Source: an uncultured Pelagibacteraceae bacterium
GTDB lineage: Bacteria; Pseudomonadota; Alphaproteobacteria; Pelagibacterales; Pelagibacteraceae
Direction: 5' to 3'
Assembly (NCBI GenBank): GCA_902583585.1
Contig: CACHWN010000005.1
Location: 23,248 to 87,247 of the forward strand
DNA: 64,000 bases
A model generated the notes under the pieces. The model did no database searches. It had not been told where the DNA came from and was given only the letters and a program-made list of their open reading frames with translations. Of the stretch, positions 1-64,000 are shown piece by piece. The position numbers were made by a program, and so were the translations under genes. Position 1 is the first letter of the stretch. The number at the start of each line of letters is the position of its first letter.

Positions 1-725
1 TGCAAACTTTTATTTTTATCATAAAGAAGATTAAATTTTATTTTATTTTGAACTGATATAGTAATTTTTTTGGCGTTTCTTACTTCAATATTATCCGCAA
101 CTGCACTAACTGGTCTTTTTAAATAGTTTAAATTTGTAATAATTATTTTTGACTTATCACTTACAATTTTTCCACTCCATCTTCTTGGTCTAAATGGGCT
201 AATCGGAGCGACTGATATTTTTTTTGAATTTAAACTTAATATAGGACCGTGGACTGATAAGTTGTATGCAGTACTTCCAGCTGGTGTCGAAACAAGAACG
301 CCATCCGCAACTAGTCTTCTCATTAAATAGTTAGATTTATTTTTAATTGATAAATTTGCAGCTTGCCTGCTTTGTCTAAGAATTGAGACTTCATTGATAG
401 CTAAAATTTTTCTTGTTTTATTTTTTGTAATCACTTTCATTTCTAAAGGAGAAATGTGAATCATTTTCGATTTATCAATATTCTTAATTAATTGTTTTTT
501 GGAGAATTTATTCATAAGGAATCCATAATTACCTGAGTTGATTCCATAAAAGAGTTTACTTTTTTTTTTATATTTTTTTAATGTTTGGAGCATAAACCCA
601 TCTCCGCCTACTACTAAAATAATATTGGGTTTATTTAGTCTACTAAATTTAAAAATACGGGTTATAATTTTTTTTAATTTTACGGATTTTAAATTTTTAT
701 CTGAAATAATTATTGGTTTATACAT
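1..725 (-). CDS. nadK: NAD kinase (3' end runs off the window)
   Basis: Reverse-strand translation from ATG at 725: MYKPIIISDKN...NIILVVGGDGFMLQTLKKY...INSGNYGFLMN...; GGDG and GxYGFL motifs of NAD kinase. Absent from the ORF track because it is open at the edge. Confidence 0.9.
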   Translation of the reverse strand, partial: MYKPIIISDKNLKSVKLKKIITRIFKFSRLNKPNIILVVGGDGFMLQTLKKYKKKSKLFYGINSGNYGFLMNKFSKKQLIKNIDKSKMIHISPLEMKVITKNKTRKILAINEVSILRQSRQAANLSIKNKSNYLMRRLVADGVLVSTPAGSTAYNLSVHGPILSLNSKKISVAPISPFRPRRWSGKIVSDKSKIIITNLNYLKRPVSAVADNIEVRNAKKITISVQNKIKFNLLYDKNKSL

Positions 726-734
726 GTTTTAATT

Positions 735-820
735 TGGTGCCCTCGGCCAGACTCGAACTGGCACTCCCAAAAGGGCAAGGATTTTAAGTCCTTTGTGTCT
801 ACCAATTTCACCACGAGGGC
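735..820 (-). tRNA. tRNA-Leu (UAA), CCA encoded
   Basis: Reverse complement GCCCTCG...GGTAGACAC...AAGGA-CTTAAAA-TCCTT...GTTCGAGTC...CGAGGGC-A-CCA; 7-bp acceptor stem pairs, anticodon TAA, long variable arm. Confidence 0.95.
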
Positions 821-822
821 AC
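782..822 (+). repeat. 41-bp direct repeat copy 1 (within tRNA-Leu), putative att site
   Basis: ttttaagtcctttgtgtctaccaatttcaccacgagggcac, identical to 2271-2311. Confidence 0.9.
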
Positions 823-905
823 GTCGTTATTTTTGTTGTTATTGTTAATATATTAATACACAAGTGATTTAAATAAGTAAAAATAATTTATTTTCCGCCT
901 CTATC

Positions 906-922
906 GTCCAGTTTGAGTCCAG
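906..922 (+). repeat. Bipartite motif GTCCAG-N5-GTCCAG, left side of protease cargo
   Basis: GTCCAG at 906-911 and 917-922 (11-bp phase); matches 2129-2145 and the motifs of the right-end island. Confidence 0.75.
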
Positions 923-949
923 TCATCATTTATTTTATAGGAATATATT

Positions 950-2098
950 TTAATTAAATTCACTAAAAAAAGCTTTTCTGGAATTTTGAGCTGCAATTAA
1001 TTCTTTAACTTTTGCCACGGACATCCAGCATTCTAAATAAACTGTAGCATCTGTTACAAGTTTTCCAAGTTTTTCATTGTTTAATTCAAAAAATGGTTCA
1101 CTTGAAAATTTAACTTTATTTCCGCTAGCAAAGATTTTTAAAGTTGATGACTTAATACCAAAGTTAAAACTTTCTATTCCAGATTTTTTACCATAATGTG
1201 AAACTGCTACACCAACAACTCCACCATATTTATTAATTATTGGACCTCCACTATTCCCTTTGTTCATTGCTGCATCGGTTTGAAAATTTGATGAATTGTC
1301 CTGAAAGCCAACAAGCGCAGTAACACTTCCTTTTGAAGTTTTTATTGCTGAGCTCACTTTTTTTCCTAACGGGAATCCTGCAATAACTACTTCTTGAAGG
1401 AGAGCTACATCTTTTTTAGAAACAGGAAAAAATTGTTTTGGTCTTATATCAGTTTTTAAAATAGCTAAATCATTTGTTTTATCTTGAGCTACTAATTTTG
1501 CCTTATGTTGTTTGTCGTTGTAAGATAATTTAATATCTTTACACCCAGCTATGACATGATGATTAGTTATTACATGACCTTGTCGTGTAACAAAAAAACC
1601 ACTCCCGGATGAAGCAGCAATAATTTTACTATCATCTACAAAAATTTTAGGAGATGATCTCTGTTCCTTTTTTCCGGCTGTATTATTGTTACCTAGGTAA
1701 GTTGACCATCTTTTTGCTATTGAATTAGTAGATTTATACCTTCGAGTCCATGAATTACAATCAGCGTCTGACCGTTGCATTACTCTTCCATTTATTACAC
1801 CAACAAGGCAATATTTTTTTTTAGGACTAGAAGCATGTAAAATTATTTTTACTATTTTGCCCTCTTGTTTCCATGTGCAATCTTTTTCTCTATGAGTATA
1901 TAAATCCCACCATGATCGCTCACAAAAACCATTGGACATAAATTTCATTGTAATAACTCTATGTCCAGCCAACTCGCCGATAAGACCCCCTATTCCCTCG
2001 TCTCTCCATTCAGAATTAGTTACATCAATAATTTTTTCAGCATACGAAATACTGGGTAAAAAAAATATAAAACTCATGATTATTAATAAATTTCTCAT
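950..2098 (-). CDS. Exported trypsin-like (S1C/DegP-like) serine protease with a distinct N-terminal domain
   Basis: Signal peptide MRNLLIIMSFIFFLPSISYA; triad motifs VITNHHVIAGC (His), NDLAILKTD (Asp), GNSGGPI (Ser). No PDZ domain obvious. Confidence 0.85.
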   Translation of the reverse strand: MRNLLIIMSFIFFLPSISYAEKIIDVTNSEWRDEGIGGLIGELAGHRVITMKFMSNGFCERSWWDLYTHREKDCTWKQEGKIVKIILHASSPKKKYCLVGVINGRVMQRSDADCNSWTRRYKSTNSIAKRWSTYLGNNNTAGKKEQRSSPKIFVDDSKIIAASSGSGFFVTRQGHVITNHHVIAGCKDIKLSYNDKQHKAKLVAQDKTNDLAILKTDIRPKQFFPVSKKDVALLQEVVIAGFPLGKKVSSAIKTSKGSVTALVGFQDNSSNFQTDAAMNKGNSGGPIINKYGGVVGVAVSHYGKKSGIESFNFGIKSSTLKIFASGNKVKFSSEPFFELNNEKLGKLVTDATVYLECWMSVAKVKELIAAQNSRKAFFSEFN

Positions 2099-2128
2099 AA
2101 CTTATCTTATCAAATTTTCCTACCTATC

Positions 2129-2145
2129 GTCCAGTCTGCGTCCAG
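2129..2145 (+). repeat. Bipartite motif GTCCAG-N5-GTCCAG, right side of protease cargo
   Basis: GTCCAG at 2129-2134 and 2140-2145; larger 23-bp block 2124-2146 matches 901-923 with 2 mismatches. Confidence 0.75.
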
Positions 2146-2221
2146 TTTGAACAAATTAATTATTGTCTAATTCTAATAATAATTGAGTAACAAATTTAAA
2201 AGTTAAAATTTTAATTGTTTT

Positions 2222-2247
2222 GAGACTGTATGAGACTAACAGAGACT
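2222..2247 (+). repeat. Three GAGACT units at exact 10-bp phase near the distal att repeat
   Basis: GAGACT at 2222-2227, 2232-2237, 2242-2247 (tgagactgtatgagactaacagagactatt). Confidence 0.7.
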
Positions 2248-2270
2248 ATTGAATTTGTGAATCCCTAGGG

Positions 2271-2311
2271 TTTTAAGTCCTTTGTGTCTACCAATTTCAC
2301 CACGAGGGCAC
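2271..2311 (-). pseudogene. tRNA-Leu 5'-half fragment (direct repeat copy 2)
   Basis: Identical to 782-822; no 3' half of tRNA-Leu adjacent. Confidence 0.9.
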
Positions 2312-2379
2312 ATCAAGTTTATTTTATTATGTTTAGACATTTATATTATTATTTTAAATTTATAAAGTATATTCATTAT

Positions 2380-3333
2380 ATGAAAAAAATTTTAATATAT
2401 AATTCTGGTGGAGGATTAGGTGACTCAATACAATTATTTCCATTATTAATAAGTTTAAAAGGCCATTTTAGAAAATCAAAATTTTATTATTTGGGAGCTC
2501 ATTCAAATCATTTTGATGGAAAATTAAAAGAATATAACATTAATTTGGAAACATTAGATTTAGGGTTAAAATATTTTGGTTTCAGATGGTGGCACATGTT
2601 GATGGCAAGAAAAAGAACATCTAATAAATTTTCTGGTAAATTTGATCTAATAATTGACTTACAAACCAAGTTTAGAAATTCTCTCATCCTCAAAAGAATA
2701 CCTCATGAGTCATTTTATTCCAGAACTTTGGGAGGTTTTTTTTCATCAAAAAAAATACAATCTAGTTCTTTAAATCACTTAGAAAACTTAAGTTTATTTA
2801 TAGAAGAAGATATAGTTGAATTGGATTTTAAAGTTAATAAATTATCAAAAGAAATTTTAAAGGAGGCTAAAAGGCTATTACCTGGCTCAAATTATGTAGG
2901 TTTTTCTATCACACAAGGAAATGAATATAGAAAAAAAAGTTGGTCTATTTATAAATTTACCTCACTTGCTAATAAGATTCTCTCAAAAGATAAAGTTCCA
3001 GTTTTTTTTATCGAAAAAAATAAAATTGATTTGATTAATAAAATAAAAAATCAAGTACCCTCAGCAATATTTCCTGAACTAAACTCAAATTTATCCTGTC
3101 CAGCATTAGTAACAGCTCTTTCTGCAAGACTTAACATAGCAGTTTCTATCGACAATGGAATTATGCATATGATGTCCTTAGCAAATATACCGATGATAGT
3201 TTTATTTGGCCCAACTAATTCGAAAAAATTTGCCCCTAAAAATAATTTTACGAAAGTCTTAGATAGTAAAATAATTCATAAAACAAAAGATATAAACTCT
3301 ATTGAGGTTGATGAAGTACTCAGTCTAATTTAA
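2380..3333 (+). CDS. Glycosyltransferase family 9 (heptosyltransferase-like)
   Basis: MKKILIYNSGGGLGDSIQLFPLL...SIDNGIMHMMSLANIPMIVLFGPTNSKKFAP typical GT9. ORF-track start at 2284 lies inside the tRNA repeat; ATG 2380 preferred. Confidence 0.8.
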   Translation: MKKILIYNSGGGLGDSIQLFPLLISLKGHFRKSKFYYLGAHSNHFDGKLKEYNINLETLDLGLKYFGFRWWHMLMARKRTSNKFSGKFDLIIDLQTKFRNSLILKRIPHESFYSRTLGGFFSSKKIQSSSLNHLENLSLFIEEDIVELDFKVNKLSKEILKEAKRLLPGSNYVGFSITQGNEYRKKSWSIYKFTSLANKILSKDKVPVFFIEKNKIDLINKIKNQVPSAIFPELNSNLSCPALVTALSARLNIAVSIDNGIMHMMSLANIPMIVLFGPTNSKKFAPKNNFTKVLDSKIIHKTKDINSIEVDEVLSLI

Positions 3334-4085
3334 ATGTTTAAAATTTTTATTTTTTTAGATTTAATTGCTTTCATGAGATCTTTATTAACAAGCATTAACT
3401 TTGATTTAGAAGTCGATCTTGAAACAACTGATACACCAATTTTTCCTAATCGAAAAAAAGGATAGCTACCAATATCAACAAATTTGAAATATTTTTTTTG
3501 AATTTTTTCTAGTTGTTTGGCGATATTACTTTCAACTGTGAAAAGATTGACTGTTTTGCTATGAACTTTAAGACCCTTAACTAAATATTTTTTACAGTTT
3601 TCTATCATAGAATTTAAAATTGATGGCACACCTGGAAGAGACAAAACATTTTTAGTTATAAATCCTGGTGCAGCACTAGACGGATTGTAAATTAATTTTG
3701 CTATTTTAGGCATCTTGGCCATCTTTTTTCTTCCATCATTAAATTTTTCTTTACCATAATAGGTTTCAAGTATTTTATAGGCTTCATTGTGAAATCCATA
3801 TTTAACCTTAAAAGCTTTAGCTATAGACTTCGCTGTAATATCATCGTGAGTTGGTCCTATACCTCCGGTGGTAAATACATAATTAAACTCTTTTGATAAA
3901 AACCGAATATTTTGAATTATAGTTTTTTCAACGTCAGGTATAATTCTAACTTCAGAAACAGTTATACCACAATTTAAGTTTAGCCAATTGCTTAAAAAGG
4001 CAATATTTTTATCTTGCGTTCTACCTGATAAAATTTCATTTCCAATTATTAAAATTGCTGCATTTACTTTTTTTTTTTTCTTCAT
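3330..4085 (-). CDS. Molybdopterin-binding domain protein, CinA N-terminal-like
   Basis: AAILIIGNEILSGRTQDKNIAFLSNWL...VFTTGGIGPTHDDITAKSIAKAF; lacks the CinA C-terminal domain. Confidence 0.85.
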   Translation of the reverse strand: MKKKKKVNAAILIIGNEILSGRTQDKNIAFLSNWLNLNCGITVSEVRIIPDVEKTIIQNIRFLSKEFNYVFTTGGIGPTHDDITAKSIAKAFKVKYGFHNEAYKILETYYGKEKFNDGRKKMAKMPKIAKLIYNPSSAAPGFITKNVLSLPGVPSILNSMIENCKKYLVKGLKVHSKTVNLFTVESNIAKQLEKIQKKYFKFVDIGSYPFFRLGKIGVSVVSRSTSKSKLMLVNKDLMKAIKSKKIKILNI

Positions 4086-4100
4086 AGATTGTTAATATAT

Positions 4101-4799
4101 ATGAATTTTATAGGAACATTAATATCAGGTGAATTCATTAAAAGATATAAACGTTTTTTTGTGGACGTTAAAGTTGGTAATAATGTTATAACTGCGCATT
4201 GTCCTAATACAGGTTCAATGATGGGTTTATTAAAAAAAGGTAATATAGTTTGGCTGAGCAAATCAGATAACCCTAATAGGAAGCTCAAATATACTTTACA
4301 AATCATCGAAGATAATAAATCAAAAGTTGGAGTAAATACACATCTAACTAATATGATAGTATTTGATGCACTTAAAAACTCAAAAATAAGTGAATTTAAA
4401 AATTTCGATACAATTAAACGTGAGGTAAAATTCGGCCACAAAACCAGATTTGATTTTCTGGTTTCTAAAAAAAAACAAAAAACATTTATTGAAGTAAAAA
4501 ATGTTACTCTTTCAAGAAAAAAAGGTGTTGCAGAATTTCCAGATGCTATTACAGATAGAGGTCTCAAACATATAAACGAATTGTTAAATGCTAGTAAAAA
4601 AGGATTTCAAATATATCTCATTTTTGTAATTCAAAGAGATGATTGTAATAAGTTTGATTTAGCTAATGATATAGATTCTAATTATTGTGAATTATTAAAA
4701 AAAGCTCTTAAAAAAAAATTAAATGTACTTTGCTACGATTGTAAATTTTCATCAAAAAGCATAAAACTAAATAAAAAGATTAATTTAAAAAATTTATGA
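4101..4799 (+). CDS. sfsA: Sugar fermentation stimulation protein homolog SfsA
   Basis: VITAHCPNTGSMMGLLKKGNIVWLSKSDNPNRKLKYTLQII...FIEVKNVTL...FPDAITDRGLKHI. Confidence 0.9.
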   Translation: MNFIGTLISGEFIKRYKRFFVDVKVGNNVITAHCPNTGSMMGLLKKGNIVWLSKSDNPNRKLKYTLQIIEDNKSKVGVNTHLTNMIVFDALKNSKISEFKNFDTIKREVKFGHKTRFDFLVSKKKQKTFIEVKNVTLSRKKGVAEFPDAITDRGLKHINELLNASKKGFQIYLIFVIQRDDCNKFDLANDIDSNYCELLKKALKKKLNVLCYDCKFSSKSIKLNKKINLKNL

Positions 4800-5545
4800 A
4801 TGAAAATTATAAAGAGGCTTTTGAAAGAACAAGAATAGCTGGAGAGATAGCTGCTGGAGCTTTAGAAGAAGTTGCAAAGATTATAAAGCCAGGCACTAAA
4901 ACCGATGAAATTGATAAGTTATGTTATGAATACATTAATGATCATGGTGCTTACTCTGCTCCCCTTTTTTATAGGGGTTTTCCAAAATCATGTTGTACGT
5001 CTACGAACCATATTGTTTGTCACGGAATACCATCTGACAAGGTATTGAAAGATGGAGATATTGTTAATGTAGATGTTACTGCAATTAAAGACGGGTGGCA
5101 TGGTGATACTAGTAAAACTTTTAAAATTGGCGAAGTATCTATTAAAGCAAATAAATTAGTGGAGACTACATACGAGGCTATGATGAAAGCAATTGAGATA
5201 ATTAAAGAAGATGTTTTTTTGGGTGATATTGGGGCAACAATACAGAACCATGTTGAAAAGCAAGGTTTTTCAGTGGTACAAGATTTTTGTGGACATGGTA
5301 TCGGCAAAACATTTCATAAAGAACCTAATGTTTTGCACTATGGAAAAAAAGGAACAGGTGAAAAAATAAAAGCTGGAATGATATTTACGATAGAACCAAT
5401 GATTAATATTGGTACTTATGAAACAAAAACACTTAATGATGGATGGACTGCTGTAACAAAAGATAAATCATTATCAGCACAATTTGAACATACTATAGGT
5501 GTAACAAAAGAAGGTTGTGAAATTTTTACTTTAAAAAAAATTTAA
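4796..5545 (+). CDS. map: Type I methionine aminopeptidase
   Basis: NHIVCHGIPSDKVLKDGDIVNVDVT...GHGIGKTFHKEPNVLHYG...TIEPMINIG. Confidence 0.95.
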   Translation: MNENYKEAFERTRIAGEIAAGALEEVAKIIKPGTKTDEIDKLCYEYINDHGAYSAPLFYRGFPKSCCTSTNHIVCHGIPSDKVLKDGDIVNVDVTAIKDGWHGDTSKTFKIGEVSIKANKLVETTYEAMMKAIEIIKEDVFLGDIGATIQNHVEKQGFSVVQDFCGHGIGKTFHKEPNVLHYGKKGTGEKIKAGMIFTIEPMINIGTYETKTLNDGWTAVTKDKSLSAQFEHTIGVTKEGCEIFTLKKI

Positions 5546-5554
5546 ATTATTTAG

Positions 5555-6850
5555 ATGATAGAGAGATACTCACGAAAAGAATTAAAAAGCATTTGGAATG
5601 ATCATAATAAATATTCAATTTGGCTAGATATAGAATTAGCAGCTTCTGAGGCTATGGAAAAGCTGAAAATTATTCCGAGAGGTGTTACAAAAAAAGTTAA
5701 AGCCAAAGCAAAAATTAATGTTAAAAGAATTTTACAAATAGAAGATAAGGTTAAGCATGATGTTATAGCTTTTTTAACTTCTATCACCGAAAAAGCTGGT
5801 AAAGAGGCAAGATATCTTCATAAGGGTATGACTTCATCTGACGTCTTAGATACCTGTTTCAATCTTCAGCTAAAAAAGTCTGGTGAAATTTTATTAAAAG
5901 ATATTGATCAATTGCTCTCGTCGATAAAACGACAAGCAATTAAACATAAATTTACTCTTTGTATCGGGCGTAGTCACGGCATACACGCTGAACCTATAAC
6001 ATTCGGTTTGAAGCTGCTCACCTATTACCAAGAGTTTTTAAGAAACAAAAAAAGACTAGAAAACTCTATCGAAGAAATATCTACTTGTGCAATTTCTGGA
6101 GCTGTGGGAACTTTTGCTAATATTGATCCAAGAGTCGAAAATTATGTGGCTAAAAAACTTAAATTAAAAGTAGAGCCAATTTCTACTCAAGTAATACCGA
6201 GAGATAGACATGCTCAATTCTTTTCCACATTAGGAATTATTTCTAGCTCAATCGAGAGATTGGCTATTGAAATTAGACATCTACAAAGAACAGAAGTGCT
6301 AGAAGTTGAGGAATTTTTTGGAAAAAAGCAAAAGGGTTCATCTGCAATGCCCCATAAGAGAAACCCAATTCTTAGTGAGAATTTAACAGGTTTGGCTAGA
6401 CTTATTAGATCAAGTGTAATTCCTGCTTTAGAAAATGTGGCTTTGTGGCATGAAAGAGATATTTCTCATTCTGCAGTGGAAAGAAATATAGGACCAGACT
6501 CAACTATAACATTAGACTTTGCATTAAATAGATTAAACTACGTAATTAAAAATTTAAATATATATCCAAAAAACATGAAAAAGAATTTAGATATTACTAA
6601 TGGTATATTTTTTTCACAAAGAGTTCTTTTAGAATTAACCACAGTAGGTTTTACAAGAGAGGACTCATATAAAATTGTTCAAAAAAATGCAATGAAAGCT
6701 TGGAAAGAAAATTCCTCATTTTATGAGAAAATTATATCTGATAAAAAAATTACAAATAAAATACCTGTTAATAAACTTAAAAAATTATTTAATTTTAGTT
6801 ACCATACAAAAAAAATTAATATAATTTTTAAAAGAAGTCTAAATAAATAA
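5555..6850 (+). CDS. purB: Adenylosuccinate lyase
   Basis: TSSDVLDTCFNLQL, GRSHGIHAEPITFG, GSSAMPHKRNPILSENLTGLARL. Confidence 0.95.
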   Translation: MIERYSRKELKSIWNDHNKYSIWLDIELAASEAMEKLKIIPRGVTKKVKAKAKINVKRILQIEDKVKHDVIAFLTSITEKAGKEARYLHKGMTSSDVLDTCFNLQLKKSGEILLKDIDQLLSSIKRQAIKHKFTLCIGRSHGIHAEPITFGLKLLTYYQEFLRNKKRLENSIEEISTCAISGAVGTFANIDPRVENYVAKKLKLKVEPISTQVIPRDRHAQFFSTLGIISSSIERLAIEIRHLQRTEVLEVEEFFGKKQKGSSAMPHKRNPILSENLTGLARLIRSSVIPALENVALWHERDISHSAVERNIGPDSTITLDFALNRLNYVIKNLNIYPKNMKKNLDITNGIFFSQRVLLELTTVGFTREDSYKIVQKNAMKAWKENSSFYEKIISDKKITNKIPVNKLKKLFNFSYHTKKINIIFKRSLNK

Positions 6851-6854
6851 TCTA

Positions 6855-7646
6855 ATGAATAAAGGCAAAAAATTATATGAGGGTAAAGCTAAAATACTTT
6901 ATGAAACAAAAGATAAAGATTTAATTATTCAACATTTTAAAGATGACGCTACAGCTTTTAATAACTTGAAAAAAGCGAGCGTTGAGGGCAAAGGTGTGCT
7001 CAATAATAGAATTTCAGAGTATATTTTAAAGAATCTATCTCAATGTGGAATTAAAACTCATTTTATTAAACGCTTAAATATGAGAGAACAACTTATAAAA
7101 AAGGCTGAAATTTTTCCAATTGAATTTATAGTCAGAAATATAGCAACCGGTTCATTAACCAAAAGATTGAATATTCCAGAAGGGACTATTTTAGATCAAC
7201 CTTTGTTAGAGTACTGTTACAAAAAAGATGAATTAAATGACCCTTTGATTTCTAAGGAGCATATTTTTACTTTTGATTGGGCCACACCTAAAGAATTAAA
7301 AATCATCGATAAAATGACATTACGAATTAATGATTTATTGTCAGGTATGTTTAGAGGAATAGGCATCAAACTTGTAGATTTTAAAATTGAATATGGAAAA
7401 ACTTGGAATCAAGAAACTGAGGAAAAAGAAATTGTCTTAGCAGACGAAATTAGCCCAGATACATGTCGTTTATGGGACTCTAAAACTGAAAAAAAATTAG
7501 ATAAAGATAGATTTAGAAAAGATCTAGGTAATATCATCCAGGCATACCAAGAGGTTGCTAGAAGATTAGGAATTATGCATGAAGAAACAAATATCAGTGA
7601 AGTTAATTTTGGAAAAACAGTTCCAATAAAATTTAATAAAAAATAA
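6855..7646 (+). CDS. purC: SAICAR synthetase
   Basis: KLYEGKAKILYETKDKDLIIQHFKDDATAFN...VRNIATGSLTKR...LADEISPDTCRLWD. Confidence 0.97.
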   Translation: MNKGKKLYEGKAKILYETKDKDLIIQHFKDDATAFNNLKKASVEGKGVLNNRISEYILKNLSQCGIKTHFIKRLNMREQLIKKAEIFPIEFIVRNIATGSLTKRLNIPEGTILDQPLLEYCYKKDELNDPLISKEHIFTFDWATPKELKIIDKMTLRINDLLSGMFRGIGIKLVDFKIEYGKTWNQETEEKEIVLADEISPDTCRLWDSKTEKKLDKDRFRKDLGNIIQAYQEVARRLGIMHEETNISEVNFGKTVPIKFNKK

Positions 7647-7647
7647 A

Positions 7648-7887
7648 TTGAAATTCTCAGTAACAGTCACACTTAAGAAAGATGTTTTAGATCCTCAAGG
7701 AAAGGTTGTTGAAAACACTTTAATGAACATGGGCATGAAAGATCTAAGAAATATAAGACAAGGAAAATATTTTCAAATAGAAGTTGACGAAAATGATCAA
7801 TCATTAGCTGAAAAAAAAATAGATTTGATGTGTAAAAAGCTTTTGGTCAATCTTATAATTGAGGATTATAAAATTAACAAAATTTAA
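7648..7887 (+). CDS. purS: FGAM synthase subunit PurS
   Basis: 79 aa, TLKKDVLDPQGKVVENTLMNMGMKDLRNIRQGKYF, between purC and purQ. Confidence 0.93.
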   Translation: MKFSVTVTLKKDVLDPQGKVVENTLMNMGMKDLRNIRQGKYFQIEVDENDQSLAEKKIDLMCKKLLVNLIIEDYKINKI

Positions 7888-8564
7888 TGAGATCATCTGT
7901 AATTGTTTTCCCTGGTTCAAATTGTGACAGAGATATAGCTGTAGCCTTAGAAAAAATGCAATTTAAAAATCAAATGGTTTGGCATAAGGAAACTAAATTA
8001 CCAAAATCAGATTTAATAGTATTACCTGGAGGTTTTTCTTATGGTGATTATTTGAGGTCAGGTGCTATCGCCGGGAAATCTTTAATTATTGATGAAGTAA
8101 TTAAGGAAGCTAACGCAGGATGTTTGATCTTGGGTATATGTAATGGATTTCAAATATTAACTGAAACGGGTCTCTTAAAAGGTACATTGTTAAGAAATAA
8201 AAATTTAAAATTTATTAATAAAGATGTTCATGTCAAAGTAATAAATAATGAAACAAAATTTTCAAATAAATATAAAAAAAATCAAATATTGAATATTAAT
8301 ATTGCTCACAACGAAGGCAATTATTTTACAAATTCCAAACATCTAGATCAATTAAAAAAAGATAATCTAATTGCATTTAAATATTGCAATGAAGATGGTA
8401 AAATTAACGAGAGCACTAACCCAAATGGATCATTAGAAAGTATTGCAGGAATTTATAACTCTAAAAAAAACATTTTAGGAATGATGCCTCACCCAGAAAG
8501 AATGGTAGAAGAAATTGTGTCGAATAAAGATGGCATAAATTTATTTTCAAGTTTGCTAAGTTAA
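7887..8564 (+). CDS. purQ: FGAM synthase glutaminase subunit PurQ
   Basis: [17 protein letters not shown]...[18 protein letters not shown]...[17 protein letters not shown]...MMPHPER. Confidence 0.97.
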
Positions 8565-8565
8565 A

Positions 8566-10746
8566 ATGAAAATTACAAATAAAATAATTGAAAAACACGG
8601 TTTAAAATTAGAAGAATATGAAAATATAAAAAGATTGCTTCAGAGAGAACCTAATTTGTTAGAACTTGGGATTTTCTCAGCAATGTGGAATGAACACTGT
8701 TCTTACAAATCTTCTCGATTACACTTAAAAAAATTACCTACAAAAGGAAAACAAGTTATTCAAGGTCCTGGGGAGAATGCAGGAGTAATAGATATAGGTG
8801 ACGATGACGCTATTATTTTTAAAATTGAAAGCCATAACCACCCATCTTATATAGAACCATACCAAGGAGCAGCTACGGGAGTTGGTGGAATATTAAGAGA
8901 TGTTTTTACAATGGGTGCGAGACCTATAGCCTTACTTAATTCTATACATTTTGGCTCTCCTGACCATCCTAAAACTAAAAGCCTACTTAATGGTGTTGTA
9001 TCTGGTATTGGAGGGTATGGTAATTGTATTGGCATACCGACTGTAGCGGGAGAGACTAAATTTAATGCAACCTATAATGAAAATATTTTAGTCAATGCAA
9101 TGGCAGTTGGGCATGCAAATAAAAACAAAATTTTCTACTCAAAAGCAAAAGGTGTAAATAAATCTGTTGTTTATGTGGGGTCAAAAACTGGTCGAGATGG
9201 AATTCATGGTGCTTCTATGGCATCAGCAGAGTTCGATGAAAATTCAGACGAAAAAAAACCAACTGTTCAAGTTGGGGACCCCTTTACTGAAAAACTTTTA
9301 TTAGAAGCTTGTTTAGAGTTAATGAAAGATAATTCTATTATTTCAATTCAAGACATGGGTGCCGCAGGTTTAACATCATCAAGTGTTGAAATGGCATCAA
9401 AAGGAGGTTTGGGTATGGAATTAGAACTAGACAAAGTTCCATGTAGAGAAGAGAATATGACTCCTTATGAAATGATGTTGTCTGAAAGCCAAGAAAGAAT
9501 GCTTATAATTCTTGATGATGGTAAAGAAAATAGTGCAAAAAAAATATTCGAAAAATGGGACTTAGATTTTGTAATAATTGGCAAGACCACAAATACAAAA
9601 AACCTTACTTTAAAGTTCAATAATAAAATTGAAGGAGAAATTCCAATCAATGCACTAGCATCTAAAGCTCCTGTTTACGATAGAGAATGGGTTAAAAAAA
9701 AACCGACAAAGGAAAAAATTAATCTTAAAGATTTAAAAAAAATTAAAATTGAGGATGCTTTAGTAAAAATTTTATCCAGTCCAAATCATTCAAATAAGAG
9801 TTGGATAACAAATCAGTATGATCAAAGTGTTATGTGTGATACGATTCAAAAGTCTGGATCTGATGCTGCAATAATAAGAATTCACAATAAAGATAAAGCG
9901 ATTGCTGTTTCGGTGGACTCTTCTGCAAACTATTGTAAATCCAATCCTATTTTAGGTGGTAAACAAATTGTTTGTGAAAATTGGAGAAATTTAATTACAG
10001 TTGGAGCTAAACCACTAGCTATAACTAATTGTTTGAATTTTGGTAACCCTGAGAATAAAGAAGTTATGGGTGAGTTTACAGAATGTTTAGATGGCATAAA
10101 AGAAGCTTGCGAATTTTTAAATTACCCTGTTGTTTCTGGAAATGTATCATTTTATAACGGGACAAATAAAAAGAACATTTTTCCAACACCTGTTATAGGT
10201 GGCGTCGGTTTAATTAAGAAGCTATTCAAACCTTTGGGGCATAGTTTTAAAAAAGATAAAAGTAAATTAATATTGATTGGAAAAACTTTTGGTCATTTAG
10301 AACAAAGCTGTTTTTTAAAAGAAAATTACTCAATAAATAAAGGTATGCCTCCTGAAATTAACCTCCTCAATGAAAAAAATAATGGTGAAAACTTACTAAA
10401 ATTAATTGATAAAAATCTCATTTTATCATCGCACGATGTTTCAAATGGTGGACTTCTTGTTACTGTTTCTGAAATGATATTTAATTCAAATTATGGAGCT
10501 AAATTACATAAGCCAAAAAAATTAACTAGTCTATGTGAATATTTTTTTGGTGAAGATCAAGCAAGATATGTTGTTGAAATAGATGAAAATAATTACTCTA
10601 AAGCTGAAAAAATATTGAAAGATAACAATATATATTATGAAATGATTGGTAATACTCAAAAAGACTATTTAGAAATTGACGGTGAGTTAAAAATAAGTAC
10701 TAAAGATTTATTTAAAGTTAATAACAAATGGTATAATAATTATTAA
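8566..10746 (+). CDS. purL: FGAM synthase large subunit PurL (small type)
   Basis: [48 protein letters not shown]; 726 aa. Confidence 0.97.
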
Positions 10747-10976
10747 TGCCTCTTCCAATTAACGAGATCAAAAAACTTATACTTGAGTCTATTCCTGATG
10801 CAACTATTGAAATAGAGGATCTAATGGGTGACAATAATCATTATTCTGCGACTATAAAATCTTCAAAATTTAATAATTTAAGTAAAATTGAACAGCATAA
10901 ACTTGTATATAAGTCACTTAAAGGTAAGATGGGAAATGAATTACATGCTTTATCAATAACAACTCAAGGAAAGTAA
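10746..10976 (+). CDS. BolA family protein
   Basis: 76 aa; DGNNHYSATIKSSKF-like region and HALSITTQ C-terminus; precedes a monothiol glutaredoxin. Confidence 0.85.
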   Translation: MPLPINEIKKLILESIPDATIEIEDLMGDNNHYSATIKSSKFNNLSKIEQHKLVYKSLKGKMGNELHALSITTQGK

Positions 10977-10978
10977 AA

Positions 10979-11290
10979 GTGAGAGAAAAAATAGAGGACT
11001 TAATTAAAAATAACGATATATGTTTATTCATGAAGGGAACGCCAGACTCTCCACAATGCGGTTTTTCAATGGCAGTATCAAACATTTTAAAACATGTTAA
11101 TGTGAAATTTAAAGGTATTAACGTACTGGAAGATGAAAATCTTAGACAAGGAATTAAAGATTTCAGTGACTGGCCTACAATACCCCAACTTTATATTAAA
11201 GGTGAATTTATTGGTGGGTGCGATATTGTAAAGGAAATGTTTGAAAAAGGAGAACTTCAAAACCTTTTAAAGAAAAAAGAAATCTTATAA
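10979..11290 (+). CDS. grxD: Monothiol glutaredoxin (Grx4 type)
   Basis: FMKGTPDSPQCGFSMAVSNIL...DWPTIPQLYIKGEFIGGCDIVKEM. Confidence 0.93.
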   Translation: MREKIEDLIKNNDICLFMKGTPDSPQCGFSMAVSNILKHVNVKFKGINVLEDENLRQGIKDFSDWPTIPQLYIKGEFIGGCDIVKEMFEKGELQNLLKKKEIL

Positions 11291-11553
11291 TGAAAAGTTA
11301 TATTTACAAAGTAATAATCGCTTCAATAGCGATTATTTTTGTTTTTAAATTTACTATTGGTAAAGAAATATCCCAAATTAATGAAAAAATAAATTTTTTT
11401 TCAACTCCTGAAGGACGTAAACAAATAATAGCATCTGTAAAAAAAGAGTTGCGTAAAGCAAATGAAAAAGAAAATTATCTTGATGATGAGGAAAGAATTT
11501 TAATTCGAAATTTTTTGAAAAAAATAAATGATGAACTTAAAATTCAAAATTAA
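11290..11553 (+). CDS. Small membrane-anchored hypothetical protein
   Basis: 87 aa, N-terminal TM segment, charged C-terminus; contiguous with grxD. Confidence 0.6.
   Translation: MKSYIYKVIIASIAIIFVFKFTIGKEISQINEKINFFSTPEGRKQIIASVKKELRKANEKENYLDDEERILIRNFLKKINDELKIQN
11313..11344 (+). terminator. Terminator-like hairpin inside the start of ORF 11290-11553
   Basis: AATAATCGC-ttcaata-GCGATTATT (9-bp perfect stem) followed by tttgttttt. Confidence 0.5.
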
Positions 11554-13127
11554 TTACATTTATAAATTTTTGCTAATGTTAAATCTTCTGTAGAGAAATT
11601 CACTTTCGTTTTTTCTTCAAAAACAATTTGGCAACTATTTGGGCTACTCTTTTCAACACTTCTTTCAAAAAAGGCAACGTAAAAGGGTCTTTGATTTTTT
11701 TTATATAAATTTCTAAAAGATAAAAAACAACTGTTATTTTTAAGTAGAGCCTTCACACCACTGTTTCTATTTGAGATAATACATATTTTTTCATCTTCTT
11801 TATTTTGATTAAAATAATCAGCAACAGCTTTTGTGGATACGCCCCAATAATCTAATTCAAAAATACCATTTATTTTTGTAAAGTGAGAAAAATTATTTAT
11901 CCATATATAGTTATAAGGATACAGAATTATATTTTGAGATAAAAAAAATAATATAGAAAAAGATAAAAATATCTTAAAAATTTTTTTTGAATAAAAGTAA
12001 ATAATTGTTAGAGAAATAAGAAATATTAAAGGTAGTAAAAACATTACTTGTCTGATTTCGTCATAAAGATTTACTTCAAATACAATCAATATCAAAATTA
12101 TAAAAAAGATTGAAAAAGTAAGTGCTAGTATTATTAAAGAACTGAAAGACTCATTGACTATTTTTTTTTCTACTAAAGGAAACATTATAATACCAAATAA
12201 GATTACTAACGGTAATTTGAAAAAAAACCAAATAGGCAAATAAGTAGAAGGTAAATTTTGAGCTTTCATACATTCCCCTAAAGTAATTGTACAAACTGTT
12301 TGTAAGTGTTTTGACATATATTTAATTGCTTCAAAAAAAAGAAAAGGATTTTCCCAATAACTAGGTTGCAAAATATAAAAAAGTAAAAAAATAGAAAAAA
12401 ATGATAAAATTAATTGTTTATAATAATTTTTTATAAAACTATTTAAATCAATATTCTTTCTATTAAGTAATAGAAAAAACATTATTATGTACTGAATAAA
12501 AATTAATATCCCGCTTATTCTTATTGATAGTAACAAAGCAGTAAAGATACTTATATAAGCAAAATATTTGTTATTAATTTTTTCTTTATCAACTAAAATT
12601 TTTGCAATACTTATCATTAAATAAGTACAAATTAACCAAATACTTAAAAACGGAATATCTTTTACATTGAAAAAGCTGTGTCCTATTAAATAAGGATACA
12701 TCAAATACAATATGCCACCTAAGTTTGAATAAAATTTATCTTGAATTATCAAATTCAAAATTTTTTGAAAAAAAATTCCTGATAAAATGAATAAAAAAAA
12801 GACCGTAATATGTTTTGAGAGAATAGACTTTACTTCTTGAGAATAGATAGTGTCACTTAAAAAAAAATTTGAAATTAATTCAAATGGAATCGATAAATAA
12901 TGAAAACCAACTCCATAAAATTTTCCACCACCATCTAAATACTGGCTATCATAACTAGTTTCAAAAAAATTATTTTTAATTAAATTTTTATTAGCTTCCC
13001 AAACATAATAATCATGAAATTCGTCATGAGTAATTCCTACATTCATTGATAAATAAATGCCAAATAAGAATAAAAAAACTACAAATATTAAAAAATATTG
13101 ATTTTTTAAATCTTTAAAAATTTTCAC
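11550..13127 (-). CDS. Multi-pass membrane protein, GT39/PMT-like glycosyltransferase
   Basis: 525 aa with many TM segments and early D-E residues (GITHDEFHDYYVW) as in GT-C enzymes. Confidence 0.6.
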   Translation of the reverse strand: MKIFKDLKNQYFLIFVVFLFLFGIYLSMNVGITHDEFHDYYVWEANKNLIKNNFFETSYDSQYLDGGGKFYGVGFHYLSIPFELISNFFLSDTIYSQEVKSILSKHITVFFLFILSGIFFQKILNLIIQDKFYSNLGGILYLMYPYLIGHSFFNVKDIPFLSIWLICTYLMISIAKILVDKEKINNKYFAYISIFTALLLSIRISGILIFIQYIIMFFLLLNRKNIDLNSFIKNYYKQLILSFFSIFLLFYILQPSYWENPFLFFEAIKYMSKHLQTVCTITLGECMKAQNLPSTYLPIWFFFKLPLVILFGIIMFPLVEKKIVNESFSSLIILALTFSIFFIILILIVFEVNLYDEIRQVMFLLPLIFLISLTIIYFYSKKIFKIFLSFSILFFLSQNIILYPYNYIWINNFSHFTKINGIFELDYWGVSTKAVADYFNQNKEDEKICIISNRNSGVKALLKNNSCFLSFRNLYKKNQRPFYVAFFERSVEKSSPNSCQIVFEEKTKVNFSTEDLTLAKIYKCN

Positions 13128-13167
13128 GATTATTGATTATATTCCAAAAATTAAGATTAAAAAAATA

Positions 13168-13785
13168 TTATCTAGAGTAATATTCTATTACCAAATTTGG
13201 TTCCATCACTACCGGGTAAGGGACTTCTGAGAACTTTGGAATTCTCACTAATTTTGCAGTTTTGTTTTTATCATCGGATTGTATATATTCTGGAACATCG
13301 CGCTCTTTACTTTGTAAGGAACCATCAATAACAACAAGTTTTTTTGATTTTTCTCTTATTTCAATCAAGTCAGAAGCTTTAACTATATAGCTTGAGATAT
13401 TAACTCTTTTTTTATTAACTTTAATATGCCCATGATTAATCATTTGCCTTGCAGAAAATACTGTGGGTGCAAACTTAGCTCTATAAATAACTGTATCAAG
13501 TCGGCTTTCTAGCAATGCTATTAAGTTTTCAGTTGTGTCCCCTTTTTTAGCCAGGGCTTTTCTATAAATATTTCTAAATTGTCTTTCGTTGATATTCCCA
13601 TAGTAAGCTTTTAGTTTTTGTTTAGCCTGAAGTTGTATACCGTAGTCTGTTGGTTTACCTTTTTTATTTTGTCCGTGCTGACCGGGAGGATAAGCTCTAG
13701 AATTAAATGGACTTTTTGGTCTTCCCCATATATTTGCCTTTAATCTTCGATCAACTTTATGTTTAGATTTTAGTCTTTTTGTCAT
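13168..13785 (-). CDS. rpsD: 30S ribosomal protein S4
   Basis: [11 protein letters not shown]...[11 protein letters not shown]...[38 protein letters not shown]. Confidence 0.97.
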
Positions 13786-13836
13786 ATTTAATTATTCAGT
13801 GTTTATAAGGTTTAACTCTAGTTTGTCAATTATCGA

Positions 13837-14553
13837 TTATCTTTTTTTATTTAGCGAACTAATAATACTCGCTAAAATCCTTAATTCTTTATCATTTGGC
13901 TCTAATCTGTAAATTAAATTATTGATGTTAAGTATCATCGCATGTTTTTTTTCATCCGGAGTAAAGAATTTTTTAGCATCTAGAAGTTCGATTAAATGTT
14001 TTGTTAATGAAAAAATTTTTGATTTAGAGGATACTTTTAATTTTTTTCCTATTTTATTAAACAAATTAATATTTGATATTTTGAAAATTTCATAACATAT
14101 CAATGTTACAGAATGAGATAAATTTAAGGACTTAAAATTTTTTGAAGTTGGAATTTGAAGAATATAATTCGAATAAGATAAATCTTTATTAGATAATCCT
14201 GATGACTCCTTGCCGAACATAAGTCCAATATTTTTATATCTGTTTTTTTTTACTAAATTGTAAAAATCTAACATTGTAATATGTTTTTTATTTATATCTC
14301 TTTTTCTAGCACTCAATGAGATTACCATATCAAAAGTCTTTAAGGCATTTTCAATTTTATTATAAACTTTTGCTTTATGAATTATCTCTAAAGCACCTAC
14401 TGATGTTACTTTTGTTTTATGGTTAGGAAAAGTAAATTTAGGTGAGACTAAGCTGAGATTTTTAAGTCCAAAGTTTTTCATCGAACGAGCACATGCACCA
14501 ATATTTTCACCAAGTTGGGGTTTTACTAAAACAATCCCAAATTTACTTTTCAT
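13837..14553 (-). CDS. tRNA/rRNA methyltransferase, TrmJ-like SPOUT family
   Basis: IVLVKPQLGENIGACARSMKNFGL...LMFGKESSGLSNKDL...LNLSHSVTLICYEIF. Confidence 0.87.
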   Translation of the reverse strand: MKSKFGIVLVKPQLGENIGACARSMKNFGLKNLSLVSPKFTFPNHKTKVTSVGALEIIHKAKVYNKIENALKTFDMVISLSARKRDINKKHITMLDFYNLVKKNRYKNIGLMFGKESSGLSNKDLSYSNYILQIPTSKNFKSLNLSHSVTLICYEIFKISNINLFNKIGKKLKVSSKSKIFSLTKHLIELLDAKKFFTPDEKKHAMILNINNLIYRLEPNDKELRILASIISSLNKKR

Positions 14554-16147
14554 TTAAGTTAGCAGGTGCTTTTTCTTTGAAAAGTTTATAATCTAAACTA
14601 TCTATAAGAGCTATAAAGGAAGCTTCAATTATATTTGGAGAAACTCCTACTGTGAACCAACTCTTGCCAGACTTATCAGTGCTTTCAATTAAAACTCTTG
14701 TTGTTGCCTCGGTACCGGTGTTTAAAATTCTTACCTTATAATCAAGAAGTTTTAAATCTGAAAAAAAATTATAATATTTTGTAACTTTTTTAAAATTCGA
14801 TCTAATTGCATTATCTAGTGCGTTTACTGGACCGTTACCTTCACCATGACACTCGATCTCTTTACCGTCAATTAAAAAAACTACATTAGCTTTAGTTTTG
14901 ATCGTTTCTGATTTTGAAACGTTAACATCGTAACTTTTAACTTTTAAATATTCTGGAACCTTTCCAAGCAGCCTATTAGCTAACAATTCAAATGAAGCGT
15001 CTGCACCGTCATACGAATAACCGCTAAACTCTCTATTTTTGACTTTATCTAAAATTTTTTGAACTTTAGGATCTTTAGAGTCAATCTTAACACCATATTT
15101 CTCAAGTCTGGATAAAATATTAGATCGACCAGATTGATTTGAAATAATTATATTTCTGTGGTTTCCAATTTCTTTAGGATCTATATGTTCATAAGTTTTT
15201 GGATCTTTTTTAACTGCTGAAACGTGAAGACCTCCTTTATGAGAAAAAGCTGAAGCGCCAACGTAGGCCATGTTCTTGTTAGGTTTTCTATTTAAAATTT
15301 CATCTAAAAGCCTTGAACATTCAGTTAATGAAGACAATTTTTCTTTTTTTATATTTATTTCGTATTTGTCACTGAAGGTTTTTTTCAAACATAAACTTGG
15401 TATAATTGACATTAAGTTAGCATTTCCACATCTCTCACCTAAACCATTGATTGTTCCTTGAATTTGTCTTACACCACATTCAACAGCCGCCAAAGAGTTT
15501 GCAACTGCATTTTCAGTATCGTTATGGGCATGAATTCCTAAATTTTTTCCAGGAATTACTTTAGTTACTTTAGAAACTATTTCTCTAATCTCATTAGGTA
15601 AAGTCCCACCGTTGGTATCACAAAGAACTATCCATCTTGCCCCATTATCGTATGCTTGTTTTAAACAATTTAAGGCAAAATCTGGATTTGATTTAAACCC
15701 ATCAAAGAAATGTTCTGCATCAAATAAGAATTCTTTTTTGTTTTTAATAAAATGCTTTGTAGTCTCTCTTATATTTTCTAAATTTTCATCATTTTTAATT
15801 CCTAATGCAACCTTGACATGAAAATCCCAAGATTTTCCAACCACGCAAACTGCTGGAGTGTTTGCATTTATTAATGATGCTAGTCCAGGATCATTATCTG
15901 CACTTCTACCTGTTTTTTTAGTCATTCCAAAAGCAGTAAACAAGGTTTTAGACATTTTTGGAGGGTTTGAAAAAAATTTTGTGTCTACTGGATTAGCACC
16001 AGGCCAACCTCCCTCGATATAGTCCACTCCCAAATCAGAAAGCACTAAAGCAATCTTATTCTTGTCTTCGATTGAAAAATCTACACCCTCGGTTTGTGCT
16101 CCATCTCTTAAAGTAGTATCAAATATGTAAATTTTTTCTTTACTCAT
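14543..16147 (-). CDS. cimA: (R)-citramalate synthase
   Basis: IFDTTLRDGAQTEGVDFSIEDK...GGWPGANPVD...HAHNDTENAVANSLAAVECGVRQIQGTINGLGERCGN. Confidence 0.92.
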   Translation of the reverse strand: MSKEKIYIFDTTLRDGAQTEGVDFSIEDKNKIALVLSDLGVDYIEGGWPGANPVDTKFFSNPPKMSKTLFTAFGMTKKTGRSADNDPGLASLINANTPAVCVVGKSWDFHVKVALGIKNDENLENIRETTKHFIKNKKEFLFDAEHFFDGFKSNPDFALNCLKQAYDNGARWIVLCDTNGGTLPNEIREIVSKVTKVIPGKNLGIHAHNDTENAVANSLAAVECGVRQIQGTINGLGERCGNANLMSIIPSLCLKKTFSDKYEINIKKEKLSSLTECSRLLDEILNRKPNKNMAYVGASAFSHKGGLHVSAVKKDPKTYEHIDPKEIGNHRNIIISNQSGRSNILSRLEKYGVKIDSKDPKVQKILDKVKNREFSGYSYDGADASFELLANRLLGKVPEYLKVKSYDVNVSKSETIKTKANVVFLIDGKEIECHGEGNGPVNALDNAIRSNFKKVTKYYNFFSDLKLLDYKVRILNTGTEATTRVLIESTDKSGKSWFTVGVSPNIIEASFIALIDSLDYKLFKEKAPANLNEK

Positions 16148-17493
16148 TTATATTTCCACTTAGTTTTTCCTTTTTCATCTTCTATAAGTATTCCTGCTTC
16201 TGAAAGTTCATCTCTAATTTTATCAGCAAGATCGTAGTTTCCACTTTTCTTTGCGTTTATTCTTTCTTTAATTTTACTTTCAATATAATCCTCAGAAATT
16301 TTTATTTGCTTTTTTTTTAAATTTTGCCATTCATCTTTAGAAATATTAAATAAGCCTAAAAATCTACAAGCGCTATTAAATAATGATTTTTTTTTTAAAT
16401 CACCGGAATTAGCTTGATTATATAGTTCGTGTATTTTTGCTATAAATCCTGGAGTATTTAGATCATCTAATAAAATATCAGTACTGTCCATAATATCTTG
16501 ATTTTTTTGTTCTTCGTAAAGTTTGTACCATTTATCAAGCGTATTTTTTTGGTTTTCTAAAAGTTCATCATTCCAATCTAAAGGTTGACTATAATGGGCG
16601 CTAAGTAATGCTAATCTCACTACTTGTCCTGAATATTTTTTTACAGCATCAGAAATAGTTACAATATTTCCCAATGATTTTGACATTTTTTCTTTATTTA
16701 TAGTAACAAATCCGTTGTGCATCCAATAATTTGCAAATTTATCAGTAGAATTATTACTGCAAGACTGAGCAATTTCATTTTCATGATGAGGAAAAATTAA
16801 GTCAAGACCGCCTCCATGAATATCAAACACTTTTCCCAAATATTTTTCACTCATAACCGAACACTCTAAATGCCAACCAGGTCTACCTCTTCCCCATGGA
16901 GATTCCCAACCTGGATCATCCTGATTTGAAGGTTTCCATAATACAAAGTCCATTGGATCTTTTTTTAAATTAGAAACTTCGATTCTATTTCCGGATTTGA
17001 GTTCGTCTAATTTTTTATTCGATAATTTTCCATAATTCCCAAAACTTGATATTGAGAAATAAACATGACCATCATTCACGTAAGCGAATTTTTTTTTTAT
17101 TAAAGAATTTGTCATTTCAATCATTCCATCAATATGTTCAGTAGCTTTTGGTTCAAAAGTTGGCTTTAGACAATTTAAGCTTTCACAATCTTTATGAAAA
17201 ATCTCAGTAATATTTTTTGTAATTTCATTAATTGATTTTTTACTTTTTTTGGATGCTTCAATTATTTTATCATCAACATCAGTTATATTTCTGACATATT
17301 TTACATTATTTCCATAGATATATTTTAAAACTCGAAAAAGAATATCAAAAACTACTAATGTTCTTGCATTTCCTACATGAGGATAATCATAAACTGTAGG
17401 TCCACAGGCATATAAAGAAATCTTATTTAAGTTTATTGGTTTAAAAATTTCTTTTTTTCTAGTTAGAGAATTTGTTAGTTTTAAATTATTCAT
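16144..17493 (-). CDS. cysS: Cysteinyl-tRNA synthetase
   Basis: YACGPTVYDYPHVGNART; WHLECSVMS; HGGGLDLIFPHHENEIAQS; KMSKSLGN. Confidence 0.97.
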   Translation of the reverse strand: MNNLKLTNSLTRKKEIFKPINLNKISLYACGPTVYDYPHVGNARTLVVFDILFRVLKYIYGNNVKYVRNITDVDDKIIEASKKSKKSINEITKNITEIFHKDCESLNCLKPTFEPKATEHIDGMIEMTNSLIKKKFAYVNDGHVYFSISSFGNYGKLSNKKLDELKSGNRIEVSNLKKDPMDFVLWKPSNQDDPGWESPWGRGRPGWHLECSVMSEKYLGKVFDIHGGGLDLIFPHHENEIAQSCSNNSTDKFANYWMHNGFVTINKEKMSKSLGNIVTISDAVKKYSGQVVRLALLSAHYSQPLDWNDELLENQKNTLDKWYKLYEEQKNQDIMDSTDILLDDLNTPGFIAKIHELYNQANSGDLKKKSLFNSACRFLGLFNISKDEWQNLKKKQIKISEDYIESKIKERINAKKSGNYDLADKIRDELSEAGILIEDEKGKTKWKYK

Positions 17494-18223
17494 TAAATGT
17501 ACAAACTGGTATAGGATTCATTTTGTGTAAATTCTTTTTTCTTATTTCTAAATATTTCTCATAGTTTGGATCATTTTTATCTTCCATAGCTTTTTCTAAT
17601 TGCTCATAACTCATACCTAATTGTTGAACATCATTTCTTCCATCATCCCATAGACCGTCTGTGGGAGGGGTATTAATGATTTTTTCCGACACCCCTAAGT
17701 GTCTTCCTAGTTCCCAAACTTGAGTTTTTGTACAATCAGCTATTGGAGAAATATCTACTCCTCCATCACCATATTTAGTATAAAAACCGACACCAAAATC
17801 CTCAACCTTATTCCCAGTGCCTACAACAATTCCATTATTTGCTGCAGCTACCTGATACAAAGTTGCCATTCTTAACCTAGCTCTTGAATTTGCATATCCA
17901 TGCTCATTATCAAAATTATTTAGAACTTGAGAAAATGAATTAAAGATTTTATCCATTTCTAATAAATGGTGCTCTACGTTTTTATACTTTTCCTTTAACC
18001 ATTTCGCATGAGTTAAGCTCAAATCATGTTGTGATTTGATTTGTTTTATTGGCATCGTTAACACAATTGTTTTACGACCAGTGTTTGCACATAAAGTACT
18101 AACAACGGATGAGTCGATTCCACCGGATATTCCAACAACTAAAGCTTTAGGCTTATAAGATGCGGACTCACAATAATTATTGATCCAATCAGTGATTATT
18201 TTCGCTCTTTTTTTTACTTCCAT
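17486..18223 (-). CDS. nadE: NAD synthetase (NH3-dependent, short form)
   Basis: VVGISGGIDSSVV...VVGTGNKVEDFGVGFYTKYGDGGVDISPIADCTKTQVW. Confidence 0.94.
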   Translation of the reverse strand: MEVKKRAKIITDWINNYCESASYKPKALVVGISGGIDSSVVSTLCANTGRKTIVLTMPIKQIKSQHDLSLTHAKWLKEKYKNVEHHLLEMDKIFNSFSQVLNNFDNEHGYANSRARLRMATLYQVAAANNGIVVGTGNKVEDFGVGFYTKYGDGGVDISPIADCTKTQVWELGRHLGVSEKIINTPPTDGLWDDGRNDVQQLGMSYEQLEKAMEDKNDPNYEKYLEIRKKNLHKMNPIPVCTFNE

Positions 18224-18275
18224 AATTAATACTCCTTTCCCTTTTAAGGTTTCGTCTTAATAATTACAATAACTA

Positions 18276-19652
18276 TTAAGACGCGGCTTGAATAATTTTA
18301 TTAGATATTTTTGAATTTTTCTTAATTTCATCAGAAATCAGAAAAGCTAGCTCCAAGGCTTGATCGGCATTCAATCTTGGATCACAATGCGTTCTATATC
18401 TATTAGATAGATCGTTTTCAGAAATTTTTTGAGCACCGCCAGTGCACTCTGTAACATCTTGACCTGTCATTTCTATATGTAATCCCCCTGCATAGCTACC
18501 CTCAGCTTGGCTAACTGCAAAAAAGTTTTTTACCTCTTTTAAAACGCTTTCAAAAGTTCTTGTTTTAAATCCAGTCGCAGCTTTAATAGTATTCCCATGC
18601 ATTGGATCACATGACCAAACTACTTTAATTCCCTCTTTCTTCACAGCTTTAATTAATTTAGGTAAATATTTCTCAACATTATCAGCGCCAAATCTAGAAA
18701 TTAAAGTTAATCTTCCAGGTTCATTTTCTGTGTTAAGAATGTTGCAAAGTTTTAAAAGCTCATCCGGTTTCATAGTAGGTCCACATTTAAGACCTATTGG
18801 ATTTTTGATACCCCTGCAAAATTCAACATGAGCTCCATCTGGTTGTCTTGTTCTATCCCCAATCCAAACAAAGTGCGCTGATGTATCATGATATTCTCCG
18901 GTTGTTGAGTCTATCCTTGTCATAGACTCCTCAAAAGGTAAAAGTAAAGCTTCGTGAGATGTATAAAAATTAACCGATCTTAATCTTCGATTATTATCAG
19001 AATTTATTCCACAAGCTTCCATAAAAGCTAGAGCATCACTAATCTTATCTTCTATCTCTTTATATTTTCCTTTAGTTTTATCTTTTATAAATCCTAAGTT
19101 CCATAAGTGAACCTGTCTTAAATCTGCAAATCCTCCTTGTGAAAAAGCTCTTAACAAATTTAACGTTGATGCAGATTGGGAATATGCTCTAAATAATCTT
19201 TTAGCATCAGGTATTCTCGCTTTTTCTGTAAATTCCATACCGTTTATATTATCTCCCAAATAACTTGGTAGTTCTTTTCCATCTTTTTTTTCCATAGGTG
19301 AGCTTCGAGGTTTAGAGAATTGACCTGCTATTCTTCCTACTTTTACAACTGGCATTGATGCAGAAGCGGTTAGAACTAAAGACATCTGCAAAAGAACCTT
19401 AAATGTATCCCTTATGTTGTCTGGATGAAATTCTGCAAAACTTTCAGCGCAATCACCTCCTTGCAATAAAAAAGCTTTGCCTTCAACTACATCGGCCAAA
19501 GCTTTTTTAAGTGATCTAGACTCACCTGCAAATACTAAAGGTGGATATTTTTTTATTTTGCTTAAAACTAAATCAAGTTCTTTTCTATCCTGATAAACAG
19601 GCAAATGTTTAGCAGGTAATTTAGTCCAACTATTTAAACTCCATTTTTTCAT
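18276..19652 (-). CDS. Class II 3-deoxy-7-phosphoheptulonate synthase
   Basis: [14 protein letters not shown]...[19 protein letters not shown]...[20 protein letters not shown] start at 19652 preferred over TTG 19658. Confidence 0.95.
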
Positions 19653-19735
19653 ATTCAACTTACGGTATATATATATTGCAAATGCAATTTTTCCAAGCGG
19701 GAATATAAATAAATTGCTTTAAAAAATCAAAAAAG

Positions 19736-20149
19736 TCAAAATTTTTCAGCTTTTTTATTTAAAGAGATCAAAATTGTTTCAATGTCTAACGAAGGATACT
19801 TTTTTTTAAATTTGTTTTTAATCATTATGAAGGATTTACTGTGAATTTTTGTTTCATTAATCTTATTAAACTTTTTTTTACCATTAATCATTTTCGCAGC
19901 GCCACAATCATAATGATTAATTACAATAAGTTTTCTAATTTTATGTAATTTAACAGAAACATCAATGTTATCCCAAAAAGATTTATGCCATTTTTTAAAT
20001 CTAATTGCTGTAACTCCAATGGCAGATCCTGCTAAAGTGAAAGCACTATATTTTCCATTTAATTTTCTTTTTTTTAAATAATTATAAACAATAGGCTGGA
20101 ACCTTGGGTCCATACATGAAAGAACCATGGCCTGATATTTTTTTTTCAT
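19736..20149 (-). CDS. Beta-carbonic-anhydrase-like protein
   Basis: CMDPRF (Cys...Asp-Arg) and HYDCGA (His-X2-Cys) zinc-site motifs; 137 aa, shorter than canonical. Confidence 0.65.
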   Translation of the reverse strand: MKKKYQAMVLSCMDPRFQPIVYNYLKKRKLNGKYSAFTLAGSAIGVTAIRFKKWHKSFWDNIDVSVKLHKIRKLIVINHYDCGAAKMINGKKKFNKINETKIHSKSFIMIKNKFKKKYPSLDIETILISLNKKAEKF

Positions 20150-20150
20150 T

Positions 20151-21968
20151 TTATTCTACTGTAACTGATTTTGCTAAATTTCTAGGTTTATCAATATCAC
20201 AATCTTTTAATAAAGCTACATGATAAGCTAATAACTGTAATGGTATAGTAAGTAATAATGGTGATAGAAGATTATCTATTCGCGGAACCCTCAAGCGATA
20301 TCTTATATTAGTGCTTAATAATCTTTTTTTGTTATCTGTAATAAAAAAAATCTTACCTCCTCTTGCTATAACTTCTTGTGTATTAGATAAAGTTTTTTCA
20401 TAGTATTTATCCTTTGGAGCTATTACAATTACTGGTAAGCCCTCTTCAATCAAAGCTAAAGGTCCATGCTTCATTTCTCCAGCTGGATACCCCTCGGCGT
20501 GTAAATATGAGAGTTCTTTTAATTTTAATGCTCCTTCAAGAGCGATAGGAAATGAACTTCCTCTTCCTAAAAACATTGAACCGTTTGCATCTAAGAATTC
20601 TTTAGCCATCAATTGAATTTCATTTTCCAATTTAAAAGTATTTTTAATTGACTCTGGAAGTTTATGTAAATTTCTTAAATATTCATCATACTTGTTTTTA
20701 TCGATATCACCTCTGACCTTAGAAAGTTTTAAAGATAAGATATATAAAACTATTAACTGTCCTAAAAAAGCTTTTGTAGAAGCAACGCCAATTTCTGGTC
20801 CAGCGTGAATAGGTAAAACCCAGTCAGAACTTCTTGCGATTGTGCTTTCAACTACATTAACAATTGAACAAGTTTTAACTTTATTTTTTTTACATATATC
20901 TAATGCAGCGGCAGTATCAGCTGTTTCACCGGATTGAGAAACGAATATATATAAATTTTTAGGATTAAATTTAATATTTCTATATCTAAATTCTGAAGCT
21001 ATATCTATTTCTACGTCAATTGTTGTTAATTCTTCAAGCCAATATTTTGCTACTAAACATGAATGATAAGCCGTACCGCATCCAATCAAAATAATTTTAT
21101 TTATTTGTTTAGGTTCAATAGGAAAATTATAAATATTTATGTCTTTTTTAATACTATCAGTATATTCATTTAAACATTTCTTGATCGTACTAGCTTGTTC
21201 AAATATTTCTTTAGACATAAAATTTTTATAATCACCCTTGTCAGAAATGTTCTCGTCATCTGAAACTGTATAAATTTTTTTATTTATTTTCTTTAAATTA
21301 ACGTCATAAAAAGCAATATCACTTTTCGTAAGCATACATAATTCTCCATCATCTAAATAAGAAATTTTATTTGTCATAGATTTCAATGCATAAGAGTCTG
21401 ATCCCAAATAATTTTCCTCGTTAGAGTAACCTACAGCTAATGGGCTGCCTCTTCTAGCTCCGACAATAATATCTGAAAAATTTTTGAATATAATTCCTAA
21501 AGCAAAACTGCCCTTTAATTTTCTTAAAGTTTTAAAAACTGCCTCTAAAGGTTCAGATTTTTCCAAAAACTGTGTCACTAATAACGTGATTACCTCAGTA
21601 TCAGTTTGCGACTTAAACTTAAAACCCTTTATTTCAAGATCTTTTTTAAGTTCATCTGAATTTTCAATAATTCCATTATGAACCACAGAGACTTTTTCTG
21701 ATGAGTGAGGATGCGCATTGATAATATTGGGTACACCGTGAGTAGCCCATCTTACGTGACCTATTCCAATATTTCCTTCAGACGGGTTTTTAAATAATAT
21801 TTTTTCGAGCTCATCTACTCTTCCAGAACATTTTTTTTCATTTATCTGACTGTTGTTCAAAGTTGCTAGGCCTGCAGAGTCATAACCTCGATATTCTAAT
21901 TTCTTAAGAGAGTTAATTATATTGATTGAAACAGGTTTGTTACTTGCTATACCAATAATTCCACACAT
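20151..21968 (-). CDS. glmS: Glutamine-fructose-6-phosphate aminotransferase
   Basis: [34 protein letters not shown]; two SIS domains; C-terminal DKPRNLAKSVTVE. Confidence 0.98.
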   Translation of the reverse strand: MCGIIGIASNKPVSINIINSLKKLEYRGYDSAGLATLNNSQINEKKCSGRVDELEKILFKNPSEGNIGIGHVRWATHGVPNIINAHPHSSEKVSVVHNGIIENSDELKKDLEIKGFKFKSQTDTEVITLLVTQFLEKSEPLEAVFKTLRKLKGSFALGIIFKNFSDIIVGARRGSPLAVGYSNEENYLGSDSYALKSMTNKISYLDDGELCMLTKSDIAFYDVNLKKINKKIYTVSDDENISDKGDYKNFMSKEIFEQASTIKKCLNEYTDSIKKDINIYNFPIEPKQINKIILIGCGTAYHSCLVAKYWLEELTTIDVEIDIASEFRYRNIKFNPKNLYIFVSQSGETADTAAALDICKKNKVKTCSIVNVVESTIARSSDWVLPIHAGPEIGVASTKAFLGQLIVLYILSLKLSKVRGDIDKNKYDEYLRNLHKLPESIKNTFKLENEIQLMAKEFLDANGSMFLGRGSSFPIALEGALKLKELSYLHAEGYPAGEMKHGPLALIEEGLPVIVIAPKDKYYEKTLSNTQEVIARGGKIFFITDNKKRLLSTNIRYRLRVPRIDNLLSPLLLTIPLQLLAYHVALLKDCDIDKPRNLAKSVTVE

Positions 21969-22612
21969 TATTTTTTCTTTCTTTTATAGTTTTTAATTTC
22001 AAGCTGAGGTGCTCTCGTGATTGCCAATGACTTTTTTTTCACGTTTTTTGTGATTACAGATCCAGCTCCAACAACACTATTTTTATTAATACTTACTGGA
22101 GCAACTAAGGAAGAATTTGACCCTATTAAAACATTATCAGATATTTTTGTTTTACGTTTTTTAAAACCATCGTAATTACATGTAATTGTGCCTGCGCCAA
22201 CGTTGGAATTTTTTCCAATTGAGGTATCGCCAATATACGACAGGTGACTTACTTTTGAATTTTGATTAATTGAGGATTTTTTTGTTTCTACAAAATTTCC
22301 AATTTTAGTATTTTTTTTCAAAATAGTTCCCTCTCTTAATCTAGCGTAGGGACCGATGATTACATTTTTTTCAATTTTAGTTCCTTCTAAATGACTAAAA
22401 GATTTTATATGAGAATTGTCTCCAATTTTTACTTTTGGACCGATTACAACATATGGATCTATTGTTACGTTTTTTCCAAATGAAGTATCTTCCGATAAAA
22501 ATATTGTTTCTGGTGCAATTAAATTTACCCCATTCTTCAATGCTTTGTTTCTTAATAATTCTTGCAAAAGCCTGTATGAATTAGCTTTGTTTAATTTATT
22601 ATTTGTATTCAT
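21968..22612 (-). CDS. glmU: GlmU-type acetyltransferase (C-terminal LbH domain only)
   Basis: [28 protein letters not shown]...[12 protein letters not shown]; no N-terminal uridyltransferase domain. ORF track extends to GTG 22654. Confidence 0.85.
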
Positions 22613-22681
22613 TAAAAATTTCTTTACATTATTAATGTAACTGAAATAAGTCACAAAATATTTCTTTTTAATACTTTAAAA

Positions 22682-23344
22682 ATGAGTCAAATTTACACAA
22701 TTCTTTTTGATCTTGACGGAACCATAGTAAATACTGCGCCAGATTTAATGGCTGCTCATAATCATGTAATGAGAAAGTTTGGTCACTCAGAAAAAAAACT
22801 TGAGGACATTAAGTCTCTTGCAGGAAAAGGTGCATGGGTGATGATGCAAAAATCTTTTAAACAAGAAATAAAAGATGAGAAAATAAAACAAGAAATGACT
22901 AAAGAGTTTATTGATTTTTATTCAAAAAATATTGATAAAGAGAGTGTTCCAGTAAAAGGTGTAATTGATTTTTTTAATTGGGCAAAAAATAAAAATATCT
23001 CAATGGCAGTTTGCACCAATAAACAAGAGAGGCTAGCGATAGATTTATTAAAAAAACTAAACTTATTCAAATTTTTTGATTATGTCGCTGGTTCAGATAC
23101 TTTTGCATTTAATAAACCTGACCCTAGACATCTAACAGATGTGGTTGAAATTATTGGCGGTGATTTAAAAAAAACAATTATGGTCGGAGATAGCGAAGTT
23201 GATGCCTTATCTGCGCAAAATGCTACGTTACCATTTGTTTTAGTTAAAGATGGATATACGGAAAAAACTGAAAAAGAAATTAAGCACGATGAGCTAATTT
23301 CCGACTATATTAATTTTGAAAAAATTATTGAAAAATATTTATGA
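22682..23344 (+). CDS. HAD hydrolase, phosphoglycolate phosphatase-like
   Basis: ILFDLDGTIVNTAPDL...VCTNKQERLAIDLL...MVGDSEVDALSA. Confidence 0.88.
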   Translation: MSQIYTILFDLDGTIVNTAPDLMAAHNHVMRKFGHSEKKLEDIKSLAGKGAWVMMQKSFKQEIKDEKIKQEMTKEFIDFYSKNIDKESVPVKGVIDFFNWAKNKNISMAVCTNKQERLAIDLLKKLNLFKFFDYVAGSDTFAFNKPDPRHLTDVVEIIGGDLKKTIMVGDSEVDALSAQNATLPFVLVKDGYTEKTEKEIKHDELISDYINFEKIIEKYL

Positions 23345-23940
23345 TTAATTTTGCTCTCTTTTCAGCATTATCAACTTTTTATTTCACAATGTTTTTTACC
23401 CCAGGACCTAATAATGCAATGCTCACTGCGTCAGGTATGAAATTTGGATTTGTGAGGACTTTGCCGCATTTAATTGGCATACCTTTAGGTCATATTTTTC
23501 AAATTGGGCTTACTTGTTTTGGCTTAGCAAACCTATTCTTGATTTATCCTCAAATCCAATTTTACATGAAAATCTTATGCTTTGTTTATTTGCTTTACTT
23601 GGGCTGGAAAATGATTGGATCATTTTCTATGGTTCAAAAAGAGACTGGAAGACCATTAAGATTTTACGAAGCATCATTATTCCAATTCATAAATCCAAAA
23701 GCTTGGTCAATTGCAGTCACTGTTGCCTCAGGTTTTTTTCCCACTGATGAAAATATATTTATAGGGGTTGCGTTTGTAACCATCACCGCAGCAGTAATTT
23801 GTTTTCCAACAATCAGTCTTTGGGCTCTATTTGGAAGTGGATTAAGAAAATTTGTGGGAGATATTAAAATAAAAAAAATTATAGAATATGTGTTAGCGCT
23901 ATTATTAGTATTAACTGGTATATTTATTCTTATTAAATAA
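23341..23940 (+). CDS. LysE/RhtB family exporter
   Basis: FTPGPNNAMLTASGMKFGFVRTLPHLIGIPLGH; FINPKAWS; ~200 aa membrane protein. Confidence 0.9.
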   Translation: MINFALFSALSTFYFTMFFTPGPNNAMLTASGMKFGFVRTLPHLIGIPLGHIFQIGLTCFGLANLFLIYPQIQFYMKILCFVYLLYLGWKMIGSFSMVQKETGRPLRFYEASLFQFINPKAWSIAVTVASGFFPTDENIFIGVAFVTITAAVICFPTISLWALFGSGLRKFVGDIKIKKIIEYVLALLLVLTGIFILIK

Positions 23941-23983
23941 TAGCCTTTGATTTTTATTATTCTCTTTAATATAAACTTCGCAG

Positions 23984-24880
23984 ATGCATTTTACAAAAAA
24001 AAACAGTTTTGAAAAAAGATTAGAATTTGTAAAAAATTTACAATCAAAAAAACTTCTTAGATTCCCTGGTGCTTTTAATCCGTTGTGTGCGAAACTTATA
24101 GCCGAAATTGGATTTGATGGAGTTTACATCTCAGGTGGTGTTATGTCCAATGACCTAGGTTTACCTGATATAGGATTAACAACTCTGGACCAAGTAAGTT
24201 ACAGGGCTAAACAAATTTCTAGGGTAACTGACCTTCCTACCATAGTCGATGCGGATACAGGATTTAAAAATTGTAAAAAAACAATTATTACTTTTGAGGA
24301 AAAAGGTTTAGCAGGTTGTCATATAGAAGATCAAATAGCTGAGAAAAGGTGCGGACACTTAGATAACAAAGAGTTAATATCAAAAGATGAAATGGTAAAA
24401 AAGATCCAAGAGTCTGTAAATGCTAGAAAAGATAAAAATTTTCTTATTATCGTAAGAACTGATGCAAATACTGTTGAAGGTATTGATAAAACATTAGATA
24501 GAATTAAATCTTATGAGGATGCTGGCGCAGATATGATTTTTCCAGAGGCTATGAAAGATGAAAAGGAGTTTGAAAAAGTCAGAAAAGTATCAAAAGGATT
24601 TTTACTGGCGAACATGACAGAATTTGGAAAATCTAAATTATTGAATAAATCACAATTAGAAAATTTAGGATATAATTTAGTTATTTATCCTGTAACAACG
24701 CAAAGACTAGCTATGCAAAATGTTGAGTTAGGACTTAAATCAATATTTAAAGATGGTCATCAAAATAATATAATTGACAAAATGCAGACTAGAAAAAGGT
24801 TGTACGAGTTAGTAGAATATGAGAAATACAATACGCCTGATAAAAAAATCACAGATTTTTCTACAGAGGGACATGAATAA
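23984..24880 (+). CDS. prpB: Methylisocitrate lyase (PrpB-like)
   Basis: FPGAFNPLCAKLIAEIGFDGVYISGG...DADTGF...HIEDQIAEKRCGHLD. Confidence 0.9.
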   Translation: MHFTKKNSFEKRLEFVKNLQSKKLLRFPGAFNPLCAKLIAEIGFDGVYISGGVMSNDLGLPDIGLTTLDQVSYRAKQISRVTDLPTIVDADTGFKNCKKTIITFEEKGLAGCHIEDQIAEKRCGHLDNKELISKDEMVKKIQESVNARKDKNFLIIVRTDANTVEGIDKTLDRIKSYEDAGADMIFPEAMKDEKEFEKVRKVSKGFLLANMTEFGKSKLLNKSQLENLGYNLVIYPVTTQRLAMQNVELGLKSIFKDGHQNNIIDKMQTRKRLYELVEYEKYNTPDKKITDFSTEGHE

Positions 24881-26004
24881 TGAGTGAAGAAATTAAAAAA
24901 GGTTTGTTAGGAATAGTTGTTGACGAAACTACTATATCACACGTAGTTCCAGAACTAAGTGCCTTGACCTATAGAGGTTATACAGTTCAGGAACTTTGTG
25001 ATAAATGTGATTTCGAAGAAGTTGCATATTTAGTACTGAATGGGGAACTGCCTAACAAAAGTCAGCTGAAAAAATTCATCAAACAAGAAAGATCAGAGAG
25101 AAAACTTTCTAAACAAATATTAAATGATATTAAAAAAATGCCTCGAAACGCTCATCCTATGGATGTAATCAGAACGTGTGTAAGTTTAATGGCCTTAGAA
25201 GATAAAGACACTAAAGACAATTCTCCTAAAGCAAACATGAGAAAAGCAATGAGAATATTTGCTAAAACGCCGACAGCTGTTGCTGCTTATTTCAGAACAC
25301 GAAAAGGCAAATCAATTATAGCTCCAAGTAAAAAATTATCTTTTTCAGAAAATTTCTTTAAAATGATGTTTAACAAAGTTCCGGATAAGGAGATAGTAAG
25401 AGCATTTGATATTTCTCTAATTTTATACGCGGAACATAGTTTTAACGTTTCAACATTCACAGCTAGAACAATTACATCCAGCTTATCTGATTTACATGGT
25501 GCAATAACTGGAGCTATAGCTTCTTTAAAAGGTCCATTACATGGTGGAGCTAATGAAGCAGTAATGCATATGATGAAAGAAATTGGAAAGCCTGAAAAAG
25601 CAAAAGCTTGGATTGAAAATGCATTAAATAAAAAAAAGGTAGTAATGGGATTTGGGCACAGAGTTTACCGTACAGGGGACTCGAGAGTACCAACAATGAA
25701 ACACTATATGTTTAAAGTAGCTAAGCTTTTGAAAAAAGAAAAATATACGAGAATGTACGAAATTTTAGAAAAAGTAATGTTACAAAGAAAAAATATCCAT
25801 CCAAATGTAGATTTTCCATGTGGTCCAACTTATTATATGATGGGTATCGATATAGATTTTTACACACCAATATTTGTCATGTCACGTATCACAGGTTGGT
25901 CCGCTCACATCATGGAACAACATGCTTCAAATAAACTTATTAGACCTTTATCAAAATATAGAGGAGCAGAAGTAAGAGAAGTTATGCTTTTGAATCAACG
26001 ATGA
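24880..26004 (+). CDS. prpC: 2-methylcitrate synthase / citrate synthase family
   Basis: LAYRGY-like TYRGYTVQEL; LHGAITGAIASLKGPLHGGANEAVM; MGFGHRVYRTGDSR; next to prpB. Confidence 0.88.
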   Translation: MSEEIKKGLLGIVVDETTISHVVPELSALTYRGYTVQELCDKCDFEEVAYLVLNGELPNKSQLKKFIKQERSERKLSKQILNDIKKMPRNAHPMDVIRTCVSLMALEDKDTKDNSPKANMRKAMRIFAKTPTAVAAYFRTRKGKSIIAPSKKLSFSENFFKMMFNKVPDKEIVRAFDISLILYAEHSFNVSTFTARTITSSLSDLHGAITGAIASLKGPLHGGANEAVMHMMKEIGKPEKAKAWIENALNKKKVVMGFGHRVYRTGDSRVPTMKHYMFKVAKLLKKEKYTRMYEILEKVMLQRKNIHPNVDFPCGPTYYMMGIDIDFYTPIFVMSRITGWSAHIMEQHASNKLIRPLSKYRGAEVREVMLLNQR

Positions 26005-26180
26005 TGATTACATTAACAGATTTACTTTTATTTTTTATTTTAGTTACACTAGCTACTTACACTTTCATGCCTTGGAAGGGTATAGACAAAGGCTCAGGTT
26101 TGAAACTCTACGGACAGTGGTTTATTTGGTTTGCCATTTTTGGTGTAGTTATCTTAGTGTTTAATAGTGTCATCAATTAA
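26001..26180 (+). CDS. Small membrane protein (59 aa), not in ORF track
   Basis: MMITLTDLLLFFILVTLATYTFMPWKGIDKGSGLKLYGQWFIWFAIFGVVILVFNSVIN*, two TM segments; start overlaps prpC stop (ATGATGA). Confidence 0.6.
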   Translation: MMITLTDLLLFFILVTLATYTFMPWKGIDKGSGLKLYGQWFIWFAIFGVVILVFNSVIN

Positions 26181-27066
26181 AAAATTTTTTCAAGAAACTA
26201 GAATTCTTGATGGCGGAATGGGTCAAGAGCTTCTAAATAGAGGAGTCAAAACCCACGGTTCTCTTTGGGGAGCGTCTGCACTTTTGAATAAGAAATATCA
26301 TAAAGTTGTAGTGAAAACCCATTTAGATTTTATCAACGCAGGAGCTGAAGTAATTGTTACAAATAGTTTTGGAAGCAGGCGAAGAAGATTAATTGAAAAT
26401 AATTTAGAGAATAAATATGCACAGTTAAATAAACTTGCAGGATTCTTAGCAAAAAAAGCAGTAAAAATCTCAAAAAAAAAAATTATGATCGCAGGAAGCC
26501 TTCCTCCTCAAAATTTTACATATATGGCAGACCTCGGGAGGGATAAAAAGTTCATCAAAGATAGTTTTAAAAGCCAAGCGAAATATTTATTTCCTTATGT
26601 AGATTTTTTTTATTTAGACGTTATGAGTAGTTATGAGGAATGTAAAATCGGTTTGGATGTTACTAAAAATTTAAAAAAAGAAACTCTAATTGGTATTCAT
26701 TTGAGAAAAAACGATACACTTCCATCAGGTGAAAAGTTTTTTGATGTAGTAAAAAAATTAGAGAAATATAAGCCTCTAGGTTTTATTGCATCCTGTGTTT
26801 CGGTAGAAGACGCTGGCAAAATAATGAAAAAAATAAAAAAAGTAAATTATCCAATAGGATTTAAGATAAATGCATTTAGACATATACCAATAGGATGGAA
26901 GCCAGATGCTAACAATCCCAATTTACAACTAGGGATGAGAAAAGATTTAACTCCAAAAAAATTTTTTAATGTTTGTAGAAAATTTAAAAATTTAGGTGCA
27001 AAGATAATTGGTGGTTGTTGTGAAATCAGCCCTAAACATATTCAATTATTAAAGGATTTAAAGTAA
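26167..27066 (+). CDS. Homocysteine S-methyltransferase family protein
   Basis: ILDGGMGQELLNRG; FIASCVS and IIGGCCEISPKHI zinc-binding cysteines; GTG start. Confidence 0.88.
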   Translation: MSSIKKFFQETRILDGGMGQELLNRGVKTHGSLWGASALLNKKYHKVVVKTHLDFINAGAEVIVTNSFGSRRRRLIENNLENKYAQLNKLAGFLAKKAVKISKKKIMIAGSLPPQNFTYMADLGRDKKFIKDSFKSQAKYLFPYVDFFYLDVMSSYEECKIGLDVTKNLKKETLIGIHLRKNDTLPSGEKFFDVVKKLEKYKPLGFIASCVSVEDAGKIMKKIKKVNYPIGFKINAFRHIPIGWKPDANNPNLQLGMRKDLTPKKFFNVCRKFKNLGAKIIGGCCEISPKHIQLLKDLK

Positions 27067-27957
27067 TTATTTTTTTGCCTCTTTATGTTTTTGAATTCTT
27101 CTAGCGTAATTTTGAGAAATTCGATCAAATATTATTGCTAGTGCAACTATAGCTAATCCATTCATTAAACCCAATGCGAGGAATTGATTGGAAATAGATC
27201 TTAAAATTGGAACACCTAAACCACTTACACCAATCATTGAAGCAATAACAACCATCGCTAACGCCATCATTATGGTTTGATTTACTCCAGTCATGATTGA
27301 AGGGAGTGCTAAAGGTATTTCAATTTTAAATAAGATAATTCTTTTTTTAATACCCAAAGCTTTTGCTGCCTCAACCACTCTCCTATCAACCTCCCTGATT
27401 CCTAAATTTGTAAGTCTCACAATTGGTGGAATTGCATAAACACAAACAGCTAATAAACCAGGCACTTTTCCAATACCTAAAAGCATTATAATTGGAATTA
27501 AATAAACGAAAGTTGGAATAGTTTGCATCATATCTAATACTGGAGACAAAATATTTTTTAATCTTTCAGATCTAGCCATTAAGATTCCAATAGGGGTGCC
27601 TAGTATTAAACAAATTAAAGTGGCTACAGATATGATGGCCATTGTAGACATAGTATCTTTCCACATACCAAAATAACCAATTACAAAAAAACTTATCGCT
27701 GTACCTATTGATAACTTAAAACTTCTTGAGCTTAGCCAGGCCAAAAAAGACAATAAAAAGATTATTAAAGGCCAAGGAGTAGTAATTAAAAACTTTTCAA
27801 ACCAAACTAAAAATTTTAATAGAGGGCCAAAAAAGCCCTCTATTGAATCTCCATACTCTCGAGAAAAGTCTTTAAAGGTAAGGTCAATACCTTTTTTCAA
27901 ATCTCTTAAACTTTCCCTCTCCATTGAGGGAAATTTTAAGAAGAATTCGAGTTGCAT
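27067..27957 (-). CDS. Glycine betaine/proline ABC transporter permease (ProW-like)
   Basis: GTPIGILMARSERLKNILSPVLDMMQTIPTFVYLIPIIMLLGIGKVPG; permease EAA-like region. Confidence 0.92.
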   Translation of the reverse strand: MQLEFFLKFPSMERESLRDLKKGIDLTFKDFSREYGDSIEGFFGPLLKFLVWFEKFLITTPWPLIIFLLSFLAWLSSRSFKLSIGTAISFFVIGYFGMWKDTMSTMAIISVATLICLILGTPIGILMARSERLKNILSPVLDMMQTIPTFVYLIPIIMLLGIGKVPGLLAVCVYAIPPIVRLTNLGIREVDRRVVEAAKALGIKKRIILFKIEIPLALPSIMTGVNQTIMMALAMVVIASMIGVSGLGVPILRSISNQFLALGLMNGLAIVALAIIFDRISQNYARRIQKHKEAKK

Positions 27958-27975
27958 CTAAAACAGTAATTTAAA

Positions 27976-28980
27976 TTAAATTCCTGCTTTAATTTTTTTT
28001 GCAACAGATGAAGAAACCCACTTAGACCAAACTTTTTCGTGTTTCTTCATAAACTCAATTGCTGCATCTTCACCTTCAGCTTGATTATCAGTCATGTAAA
28101 CTAACATTGAATTCATCACTGTACCTGGATAAATTCTTTTTTTCATGAATTTCATAGCTTCTGGTCCTGCAGATTTTTTAAAGTTATCGGTAACAACTGA
28201 ATAAACTTCTGAGTCTACCCATCTTGTTTTTTTTGGTGTAGCACATTCTTGTTCTGGTTTTACTACACATTTGTGCCAATTATCATCTCCACCCCACTTA
28301 ACTCCAAAATCTAAAAGTCTCATATCATACTTTCCAATTATTGCAGTTGGGCTCCAATAATAACCAACCCAGTTTTCTCCTCTTTCAACAGCTTTAGCGA
28401 TTGAACCATCAAGTCCTGCTGCTGATCCTGGATCAACTAATTTCCAACCTTTTGCTTCCATATCAAAAGCTTTAAAAAGTTGATTGTTTATCAGTTGGCA
28501 TCCCCAACCGGCTGGACATCCTACAAACGCACCTTTAGATTTGTCTTCAGGATGTGGAAATAGATCAGGTCTTTTTAACAAGTCCTGAACAGTTTTAATT
28601 CCATGTTTTTCCATAGTGTAAGGTGGAACAAACCAACCCTCTCCAAGTCCAGTTATTGGACCTTTATTTACAATATGAATTCTTCCCTCACCCACAGCTT
28701 TTTTAAGTGGACTCATTACTGAATTAGCCCAAAGCTCAGGTGCAACATCCGGTTGACCTTTTTCATTCATAGAAGTGAATGATGGCATCGTGTCACCAGG
28801 TAATAATTCTACCTCGCAACCATATCCTTTTTCTAAAATAATTTTATCAATATTCGCCATTAATGAAGCTGAAGCCCAGTTCATGTTTGCATAAGTAATT
28901 TTTCCGCACGCAGCGTTTGCGATATTATTGAAAAATAAGGCAGCGAATATTACTGCCAGTAGCTTTGTTAATGATCTCAT
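27976..28980 (-). CDS. Glycine betaine ABC transporter substrate-binding protein (ProX-like)
   Basis: Signal peptide; NWASASLMANIDKIILEKGYGCEVELLPGDTMP; GWGCQLINNQLF; strong AGGGGGG ribosome-binding site upstream. Confidence 0.92.
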   Translation of the reverse strand: MRSLTKLLAVIFAALFFNNIANAACGKITYANMNWASASLMANIDKIILEKGYGCEVELLPGDTMPSFTSMNEKGQPDVAPELWANSVMSPLKKAVGEGRIHIVNKGPITGLGEGWFVPPYTMEKHGIKTVQDLLKRPDLFPHPEDKSKGAFVGCPAGWGCQLINNQLFKAFDMEAKGWKLVDPGSAAGLDGSIAKAVERGENWVGYYWSPTAIIGKYDMRLLDFGVKWGGDDNWHKCVVKPEQECATPKKTRWVDSEVYSVVTDNFKKSAGPEAMKFMKKRIYPGTVMNSMLVYMTDNQAEGEDAAIEFMKKHEKVWSKWVSSSVAKKIKAGI

Positions 28981-29115
28981 TTAACCCCCCTAGAGTTATT
29001 TAATTTTTTAAATAATGTAACAAAATGTAGTGTGTATTGTAACCGGAACACAACTAAAAAGTGAAATATGGAATATATACGTCTGAAATATATTTGATGG
29101 CTTATATAGAAAAAA

Positions 29116-29508
29116 TTACTTACATTTTTTACATAATCCGAAAAATTCTAAGTTAAATCTTTTAAATTTCATTCCTTTTTTATGATTAAAACTCGATAAG
29201 TATTTTGAAAGTTTAGCGTCACTTATTTCATCAACCATCTCGCAACTTTCGCAAATTGAAAATGCTGTAGCTTTAGAAATTTCACAATCTGAACTTCTAC
29301 ATGCGACGAAAGCATTTTTGCTTTCAATTTTATGAATTTTACCCATTTCAATTAACTTGTCTAAAGCTCGGTAAATTTGCTGAGGTGCGTTAATTCCTTT
29401 TTTTTGTACATTAAAAAGTATGGAATAAGCTTTTAAAGGACCTTTTGCTTTTTCGATAATATCCAAAACAATTTGTTGATTTCTAGAAAGTATTTGTACT
29501 TGTGTCAT
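29116..29508 (-). CDS. zur: Fur-family zinc regulator
   Basis: GPLKAYSILFNVQKKGINAPQQIYRALDKLIEMGKIHKIES...CESCEM; adjacent to znuBC. Confidence 0.87.
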   Translation of the reverse strand: MTQVQILSRNQQIVLDIIEKAKGPLKAYSILFNVQKKGINAPQQIYRALDKLIEMGKIHKIESKNAFVACRSSDCEISKATAFSICESCEMVDEISDAKLSKYLSSFNHKKGMKFKRFNLEFFGLCKKCK

Positions 29509-29531
29509 AAATGTAAATTACCAATTAAATA

Positions 29532-30335
29532 TCATTTTTTCAATTCAGAATAATTTTTGATCTTAATAAGTGTAAGACAAAATAAAACTAATGCAGCTGT
29601 AATTATCGAAGGTCCGGAAGGGGTATTAATTTCTAAAGATGAAAATAAACCAATTATTACTGATAACAGGCCTCCTATAATTGATAACTTAACCATCTGC
29701 TTTGGATTGTTAGAAATATTTCTTGCCATTGCAGCTGGCATAATTAACATTCCTGTAATCAGCAAAAGACCTACAATTTTAATTGATATTGCAATTATCG
29801 CTGCTAATAAAACTGTAAAGATTGCATTTACCTTATCAGGATTCATGCCTTCAGCTTCAGCTAGTTCGTGATTAACTGTTGAGGCAAACAAAGGTTTCCA
29901 AATGTATTTTAGTATAAATAAGATTAATGCTCCACCGATCCAAATTATTAAAAGGTCTATTTCATTCACGGCTAGGATGTCTCCAAATAACAATCCCATT
30001 ATATCAAATCGTATTGTAGTTAAAAAACCAATAACAACCAATCCAACTGCAAGAGATGAGTGTGCTAATAAACCTAATAATGCGTCTCCAGGTAGTTTTG
30101 TAGTTTTTTGAAGTTTTAATAATATTAGTGCAATCGCTGATGAAATTAAAAAAACAGAAAATGCTATATTTAATTCAAAAAAGAAAGCTATAGTTACCCC
30201 AAGAAGTGCAGAGTGAGATAATGTATCACCAAAAAAAGATAATCTTCTCCAAATTATAAAACATCCAAGGGGTCCAGTTACTAACGCAATCCCAATTCCA
30301 GCAATTAAAGCTCTTATAAAAAAATCATCTAACAT
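29532..30335 (-). CDS. znuB: Zinc ABC transporter permease
   Basis: GPLGCFIIWRRLSFFGDTLSHSALLGVTIAF; ABC-3 permease. Confidence 0.93.
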   Translation of the reverse strand: MLDDFFIRALIAGIGIALVTGPLGCFIIWRRLSFFGDTLSHSALLGVTIAFFFELNIAFSVFLISSAIALILLKLQKTTKLPGDALLGLLAHSSLAVGLVVIGFLTTIRFDIMGLLFGDILAVNEIDLLIIWIGGALILFILKYIWKPLFASTVNHELAEAEGMNPDKVNAIFTVLLAAIIAISIKIVGLLLITGMLIMPAAMARNISNNPKQMVKLSIIGGLLSVIIGLFSSLEINTPSGPSIITAALVLFCLTLIKIKNYSELKK

Positions 30336-31088
30336 CTATTGTTTCCTTTTTATTGTTCCGTCTGGTGAATGGGTATGATCGTGTTTGTGTTCATATACAG
30401 ATAAAATTGTTGAAGCACGGTCTCCAAACAGTTCTTGATATTTATTGTTGTTAGCTACAGATTGAGGTGTGCCAGAGCAGCAAACATGTCCATTAAGACA
30501 AACTACATAATCTGTGGAAGACATAACAACATGTAAATCGTGAGATATTAATAAAATTCCACAATTAACCTTTTCCGAGATTTCTTTTATTAATTCATAA
30601 AGAGAGATTTCACCTTTAAAATCTACTCCTTGAACTGGTTCATCCAACACCAAAAGATCTGGATTTTTTGCGATCGCTCTTGCAATTAAAACTCTTTGAA
30701 ATTCACCTCCAGATAAATTACTTAAATTATTATTTTTAAGATGTTCAACTCCAGTTAATTTTAAAGCATTTATTATTTCCTCATTACTTAGATTTTGGGT
30801 GAGTAACATAAAATCAACAACTCTTATTGGTAATGTCCAATCTATAGAAATTTTTTGAGGAACATAGCCAACTTTTTCTGTAAATTTTAAAACTTTTCCT
30901 TCTATATTCTTGTAAATACCAAGAGCAATTTTTGCCGTTGTTGTTTTTCCTGATCCATTTGGTCCGATTAAAGTAACAATTTCTCCCCTTTTTACTTCTA
31001 AGGAAACTCCCTTTACTAACCATTTATCGTTTTTAAATAGACCTACGTTTTCTACTTTAATTAATGTCTCTGAATTTAATTTATTCAC
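30336..31088 (-). CDS. znuC: Zinc ABC transporter ATPase
   Basis: LIGPNGSGKTT, NLSGGEFQRVLIARAIA, LLVLDEPVQGVD. Confidence 0.94.
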   Translation of the reverse strand: MNKLNSETLIKVENVGLFKNDKWLVKGVSLEVKRGEIVTLIGPNGSGKTTTAKIALGIYKNIEGKVLKFTEKVGYVPQKISIDWTLPIRVVDFMLLTQNLSNEEIINALKLTGVEHLKNNNLSNLSGGEFQRVLIARAIAKNPDLLVLDEPVQGVDFKGEISLYELIKEISEKVNCGILLISHDLHVVMSSTDYVVCLNGHVCCSGTPQSVANNNKYQELFGDRASTILSVYEHKHDHTHSPDGTIKRKQ

Positions 31089-31113
31089 AATATTTATCCT
31101 TGCATTAATAAAC

Positions 31114-31126
31114 GTTATATTATAAC
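31114..31126. promoter_or_regulatory. Zur box (perfect palindrome GTTATA-T-TATAAC)
   Basis: Matches the known Zur core GTTATAnTATAAC; in the znuC/znuA divergent intergenic. Confidence 0.8.
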
Positions 31127-31131
31127 ACTAT

Positions 31132-31144
31132 GTTACTTTATAAC
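31132..31144. promoter_or_regulatory. Second, degenerate Zur box (GTTACTTTATAAC)
   Basis: 18 bp downstream of the first box, immediately before znuA ATG. Confidence 0.6.
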
Positions 31145-31149
31145 ATATT

Positions 31150-32160
31150 ATGAATAAAATACTTAAATTAATTTCAGCTGTATTTATTGCACTTTTCACA
31201 ACCATTTCAGTATCCAAAGCTGAAGTAAAAGTTGTTGCATCAATCAAGCCAATACATTCCTTAGTTAGCTACGTTATGGATGGTGTTGGAAAACCTGATG
31301 TAATTGTGGACGGCTATAATTCACCACATGGATTTAGCCTTAAACCTTCACATGCAAAAATGATTGAAAAAGCTGACTTAATTATTTGGGTTGGTGAAGA
31401 TTTAGAAGCATTCTTAGAAAAACCATTAAATACAATTGCTAAAAAGGCAGTGAATGTAGAAATAATGGACTTGAGTGGAATTAAAAAACTTGAGTTCAGA
31501 GAAAAAAATATATTTGAGGGTCATGATGATCACGGACATGGACATAAGGAGAAAAAACATGATGATCACGGACACGGTCATAAAGAAAAGAAACACGATG
31601 ATCATGGTCATAAAAAAGCTAAACATGATGACCACGGGCATGAGGGACATGCTCACGGTGAACACGATCCACATGTTTGGTTAGATCCAATGAATGCTAA
31701 AGTAATTATAAAAGAAATCGAAAAACAATTAGTTAAATTAGATCCAGGTAACGGCTCTAAATATAAATCTAACTCTAAAAAGGCTCAGACAGAATTAGAT
31801 AACTTAACTAAAAATATTAAAAAAGATCTCAAAGGCAATTTAAGGTTTGTAGTTTTCCATGATGCCTATCAATATTTTGAAAATAGATTTGGTATAAAAG
31901 TTCTTGGAGCTTTAACAGTAAATCCAGATGTTTTACCTGGAGCTGAACAATTATCTGAAATTAGGGAAGTAATCGAACATGAAAAAGTTAATTGTCTATT
32001 TTCAGAACCTCAGTTTAATCCTGCAATTATAAAATCAATAGCAAAAGATACTAAAATTAAAACTGGTGTCCTAGATCCTCTTGGTGCAACTTTAGACAAA
32101 GGTAAAAATATGTATTCTGATCTTTTGCAAAGTATGTACGCTTCCTTTAAAGGTTGTTAG
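31150..32160 (+). CDS. znuA: Zinc ABC transporter substrate-binding protein with His/Asp-rich loop
   Basis: Signal peptide; VASIKPIHSLVSYVMDGVGKPDVIVDGYNSPHGFSLKPS; HDDHGHGHKEKKHDDHGHGHKEKKHDDHGH repeats. Confidence 0.94.
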   Translation: MNKILKLISAVFIALFTTISVSKAEVKVVASIKPIHSLVSYVMDGVGKPDVIVDGYNSPHGFSLKPSHAKMIEKADLIIWVGEDLEAFLEKPLNTIAKKAVNVEIMDLSGIKKLEFREKNIFEGHDDHGHGHKEKKHDDHGHGHKEKKHDDHGHKKAKHDDHGHEGHAHGEHDPHVWLDPMNAKVIIKEIEKQLVKLDPGNGSKYKSNSKKAQTELDNLTKNIKKDLKGNLRFVVFHDAYQYFENRFGIKVLGALTVNPDVLPGAEQLSEIREVIEHEKVNCLFSEPQFNPAIIKSIAKDTKIKTGVLDPLGATLDKGKNMYSDLLQSMYASFKGC

Positions 32161-32165
32161 GAAAT

Positions 32166-33608
32166 TTATCTTTCAATAACTAAAGTGTCTTTAGAGCCAC
32201 CACCTTGAGAACTATTCACGATAGTACTGCCTTTTTTAAGAGCTACTCTAGTAAGTCCACCTGTTGTAACCCAAGATTTTTTACCAGTTAAGACAAATGG
32301 CCTGAGATCTAAATGTCTTGGTTCAATTCCTTCCTCAGAAATCGTTGGGTTAGTAGATAAAATTTCTAATGGTTGTGCAATATAATCACAAGGTTTAGCT
32401 TTAATTTTATCTATCATTTTTTCTCTCTCTTCTTTTGAGGCTTTAGGACCAATTAATATTCCATTACCACCTGATCCATTGGTAGGTTTTACAACTAATT
32501 TAGAAATATTTTCAATAACATGATCTTTATGGATTTTTTTTCTACATAAAAATGTTTTTACTTGTTTTAGTTTTGGTTCTTCGTTCAAATAGAATTTAAT
32601 CATTTTATCAACGTAAGAATAGATAGCTTTATCATCTGCAATTCCAGTTCCTGGTGCATTAACAATTCCTACATTGCCTTTACGCCAACATTTAAATAAG
32701 CCAGGCACTCCTAGTAAAGAATGTTTATAAAAAACTTTTGGATCCAGAAAGTTATCATCTATTCTTCTGTATATACAATCAACTTTCATTGGACCTGTTA
32801 CAGTTTTCATATAAACAAAATCTTTTTCGACGAATAAATCTTTACCCTCTACAAGCGCGATACCCATTTGTTCAGCTAAAAATCTATGTTCGAAATAAGC
32901 TGAGTTATATCTTCCCGGAGTTAAAACACACATGTGTGGGTTTCTTGTTTTTCGAGGCACACATTCAAGCATGCAGTGATATAATTTATTTGGATATTGG
33001 TGTACTGAGGAAACTTTATATTTTGTAAATAATTCGGGAAAGACATCTCTCATTACCATTCTGTTTTCAAGCATGTAAGAAACTCCTGATGGAACTCGCA
33101 AGTTATCTTCTAGAACCATAAATTCTCCATCAATATTTCTTATTAAATCTATTCCCGAGATATTTGACCATGCTTTATATTTTGGTGAAAAACCATAGCA
33201 CTCTCTTAGATAAAACGGAGAATTGAAAACCAAATCCTCAGGAATAATATTATCTTTAAAGATTTTTCTGTCGTTATAAACATCGTCTATAAAAAGGTTA
33301 AGAGCTTTTACTCTTTGAAGTAATCCCTTTGAAACTTTAGCCCAATCTTTTTTTAGAATAATTCTTGGAATAATATCTAGAGGCCACTTTTTTTCTTGGA
33401 GTTTTTTCCCAGAAGAATAAACTCGGAAATTTATTCCCCTTGCATTTATTGTACTTGCACAGTTCTTCTCAATTTCGTTTAATTTCTTGATTCCATGTCT
33501 CTCTAAAATGTGAGAGATAATTACAGCTTGCCTACGTAACTTATGGTCAGAGTTTAAGTACTCGTCATAAGTTTTTTTAGAGTCATATTTTTTCCACAAA
33601 TTAACCAT
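32166..33608 (-). CDS. Circularly permuted ATP-grasp type 2 protein
   Basis: FNSPFYLRECYGFSPKY...LEDNLRVPSGVSYMLENR...VKPTNGSGGNGILIGP; next to Anbu. Confidence 0.87.
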   Translation of the reverse strand: MVNLWKKYDSKKTYDEYLNSDHKLRRQAVIISHILERHGIKKLNEIEKNCASTINARGINFRVYSSGKKLQEKKWPLDIIPRIILKKDWAKVSKGLLQRVKALNLFIDDVYNDRKIFKDNIIPEDLVFNSPFYLRECYGFSPKYKAWSNISGIDLIRNIDGEFMVLEDNLRVPSGVSYMLENRMVMRDVFPELFTKYKVSSVHQYPNKLYHCMLECVPRKTRNPHMCVLTPGRYNSAYFEHRFLAEQMGIALVEGKDLFVEKDFVYMKTVTGPMKVDCIYRRIDDNFLDPKVFYKHSLLGVPGLFKCWRKGNVGIVNAPGTGIADDKAIYSYVDKMIKFYLNEEPKLKQVKTFLCRKKIHKDHVIENISKLVVKPTNGSGGNGILIGPKASKEEREKMIDKIKAKPCDYIAQPLEILSTNPTISEEGIEPRHLDLRPFVLTGKKSWVTTGGLTRVALKKGSTIVNSSQGGGSKDTLVIER

Positions 33609-33713
33609 GTATCAATTCTTTATAGTTTAATGCCTTAATCAAATGCACAAATTCGATAATAGCTATGATAATTAAGAATTGAATATTTACTGTTTTTTAA
33701 ATAAGAATTCACC

Positions 33714-34436
33714 ATGACATATTGTATAGGTATTAAGACCAATGAAGGCGTTGTATTAGCGTCTGACTCAAGAACAAACGCTGGTTTAGATAATGTAAAC
33801 ATTTATTCTAAAATGCTTACTTACGACGTTGGCGATAGAACGGTTGTTATAGTTACTTCAGGAAATTTAGCAACTTCACAGGCAGTTTTTAAGTCTATAG
33901 AGAAGGATATAAAAGATAATTCTGCTTTAAATCTTAACAAATGTAAAGATTTTGAGCAAATTGCTTCATATGTTGGAAAACTTACAATCAAGCATTCATC
34001 TCCAGACGGTGTGAACACGGATAGCTTAGTTTTAGGAGCTACATTTATTATTGGAGGACAAATAAGAGGACAGGATTTAGAATTGTACCTCGTTTATCCT
34101 CAAGGAAATTATATAAGACCAGCAGATAGCAAGCCTTACTTAGTAATTGGTGAAGTAAAGTATGGTAAACCTATACTTGATAGAGTTATAACACCAAATG
34201 TATCTATAGGCGATGCATCTAGATGTGCATTGATCTCTATGGACTCAACACTTAAAAGTGATTTAACAGTTGGCCCACCAATAGATATTGCAGTTTATAA
34301 AAAAGATCAGAAAAAATTATCTTACCTTAAGTGTTTAAATACATCTGACGAGGATTACAAAAAAATTTGTAATCAATGGTCTGATAAAGTTCTTCAGGTG
34401 TTTGATACTTTTCCGAAATTTGATTGGGAAAAATAA
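33714..34436 (+). CDS. Anbu-type proteasome-like peptidase
   Basis: MTYCIGIKTNEGVVLASDSRTNAG with N-terminal Thr after Met, NTN-hydrolase fold signature. Confidence 0.87.
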   Translation: MTYCIGIKTNEGVVLASDSRTNAGLDNVNIYSKMLTYDVGDRTVVIVTSGNLATSQAVFKSIEKDIKDNSALNLNKCKDFEQIASYVGKLTIKHSSPDGVNTDSLVLGATFIIGGQIRGQDLELYLVYPQGNYIRPADSKPYLVIGEVKYGKPILDRVITPNVSIGDASRCALISMDSTLKSDLTVGPPIDIAVYKKDQKKLSYLKCLNTSDEDYKKICNQWSDKVLQVFDTFPKFDWEK

Positions 34437-34439
34437 TCT

Positions 34440-35456
34440 TTATGCAAAAACCTCACCCCATGTACCTTTTGTAGATGCTTTAGAATATTCTGTTGCTCTA
34501 CCTTCGAAAAAGTTCATGTGCTCTACTCCGTTAAGCATAGTATCCAACCAAGTTAATGGATTTTTCTTAACGTCGTAAATAGGATTTAGACCTAATTGCT
34601 CTAATCTTCTATTACCAATAAATCTAATGTACTGTTTAACTTCATCCGCAGTTAAACCTTGCATTGGACCCATTTGAAAAGCAAGATCGATAAATGCGTC
34701 CTCGTGGTGAACAATTGTTTTACATGCTTCATAAATTTCGTTTTTTAATTTATCGTTCCAAATTTGTGGTTCTTCTTTAATGAAATCTCTGAAGAGTCTA
34801 ATCATAGAATTACAGTGCAAAGTTTCATCTCTAACTGACCAAGTTACTATTTGACCCATACCTTTCATTTTATTAAATCTAGGGAAGTTTAATAAAATTG
34901 CAAAACTAGCAAACAGTTGTAAACCTTCTGTGAAAGCAGAGAATACTGCCATTGTCATTGCAATATTATGTTTTGATTTTACGTCAAAACCTTGCATATA
35001 ATCGTATTTATCTTTCATTTCTTTATACTGTAAGAATGCTGAATACTCTGTTTCCGGCATACCGATAGTATCTAACAGATGCGAGTAAGCAGCAATGTGT
35101 ACTGTCTCCATTGCAGCAAATGCTGTCATCATCATCAAAACTTCTGTTGGTTTAAATACAGTTGTGTAGTGTCTTAAATAACAGTTATTTACTTCAACAT
35201 CTGCCTGAGTAAAAAATCTAAAGATGTGAGTTAAAAGATTTTTTTCTTCAACCGATAAATTTTTTTGCCAATCTCTAACATCGTCACCAAGGGGCACCTC
35301 CTCTGGCAGCCAGTGAATTCTTTGTTGAGTTAACCAGGCGTCATAACACCATGGATATCTAAAGGGTTTGTAAACTGGGTTTTCTACTAATAAGCCCATT
35401 TTATTAGGCTGGATTATTGTTGGTTTAGTTTTTTCTGCTACTGACATGATAAACAT
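34440..35456 (-). CDS. nrdB: Ribonucleotide-diphosphate reductase beta subunit
   Basis: RWHWLPEE-like QRIHWLPEEVPLGDD; FTQADVEVNN; FAAMETVHIAAYSHLLDTIG; SVRDETLHC. Confidence 0.95.
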   Translation of the reverse strand: MFIMSVAEKTKPTIIQPNKMGLLVENPVYKPFRYPWCYDAWLTQQRIHWLPEEVPLGDDVRDWQKNLSVEEKNLLTHIFRFFTQADVEVNNCYLRHYTTVFKPTEVLMMMTAFAAMETVHIAAYSHLLDTIGMPETEYSAFLQYKEMKDKYDYMQGFDVKSKHNIAMTMAVFSAFTEGLQLFASFAILLNFPRFNKMKGMGQIVTWSVRDETLHCNSMIRLFRDFIKEEPQIWNDKLKNEIYEACKTIVHHEDAFIDLAFQMGPMQGLTADEVKQYIRFIGNRRLEQLGLNPIYDVKKNPLTWLDTMLNGVEHMNFFEGRATEYSKASTKGTWGEVFA

Positions 35457-37387
35457 TCCTCATAGTTATTGCTTTCATTATTTGATTCTTGTTTTCCAGA
35501 GTAAACATTTTTTGTCACATCTGTTGAAGATCCATTGTTTACATTTTCAGCTCTCTGGATTGATTTGGATCTACAGTAATAAAGGCTTTTCAGACCTTTT
35601 TTCCATGCTTGAAAATGAATATCGTGAAGTTCTTTTTTATGAATATCTGCCGGAACAAAGATATTTACTGACTGTGCCTGTGAAATGTGAGGCGTTCTAT
35701 CTGCACCAAGTTCAACAATCCATCTTTGATCAATTTCAAAAGCAGTTTTAAATGTATCTTTCTCATTCGCAGTTAAAAAATTTAAATGTGATACGGATCC
35801 TTGATTGGTTGTTATAGTTGACCATACTTCATCTGTATCCTTATTATATTTTTGAAGTATCTTTTTTAAATATTTATTTCTTACATTAAAAGAACCTGAT
35901 AGCGTTTTATGAGTATAGCTATTAGCAGCAATTGGTTCTATTCCCGGAGAAGATCCTCCGCAAATAATTGAGATAGAGGCTGTTGGAGCTATTGCTGTTT
36001 TGTTTGAAAATCTCTCCTTCATTCCATATTCTGCCGCATCTGGACATGATCCTCTTTCATCAGCTAAAATCTTTGATGATTCATCAACTTTTTCTTGAAT
36101 ATTTTGGAATATTTTTTTGTTCCACACTTTGCTCATTACTGATCCAAAAGGAATATTTTTTTGTTGGAAGTATGAGTGTAATCCCATAACTCCAAGACCA
36201 ACACTTCTTTCTCTCATTGCTGAGTATTTTGCATGAGCAAATTCATCAGGGGCTCTATTGATAAAATCAGTCATAACATTATCTAAAAATCTCATTACGT
36301 CTTCAATGAATTGAGGATCATCTTTCCATTGATCGTAAGTATCTAAGTTTAATGATGATAAACAACAGACTGCTGTTCTTTGGTTCCCTTCGTTGTCTAT
36401 ACCAGTTGGCAAAGTAATTTCACTGCAAAGATTAGATGTTTTAACTTTTAACCCGGCAAGTTTGTGATGCTGTGGAATTTGTCTGTTAACTGTATCAATG
36501 TAAACGATGTAAGGCTCACCAGTTTCAATTCTTGCAGTTAATAATCTTATCCATAAATTTCTTGCTGGTATAGTTTGTTGAATAGATCCATCATAAGGAC
36601 TTCTTAATGCCCACTGACCACCTGTTTCTACTGCTCTCATAAATTCATCTGTTACTAAAACACCATGGTGTAAATTTAGAGATCTTCTATTCACGTCTCC
36701 ACCAGTCGGCCTTCTCATTTCGATAAACTCTTCGATTTCAGGATGGTCAATTTGTAAATAACAAGCAGCTGAACCTCTTCTTAAAGAACCTTGACTAATT
36801 GCTAACGTTAAAGAGTCCATAACTTTGATGAATGGAATTATTCCAGAAGTTTTTCCAACTTTTCCTATTTTTTCTCCAATTGATCTCAAGTTACCCCAAT
36901 AACTTCCGATGCCGCCACCTCTTGCTGCAAGCCATACATTTTCTTCCCAAAGGTTTGTAATGCCTTCTAAGCTGTCGCTTGCCTCGTTTAAAAAACATGA
37001 AATAGGCAATCCTCTCTCAGTTCCTCCATTGGATAAAACTGGTGTTGCTGGCATAAACCAAAGATTACTTATATAATTATATATTCTTTGAGCGTGTAAA
37101 TTGTCATCAGCATAAACACTTGCAACTCTTGCAAATAAATCTTGAAAACTCTCGTTCTGACCTAAATATCTATCCGTAAGTGTAGCTCTTCCAAAATCAG
37201 TTAGATTTGCATCTCTAGATCTATCTATCTTGATAGTTATACCCTTCTCGTTTTGAAATAATTCAGTCTCTCCTGATAAAGAAAACAAATCAGGCTTTTT
37301 AGGCCCGTTGTTCTTTAGTTCGTTTTGGTTTTTTTGGCTTAAAGAGTCGAAAGCTTTCTCTATTGCCAATGATACACTTTTATTCAT
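35438..37387 (-). CDS. nrdA: Ribonucleotide-diphosphate reductase alpha subunit
   Basis: FMPATPVLSNGGTERGLPISCFL; SLRRGSAACYLQ; C-terminal CLSC. Confidence 0.95.
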   Translation of the reverse strand: MNKSVSLAIEKAFDSLSQKNQNELKNNGPKKPDLFSLSGETELFQNEKGITIKIDRSRDANLTDFGRATLTDRYLGQNESFQDLFARVASVYADDNLHAQRIYNYISNLWFMPATPVLSNGGTERGLPISCFLNEASDSLEGITNLWEENVWLAARGGGIGSYWGNLRSIGEKIGKVGKTSGIIPFIKVMDSLTLAISQGSLRRGSAACYLQIDHPEIEEFIEMRRPTGGDVNRRSLNLHHGVLVTDEFMRAVETGGQWALRSPYDGSIQQTIPARNLWIRLLTARIETGEPYIVYIDTVNRQIPQHHKLAGLKVKTSNLCSEITLPTGIDNEGNQRTAVCCLSSLNLDTYDQWKDDPQFIEDVMRFLDNVMTDFINRAPDEFAHAKYSAMRERSVGLGVMGLHSYFQQKNIPFGSVMSKVWNKKIFQNIQEKVDESSKILADERGSCPDAAEYGMKERFSNKTAIAPTASISIICGGSSPGIEPIAANSYTHKTLSGSFNVRNKYLKKILQKYNKDTDEVWSTITTNQGSVSHLNFLTANEKDTFKTAFEIDQRWIVELGADRTPHISQAQSVNIFVPADIHKKELHDIHFQAWKKGLKSLYYCRSKSIQRAENVNNGSSTDVTKNVYSGKQESNNESNNYEECLSCQ

Positions 37388-37420
37388 ATATTCCTTGTTT
37401 TTACCTGATTTGTTAACAAA

Positions 37421-37435
37421 ACAACTACATGTTGT
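37421..37435. promoter_or_regulatory. Palindromic operator-like site upstream of nrdA
   Basis: ACAAC-tacat-GTTGT, 34 bp upstream of the nrdA start; resembles but does not match well the NrdR box. Confidence 0.35.
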
Positions 37436-37573
37436 GTTACAGTTATGTTAATATACCATATAACATCGAAATCAATAGAACATTATAAGAACATCTGATT
37501 AATTTTGCAAGTGGAAAGTTTTGTTAATAAACATTTAATAACAAATACCTATATTCTCTAGTATTTATTACTA

Positions 37574-39016
37574 ATGAAAATCAATCCAAATGGTTTTAGA
37601 GAGTACGACGCTAGGTGGGTCTTTGAAAAAGATATCGATATTGAGGGAATCACTAATTTAGGCAAAGGCCTTGGAACTCAAATAATAAGTTATACCAAAA
37701 AAAATAATCCGAGAGTAACAGTTGGTCATGATTATAGGTCATACAGTGAGAAAATCAAAAAAGCTTTAACTGAGGGTTTAATTTCAACTGGATGCAATGT
37801 TGAAGATGTAGGTTTATCTCTTTCTCCAATGGTTTATTTTGCTCAGTTTAATTTAAACTCAGACGCAATAGCTATGGTAACTGCTAGTCATAATGAAAAC
37901 GGTTGGACAGGAGTTAAAATGGGCATTCAAAAAGGTTTAACACATGCACCAGAGGAAATGGCAACTCTAAAAGATATCACTTTAAATGAAAAATTTTTAA
38001 ATGGAAAAGGTTCAGTAAAAAAAATTGATGATTTTAAGGACGTATATATTCACGATTTAATAAAGAAGAATAGATTAAATAAAAAGATTAAAGCCGTAGT
38101 TGCTTGTGGAAACGGGACAGCAGGAATATTTGCACCAGAAATTTTAAAAGGTATTGGATGCGAAGTCATAGAATTAGATTGTAATTTAGATTGGTCATTT
38201 CCAAAATATAATCCAAATCCTGAAGATCTTGAAATGCTCCATGCTATTTCAAAAGCTGTAAAAGATAATAAAGCAGATATTGGATTTGGTTTTGATGGAG
38301 ATGGAGATAGATGTGGAGTAATAGATGAGCAAGGAAATGAAATATTCTCAGATAAAATTGGGTTACTAATTGCAAGAAATCTTTCAAGTAAACATAAGGA
38401 TTCAAAATTTATCGTTGATGTAAAATCGACTGGGCTATTTAAAAATGATAAAATCTTGAAAGAAAATAATTGTGAAACTATATATTGGAAAACCGGACAT
38501 TCACACATCAAAAGGAAAGTTAATAAGGAAAAAGCATTAGCAGGTTTTGAGAAGAGTGGGCATTTTTTCTTTAATCAACCTTTAGGTTATGGTTATGATG
38601 ATGGGATTAATTCAGCAATACAAGTTTGCCGCCTCATCGTAGATCAAAATAAAAAAATGAGTGAAATTATAAGATCATTACCAGTAACTTATCAAACCCC
38701 AACAATGGCTCCTTATTGTAAAGATGAAGAGAAATATAAAGTAGTTGATGAAATGGTAAAAGAGGTAAATAAATTAAAAGATGAGGATATTAAAATTGAT
38801 AATCAAAGTATTATAGAAGTATTGACAGTTAATGGTGTGAGATTTTCCCTAGAGGATGGGTCATGGGGCTTAATAAGAGCATCATCAAATAAGCCTTCTT
38901 TAGTTATTGTGACTGAGAGCACCAAATCTAATGAGAGTAAAAAAAAAATATTTGAATTTATAGATAATCTTTTACAAAAAACTGGAAAGATTGGAGATTA
39001 TGATCAAAAAATTTAG
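37574..39016 (+). CDS. Phosphomannomutase/phosphoglucomutase
   Basis: FREYDARWVF; MVTASHNENGWTGVKMG; GFDGDGDRCGVID. Confidence 0.93.
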   Translation: MKINPNGFREYDARWVFEKDIDIEGITNLGKGLGTQIISYTKKNNPRVTVGHDYRSYSEKIKKALTEGLISTGCNVEDVGLSLSPMVYFAQFNLNSDAIAMVTASHNENGWTGVKMGIQKGLTHAPEEMATLKDITLNEKFLNGKGSVKKIDDFKDVYIHDLIKKNRLNKKIKAVVACGNGTAGIFAPEILKGIGCEVIELDCNLDWSFPKYNPNPEDLEMLHAISKAVKDNKADIGFGFDGDGDRCGVIDEQGNEIFSDKIGLLIARNLSSKHKDSKFIVDVKSTGLFKNDKILKENNCETIYWKTGHSHIKRKVNKEKALAGFEKSGHFFFNQPLGYGYDDGINSAIQVCRLIVDQNKKMSEIIRSLPVTYQTPTMAPYCKDEEKYKVVDEMVKEVNKLKDEDIKIDNQSIIEVLTVNGVRFSLEDGSWGLIRASSNKPSLVIVTESTKSNESKKKIFEFIDNLLQKTGKIGDYDQKI

Positions 39017-39843
39017 AGTTTAACATATTCGTATAAAAATCTAGTTCCAATAACTATAAGAAACAGTCCAAAATATTTTGTCATTCTCATTTTATCGACT
39101 CTATGGCTAGCTTTTGCTCCAAGTCTTGCCATGAATGCGGTAATAGGAAAAAAAACTAAAAAGGCAGGAATATTCAAAAATCCAATACTCAAAGGTAAAT
39201 CAGCATCTAGGTATGAGCCGGAGATTAAAAACCCCCCTGCGCCAAATAAAGCAATAATAAAACCAATTGCAGCTGCACTACCAATAGCTTTATTTATTGG
39301 ATAACCGAAAAATTTTAAAATTGGTACATTCATAACAGCTCCACCAATGCCCATTGGTGCAGAAATAAAACCGCTTACAATACCTGAAATGGCTTTTGAG
39401 AATAATCCTATTTTGATTTCTATATTTGTCTCTTTTTCTTTTAAGAAAAGTAAGTAAAACGCAAGAACATATACAATTATAGTAAAAAATAATATCAAAG
39501 GTTTTGTTTCTAAGCTTGCAGCGAAAATTGTTCCTAGAATTACTCCAGTAGCAACAAAAAACCCAAAACCTTTTACAATACTAAAATCTACAGCTTTGTG
39601 TTGATGGTGGGTTAGTACAGAAACTGTTGAGGTAGGTATAATAATTCCAAATGAGGTTCCTACTGCTAAATGCATAACATAAGCTGTTTCTATTCCAGAA
39701 AAACTGAATATATAAAACAATATAGGGACTGTTACTAATCCTCCCCCAATACCAAAAAGTCCAGCCGCAAACCCTGCAGGTATTGCTGTAGCAATCATTA
39801 TTAAAACTAAATAAATTATTTCTGATTGAGAAAGGATATCCAA
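39013..39843 (-). CDS. TauE/SafE family anion permease
   Basis: GFAAGLFGIGGGLVTVPILFYIF; APMGIGGAVMNVPIL. Confidence 0.9.
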   Translation of the reverse strand: MDILSQSEIIYLVLIMIATAIPAGFAAGLFGIGGGLVTVPILFYIFSFSGIETAYVMHLAVGTSFGIIIPTSTVSVLTHHQHKAVDFSIVKGFGFFVATGVILGTIFAASLETKPLILFFTIIVYVLAFYLLFLKEKETNIEIKIGLFSKAISGIVSGFISAPMGIGGAVMNVPILKFFGYPINKAIGSAAAIGFIIALFGAGGFLISGSYLDADLPLSIGFLNIPAFLVFFPITAFMARLGAKASHRVDKMRMTKYFGLFLIVIGTRFLYEYVKL

Positions 39844-39845
39844 AA

Positions 39846-40829
39846 CTATCTCTCTAAAGAAACAGGATTAGTTTTTCTAACTTGATCCATAATATGATTT
39901 ACTTTTTGTAAATCCGCATCTCTTATGCACATATTTTTAGATAGATATTGTTTCCAAGTTTTTGAACCATTTTGCCCATGAAACAAACCAACCGTATGTC
40001 TCATAATATGATTTAACTGCACACCTTTTGATGTTTGTTCTTGAATATAAGGAATTAGATTTTCCATTACTTCTGTTCTTGTCGGTACATTTTCATTTTT
40101 AAAAATTTCTTTTTCAATATCTGCCAAAAAATAAGGTGAGTGATATATAGCTCTACCAATCATCACTCCGTCTACTTTTGTTAAATGATTTTTAATTTCT
40201 TCTGTTGTTTTTACTCCTCCATTAATAATTATCTCATCATCTTTAAAATAATTTTTCAATTTGTAAACAAAATCATATTTCAATGGTGGAATATTTAGAT
40301 TTTCTTTTGGTGTTAGTTTTTTAAGTAAAGCTTTTCTTGCGTGAATTATAAATTTTTTTGAACCTGCATCTTTAGTGGTTTGAATAAAAGATTTTAAAAA
40401 TTCAAAATTTTCAACATCGTTGTAACCAATTCTTGTTTTGATTGTAACAGGTAATTTAGTTGCTTTAGTCATTGCTTCAATACATTTAGCTACAAGATCT
40501 GGTTCTTGCATGAGACATGCGCCAAATTTATTTTTTTGAACTTTTTTACTTGGGCAGCCTAAATTTAAATTTATTTCCTTATATCCGTAGTCTTCAGAAA
40601 TCTTACATGCTTCAGCAAGCTCGTTTGGATTCGATCCACCGACTTGAAGAGTAACTGGATTATTTATTTTTTTAAAGGAAAGTAGTTTAGATCTATCACC
40701 TCTTATAATTGCATTAGCAACAATCATCTCGGTGTATAAATGTATGTTTTTACTTATAAGACTTAAAAAATAAATTTCGTGCTTATCAGTGCAATCCATC
40801 ATAGGTGCGACTGAAACAGTTTTCTTCAT
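39846..40829 (-). CDS. dusA: tRNA-dihydrouridine synthase A
   Basis: VAPMMDCTDKHEIYFL...LNLGCPSKKVQKNKFGACLM...HARKALLKKLTPKENLNIPPL. Confidence 0.94.
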   Translation of the reverse strand: MKKTVSVAPMMDCTDKHEIYFLSLISKNIHLYTEMIVANAIIRGDRSKLLSFKKINNPVTLQVGGSNPNELAEACKISEDYGYKEINLNLGCPSKKVQKNKFGACLMQEPDLVAKCIEAMTKATKLPVTIKTRIGYNDVENFEFLKSFIQTTKDAGSKKFIIHARKALLKKLTPKENLNIPPLKYDFVYKLKNYFKDDEIIINGGVKTTEEIKNHLTKVDGVMIGRAIYHSPYFLADIEKEIFKNENVPTRTEVMENLIPYIQEQTSKGVQLNHIMRHTVGLFHGQNGSKTWKQYLSKNMCIRDADLQKVNHIMDQVRKTNPVSLER

Positions 40830-40832
40830 AAT

Positions 40833-41330
40833 CTACTCTGATTTGTTTTCTTCTGCTGGTGCTTCTTCACTTAATTCAAGAGGAGCTTCCTCTGTATCTA
40901 AGTTTTCTTCTTTAATCTCTGGTTGCTCTGCTTTTAGCTCTGAAAGGGCTTCGTCGGCCAAGCTTGGTTTTTTTGCTTCAGGAACTCTTCTTGTTCTTTT
41001 CGAGGGTAATATGGCTACGCCACTTTTTGAAACTTGTCCTTTATATAAATTTTCAAAATCATCATTAGTTTCCTCTTCAATTTCTTCTTGTTCCTCAGAC
41101 TCATCTGGTTCTTTTCTTAACCTTTTTATTGCGCTAGCCTCAACATCTTTAACATTAATTTTACCGTCACCGATTTCCCTTAGTGATATGATTGTTCTTT
41201 TGTCGTTATCCTCTTCAACTAACATTGGAGCTCCAGCGTTTAATTGAACAGTTCTCTCTTTAGCTAATAAGACTAGATCGTACTGATTATCAACTTTTTC
41301 TAAGCAGTCCTCTACGGTTATTCTTGCCAT
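40833..41330 (-). CDS. rpoZ: RNA polymerase omega subunit with acidic C-terminal extension
   Basis: MARITVEDCLEKVDNQYDLVLLAKERTVQL...DKRTIISLREIGDGKI. Confidence 0.92.
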   Translation of the reverse strand: MARITVEDCLEKVDNQYDLVLLAKERTVQLNAGAPMLVEEDNDKRTIISLREIGDGKINVKDVEASAIKRLRKEPDESEEQEEIEEETNDDFENLYKGQVSKSGVAILPSKRTRRVPEAKKPSLADEALSELKAEQPEIKEENLDTEEAPLELSEEAPAEENKSE

Positions 41331-41368
41331 GATGGTGAGTATATATTGAAATAATCCAAAGAAATCAA

Positions 41369-42583
41369 TTATTTTTTAATTTTAATAGGTTCAAGTTTTT
41401 TTCTTATTAATATTAAAAGAAATAACGAAATAACTATATAAATACCAGATACGAAAGCAATATCTTCAATTGAAAAACCATTGTCGATCATTAAACCAAA
41501 TACTGCTGTTCCAAAAGCAGTTGAAAACACCATGAAAGCAGTGGTCAAAGCCTTGATAGATCCAATAAATTTTACTCCATATATTTCAGCCCAAGTAGAT
41601 GACCCAAGTACGTTAGCCAATCCATTTGAAATGCCTACTAAACCTAAAAAAATAAATGCTGATATTTCATGTTGATAATAAAAAAGCACAAACATTGCTA
41701 TTAATAGAGGTATATTCATAATTGGGATTAATTTTCTGCTAGTAAATTTATCAACTAAAAAGCCTGAGAAAAATAAAGTTATTATTGAAGCTAACGAATA
41801 AACCATAAATGCTTTTGGTATTGTGTAAATATTCCATATCTTCGAATCTGAAATAAATGACTGATAAACAAATACTCCAGTGGCTATCCAAGGCATCGCA
41901 AGCATATTGAGCGAGACAATATAAAATCTATAATCTCTAACTACTTCTCTTCTTCTCCAGCTTTTAATTTTAAAATTTTTTTTAGGACCTAAATCTTTTT
42001 CTCTAGAATCTAGTTTAATTTTTTTAATTGTATTTAAAACTACAAACGGTAAAAATATAATTATAATAATTGCTATTCCTTGCCAAACTGATCTCCAAGA
42101 ATAAATTACAAACAGATAAGTTACTAATACCGGTAAAATAAATTCCGCAGATGACAATCCAAACCAAATTGTGCTTAAAGCTTTCCCTCTAGATTTTTCA
42201 AAAAATCTTGAGATTGTAGTTGTAGATGTATGACTCATTAAACCTTGGCCAGAAAATCTCATTAAAAATATGCCAATTGATAAAAAAATAATACTATTGA
42301 TAAAAGAAAAAAATAAAGATGAAAAAAACAATAATAGAATAACAAAAAAAGAATAATAGATTATTTGATATTCATCAATTTTCTTTCCGACCCATATAAG
42401 CAAAAGACTAGAAAATATTGTTGCAGTAGCATAAATATTTCCAAATTGTCCGTGAGTAATACCTAATTCATTTCTGATTGGTGCGTTAAACAATCCCAAA
42501 AAAAAACTCTGTCCAAAACTTGAAAAAAATGTAAATATAAATCCGAATATAATTACTTTTTTATTTATTGAGAGGTTAATCAT
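41369..42583 (-). CDS. MFS transporter
   Basis: 12-TM-like 404 aa; FNAPIRNELGITHGQFGNIYATATI. Confidence 0.87.
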   Translation of the reverse strand: MINLSINKKVIIFGFIFTFFSSFGQSFFLGLFNAPIRNELGITHGQFGNIYATATIFSSLLLIWVGKKIDEYQIIYYSFFVILLLFFSSLFFSFINSIIFLSIGIFLMRFSGQGLMSHTSTTTISRFFEKSRGKALSTIWFGLSSAEFILPVLVTYLFVIYSWRSVWQGIAIIIIIFLPFVVLNTIKKIKLDSREKDLGPKKNFKIKSWRRREVVRDYRFYIVSLNMLAMPWIATGVFVYQSFISDSKIWNIYTIPKAFMVYSLASIITLFFSGFLVDKFTSRKLIPIMNIPLLIAMFVLFYYQHEISAFIFLGLVGISNGLANVLGSSTWAEIYGVKFIGSIKALTTAFMVFSTAFGTAVFGLMIDNGFSIEDIAFVSGIYIVISLFLLILIRKKLEPIKIKK

Positions 42584-42585
42584 TT

Positions 42586-43455
42586 ATGACTTGTAAAGTT
42601 GCTTTCATAGGTTTGGGTGTTATGGGATACCCTATGGCAGGTTATATATCAAAAGCTGGTCACGATGTAACAGTTTTTAACCGAACTAAAGCTAAAGCAG
42701 AAAAATGGGTCAAAGAGTACAAAGGTAAAACAGCAGATACGCCGATGGAAGCTGCAAAAGACTGTGATTTTATTTTTACATGTGTTGGAAACGATAATGA
42801 TTTAAGAGAGGTGACTTTAGGTGATAAAGGTCTGTTTAAAACTGCAAAAAAAGGTGCGATCTACGTAGATAATACTACTGCATCTGCAAATATTGCTAGA
42901 GAACTTTACAAAGAAGCAAAAGCAAAAGGATTTGATTTCTTGGACGCCCCTATTTCAGGCGGACAAGCAGGGGCAGAAGGTGGAATTTTAACTGTAATGG
43001 TTGGTGGAGATGAAGCTCCCTATATAAAGGCTGAACCAGTGATTGATTGCTATAGTAAAAAGATTAAACTTCTCGGTCCATCAGGAAGTGGTCAGTTAAC
43101 TAAGATGGTAAACCAAATTTGTATAGCAGGTTTAGTACAAGGATTATCTGAAGCAATAAATTTTGGAATGAATGCAGGATTAAATATGCATGATGTGATT
43201 GAGGTAATTTCAAAAGGTGCAGCTCAATCTTGGCAAATGGAAAATAGACATAAAACAATGATTGAGGATAAATTTGATTATGGTTTTGCAGTTGATTGGA
43301 TGAGAAAAGATTTAAAAATAGCCATGGACGAAGCTAAGAAAAATAACTCACCTTTACCTATCACAAAAATAATTGATGAATATTATGCTGAAGTACAAAA
43401 AATGGGTGGTCAAAGATGGGATACTTCAAGTTTAATCAAAAGATTTAGAAAATAA
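42586..43455 (+). CDS. 3-hydroxyisobutyrate dehydrogenase family oxidoreductase
   Basis: VAFIGLGVMGYPMAGYISKAGHDVTVFNRT; DAPISGGQAGAEGGILTVMVGG. Confidence 0.93.
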   Translation: MTCKVAFIGLGVMGYPMAGYISKAGHDVTVFNRTKAKAEKWVKEYKGKTADTPMEAAKDCDFIFTCVGNDNDLREVTLGDKGLFKTAKKGAIYVDNTTASANIARELYKEAKAKGFDFLDAPISGGQAGAEGGILTVMVGGDEAPYIKAEPVIDCYSKKIKLLGPSGSGQLTKMVNQICIAGLVQGLSEAINFGMNAGLNMHDVIEVISKGAAQSWQMENRHKTMIEDKFDYGFAVDWMRKDLKIAMDEAKKNNSPLPITKIIDEYYAEVQKMGGQRWDTSSLIKRFRK

Positions 43456-43458
43456 ATC

Positions 43459-44067
43459 GTGTCAGAAGCAGTTAGTTATTACGAAGATTCAAAAGAGATT
43501 GAAAAAAAAATCTGGGATTTATTATCAAAAGCTGTCAAAGATAGATCCTCTGAATTCAGAACACCCGTATTTATTTGTGGAAATGATATGGATCTTGATG
43601 GAAGAGTCGTTGTTCTTAGAAAGGCAGATCAACAAAAAAATTTTATTCAATATCATAGTGATATTAGATCCTCAAAAATCGAGAAAATAAAAAAAAATCC
43701 CAAGTGCTCAATTTTATTTTATGGTAAAGAAGAAAAAATACAGCTTAGAGTTAAGGCTGAGTGCGAAGTAAATTACAACAATGATGTTACAAAAGAGTCT
43801 TGGGAAAAAACTGGCCATATCAGTAGAAAATGTTACTTGGTTACTAATGGACCTGGAACAGAGTCTGAAAAACCAACCTCAGGGTTAGATAATAAATTTG
43901 ATAATTTTGATTTTACGAAAGAAGAAAGTGAAGCCGGTTATAAAAACTTTTGCGTCATAAGATGCAACATTAAAAGTATTGAATGGCTTTATTTGGCAGC
44001 CAAAGGTCATCGAAGAGCTTTAATTGATTTGAATAGTTCTAAAAAATTTACTTGGTTAGTGCCTTAA
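43459..44067 (+). CDS. Pyridoxamine 5'-phosphate oxidase-like FMN-binding protein
   Basis: GRVVVLRKADQQKNFIQYHSDIRSSKIEKIKKNPKCSILFYGKEEKIQLRVKA; GTG start. Confidence 0.78.
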   Translation: MSEAVSYYEDSKEIEKKIWDLLSKAVKDRSSEFRTPVFICGNDMDLDGRVVVLRKADQQKNFIQYHSDIRSSKIEKIKKNPKCSILFYGKEEKIQLRVKAECEVNYNNDVTKESWEKTGHISRKCYLVTNGPGTESEKPTSGLDNKFDNFDFTKEESEAGYKNFCVIRCNIKSIEWLYLAAKGHRRALIDLNSSKKFTWLVP

Positions 44068-45510
44068 TTACTCATTGTAGCCTTTTAAAGACTTTGCATC
44101 TTTTTTTTCAACAATAATAGATTTTACGTCATCCCAAAATTGTTTGGCGCCATATTCTTCATACCCTTGTAGAGTTCCTTTATCTATACAATTTTCTCCA
44201 AACCATTTTTTTTGATCTGTTTTATATCCTTGTTTTTCTCCATTCCATTCTTTTGATCCATCTCTTTTTTTAATAACTTGATGAAGATTAGATTTATAAT
44301 TTAATGAACAAGTTGGAAGCGCGTGTGCGCTTTCGGTATCATATCTTGAAGGTGGATACATTCTACTTTCAAAATGATGTCCGCCTGAATAAGTTAGAAG
44401 ATGTAAGTTAGGATTGTTTGAGGAGTCTTTTAAATTTTTACAGACCCACGGAGGTGTTGATTCATCTTGCTGCCCATTTATTGCAAACATTTCAATCTTA
44501 TCACTATAATTAACTTCTGATATATCTGGACAAGCGGCATTAATCATAAATCCTTTAGTAATTAAATTCATCGAAGGGTATTTATCCCTAAAATCTTGCC
44601 AACCTGCTTTAAATATAGCTAATGATCCAGTTGAGGATCCAATTAAAATTACTTCTTTAGTTTTTCCGTAAAGTTTTGTGACTTCATTTATAGTAGCTAT
44701 AGCATCATAAAGAATCATAGAGCTTGTGTATGATCCAGTAAACTTTTTTTGATACCTTGGTTCAGCTCCATACACTATTGCAGTTGCGAATCCATGTTTG
44801 CTTACTTGCTTTTCGTAATAAATCTCATCATCCATGTTGGGGGTGCTTGAAGGAACTATAATTATTAGTCCATTTGAAATTGACTCAAGATTTCTTAACT
44901 CTACTCTTACTTTTTGATCCTTACCTTTGTTATTTAATAAAGTTAGATCATCATTAGTATTTTTTGAATTTATCGATATATCTGTTACTTTCCTATTATC
45001 TTTCGAAACAATTTTTTTTGGAACATCTCCAACTCTTTTAAAATTAATAACACAAGGAACATAATCACTGTCTCCTTTATATTTTCTTTTCATTTTTAGA
45101 TTCCCGTATTTTTTATCTCCATAATACTGTGATTTACCTCCTACCTTTCTTTTAAATTGATAAACAAAATATTTTTTTTCATCATCATTCAAATTACCTC
45201 TGATGATGCTTTTATTACCACGTCTTTCACCTTTAATATAAATTTTACCTTTATCATCAACTCTTGATTTTTTTTCATCTATAGTCCATCTACCAGCTCC
45301 GCCCCTATCATTTGTTACCATTCCCTCTTTAATTATGAATTGACTTCCATCATAAGCGTTACTATTTTTACTCCCCCTACAATAATCGCTAAATGTATAT
45401 ACCCCATCATACTTTGACGAAGGTTTGCCTGTTGCAAAAACAGGACTTATTAAAAATAAAGAAATTAAAATAATAAAATTATTTTTTATATTTTTTAATA
45501 TTCTCAACAT
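44068..45510 (-). CDS. Exported alpha/beta-hydrolase with novel N-terminal region
   Basis: Signal peptide; LIGSSTGSLAIF nucleophile elbow; GGHHFES. Confidence 0.6.
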   Translation of the reverse strand: MLRILKNIKNNFIILISLFLISPVFATGKPSSKYDGVYTFSDYCRGSKNSNAYDGSQFIIKEGMVTNDRGGAGRWTIDEKKSRVDDKGKIYIKGERRGNKSIIRGNLNDDEKKYFVYQFKRKVGGKSQYYGDKKYGNLKMKRKYKGDSDYVPCVINFKRVGDVPKKIVSKDNRKVTDISINSKNTNDDLTLLNNKGKDQKVRVELRNLESISNGLIIIVPSSTPNMDDEIYYEKQVSKHGFATAIVYGAEPRYQKKFTGSYTSSMILYDAIATINEVTKLYGKTKEVILIGSSTGSLAIFKAGWQDFRDKYPSMNLITKGFMINAACPDISEVNYSDKIEMFAINGQQDESTPPWVCKNLKDSSNNPNLHLLTYSGGHHFESRMYPPSRYDTESAHALPTCSLNYKSNLHQVIKKRDGSKEWNGEKQGYKTDQKKWFGENCIDKGTLQGYEEYGAKQFWDDVKSIIVEKKDAKSLKGYNE

Positions 45511-45982
45511 AATCTCTAGCGTTTTCTTTGATATGTTTTATTTCTTCATCTGTAACTTGCCTAACAACTTTACCTGGGCTTCCTAAGACAAGTGATCTGT
45601 CTGGAATAACTTTATTTTCTGTCACTAATGAGTTTGCTCCGATGATACAATTTTTTCCAATCTTTGCTTTGTTTAAAATAGTTGAACCTATTCCTATAAT
45701 ACAATCATCTGAAATTTCACAACCGTGAAGCATAACCATATGACCTACTGTAACTCCTTTTCCTATAATAGTTGGACATCCTGGGTCTGTGTGTATTACG
45801 CTACCATCTTGAATATTCGAACCTTCGCCTATAATAATTGGTTCTAAATCACCTCTTAAAGTTGCATTGAACCAAATATTAGAATTCTTTTTTAATTCTA
45901 CTCTGCCAATGATTACTGCATTAGAAGCTACCCAGCTTTCTGGATCCATTTTAGGAGTGTGACCGTTAACATCGTAAATCAT
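45479..45982 (-). CDS. Gamma-carbonic-anhydrase-like LbH protein
   Basis: LRGDLEPIIIGEGSNIQDGSVIHTDPGCPTIIGKGVTVGHMVMLHGCEISDDCIIGIGSTILN. Confidence 0.92.
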   Translation of the reverse strand: MIYDVNGHTPKMDPESWVASNAVIIGRVELKKNSNIWFNATLRGDLEPIIIGEGSNIQDGSVIHTDPGCPTIIGKGVTVGHMVMLHGCEISDDCIIGIGSTILNKAKIGKNCIIGANSLVTENKVIPDRSLVLGSPGKVVRQVTDEEIKHIKENARDYVENIKKYKK

Positions 45983-46023
45983 AAATTTGCTGTAATGTAT
46001 TATTAATTATCTTATAATATATT

Positions 46024-46581
46024 ATGGCTTTAACAAAAACACCAGTTTGCGATTTTGGAAAAAAAGCTGAGGATTTCAAACTAAAATCAATAGAAAATAA
46101 ACTAATTTCTTTAAATGATGTGAAAGGTGAAAAAGCAACACTGATAATGTTCATTTGTAATCACTGTCCTTACGTGAAAGCGATTGTTCGTGATTTAGCA
46201 AAAGATTGTAATGAATTAAGAAAAGATGGGATTAACTCTGTTGCAATCATGTCTAATGATACTAAAAATTATCCTGAAGACTCGTTCGATAACATGATTA
46301 AATTTGCAAAAATAAATAATTTTGGTGAGATAAATTATTTAATTGATGAAACACAAGAAATTGCAAAAAAATACGGTGCTGTTTGTACACCTGATTTCTT
46401 TGGATACAATAAAGAATTAAAGCTTCAGTATCGAGGAAGATTTAGGGAACTTAAAGATTTAAAACCTGTTTCAGGCGGAGATAGTGATTTAAAAATAGCA
46501 ATGAAAATGATTTCTGAAACACAAGTCGGTCCTAAGAATCAAACTCCTAGTATGGGATGTAATATAAAGTGGTTTAATTAA
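46024..46581 (+). CDS. Thioredoxin-like/AhpC-TSA family protein
   Basis: LIMFICNHCPYVKAIVRDLAKDC...YGAVCTPDFFGYN. Confidence 0.88.
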   Translation: MALTKTPVCDFGKKAEDFKLKSIENKLISLNDVKGEKATLIMFICNHCPYVKAIVRDLAKDCNELRKDGINSVAIMSNDTKNYPEDSFDNMIKFAKINNFGEINYLIDETQEIAKKYGAVCTPDFFGYNKELKLQYRGRFRELKDLKPVSGGDSDLKIAMKMISETQVGPKNQTPSMGCNIKWFN

Positions 46582-47666
46582 TGTTTTTAGTATCTACAAG
46601 AAATTTTCCTCCTGAACTTGGTGGAATGCAGAACCTAATGGAGGGTTTATCTAACGCTCTTACAAATCATGGTCCAGTCAAGGTTTTTGCGGACAACCAT
46701 GAGGATGCTATTCAATATGATCAAAATTCGAAATTAAATATAGAAAGAATTTCAGGTTTTAAAATATTTAGAAAGTATAGAAAAGCTAATTTAGTAAAAG
46801 ATTTTATTAAACAAAATCAAATACGTGCATGTTTTTTTGATCATTGGAAAAGTATTGAAAATATTGATTTAGAAATCCTCAGGAAAACAAAATCTTTTTG
46901 CTTAATTCACTCTAAGGAAATAAATCATCCTGTTGGTTCTTCTTTAAATAAAAGAGTTTTAAAATCTTTAGGAAAAGCAGATTTTGTAATTGCAAATTCA
47001 AAATTTACTAAAGAATTAGGTTTTAAACTTGGAATAAAAGACATTCATGTCATCAATCCTGGTTGTAACTATCCTATTGATGTTAGTGAAACAGCAAAAC
47101 AATTTTCCAAAAATATTTATGCTAATGCATCACCAAAGTTAATTACTATTTCTAGATTAGATGGGCGTAAAAGCCATCAAAATATTTTAATGTCAATTAA
47201 AAATCTTTTACCAAAATTTCCAAATTTAAAATATGTATCAATTGGTGATGGGGATGAAAGAAAAAATCTTGAGAAATTAAGAAAAGAATTAGGTTTAGAA
47301 AAAAATGTCGAATTAATTTTTAGCTCTACAGAACAAGAAAAAGTTGGTTTACTTGAACAATCAGATGTATTCGTAATGCCCTCGGTTGTTTATAAAAAAT
47401 CGGTTGAGGGATTTGGTATTACTTATATTGAAGCTGCATCTTACGGGAAGCCGTCGATTGGAGGAATATATGGCGGTGAGGGAGATGCAATAAAATCTGG
47501 TGTAACAGGATATCTTTGTAATGGTAACGACTTAAATGCTATTTACGATACTCTTTTAAAAATCTTATCAAATGAAAAATATAAAGAACTCGGTGATAAT
47601 GCTTTTGAATTTTCCAAAGGCTTTGCTTGGAATAAAATTATCAAGAATTACATTAATTTAATTTAG
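46581..47666 (+). CDS. Glycosyltransferase family 4
   Basis: FPPELGGMQNLMEGLS...SRLDGRKSHQNIL...SVEGFGITYIEAASYGKPSIGG. Confidence 0.9.
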   Translation: MFLVSTRNFPPELGGMQNLMEGLSNALTNHGPVKVFADNHEDAIQYDQNSKLNIERISGFKIFRKYRKANLVKDFIKQNQIRACFFDHWKSIENIDLEILRKTKSFCLIHSKEINHPVGSSLNKRVLKSLGKADFVIANSKFTKELGFKLGIKDIHVINPGCNYPIDVSETAKQFSKNIYANASPKLITISRLDGRKSHQNILMSIKNLLPKFPNLKYVSIGDGDERKNLEKLRKELGLEKNVELIFSSTEQEKVGLLEQSDVFVMPSVVYKKSVEGFGITYIEAASYGKPSIGGIYGGEGDAIKSGVTGYLCNGNDLNAIYDTLLKILSNEKYKELGDNAFEFSKGFAWNKIIKNYINLI

Positions 47667-48585
47667 ATTTTACTTTTTCTATAACGGTTTCGACCGTTAA
47701 ATTATTTAGATTTTCAACACTAATTGCTTTAAAATTAAAATTTTCAATACTAACTTTTTTCGCAGTTGTGTGACTTCCAAAAAGTACAATTCCTGCTTTA
47801 TCTAAATGTGAAGCTATATGAGCGGGTCCTGTATCATTTGCAATGATAAATTTAGCGTTACTTATTAAAGATACTAAAGTTTTAATATTAATTGGCTGAT
47901 TATTATCTAAAACTACTTTAGCATTCATCTCGTTAGCTTCATTTATTTCGTCTGGTCCTGGAGCTAACAGAATTGGATATTTATTTTTATAATCTTGTTT
48001 TAATCGTAATATTAAATCTTTGAAAAAAGGCCATTTTTTTTTTGGAAGTTTTTTTGAACAAAAAGGAAATAATAAAATGTAGTCATTATTTGCATATTGT
48101 TTTTTTAACCTGGAGATATCTGATATAGCCCAATTCAAGTCTATATTTTTTACAAATTCAGTTTGAATGCCACTTTTTTTTAATTGAATTTCCATTCTGT
48201 CAAGAACAGGATCTTTGTCGAAATCACTCTTTTTTTGACCTGGCTCTAAGGAGGTTTCAGTGGATGACCATTCAACGTTTTTTAAAATAAATCTTTTATA
48301 AAATTTAGTTCTGCTTGAGTTTTGCAAATCAAAGATTTTTGTAAAATTATATTTTATAAGATTTTTTTTCAAATTATTTAAATAGAATAAATTCCATCTA
48401 GGCAACCTTTTATCTATTATTACGCCATCTAAATAAGGGCATTCTGACATAAAGATAGCGTAAGGCTGAGCTGTAAGTAAAAAAACTTTTCTATTTTTGT
48501 AAAAATTTTTTATATCTTTTATAGCTCCATTTGCTTGGATTAAATCACCTAAGGAACCATGTTTTATTATTAATATATTTGACAT
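47653..48585 (-). CDS. Glycosyltransferase family 9
   Basis: ILIIKHGSLGDLIQANGAI...FIIANDTGPAHIASHLDKAGIVLFGSHT. Confidence 0.88.
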   Translation of the reverse strand: MSNILIIKHGSLGDLIQANGAIKDIKNFYKNRKVFLLTAQPYAIFMSECPYLDGVIIDKRLPRWNLFYLNNLKKNLIKYNFTKIFDLQNSSRTKFYKRFILKNVEWSSTETSLEPGQKKSDFDKDPVLDRMEIQLKKSGIQTEFVKNIDLNWAISDISRLKKQYANNDYILLFPFCSKKLPKKKWPFFKDLILRLKQDYKNKYPILLAPGPDEINEANEMNAKVVLDNNQPINIKTLVSLISNAKFIIANDTGPAHIASHLDKAGIVLFGSHTTAKKVSIENFNFKAISVENLNNLTVETVIEKVKSKLN

Positions 48586-48631
48586 TATTATTTCGAAGTA
48601 TATTTAATGATTAATATAGTCAAATATTAAT

Positions 48632-49027
48632 ATGGACAAGAAAATGGACAAAATATTGGCAGAAATCTCAGCTGGCGAATTAATAGATAAAATTACCATT
48701 TTAGAAATTAAAGAAGAAAAAATAAGTAATAAAGAAAAATTAGTAGAGGTGAGAAAAGAACTGAGTTCATTAAATGAAACTTTAAAAAAGTCGATTAATG
48801 ACGAAAGTAAAATAATTAACTTTAAGAACGATCTTAAAAAAATAAATTTAAAACTTTGGGATATAGAGGATGGAAAAAGGTCAGCTGAGAAAAATAATAA
48901 ATTTGATGAAAAATTTATCGAACTTGCCAGAAGTGTTTATAAATTTAATGACGAAAGAGCAAAAATCAAATTAGCAATTAACAATGCTCTTGGATCAAAT
49001 ATAAAAGAAGTAAAATCCTACGAATAG
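48632..49027 (+). CDS. DUF6165-like protein
   Basis: ILAEISAGELIDKITILEIKEEKISNKEKL; short helical protein next to glycosyltransferases. Confidence 0.65.
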   Translation: MDKKMDKILAEISAGELIDKITILEIKEEKISNKEKLVEVRKELSSLNETLKKSINDESKIINFKNDLKKINLKLWDIEDGKRSAEKNNKFDEKFIELARSVYKFNDERAKIKLAINNALGSNIKEVKSYE

Positions 49028-49825
49028 TTAGTGACCCTTCAAGCTAGGTATTCTTATTCTAAGATTTTTTGATAGTTTTGGATTTACAGAAGCCGTGATC
49101 ACGCCCTCTGATTTCTTTAATTCTTTTAATATTTCTCCATCTGGAGAAATTATTAATGAGTGTCCAAAAGTTTTTCTTCCATTATAGTGTGTCCCTCCTT
49201 GTGCAGGAGCGAAGATATAACAAAAATTTTCTATAGCTCTAGCTCTTAATAAAGAATGCCAATGTTTTTTGCCGGTAGTCTCAGTAAAGGCAGATGGAAC
49301 AGTTAAAAATAATGATCCCGCCTTAGCCAGTTTTCTATATAGAATTGGAAATCTAAGGTCATAACAAATAGTTAGGCCAATCTTTCCCCAAGGTAAGTTG
49401 AAAGTCCTTACTTTGTTTCCTGGATTAAAACTCTTTGACTCAAAATATTTCTCTTTTTTACTTAACACAACGTCGTACATGTGAATTTTATCATAGTGAG
49501 TTCTTATTCTCCCGCTCTTATCAATTAAAACAGATCTGTTAACTAATTTATTTCTTGAAATCTTAATTATCAAAGATCCTATTAAAATCCATTTCTTATA
49601 TTTTTTTGCAAGTTTTTTAATTCCATTCAGATAAATATCATTTTGCATTGACGTACAAACTTTTAGCAATTCTTTTTTATTTAAAGAGAAATGTGACGAA
49701 ACTTCCGGAGTAATGATGAAATCAGTTTTTTGTTTTACTGCTTTAATAATAAGTTTTGATGTTTTATCTAAATTACTATGAATATTGTTATTTGATCTTA
49801 ATTGAATACAAGAAACACGAAACAT
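49028..49825 (-). CDS. Carbon-nitrogen hydrolase (nitrilase superfamily)
   Basis: FIITPEVSSHFS; GLTICYDLRFPILYRKLAKAG; RARAIENFCYIFAPAQGGTH. Confidence 0.92.
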   Translation of the reverse strand: MFRVSCIQLRSNNNIHSNLDKTSKLIIKAVKQKTDFIITPEVSSHFSLNKKELLKVCTSMQNDIYLNGIKKLAKKYKKWILIGSLIIKISRNKLVNRSVLIDKSGRIRTHYDKIHMYDVVLSKKEKYFESKSFNPGNKVRTFNLPWGKIGLTICYDLRFPILYRKLAKAGSLFLTVPSAFTETTGKKHWHSLLRARAIENFCYIFAPAQGGTHYNGRKTFGHSLIISPDGEILKELKKSEGVITASVNPKLSKNLRIRIPSLKGH

Positions 49826-50865
49826 TACTTCATTATGGATGAGGCAAAATTCCAGTTACAGTCAAAACTAGGGATGTAAGCCCCGGATAATTTAACGTTT
49901 CCAAAGCTTTTTCCTAAAACCTTACACCAGTTATCAACTTGTTTAGGTTTTTTATCCTGACTTCCAACTTGAGCAGTTATCACGCCACCTTTTTTTAGAA
50001 TTCTTTTTAAACCCTTCATATTTTTTTTTGCTAAATCAATACAATATTGGTCATCGTTTAAATCTACAAAAATTTTATCGTATTTTGAGTCTTCTATTTC
50101 TTTTATACTTTTAAATGCATCTCCCCAGAATGTTTTAATTTTATTGCTTTTTTTAACTTTTGAGCAAACTTTAGGTAAGTGACGATAGCAAACATCTACT
50201 ATCTCAGGATCTAGTTCAAACCAATCGATGTAATTAGAATTATTCTCTAAACAAGCTCTGGCAACACCGCCGTCTCCTCCACCAATTATCGCAACATTAT
50301 TATTTTTTTTACTCAAATCATAACTGGATTTAAAAAAGTTTGAGCTATAAATTTTTTCATCTTTTTCAGCTACTTGAATTTCATGATCAATAAACAATGC
50401 ATGACCAAACTCTTCTAGGTCCATTATTTCAACAAATTGACCAACTTTAGAAGTGAATTTTTCTAAAACATCTTTGACCACATAAAATTTCTTTTGACCT
50501 GGGGTGCTATAAATATCGTCATAAAGACCTATGCTACTTCGATCAAAAGCATTGGTCACAACTCTTTGATGATCGATCTCTTTTCTTAAAATTTTAAGTG
50601 CAACTTTAGGGTTCACTTTTCCACATGTAAAAAAATCGAAGCTTATCACACCTCTTTCAGGGAAGGTGTGAAAGCTAAAATGGCTTTCTGACAATAAAGC
50701 AACTAAAGTAAATCCTTGTGGTTCAAATTTGTGGGAGGCAACATTTAATATTTCTACCTTTGCAGCTTTTGCTATTTTATAAATAACTTTTTCGTAAAAC
50801 TCGGGTGAATAGTCTTTTTTAACACCAAGAAAATCAATGGTAATGTGTTCACCAACTTTAATCAT
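49825..50865 (-). CDS. S-adenosylmethionine decarboxylase - spermidine synthase fusion
   Basis: N-terminal LLSESHFSFHTFPERGVISFDFFTCG (SpeD pyruvoyl site); C-terminal VAIIGGGDGGVARACLENNSNYIDWFELDPEIVDVCYRHLP (SpeE). Confidence 0.92.
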   Translation of the reverse strand: MIKVGEHITIDFLGVKKDYSPEFYEKVIYKIAKAAKVEILNVASHKFEPQGFTLVALLSESHFSFHTFPERGVISFDFFTCGKVNPKVALKILRKEIDHQRVVTNAFDRSSIGLYDDIYSTPGQKKFYVVKDVLEKFTSKVGQFVEIMDLEEFGHALFIDHEIQVAEKDEKIYSSNFFKSSYDLSKKNNNVAIIGGGDGGVARACLENNSNYIDWFELDPEIVDVCYRHLPKVCSKVKKSNKIKTFWGDAFKSIKEIEDSKYDKIFVDLNDDQYCIDLAKKNMKGLKRILKKGGVITAQVGSQDKKPKQVDNWCKVLGKSFGNVKLSGAYIPSFDCNWNFASSIMK

Positions 50866-50870
50866 AAAAA

Positions 50871-51515
50871 TTACCCTTTTTTATAATTTTTAAATTTTCC
50901 TAAGACAATTTTTATTTCTTTTTTTGAAAGAATCTTAGGTATTCCAATTCTTAGGGCATTTATATATTGATGGCAAATATTTTCGATCTCTTGAGCAAGT
51001 TCAAAAGTCTTCTCTAAATTTTCTCCAAAAGCAACCTGACCGTGATTAGCAATCAAACATGCTGTTCTATTTTTTAACGCTTTAATAATATTTCTTGAAA
51101 GACTCTTTGTTCCAAAAGTTGCGTATTTACTGCACTTAATATCTTCCCCGCCTGCTACTGCAACCATGTAGTGAAAAGCTGGAATACTTTTTTGATGAGT
51201 AGAGACAGCTGTAGCACAAGTTGAGTGGGCATGAACTATGGCTTTAGCCTCTTTTTTATTCACATAAATATCTTGATGAAATCTCCACTCTGATGATGGT
51301 TTACCCTTTTTTTTATCATAAACACCTTTAAGAGAGACAAAGACGATGTCTTTTGTTTTTAAAGACGAATACTTTCTCCCCGATGGAGTTATATAAAAAC
51401 CATCAACACCTTTTTCTTTTGCTCTTGCAGAGATATTCCCTGATCTTAAAGCAGATAAATTAGTAATATTTAATTTTTTAGAATATTTTATTACTTCTGA
51501 CTTTAGCTTACTCAT
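50871..51515 (-). CDS. Class II aldolase/adducin family, candidate 5-methylthioribulose-1-phosphate aldolase
   Basis: SGNISARAKEKGVDGFYITPSGRKYSSLKTKDIVFVSLKG; HAHSTCATAVS; ANHGQVAFG; next to mtnA/mtnP-like genes. Confidence 0.82.
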   Translation of the reverse strand: MSKLKSEVIKYSKKLNITNLSALRSGNISARAKEKGVDGFYITPSGRKYSSLKTKDIVFVSLKGVYDKKKGKPSSEWRFHQDIYVNKKEAKAIVHAHSTCATAVSTHQKSIPAFHYMVAVAGGEDIKCSKYATFGTKSLSRNIIKALKNRTACLIANHGQVAFGENLEKTFELAQEIENICHQYINALRIGIPKILSKKEIKIVLGKFKNYKKG

Positions 51516-52441
51516 TAAATTCTGGAAGATATATAATCTAAGATTTTTGGATTATAATATTGAAAACAAGTAGCATGATCCATTCTGTGACCATCTTTAA
51601 CAGGCTCTTTTTCATTGGCATGTTCCTTAAAACATTTTTGACCGTTGATTGTATAGTCTTCTGAAATAATAATTCTTTCTAAACCAGGTATCTCATCAAG
51701 CCAGTCAGACAATAATCCCTCGTAACTATCTTTTGGATGTGTAAATGCAAGTAGAGGTAAATTTTTAGAACTTTTTATTTCCTCAATTTGTGACTGTCTA
51801 ACAAATGAGGGTCCTGGTTTTTTTTTTTTAAAACTTTCTAAAGCTGCTTCAGGGCCAACTTTTGCAGCTTTATATTTTTTTGAAATTTTACCAAAACAAG
51901 CTTGATTGAAAGAAATACCTCCGCCTGCTGCATTAGGATGTTTAGCAAAAAGCATTAATGTCATAAGACCGCCACAGGAATGCCCGGTGACTATTATTTG
52001 TTTTTTTGGAACACCCATATTAACTAATTGCTCTATAAGTTTGATGTTTGCATCTACCCTTTTTTCTAGTTTATGTTTTCCTTTATAAGGTCCTACATAT
52101 TTTTTGTGCCATAGAGGGTATTTTTCTAACATTTGATCACCTTCTAAATGATTAGTGCAAAAATTGTACACCATTATTTCTTTACCTTTTACTTTTTCCC
52201 CAATAAGTGATGCCATATTTCTAACATTACCTATCCAAGTGCATTTATTTGTTTTTTTAGAGTCATTAGAGGACTGCCCGTGATTAAAAATAATAATTAT
52301 TTTATTTTCTGGTTCTGTAATTTCCAATTTATCTACTTTTGTGCTTATTGGTTTTTTTAAGAAGCCGCTTTTCTTTATATCATCGCTTCCAGCAAATGCT
52401 AAAGACGGAAAGATTATTAAAATAAATATAAATTTTTTCAC
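51515..52441 (-). CDS. Exported alpha/beta-hydrolase
   Basis: Signal peptide; VTGHSCGGLMTLM; DGHRMDHATC. Confidence 0.72.
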   Translation of the reverse strand: MKKFIFILIIFPSLAFAGSDDIKKSGFLKKPISTKVDKLEITEPENKIIIIFNHGQSSNDSKKTNKCTWIGNVRNMASLIGEKVKGKEIMVYNFCTNHLEGDQMLEKYPLWHKKYVGPYKGKHKLEKRVDANIKLIEQLVNMGVPKKQIIVTGHSCGGLMTLMLFAKHPNAAGGGISFNQACFGKISKKYKAAKVGPEAALESFKKKKPGPSFVRQSQIEEIKSSKNLPLLAFTHPKDSYEGLLSDWLDEIPGLERIIISEDYTINGQKCFKEHANEKEPVKDGHRMDHATCFQYYNPKILDYISSRI

Positions 52442-53571
52442 TATAATAAATTATCTTTAAAGAAATTTACAAATTGAGGCATATAAGCATCAGCGTTATC
52501 TCCACCTATAGTAACTCCTTTAGAAATACATTTTTCTTTTTTCATAATCTTAAAACCAGATTTCCACGCTTTTCTTGGATTCTTTTGAGCCATTTCATAA
52601 AATGCTTCTACTGAAGGGTAAACTTTATGTTTATTTACCATCCACTCTACCCATGTAGGATTAGTAAATCGACCTTCGTTATCAACGTAAAAATCAGGAC
52701 ACTCATGAACGGTCATTGCCATTTTTTCTCTCCAAGGTTTTTTACCTGCATGCCATGCATGGTACCAACCTTCTTTAATATCAATTTTTACTTTTCCTGG
52801 CGGAGCTTTTATTCTTTCTGCGTGCTCTTTGCAAAACTTCGCTAAAGTATAATCATCTGCGCCACCATGCACTACAAGCATAGTTGTGTTAGATGTTAAC
52901 TCTGGTTCAGCAAAAAACCCTGCCATCCTACATTCTGCTGCTTCTGGAAGAATTGCATCAAAACCTTTTGTGCCTCCAAGGAACTTAGAAGTTAGTTTTA
53001 CATCTGCTAAGAAAAAAGAATTAGTTCCACCTCTTGAATGACCAGTTGTTCCAAATTTTCCATTAGATCTTGGATGAGATTGTAAAAGTTTTAAAGCCAT
53101 AAGTGCATCGATTGCACCATTTATAAGAGGAACTCTTGATTGATCCCTCCAAGTTTCTCTAGCGCCTCTTGGGCAAAAATTATCGATATACATAACACCT
53201 ATGCCCTCTTTCAGAAGATTTTGTGAAGCATGATATACAAAATCGTCCCAAACATAATCTCCGGGTCCTCCGCTACTGTGAGTATAAATTACTATAGGAA
53301 CTTTGCCTGTTCCTTCTGGCAATCGAAGATAACCAGTAATTTCAATAGGATTATTCAAATGACCATCTATCAAAACTGTTCTTTGGTCAAATCCAGTGTA
53401 TGAATTAAATTTGATAATTTCTCCCCCATCATAACCTTTTAATTTTGAGATGCCTTTAAGCATTGATAATTTCTTTCTACAATTCTCTTTGGAATTAAAT
53501 TGTGGAGATGAATGAGCTAAGAGGCTAGTTGAAAATAAAACTGCGAATAAAATTAATAATATTTTTTTCAT
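52441..53571 (-). CDS. Exported dienelactone-hydrolase-like protein
   Basis: Signal peptide; GTTGHSRGGTNSFF; VVHGGADDYT; GWYHAWHAG. Confidence 0.78.
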   Translation of the reverse strand: MKKILLILFAVLFSTSLLAHSSPQFNSKENCRKKLSMLKGISKLKGYDGGEIIKFNSYTGFDQRTVLIDGHLNNPIEITGYLRLPEGTGKVPIVIYTHSSGGPGDYVWDDFVYHASQNLLKEGIGVMYIDNFCPRGARETWRDQSRVPLINGAIDALMALKLLQSHPRSNGKFGTTGHSRGGTNSFFLADVKLTSKFLGGTKGFDAILPEAAECRMAGFFAEPELTSNTTMLVVHGGADDYTLAKFCKEHAERIKAPPGKVKIDIKEGWYHAWHAGKKPWREKMAMTVHECPDFYVDNEGRFTNPTWVEWMVNKHKVYPSVEAFYEMAQKNPRKAWKSGFKIMKKEKCISKGVTIGGDNADAYMPQFVNFFKDNLL

Positions 53572-54638
53572 TTAAATAATCCTTTCAATCCTTTTTCTGA
53601 TGCTTCACAAATGCCTTTTTCTGTAATTAATCCTGTTACTAGTTTAGCAGGTGTAACATCAAAGGCTAGGTTTAAAGACTTACTTTTTTGTGGGTAAATT
53701 CTTACTTTTTTTATTTCATTATTTTCATCTACTCCCTCAACATGTGATAGTTCTTCTGAATTTCTTTCTTCGATAGGAATTTGTTTATGATCTTTAATGC
53801 TCCAATCTATTGTTGAGCTTGGTAAGGCAACATAAAAAGGAACATTATTATCTTTAGCAGATAAAGCTTTTAAATATGTTCCTATTTTATTACAAACGTC
53901 ACCGTTTGATAAAGTTCTATCGGTTCCAACGATACACATATCTACTTCTCCTCTTTGCATTAATATACCGCCAGCGTTATCTGTGATTACGGTGTTTGAT
54001 ATTCCTTCTTCGTTTAATTCAAAAGAGGTTAAGTTAGCTCCTTGGTTTCGTGGTCTTGTCTCATCAACCCAAACATGTACTTTAATCCCTTTTTGATGTG
54101 CGTGATATATTGGTGAAGTAGCCGTACCCCAGTCAATAGTAGCTAACCATCCCGCATTACAATGGGTTAAAATATTTACTGTATCTTTTTTTTTATTAGC
54201 AATGTCTTCAATTATTTTAAGACCATTCAAGCCGATATTTTTACAAAATTTTTCATCCTCTTCTGTGATTGCCTTTGCTTCGTCTAGAGCTATTTTCAAG
54301 ATATCTTTATCGTTTGCTCCATATAATTTTTTCATCATTCTGTCTACTGCCCACTTAAGATTAATTGCAGTGGGTCTTGATGCAATTAATTCTTCGCTGG
54401 ACTTTTTTAAAAAAGATAAATCATTTTTTTCAATTATGGATAAAACTAAACCATAGGCAGCAGTAGCGCCAATTAATGGAGCGCCTCTTACCTCCATTGT
54501 TTTAATGGCATTTATTGCATCATATATATTTTTTAAGTCTTTAATAACAAAATGATGAGGAAGTTTTGTTTGATCAATGATTTTTACTAAATTATTTTCA
54601 AACCATATCGTTTTGTATGATTTCCCCTCAATTTTCAT
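53568..54638 (-). CDS. mtnA: S-methyl-5-thioribose-1-phosphate isomerase
   Basis: MEVRGAPLIGATAAYGL...ILTHCNAGWLATIDWGTATSPIYHAH...DETRPRNQGANLTSFEL...VGTDRTLSNGDVCNKIGTY. Confidence 0.95.
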   Translation of the reverse strand: MKIEGKSYKTIWFENNLVKIIDQTKLPHHFVIKDLKNIYDAINAIKTMEVRGAPLIGATAAYGLVLSIIEKNDLSFLKKSSEELIASRPTAINLKWAVDRMMKKLYGANDKDILKIALDEAKAITEEDEKFCKNIGLNGLKIIEDIANKKKDTVNILTHCNAGWLATIDWGTATSPIYHAHQKGIKVHVWVDETRPRNQGANLTSFELNEEGISNTVITDNAGGILMQRGEVDMCIVGTDRTLSNGDVCNKIGTYLKALSAKDNNVPFYVALPSSTIDWSIKDHKQIPIEERNSEELSHVEGVDENNEIKKVRIYPQKSKSLNLAFDVTPAKLVTGLITEKGICEASEKGLKGLFK

Positions 54639-55081
54639 TTTCTTTTTTCCATTTTTTTTAATCTTTTTCTTAAACTTGGTGATAACGAATTAAACCATTT
54701 TTTTTCCTGTCCTGATTTAGGTAAAACTTTCCCATATTCAATCATTTGATCTGGTAATAGATCTTCTAAGTAAACCCAAATAAAATCGCTGCGTAACTTT
54801 GTGTTTTTAATCAAAATTTTTTTTAAACCTAAAATTAAATGTTTTTTAACTTTAGATGTTCGTCCAGCTCTTATTTGTCCGTTTAAAAAAACTTCTTTAG
54901 TTTTTACTAATTTTCCGCCCATAAAATGAGCGTTTTTTTGATTTTTTTGAAATATTACTTGAGCAAAAAAGGTATTTGCACCAGTAAATTTACTATGAGT
55001 TTTTGTTATATCGTTAGCAATAGAATTTTTTTGTTTTTGTGAAAGATTAATATTTGAATATTTTAATGTGTATGTTGGCAT
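54635..55081 (-). CDS. Tautomerase-superfamily protein (N-terminal Met-Pro)
   Basis: MPTYTLKYSNINLSQKQKNSIANDITKTHSKFTGANTFFAQVIF; catalytic Pro1 preserved. Confidence 0.72.
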   Translation of the reverse strand: MPTYTLKYSNINLSQKQKNSIANDITKTHSKFTGANTFFAQVIFQKNQKNAHFMGGKLVKTKEVFLNGQIRAGRTSKVKKHLILGLKKILIKNTKLRSDFIWVYLEDLLPDQMIEYGKVLPKSGQEKKWFNSLSPSLRKRLKKMEKRK

Positions 55082-55086
55082 GCGAA

Positions 55087-55962
55087 TTATTTTTTATTTA
55101 AAACTCTACCAGCAATATTTTTTAATTTTTTAATAGTTTTTTTTGTTCTTAACTTTGGATCAGTAATTATAGCGACATCTAAACAGTCGTTTGCAGGATC
55201 TTTTTCTACTGAATGATTTTTAAATGTTTTAATTATTTCTTTAATCATATTTTGTGCATTTTCAGCATTTTTCATTAAGGTTTGAACAACCATGTTAACA
55301 TCAACTTCTTCATGATCAGGATGCCAACAATCATAATCTGTTACCATTGCAACGGTGCAATATCTAATTTCTGCCTCTCTTGCTAATTTTGCTTCGGGCA
55401 TATTGGTCATTCCTATGACATCTGCTCCCCAAGATCTATATAGATTTGACTCTGCTAAAGTAGAAAATTGTGGTCCTTCCATAACAACATAAGTTCCTCC
55501 AACTTGATGTTTTATATTTAATTTTTTTAATGCAGCTTCACAAGAATTTGATAAGCCCGGGCTTATAGGTTTTGCCATTGACACATGAGCAACTATTTCT
55601 TCATCAAAGAAAGTTTTAACTCTTGAAAAAGTTCTATCAATAAATTGATCAATAATTACAAACTTTCCTGGTTCTAAATTTTCTTTTAAAGAACCAACAG
55701 CCGAAACAGAAATAATATCTGTAACACCCAATTGTTTCATTGCATCGATATTTGCTCTAAAATTTATGTTTGTAGGGCTAATTTTATGACCCCTTGCATG
55801 CCTGGGAATAAAACAAATTTCCTCTTTATCATATTTTGCAATTAATATTTCATCTGAGGGTTTTCCCCATGGTGTATTTATTTTTCTCCAAATAGTTTTT
55901 TCAAAACCTTCCATTTTGTAAAGACCACTGCCACCAATTATCCCAAGTTTTCTTTTTTTCAT
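55087..55962 (-). CDS. mtnP: S-methyl-5'-thioadenosine phosphorylase
   Basis: LGIIGGSGLYKMEGF; FIPRHARGHKISPTNINFRANIDAMKQLGV; GTYVVMEGPQFSTLAESNLYRSWGADVIGMTNMPEAKLAREAEI. Confidence 0.96.
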   Translation of the reverse strand: MKKRKLGIIGGSGLYKMEGFEKTIWRKINTPWGKPSDEILIAKYDKEEICFIPRHARGHKISPTNINFRANIDAMKQLGVTDIISVSAVGSLKENLEPGKFVIIDQFIDRTFSRVKTFFDEEIVAHVSMAKPISPGLSNSCEAALKKLNIKHQVGGTYVVMEGPQFSTLAESNLYRSWGADVIGMTNMPEAKLAREAEIRYCTVAMVTDYDCWHPDHEEVDVNMVVQTLMKNAENAQNMIKEIIKTFKNHSVEKDPANDCLDVAIITDPKLRTKKTIKKLKNIAGRVLNKK

Positions 55963-56005
55963 TATTTAATTATTAAAGCTTTTTTGTTAGAACTTGAAGC
56001 TAAAT

Positions 56006-56533
56006 ATGGATTTAAAAAAACATATAAGGTCAATTGCTGATTACCCAAAAAAAGGTATCTTATTTAGAGATATAACTACTTTAATTAAAAACGCAGAAGC
56101 TTTCAAATATGCAAATGATAGAATTATCGAAATATCGAAAAAAATTAAATTTGATAAAGTAGCGGCCATCGAGTCAAGAGGATTTGTATTCGCCTCAACT
56201 GTCTCATATCAACTTAAAAAACCTTTTATTCTCTTAAGAAAAAAAAATAAATTACCAGCAGAAACTCATTCTGTTGATTTTGAACTTGAATACGGAAAAG
56301 CTACAATCGAAGTACATAAAGACTCGATTGAAAAAGATGAAAAAATTTTAATTATTGATGATCTTATTGCAACTGGAGGAACAGCAGAAGCAGCTGCTAA
56401 ACTTGTAGAAATTTCTGGTGGTAAAGTTGCAGGTTTTATATTTGTTATAAATCTTTTTGATTTACCTGGTAGTAAACTTTTAAAAGATAAAGGTTATAAA
56501 ACAGAAAGTCTTATCGAATTTCCAGGACATTAA
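56006..56533 (+). CDS. apt: Adenine phosphoribosyltransferase
   Basis: IRSIADYPKKGILFRDITTLI; AIESRGFVFAS; LIIDDLIATGGTAEAA. Confidence 0.95.
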   Translation: MDLKKHIRSIADYPKKGILFRDITTLIKNAEAFKYANDRIIEISKKIKFDKVAAIESRGFVFASTVSYQLKKPFILLRKKNKLPAETHSVDFELEYGKATIEVHKDSIEKDEKILIIDDLIATGGTAEAAAKLVEISGGKVAGFIFVINLFDLPGSKLLKDKGYKTESLIEFPGH

Positions 56534-57546
56534 ACTTCTTTATTTTTCCAAGTTGTAGGGGTCAATTCATTATTAATTTCTATATTAATATTATAATCAA
56601 ATGGCCGAATACCTCTATTTTTAATATATTCAAACGTTTTTTGAATTCCCTCTCTCAAGTTTACTTTAGTTTTGTAATTCAATAATTCCCTAGCTTTGTC
56701 AGCTGAACATGTGGCATGTTTTACTTCTTGTGGTCTATCTTTTTTATAAATTGGCTTTAAATTTACGCCAGTTATATTAGAACAAATTTCTGAAATCTTA
56801 TTTATCGTAACAAACTCTTCGTCAGGTCCAATATTTATAATTTCTTTATTTAAGTTTTTTTGATCGAGCATTGGGATCAAACAACTTAAACAATCATCAA
56901 TATAAGAAAAACATCTTGTTTGTTCTCCATCTCCATAAATTATTGGTGCTTTACCTTGTAGCATTCTATTAATCATAATTGAAACCACATTACGAAATGG
57001 ATCATCATACTTTTGTCTAGGGCCTATTATATTATGAGGAATAGCAATTACCCACTCAATACCATTCAGTTCACAAAGGTTTTTTAAAACTTCCTCTGCA
57101 GCTACTTTTGAAATTGCATATGGGTCAACAGGTTTTGGCTTCATTGACTCTGTGAATGGGGTAACTTGATCTCCATACCTTGCCATCGATGAGCAAAAAA
57201 TTATTCTCTTTACTTTTTCATTCACTGCTGCCGAAAAAATTGAAACTGAAGCTAAATAATTATTTTTAGTGATTTCAAACGGAGAAAATACTGATAAGCC
57301 TTCATGAGCTGTTGCAGCACAGTGATAAACAACATCTATGTCTTTCATAATTGATTTAACTTGTTCAAAGTTACAGCAATCGCCTTTATGAAATTCTATA
57401 TTATTTGGAATATTGTCTTCATACCCGCCAAGCATATTGTCTATTCCAACTACCTTGTGCCCTATGGAAACTAGTCTTTCGCTCAAATGAGAACCAAGAA
57501 ATCCTGCGACACCTGTTACTAAAATTTTTTTGGAATTTGTTGACAT
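56530..57546 (-). CDS. NAD-dependent epimerase/dehydratase (UDP-glucose 4-epimerase-like)
   Basis: VTGVAGFLGSHLSERLV; YAISKVAAEEV. Confidence 0.88.
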   Translation of the reverse strand: MSTNSKKILVTGVAGFLGSHLSERLVSIGHKVVGIDNMLGGYEDNIPNNIEFHKGDCCNFEQVKSIMKDIDVVYHCAATAHEGLSVFSPFEITKNNYLASVSIFSAAVNEKVKRIIFCSSMARYGDQVTPFTESMKPKPVDPYAISKVAAEEVLKNLCELNGIEWVIAIPHNIIGPRQKYDDPFRNVVSIMINRMLQGKAPIIYGDGEQTRCFSYIDDCLSCLIPMLDQKNLNKEIINIGPDEEFVTINKISEICSNITGVNLKPIYKKDRPQEVKHATCSADKARELLNYKTKVNLREGIQKTFEYIKNRGIRPFDYNINIEINNELTPTTWKNKEV

Positions 57547-57576
57547 AAAAGTTTTATATATAAAATTAAGAATTTA

Positions 57577-58428
57577 TCAATTAGATAAAATTTTTGGTCT
57601 ATACCAAGATTTTCTTCCCAATATGGAGTTTATCAAACCTGAAAATCTTTGAAAGTAAATTTTCCTTTTTTTATTTTTAAATATAATTGAAAAAAAAATT
57701 AAATTAATTAGTGATGAAAGAAATTTTCCACTTATTTTTACAAGAGAATAAAAGTAACCATAATGTTTTCTATTATAATAAAATGTGGACCACATCCAAT
57801 GCCAATTTCTTGAAAGTTCCATCTCAAAATTAATCGAGGAGTCGTGGGAACGACCGCCTAGATGATGAATTATTATATTTTTATCTAAATAAATTTTTTT
57901 GTTTTCTTTCCTCAATCTTTTGCATAAATCAATCTCCTCTAAATAAATAAAAAAATTTTCATCAAAAAAACCAATCTCTTTAAATTGTTTCATATTTAAA
58001 AACATTGCAAAACCTTTTAATTCATTAACTTCAAAAAAATCTTCTTTTTCTGAACTAATGTCGTTCTCATTTAATTCATCTTGTTTCGCAGGGCCTATAA
58101 TAGAAAAATCTTTAATTTTGCTAGCGGTAATAAAAAAGTTTCTTAATGTATTTTTTTCAAGTTTTGCATCAGGGTTCAAAATTAAAGCGTATTTACTATT
58201 TACTGTAGATAAGCCTAAATTGTTCCCTTTTGCGTAACCTAAATTATCTCCAGCTAAAATACATTCAACATTTGAGTATTTTTCTTCAATTTTATTTTTG
58301 AATTCACTATTTTTAGAATTTTCAACTACCACTACTTTGTATGTATTGGGGATGGAGTCTAAACAGTTATATATTTTTTCTTCGCTTTTGAAAGTATTGA
58401 TAATAATTGTAATTTTTTCATCACCCAT
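57577..58428 (-). CDS. Glycosyltransferase family 2
   Basis: VVVENSKNSEF...LAGDNLGYAKGNNLGL...ALILNPDAKLEKNTL...FFIYLEEIDLCKRLRK. Confidence 0.9.
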   Translation of the reverse strand: MGDEKITIIINTFKSEEKIYNCLDSIPNTYKVVVVENSKNSEFKNKIEEKYSNVECILAGDNLGYAKGNNLGLSTVNSKYALILNPDAKLEKNTLRNFFITASKIKDFSIIGPAKQDELNENDISSEKEDFFEVNELKGFAMFLNMKQFKEIGFFDENFFIYLEEIDLCKRLRKENKKIYLDKNIIIHHLGGRSHDSSINFEMELSRNWHWMWSTFYYNRKHYGYFYSLVKISGKFLSSLINLIFFSIIFKNKKRKIYFQRFSGLINSILGRKSWYRPKILSN

Positions 58429-58510
58429 TTTAATTTAAAATTATTGATTTAAGCAAATAACTATCTTATTACATTATATATTAAAAAATGTCTTTCATAT
58501 CAAAATTTTA

Positions 58511-59536
58511 ATGAAAAAATTAATTGTTACTGGCGGAAATGGCTTTATAGGAAGTAACTTGGTAAATTTTCTTTTAAAAAAAAAATATTTTGTAATTAAT
58601 ATAGACAAGAATAAATATTCAAAAGGTTCGTATTTACTTAAAAATATAGATAATAAGAATTACAAATTTTTAAATTTAGACATTAATAATAAAAAAATAT
58701 TCAATATTTTTCAAAAGTATAAACCCGATGCAATATTTAATTTAGCTGCAGAAACGCACGTTGATAGATCAATAGACTCACCGAAGGAATTCATTTATTC
58801 AAATATTTTAGGAACTTTTAATATTTTGGAACAAATAAGGAAATACGAAAAAAAATTTAAAAGAAAATTAAAGCTGATACATATTTCAACTGATGAAGTT
58901 TATGGAGATTTGAATAAAGGTGAACGATCTACTGAAAATAGTGCTTATAAACCAAGTTCACCATACTCAGCAAGCAAAGCAAGTTCTGACCATTTAATAA
59001 AATCTTACTCCAGAACTTACAAATTACACGTAATGATTTCAAATTGTTGTAACAACTATGGACCTGCTCAATTTCCAGAAAAATTTATTCCTACATTAAT
59101 TTTTAATATTCTGAATAACAAACCCCTACCTATTTATGGTAGAGGCAAAAATTCTAGAGAGTGGATACATGTAGACGATCACTGTAATGGTTTGTTCAAA
59201 ATCTATAAAAGTGGAAAAATAGGTGAAAGTTACAACATTGGATCTGGAAATAATATAAATAATCTTAATTTAACCAAATTCTTACTAAAGATTATCAAAA
59301 GTAAAAAAATTTACATTGGAAAAAAAGTAAAAATAAAATTTGTTAAAGATAGGCCGGGTCATGACTTTAGATATGCTCTTAATAGTAATAAAATACAAAA
59401 AAATCTCAAGTGGTATCCAAATATGAAATTTTCTTTCGGTTTGGAGAAAACTATAGATTGGTATTTAAATAATTATAAATTTTTTAGTTATTTTTCGAAA
59501 AAAAAATTTTTTAAAAGATTGGGCTTAAGTTTATGA
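58511..59536 (+). CDS. rmlB: dTDP-glucose 4,6-dehydratase
   Basis: VTGGNGFIGSNLVNFLL; AAETHVDRSIDSPKEFI; STDEVYGDL; SNCCNNYGPAQFPEKFIP. Confidence 0.93.
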   Translation: MKKLIVTGGNGFIGSNLVNFLLKKKYFVINIDKNKYSKGSYLLKNIDNKNYKFLNLDINNKKIFNIFQKYKPDAIFNLAAETHVDRSIDSPKEFIYSNILGTFNILEQIRKYEKKFKRKLKLIHISTDEVYGDLNKGERSTENSAYKPSSPYSASKASSDHLIKSYSRTYKLHVMISNCCNNYGPAQFPEKFIPTLIFNILNNKPLPIYGRGKNSREWIHVDDHCNGLFKIYKSGKIGESYNIGSGNNINNLNLTKFLLKIIKSKKIYIGKKVKIKFVKDRPGHDFRYALNSNKIQKNLKWYPNMKFSFGLEKTIDWYLNNYKFFSYFSKKKFFKRLGLSL

Positions 59537-60402
59537 TAAAAAAAGGTATAATATTAGCTGGTGGGATGGGTACCAGAATGAGTCCACTAACTAAAGCCGT
59601 TAACAAACAACTCTTGCCACTTTATGATAAGCCTTTAATATTTTATCCGCTATCAATATTGATGTTAGCTGGGATAAAGCATGTATTAATTATTGTTAAT
59701 AAAGGACAACTAAACCAGTTTAGGAAAATTCTTCCGGAAAAAAATAATATTGGTTTAAAAATTGAGTACAAAGAACAACTAAAACCAGCCGGACTTCCAC
59801 AAGCGTTCACGATTGGAGAAAAATTCATTGGTAGAGATAATGTTGCACTAATTTTGGGTGATAATTTCTTTTACGGACAAAGTCTTACAAAAATTTTAAA
59901 AAAAAACGCCTCTTTTAAAAAAGGAGCAAAAATTTTTGTTTATCCTGTTAAAAACGCTCAACAATATGGAGTAGCTACTTTAAACAAAAATAAGAAAATA
60001 CTTAAACTAGATGAGAAACCAAAGAAACCAAAATCAAATTTAGCTGTGACTGGTCTCTATTTTTTTGACAACAATGTAGTTAGTTTTTCAAAAAACTTAA
60101 AACCCTCATCTAGGGGAGAATTAGAAATAATTGATCTTTTAAAAATTTATCTTAAAAGGAAAAAATTATCAGCAGAGTTTATAGGACGAGGTGGCGCATG
60201 GCTTGATACAGGAAATGTAAAAGATTACTATGATGCGTGTAATTTTGTATCTGCTATTGAAAATAGACAAGGATTAAAAATAGCATGTTTAGAGGAAATT
60301 TCTTTAAAAAATAAATGGATAAATAGTAATAATATATTAGATGCTATCTCGTTTTATGGTAATTGTGAATATTCAAAATATCTTAAATCACTAATAAATT
60401 AA
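59533..60402 (+). CDS. rmlA: Glucose-1-phosphate thymidylyltransferase
   Basis: GIILAGGMGTRMSPLTKAVNKQLLPLYDKPLIFYPLS; GRGGAWLDTGNVKDYYDA. Confidence 0.95.
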   Translation: MIKKGIILAGGMGTRMSPLTKAVNKQLLPLYDKPLIFYPLSILMLAGIKHVLIIVNKGQLNQFRKILPEKNNIGLKIEYKEQLKPAGLPQAFTIGEKFIGRDNVALILGDNFFYGQSLTKILKKNASFKKGAKIFVYPVKNAQQYGVATLNKNKKILKLDEKPKKPKSNLAVTGLYFFDNNVVSFSKNLKPSSRGELEIIDLLKIYLKRKKLSAEFIGRGGAWLDTGNVKDYYDACNFVSAIENRQGLKIACLEEISLKNKWINSNNILDAISFYGNCEYSKYLKSLIN

Positions 60403-61109
60403 TGGTGAAAATTTTGGTAACAGGATCAGACGGAAGATTTGGAAAAATATTAAGAAAAGTTAAAACTAGATATAAGTTTATTTTTAAAGATAAAAAAGAA
60501 TTAAATATACTTTCTCAAAAATCTATTGTTCAAAATATAAAAAAATTCAAACCTATTTATATTCTTCATCTAGCCGGTCTATCAAGACCAATGAAATTAC
60601 ATGATACTAATATATCAAAAAGTATCGATTTAAATATAATAGGTACATGTAACTTAGTTAAGGAAGCTTCAAAAGAAAATATAAAATTTATCTATTTGTC
60701 TACTAATTATGTTTATGAAGGAAATAAAGGAAATTATAAAGAAACAGACTCATTAAAACCTTGGAATAATTATGCATGGTCAAAATTAGGTGGCGAGTGT
60801 GCAGCTCAAATGTACAAAAATTCACTTATAGTAAGAATGTGTATGACTGAGAAACCTTTCATTCATAAAAAAGCTTATGCAAATGTAAAGTCAAATTTTA
60901 TATTTCAGGAGGAAGCGGCAAAATTGCTTATAAAAATTATAAAAAGAAAAGGGATAATTAATTTAGGTGGCCCGAGTCAAAGTATTTATAATTTTGCAAA
61001 AAAATATAATAAAAAGATTAAAAAAATATTTTCTAAAAAAGAATTTCCAAAAAGAACTGATATGAATTTGAGTAAATTGAAAAGTATAATAAAGCATGAA
61101 AATAATTAA
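60402..61109 (+). CDS. RmlD-like sugar nucleotide reductase (short)
   Basis: ILVTGSDGRFGKIL; HLAGLSRPMKLH; STNYVYEGNKGNYKETD; NYAWSKLGGE; 235 aa. Confidence 0.75.
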   Translation: MVKILVTGSDGRFGKILRKVKTRYKFIFKDKKELNILSQKSIVQNIKKFKPIYILHLAGLSRPMKLHDTNISKSIDLNIIGTCNLVKEASKENIKFIYLSTNYVYEGNKGNYKETDSLKPWNNYAWSKLGGECAAQMYKNSLIVRMCMTEKPFIHKKAYANVKSNFIFQEEAAKLLIKIIKRKGIINLGGPSQSIYNFAKKYNKKIKKIFSKKEFPKRTDMNLSKLKSIIKHENN

Positions 61110-61629
61110 GACAAAATTTAAAGATCTAATAATTGTTAAACAAAAAAATAATACCGATAAGAGAGGTTCATTAAGAGAAACTTTTAATAACAAAATTTTA
61201 AAGAAGAAATTTGTTTTTGAGTACTGTACTACATCGAAAAAAAACGTCTTGAGAGGTTTTCATTTTCAAACAAAATTTAAACAATCTAAATACGTTAATG
61301 TAATTAAAGGAAAAATACTTGATGCTGTTATCGATCTCAGAAAAAATTCAAAAACATTTGGAAAAATTTTTAAAATTGTTTTATCGCAAAAAAATGCCTT
61401 AAGTTTATTTGTACCTGCAGGGTTTGCTCATGCTTATTACAGTATTGAAAAAGAAAATATAATTTATTACAAGTTAGATAATTACTACTCACCTAAATTT
61501 GAAGACGGTATCATTTATAATGACAAATCTTTAAAGATTAAGTGGCCAGACAGTAAAATAATTATCTCAAAAAAAGATAAAAATTTACTATCATTTAAAG
61601 AATTTAAAAGAAAATATAAAGCCCTTTAA
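61096..61629 (+). CDS. rmlC: dTDP-4-dehydrorhamnose 3,5-epimerase
   Basis: DKRGSLRETFN; LRGFHFQTKFKQSKYVNVIKGKILDAVIDLRKNSKTFGK; FVPAGFAHAYYSI. Confidence 0.9.
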   Translation: MKIIKTKFKDLIIVKQKNNTDKRGSLRETFNNKILKKKFVFEYCTTSKKNVLRGFHFQTKFKQSKYVNVIKGKILDAVIDLRKNSKTFGKIFKIVLSQKNALSLFVPAGFAHAYYSIEKENIIYYKLDNYYSPKFEDGIIYNDKSLKIKWPDSKIIISKKDKNLLSFKEFKRKYKAL

Positions 61630-62432
61630 TCTAAAAAACTAATGTCAGCAAATTTAATTGGAAGAGTTGAAAACTTTGTATATTTTCTAAACCAATAAGA
61701 AAGATATCTCTCAGCTAAAAATCCATATATTCTTTGTAATCCGTAACCCGAAAGGTCAAATCCAAATTCTTTTTCACATCTCTCAAGCCATGGAAAAACT
61801 GACTCATAGTAATTTCTTAAAATATTTTCTGATTTACAAATAAACATATTATGTGGACTAAATGATACTTCAGAATTCACATAATCTTTGAAATCAATTC
61901 TATCTTTGATATCAAGTAGATTAATCGCTTTTTCTAAATTTCCCTCTCCATGCATCATATCAAAATGAAATTTAATATTTCTTTTTTTGCTATCAAAAAA
62001 TAAGCTTGGTTTTTGAATCATTTTTTTAAAGTTTCGTTTTAAGAATTTCGATAATTTAAATTCATTTACATAAAATGCATTTCCTAAAATACTTTCATAA
62101 TTCTCATAATTTTTTGGAATATTTTTAATCAGATTTTGACTTAATTGATTTAAATTAATAATTTTTTCATTTTTTTCATTTATAACCCAAAATTTTCTAT
62201 ACTGGCAGAAACCTATCCAATCATTTTTTAAATCAAGACTATTATTTTTCCATAACCAAAAATGAAAGGAGTACTCTCCGTAATAAGGATTTTTTTTTGT
62301 TATATTGTATCCTGTGTTATCTCTTAAAAAATTCTCATTTTTGATTTTAGGACCTAGTCCAACAGGATAATAGCCAAAATCTTTTATCTTTTGATAGTGG
62401 TTATTATCTAATGTAATACAAAACATTTTCAT
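61626..62432 (-). CDS. DUF4422-like glycosyltransferase
   Basis: KKNPYYGEYSFHFWLWKNN...DWIGFCQYRKFWV. Confidence 0.7.
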   Translation of the reverse strand: MKMFCITLDNNHYQKIKDFGYYPVGLGPKIKNENFLRDNTGYNITKKNPYYGEYSFHFWLWKNNSLDLKNDWIGFCQYRKFWVINEKNEKIINLNQLSQNLIKNIPKNYENYESILGNAFYVNEFKLSKFLKRNFKKMIQKPSLFFDSKKRNIKFHFDMMHGEGNLEKAINLLDIKDRIDFKDYVNSEVSFSPHNMFICKSENILRNYYESVFPWLERCEKEFGFDLSGYGLQRIYGFLAERYLSYWFRKYTKFSTLPIKFADISFLD

Positions 62433-62433
62433 A

Positions 62434-63114
62434 TTAAAGCCTAAAAATTTTATTTATATCATTATGATTTATTAAATTCATAAATTTTTTATGGTGATTG
62501 AAGTAGTCAGAAAATTTTAAACTTTTAAAATTATTTTCTTCTAATTTAAGTATATTTGAGTTTTTTCTTTTAAAGATAATTCCAATTCCATGGTCTGCGA
62601 TACAAGTGTATGTGTCAGCATAATCATATGTTCTTGCGCGCACAATTGCTTTCCAAACGTCTCCGTTCCAATGACCATAAATTCTAGGAACAACTTGATT
62701 CCAAATTTTTTTGGGTAAACAGTCGTGAACAAATATTGCCCCGTGCTCTTTTATTATTCTAAGTGAATTATCAATATCTTTTATAGTTTGTTCATAAGTG
62801 TGTAATCCATCTAGAAAAATTAAGTCAAATGACTCTTTATTTTTTTGAAAAAATTGATCACTTGTCATTCTTAATGTGCCTCCTCTTTCAGGGTCTACGC
62901 CAACTTTATGGTCTATAACAATTTTCGAAAAATTCTCATTTCGATCGCACCCTATCTCAAGATAGGTTTTATAATTTCTTGTATTAATTATATTTTGAAG
63001 TATCTCAATTCTAGATGGAGATTTGCTCCAATCATAATTCAATCTTTTGTAAAATTTTTCTCCATAAAAGTAATATAAAAGTCTTTTTAAGAAAAATTTG
63101 TATTTTTGTTTCAT
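62434..63114 (-). CDS. Class I SAM-dependent methyltransferase
   Basis: YLEIGCDRNENFSKI; FDLIFLDGLHTYEQTIKDIDNSLRII; IFVHDCLP. Confidence 0.85.
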   Translation of the reverse strand: MKQKYKFFLKRLLYYFYGEKFYKRLNYDWSKSPSRIEILQNIINTRNYKTYLEIGCDRNENFSKIVIDHKVGVDPERGGTLRMTSDQFFQKNKESFDLIFLDGLHTYEQTIKDIDNSLRIIKEHGAIFVHDCLPKKIWNQVVPRIYGHWNGDVWKAIVRARTYDYADTYTCIADHGIGIIFKRKNSNILKLEENNFKSLKFSDYFNHHKKFMNLINHNDINKIFRL

Positions 63115-63120
63115 TTAAAA

Positions 63121-63166
63121 TGGTAGCGAGGGGCGGATTCGAACCGCCGACCCCAGGCTTATGAGT
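63121..63166 (-). pseudogene. tRNA(CAT) 3'-portion fragment (direct repeat copy 1)
   Basis: Reverse complement ACTCATAAGCCTGGGGTCGGCGGTTCGAATCCGCCCCTCGCTACCA; no upstream AGCGAGG to form the acceptor stem. Confidence 0.8.
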
Positions 63167-63251
63167 CCTGGCCAGCAACCTCTACCCTTCACTTCTTAAC
63201 GTTATACAATACTTTTTTTGCAACCTAAAACTATATTTTGCTTCTGAGTGA

Positions 63252-63268
63252 GTCCAATTTGTGACCAG
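63252..63268 (+). repeat. Bipartite motif GTCCAA-N5-GACCAG, left side of cargo ORF
   Basis: Half-sites 63252-63257 and 63263-63268, 11-bp phase; same consensus as the tRNA-Leu island. Confidence 0.7.
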
Positions 63269-63280
63269 AATATTGTATGA

Positions 63281-63883
63281 TTGTTTATGATGAATACTAA
63301 GAAGTATAAATTAAAAGAAGTGCTCAATATTTCTGATGATAACAATTTAGTCTGTTTCACAAATTTAACTTCGTTAAATAATAATAATAAATTTAATAAA
63401 ATTATTGCAAGTTCAATTATAGGGTTATCGGAAAGTTGCGGTTATTGGTCGGCCTGTCATAAACTAGATAAAGATGTTTTTATAATTGATAATGATCAAG
63501 ATAATTCACAACCGAATATTTACTTAGTATATAAAGAAAAAAAATTTATTGGTGTTTATATCCATTGTGGATTGTTTGCTGAAGATTTTGAGGTGCTTCT
63601 TAAAAATAATAAATACCCTCCTGAACATAGAATTAATATTAATGATCAAAAATTTTTAATTTTCAGAACTCCTGATAATGAATTAAATCCTATTAATAAG
63701 AAAAAAATTAAAAAAGAAAGTTTAATTAAGGATTTTGTCGAAGAAAGAACTAATAATAATAAATTTTTAGAATTAAATGTCCATAAAGGAAAATACAATA
63801 TTTATACTTTTAATTCAGCAATAGACGGAGCGGGTGACGCAGAGGTAGCTGGACATTTCATTGAATTAAAAAAAATTGACTAG
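63281..63883 (+). CDS. Hypothetical cargo protein, 200 aa
   Basis: Open frame filling the island between the two motif pairs; no recognised family, no signal peptide. Confidence 0.75.
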   Translation: MFMMNTKKYKLKEVLNISDDNNLVCFTNLTSLNNNNKFNKIIASSIIGLSESCGYWSACHKLDKDVFIIDNDQDNSQPNIYLVYKEKKFIGVYIHCGLFAEDFEVLLKNNKYPPEHRININDQKFLIFRTPDNELNPINKKKIKKESLIKDFVEERTNNNKFLELNVHKGKYNIYTFNSAIDGAGDAEVAGHFIELKKID

Positions 63884-63892
63884 TTTCTGTGT

Positions 63893-63909
63893 GACCAGTT
63901 TGTGACCAA
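63893..63909 (+). repeat. Bipartite motif GACCAG-N5-GACCAA, right side of cargo ORF
   Basis: Half-sites 63893-63898 and 63904-63909, 11-bp phase. Confidence 0.7.
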
Positions 63910-63954
63910 ATAAATATTTTTGGTTGTATGAAAATAAATTAACGTTGATTTTAT

Positions 63955-64000
63955 TGGTAGCGAGGGGCGGATTCGAACCGCCGACCCCAGGCTTATGAGT
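63955..64000 (-). tRNA. tRNA-Met or tRNA-Ile2 (CAT), 5' end beyond window
   Basis: CCA end, acceptor 3' strand CCTCGCT, T-arm GGCGG-TTCGAAT-CCGCC, anticodon CAT visible; identical to 63121-63166. Confidence 0.75.

Follow-up and report, generated by a model that had tools for sequence, protein, structure and literature searches.

At one end of the window, the whole stretch of 64,000 nucleotides analysed here (contig positions 23248-87247 of 87247), a mini-island of about 0.8 kb lies between two copies of the 3' part of tRNA-Met(CAT). Our comparison across related genomes makes it probable that this island belongs to a group of non-autonomous integrative mini-elements that are moved in trans by the tyrosine integrase of another element. 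We infer both the movement in trans and the identity of the integrase that would perform it. In each mini-element, the 3' part of tRNA-Met would serve as the attachment core, and one cargo gene would lie between two ends, about 70 bp long on the left and about 120 bp on the right, each of them with a pair of putative integrase arm-type sites. We suggest that a tyrosine integrase from a phage satellite or a phage with matching sites excises and inserts the mini-element: strand exchange within or next to CTCATAA, the heptamer of the anticodon loop, would restore the tRNA on one side and leave a 3' fragment on the other, and repeated insertion at the restored tRNA would give rise to stacked arrays of islands. 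The initial annotation of the locus had described an integrase-less island at a tRNA 3' end that is part of a family, a reading that the related genomes support.

The two tRNA-Met copies form an exact direct repeat of 46 bp and proved to be identical on re-check (Table 1). The initial annotation had suggested that the repeat may be longer. Homology of the first copy to the full tRNA runs on to about position 63170, and the contig stops at position 64000, inside the second, proximal copy. Neither copy was called as a tRNA by ARAGORN or Rfam, the 5' half being absent from the first and the second being truncated where the contig stops. Since the contig ends inside the proximal copy, we infer a full tRNA-Met there only from relatives with the same island end, in which the second copy is a full tRNA-Met. 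The tRNA 5' half was not found elsewhere in the assembly that contains the window (G000, 83% complete). The interval between the copies is occupied by a single ORF of 200 amino acids, which was annotated with a TTG start codon, although one of two nearby ATG codons is the more likely start. Apart from this repeat, those of 40-48 bp in the window comprise a tRNA-Leu pair (96% identical) and matches of only 71-76%. A 36-bp tandem repeat in two copies that are 86% alike (CATGATGATCACGGACATGGACATAAGGAGAAAAAA) is located at 31522-31593. Beside the island, surface-polysaccharide-type genes (by eye; DUF4422 by Pfam) occupy positions 59533-62432, and similar genes also follow the tRNA in several relatives.

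Table 1. Features of the two mini-islands in the window (positions in the window).
Feature	Position	Strand	Remark
tRNA-Leu(TAA), target of second mini-island	735..820	-	
Arm pair GTCCAGTTTGAGTCCAGT of tRNA-Leu island	906..923	+	
Cargo of tRNA-Leu island: trypsin-like peptidase (PF13365)	950..2098	-	
Second arm pair GTCCAGTCTGCGTCCAGT of tRNA-Leu island	2129..2146	+	
Copy of tRNA-Leu 5' half	2267..2314	-	
Chromosomal methyltransferase gene beside the 3' fragment	62434..63114	-	orthologues directly follow intact tRNA-Met in empty sites
tRNA-Met(CAT) 3' fragment, distal att copy	63121..63170	-	63121-63166 is the repeated 46 bp
Conserved right end of island, including arm pair	63171..63290	-	
Right-end motif TATTGTATAACGTTAAGAAGTGAAGGG	63185..63211	-	common to islands in 14 genus genomes
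Putative right arm pair GGTCACAAATTGGACTCACTCAG, 11-bp period	63244..63266	-	
Cargo ORF, 200 aa, no known family	63281..63883	+	likely start ATG 63287 or 63290
Putative left arm pair GGTCACAAACTGGTCACACAG, 11-bp period	63887..63907	-	
Conserved left end of island	63888..63953	-	
Proximal tRNA-Met(CAT) 3' sequence, cut by contig end	63955..64000	-	repeated 46 bp; full tRNA probable from relatives

Islands of this kind recur throughout the genus. The tRNA 3' end was present in 68 of 101 genus genomes scanned, mostly in a single copy, and seven genomes, the window's own included, carry it twice on one contig, with the copies 0.8-2.4 kb apart. All six relatives inspected in full have an intact tRNA-Met followed by the island and then the 3' fragment, and this order, with the fragment distal to the tRNA, is the one that the initial annotation had attributed to integration at the tRNA 3' end. 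The empty site is preserved in three relatives (L012, L024, L030), in which an orthologue of the methyltransferase gene (71-74% identical) lies 6 bp beyond a single, intact tRNA, and in the window this gene lies at the same 6-bp distance from the 3' fragment. The hallmarks of tRNA genomic islands are all found among the relatives: the island is bordered by a full tRNA and, at its opposite end, by a 3' fragment, and empty sites exist. The right-end motif was detected in 14 of 169 genus genomes, at tRNA-Met in 13 of these and beside the tmRNA in G091. Altogether, 18 integrase-less tRNA-Met islands of about 0.8-2.5 kb each, one more found on G383 contig 24 being counted in, are distributed over 13 genus genomes and have common ends, which bears out the view that the locus represents a family and not an accident. 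Tandem arrays of at least two islands in a row are present in G075, G383 and G389, and none in the window itself. A tandem duplication of two complete tRNAs is ruled out as the source of the repeat: the distal copy has no 5' half, and some islands are inserted at a site outside tRNA genes (see below). The array of G091 (L069 6900-10500, reverse strand, 3' of the tmRNA) has a related right end and a repeated core (GGGCACCTGGCAACAGAACGCCCC); one of its cargo genes weakly matches type IV restriction enzymes, and the array gives weak integrase-like tblastn matches (best E=0.017).

Between the conserved ends, the cargo is mostly unrelated, and some islands are mosaics with the left cargo in common and a different right cargo. 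Among ten tRNA-Met cargo proteins compared with Pfam, four had no family and one had only a sub-threshold match; the cargo includes MrcB_N proteins in G382 (E=1e-47) and in G095, there together with a NucS_C nuclease domain, a photolyase (G383) and an FkbM methyltransferase (G075). The 200-aa protein of the window is indeed of no known family: it has no match in Pfam, PADLOC, phage or viral-contig sequences and a single weak match in PHROG (E=0.006) to a group without assigned function, and an AlphaFold model built on an alignment of two sequences reached a pLDDT of 33. A conserved core gene at this locus is ruled out, since an order-wide sample gave no match to the gene in its other 296 genomes. 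One relative, G075, has it at a different position, in the second unit of its array, with one amino-acid change: the cargo genes of G000 and G075 are about 99.5% identical (about 3 nucleotide differences), whereas nearly 8 kb of flanking sequence are 77.7% identical. Swaps of cargo at tRNA-Met, another expectation of the initial annotation, are thus found among the relatives.

This exchange bears on the idea that the islands are decayed remnants of integrase-bearing elements that have lost their genes and are now immobile. The cognate integrase is absent from most island-bearing genomes, and some distal 3' copies as well as one right end (that of the second unit in G075) are degraded, as decay would have it; the tRNA-Met islands, however, contain no remnants of integrase, Rep or TerS genes, their cargo ORFs cover 75-91% of each island, and both arm pairs have been retained. 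Moreover, near-identical cargo in diverged hosts, together with three insertions at a secondary site, points to movement as mini-islands. We therefore consider decay unlikely.

The three secondary-site insertions were found in G568, G564 and G323 (another genus), where islands are flanked by two genes, one of 123 aa and one of 482-492 aa; the empty site, present in many relatives, reads GTAGATCT-TTC-TTAGATCTAC. The left junction is GTAGATCT-CTCATAA-GCCTGGGG, the right junction in G568 is CCAGGACTC-TT-GGATCTAC, and the 123-aa gene retains its stop codon after insertion. Junctions of this kind, in short common sequence, fit site-specific recombination rather than tRNA duplication. They locate the exchange within or next to CTCATAA, the anticodon loop. 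Such precise junctions outside tRNA genes also argue against an origin of the repeats by homologous recombination or tRNA duplication, with cargo exchanged through the common ends and without any integrase, and so do the fragments that lack the tRNA 5' half and the arms that match the layout at integrase genes. This explanation is very improbable in our view, even though the mosaic islands have long common ends that recombination could use and flanking regions are reported to recombine in SAR11 (PMC12374537). Homologous exchange of cargo may nevertheless occur after integration.

The right ends of the islands comprise 112-142 bp and are about 82-99% alike, with a lower value for the decayed second unit of G075; the left ends comprise 66-72 bp, and those of the main type agree with one another to about 75-96%, a second type being present in three islands and a type of its own in G134. 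At each end, two half-sites recur with a period of 11 bp; they were assigned by hand to the classes GTCACA, GGCACA and GGTCCA. The class was the same at both ends in 12 of 13 islands (label shuffle p=0.0003; relatedness not modelled), and the agreement was 7 of 8 after related islands had been collapsed by hand (p=0.018). In G078, the arms of the left and right end differ. We regard the paired motifs as putative integrase-binding arm sites. At the other end of the window, the tRNA-Leu island (735-2314) carries the tandem arm motif GTCCAGT at both ends. The initial annotation had counted two such islands in the window. The tRNA-Leu island agrees in its layout with the one at tRNA-Met but duplicates the 5' half of its tRNA; it therefore seems to be an element of this kind that has a different specificity. 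A further mini-island, with the arm GGCACAAATCCGACACACTCAG and a 295-aa ORF that by eye resembles phytanoyl-CoA dioxygenase, lies at tRNA-Phe in G508 (L217 2235-3934).

The arm layout of the mini-island ends also recurs in the related SAR11 elements that sit at tRNAs and encode an integrase; in most of these it lies just in front of the integrase gene. In G010, an integrase-bearing element with the arm GGCACAAATCCGGCACACTCAG occupies the same tRNA-Met and duplicates the tRNA 5' half; it was the sole integrase-bearing match among the genomes covered by an arm-pattern scan. Those relatives of the G010 integrase that were aligned are 28-42% identical. Nearly all relatives are encoded next to a tRNA, a tmRNA or a tRNA fragment, and 14 of 18 have a perfect 7-mer repeat with a spacing of 10-12 bp just upstream of the start codon, as compared to 1.0% of random windows and 3.0% of the regions upstream of other ORFs at the same loci. 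The motif returns at the far end of the element in at least seven cases (G466, G136, G191, G330, G331 and G367 by script, G010 by eye). No relative of the G010 integrase was confirmed in viral contigs, and a scan of genome contigs returned only G010 itself (single-cell genome AG-914-J05). An integrase-bearing element stands beside a mini-island at tRNA-fMet in G367 (L156 9666-17450): the tRNA is followed by a satellite-like element with an integrase, an AAA_25 protein and a terminase small subunit (PF03592, E=1.7e-9). Next comes an island of 1.3 kb that lacks an integrase and has two ORFs resembling membrane proteins, and finally a third 3' copy and the start of another island. Both displaced copies share the core flank GGCAGAAAGGTACGTA, and GACACA arms are present throughout; a cognate integrase element was found for this tandem. 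An integrase-bearing element that combines GTCACA arms with the right end of the window's tRNA-Met island was found neither in the 169 genus genomes nor in samples of 387-397 genomes drawn from the whole family; when viral contigs were searched for exact copies of the right end, the arm or the 46-bp core, there was no match, and G000 (83% complete) has no PF00589 protein. Integrase-bearing elements that have GTCACA arms and measure about 3 kb are located at tRNA-Met in G349 and G448 (L159, L160) and beside a tRNA-Met-like fragment in G126 (L157).

Among the island carriers, longer, non-Xer-like tyrosine recombinases were found only in G059 and G383, at other tRNAs, the remaining ones being called Xer by length alone (308-327 aa; the 251-aa frame of G012 included) in genomes that are mostly incomplete. 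Movement of the islands by a recombinase that the chromosome itself encodes, for example XerC/XerD, is the least credible explanation: most genomes do have recombinases of Xer length and most island carriers have no other, but insertion is directed at the anticodon loop of a tRNA, and the paired arm motifs resemble those at phage-type integrase genes.

VEIMEs and tycheposons are small marine phage satellites. The PICMIs are likewise small elements of marine bacteria (PMC10803314), and the SAR11 integrase-bearing elements look like members of this group. The mini-islands differ in that they lack integrase, AAA_25 and TerS genes and consist of ends and cargo only; none of the integrase, replication or packaging genes expected of a phage satellite was seen in the tRNA-Met mini-islands, whereas the elements of G010 and G367 do have such genes. 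The closest known elements are the cis-mobilizable elements (CIMEs), for example the ssrA islands of Dehalococcoides without an integration module. These are arranged in tandem, bounded by copies of the 3' end of the target RNA gene, devoid of an integrase and proposed to depend on other elements for their movement (McMurdie 2011, PMC3146451). The SAR11 islands share the tandem arrangement, the 3'-end copies as borders and the lack of an integrase; they are, however, much smaller (about 0.8-2.5 kb), insert at secondary sites and carry tyrosine-integrase-type arm motifs at their ends, whereas the Dehalococcoides islands depend on a serine recombinase. As in CIMEs, tandem accretion is seen (G075, G383 and G389, as well as G367 with its integrase-bearing element), and the tRNA-Met islands have no integrase, as the initial annotation had stated, and no transfer gene. 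Att-like repeats and arms are present; a cognate integrase element was found for the G367 tandem but not for the tRNA-Met family. A difference is that mobility is proposed to occur in trans and not by accretion alone. CALIN arrays and MITEs (reviewed in PMC11389934) are also non-autonomous, with common ends and an enzyme encoded elsewhere, but the SAR11 core is tRNA sequence with a phage-integrase arm layout, and neither an integron integrase nor a transposase was seen. The evidence speaks more strongly for the mode of working, a cassette moved by a tyrosine integrase that it borrows, than for placement in one of the named families, and we would best describe the islands as a novel form of cis-mobilizable or hitcher element that is non-autonomous, arm-bearing and tandem-stacking.

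The genomes of SAR11 bacteria are streamlined, and yet accessory genes are exchanged. Units of about 1 kb that need only a borrowed integrase would provide a very cheap route of transfer for small genes, including the restriction-like nucleases that are the cargo of some islands. It is tempting to go further and to propose, as a tentative idea that we hold to be somewhat less probable than its opposite, that SAR11 hosts a dedicated tyrosine-integrase cassette system, with core and arm sites only, arm classes matched to satellite integrases, stacking at tRNAs and parasitism of phage satellites. If this is true, the cassettes form a third tier below phage and satellite. With a defined core, arms, empty sites and candidate integrases, trans-mobilisation by satellite integrases is directly testable.
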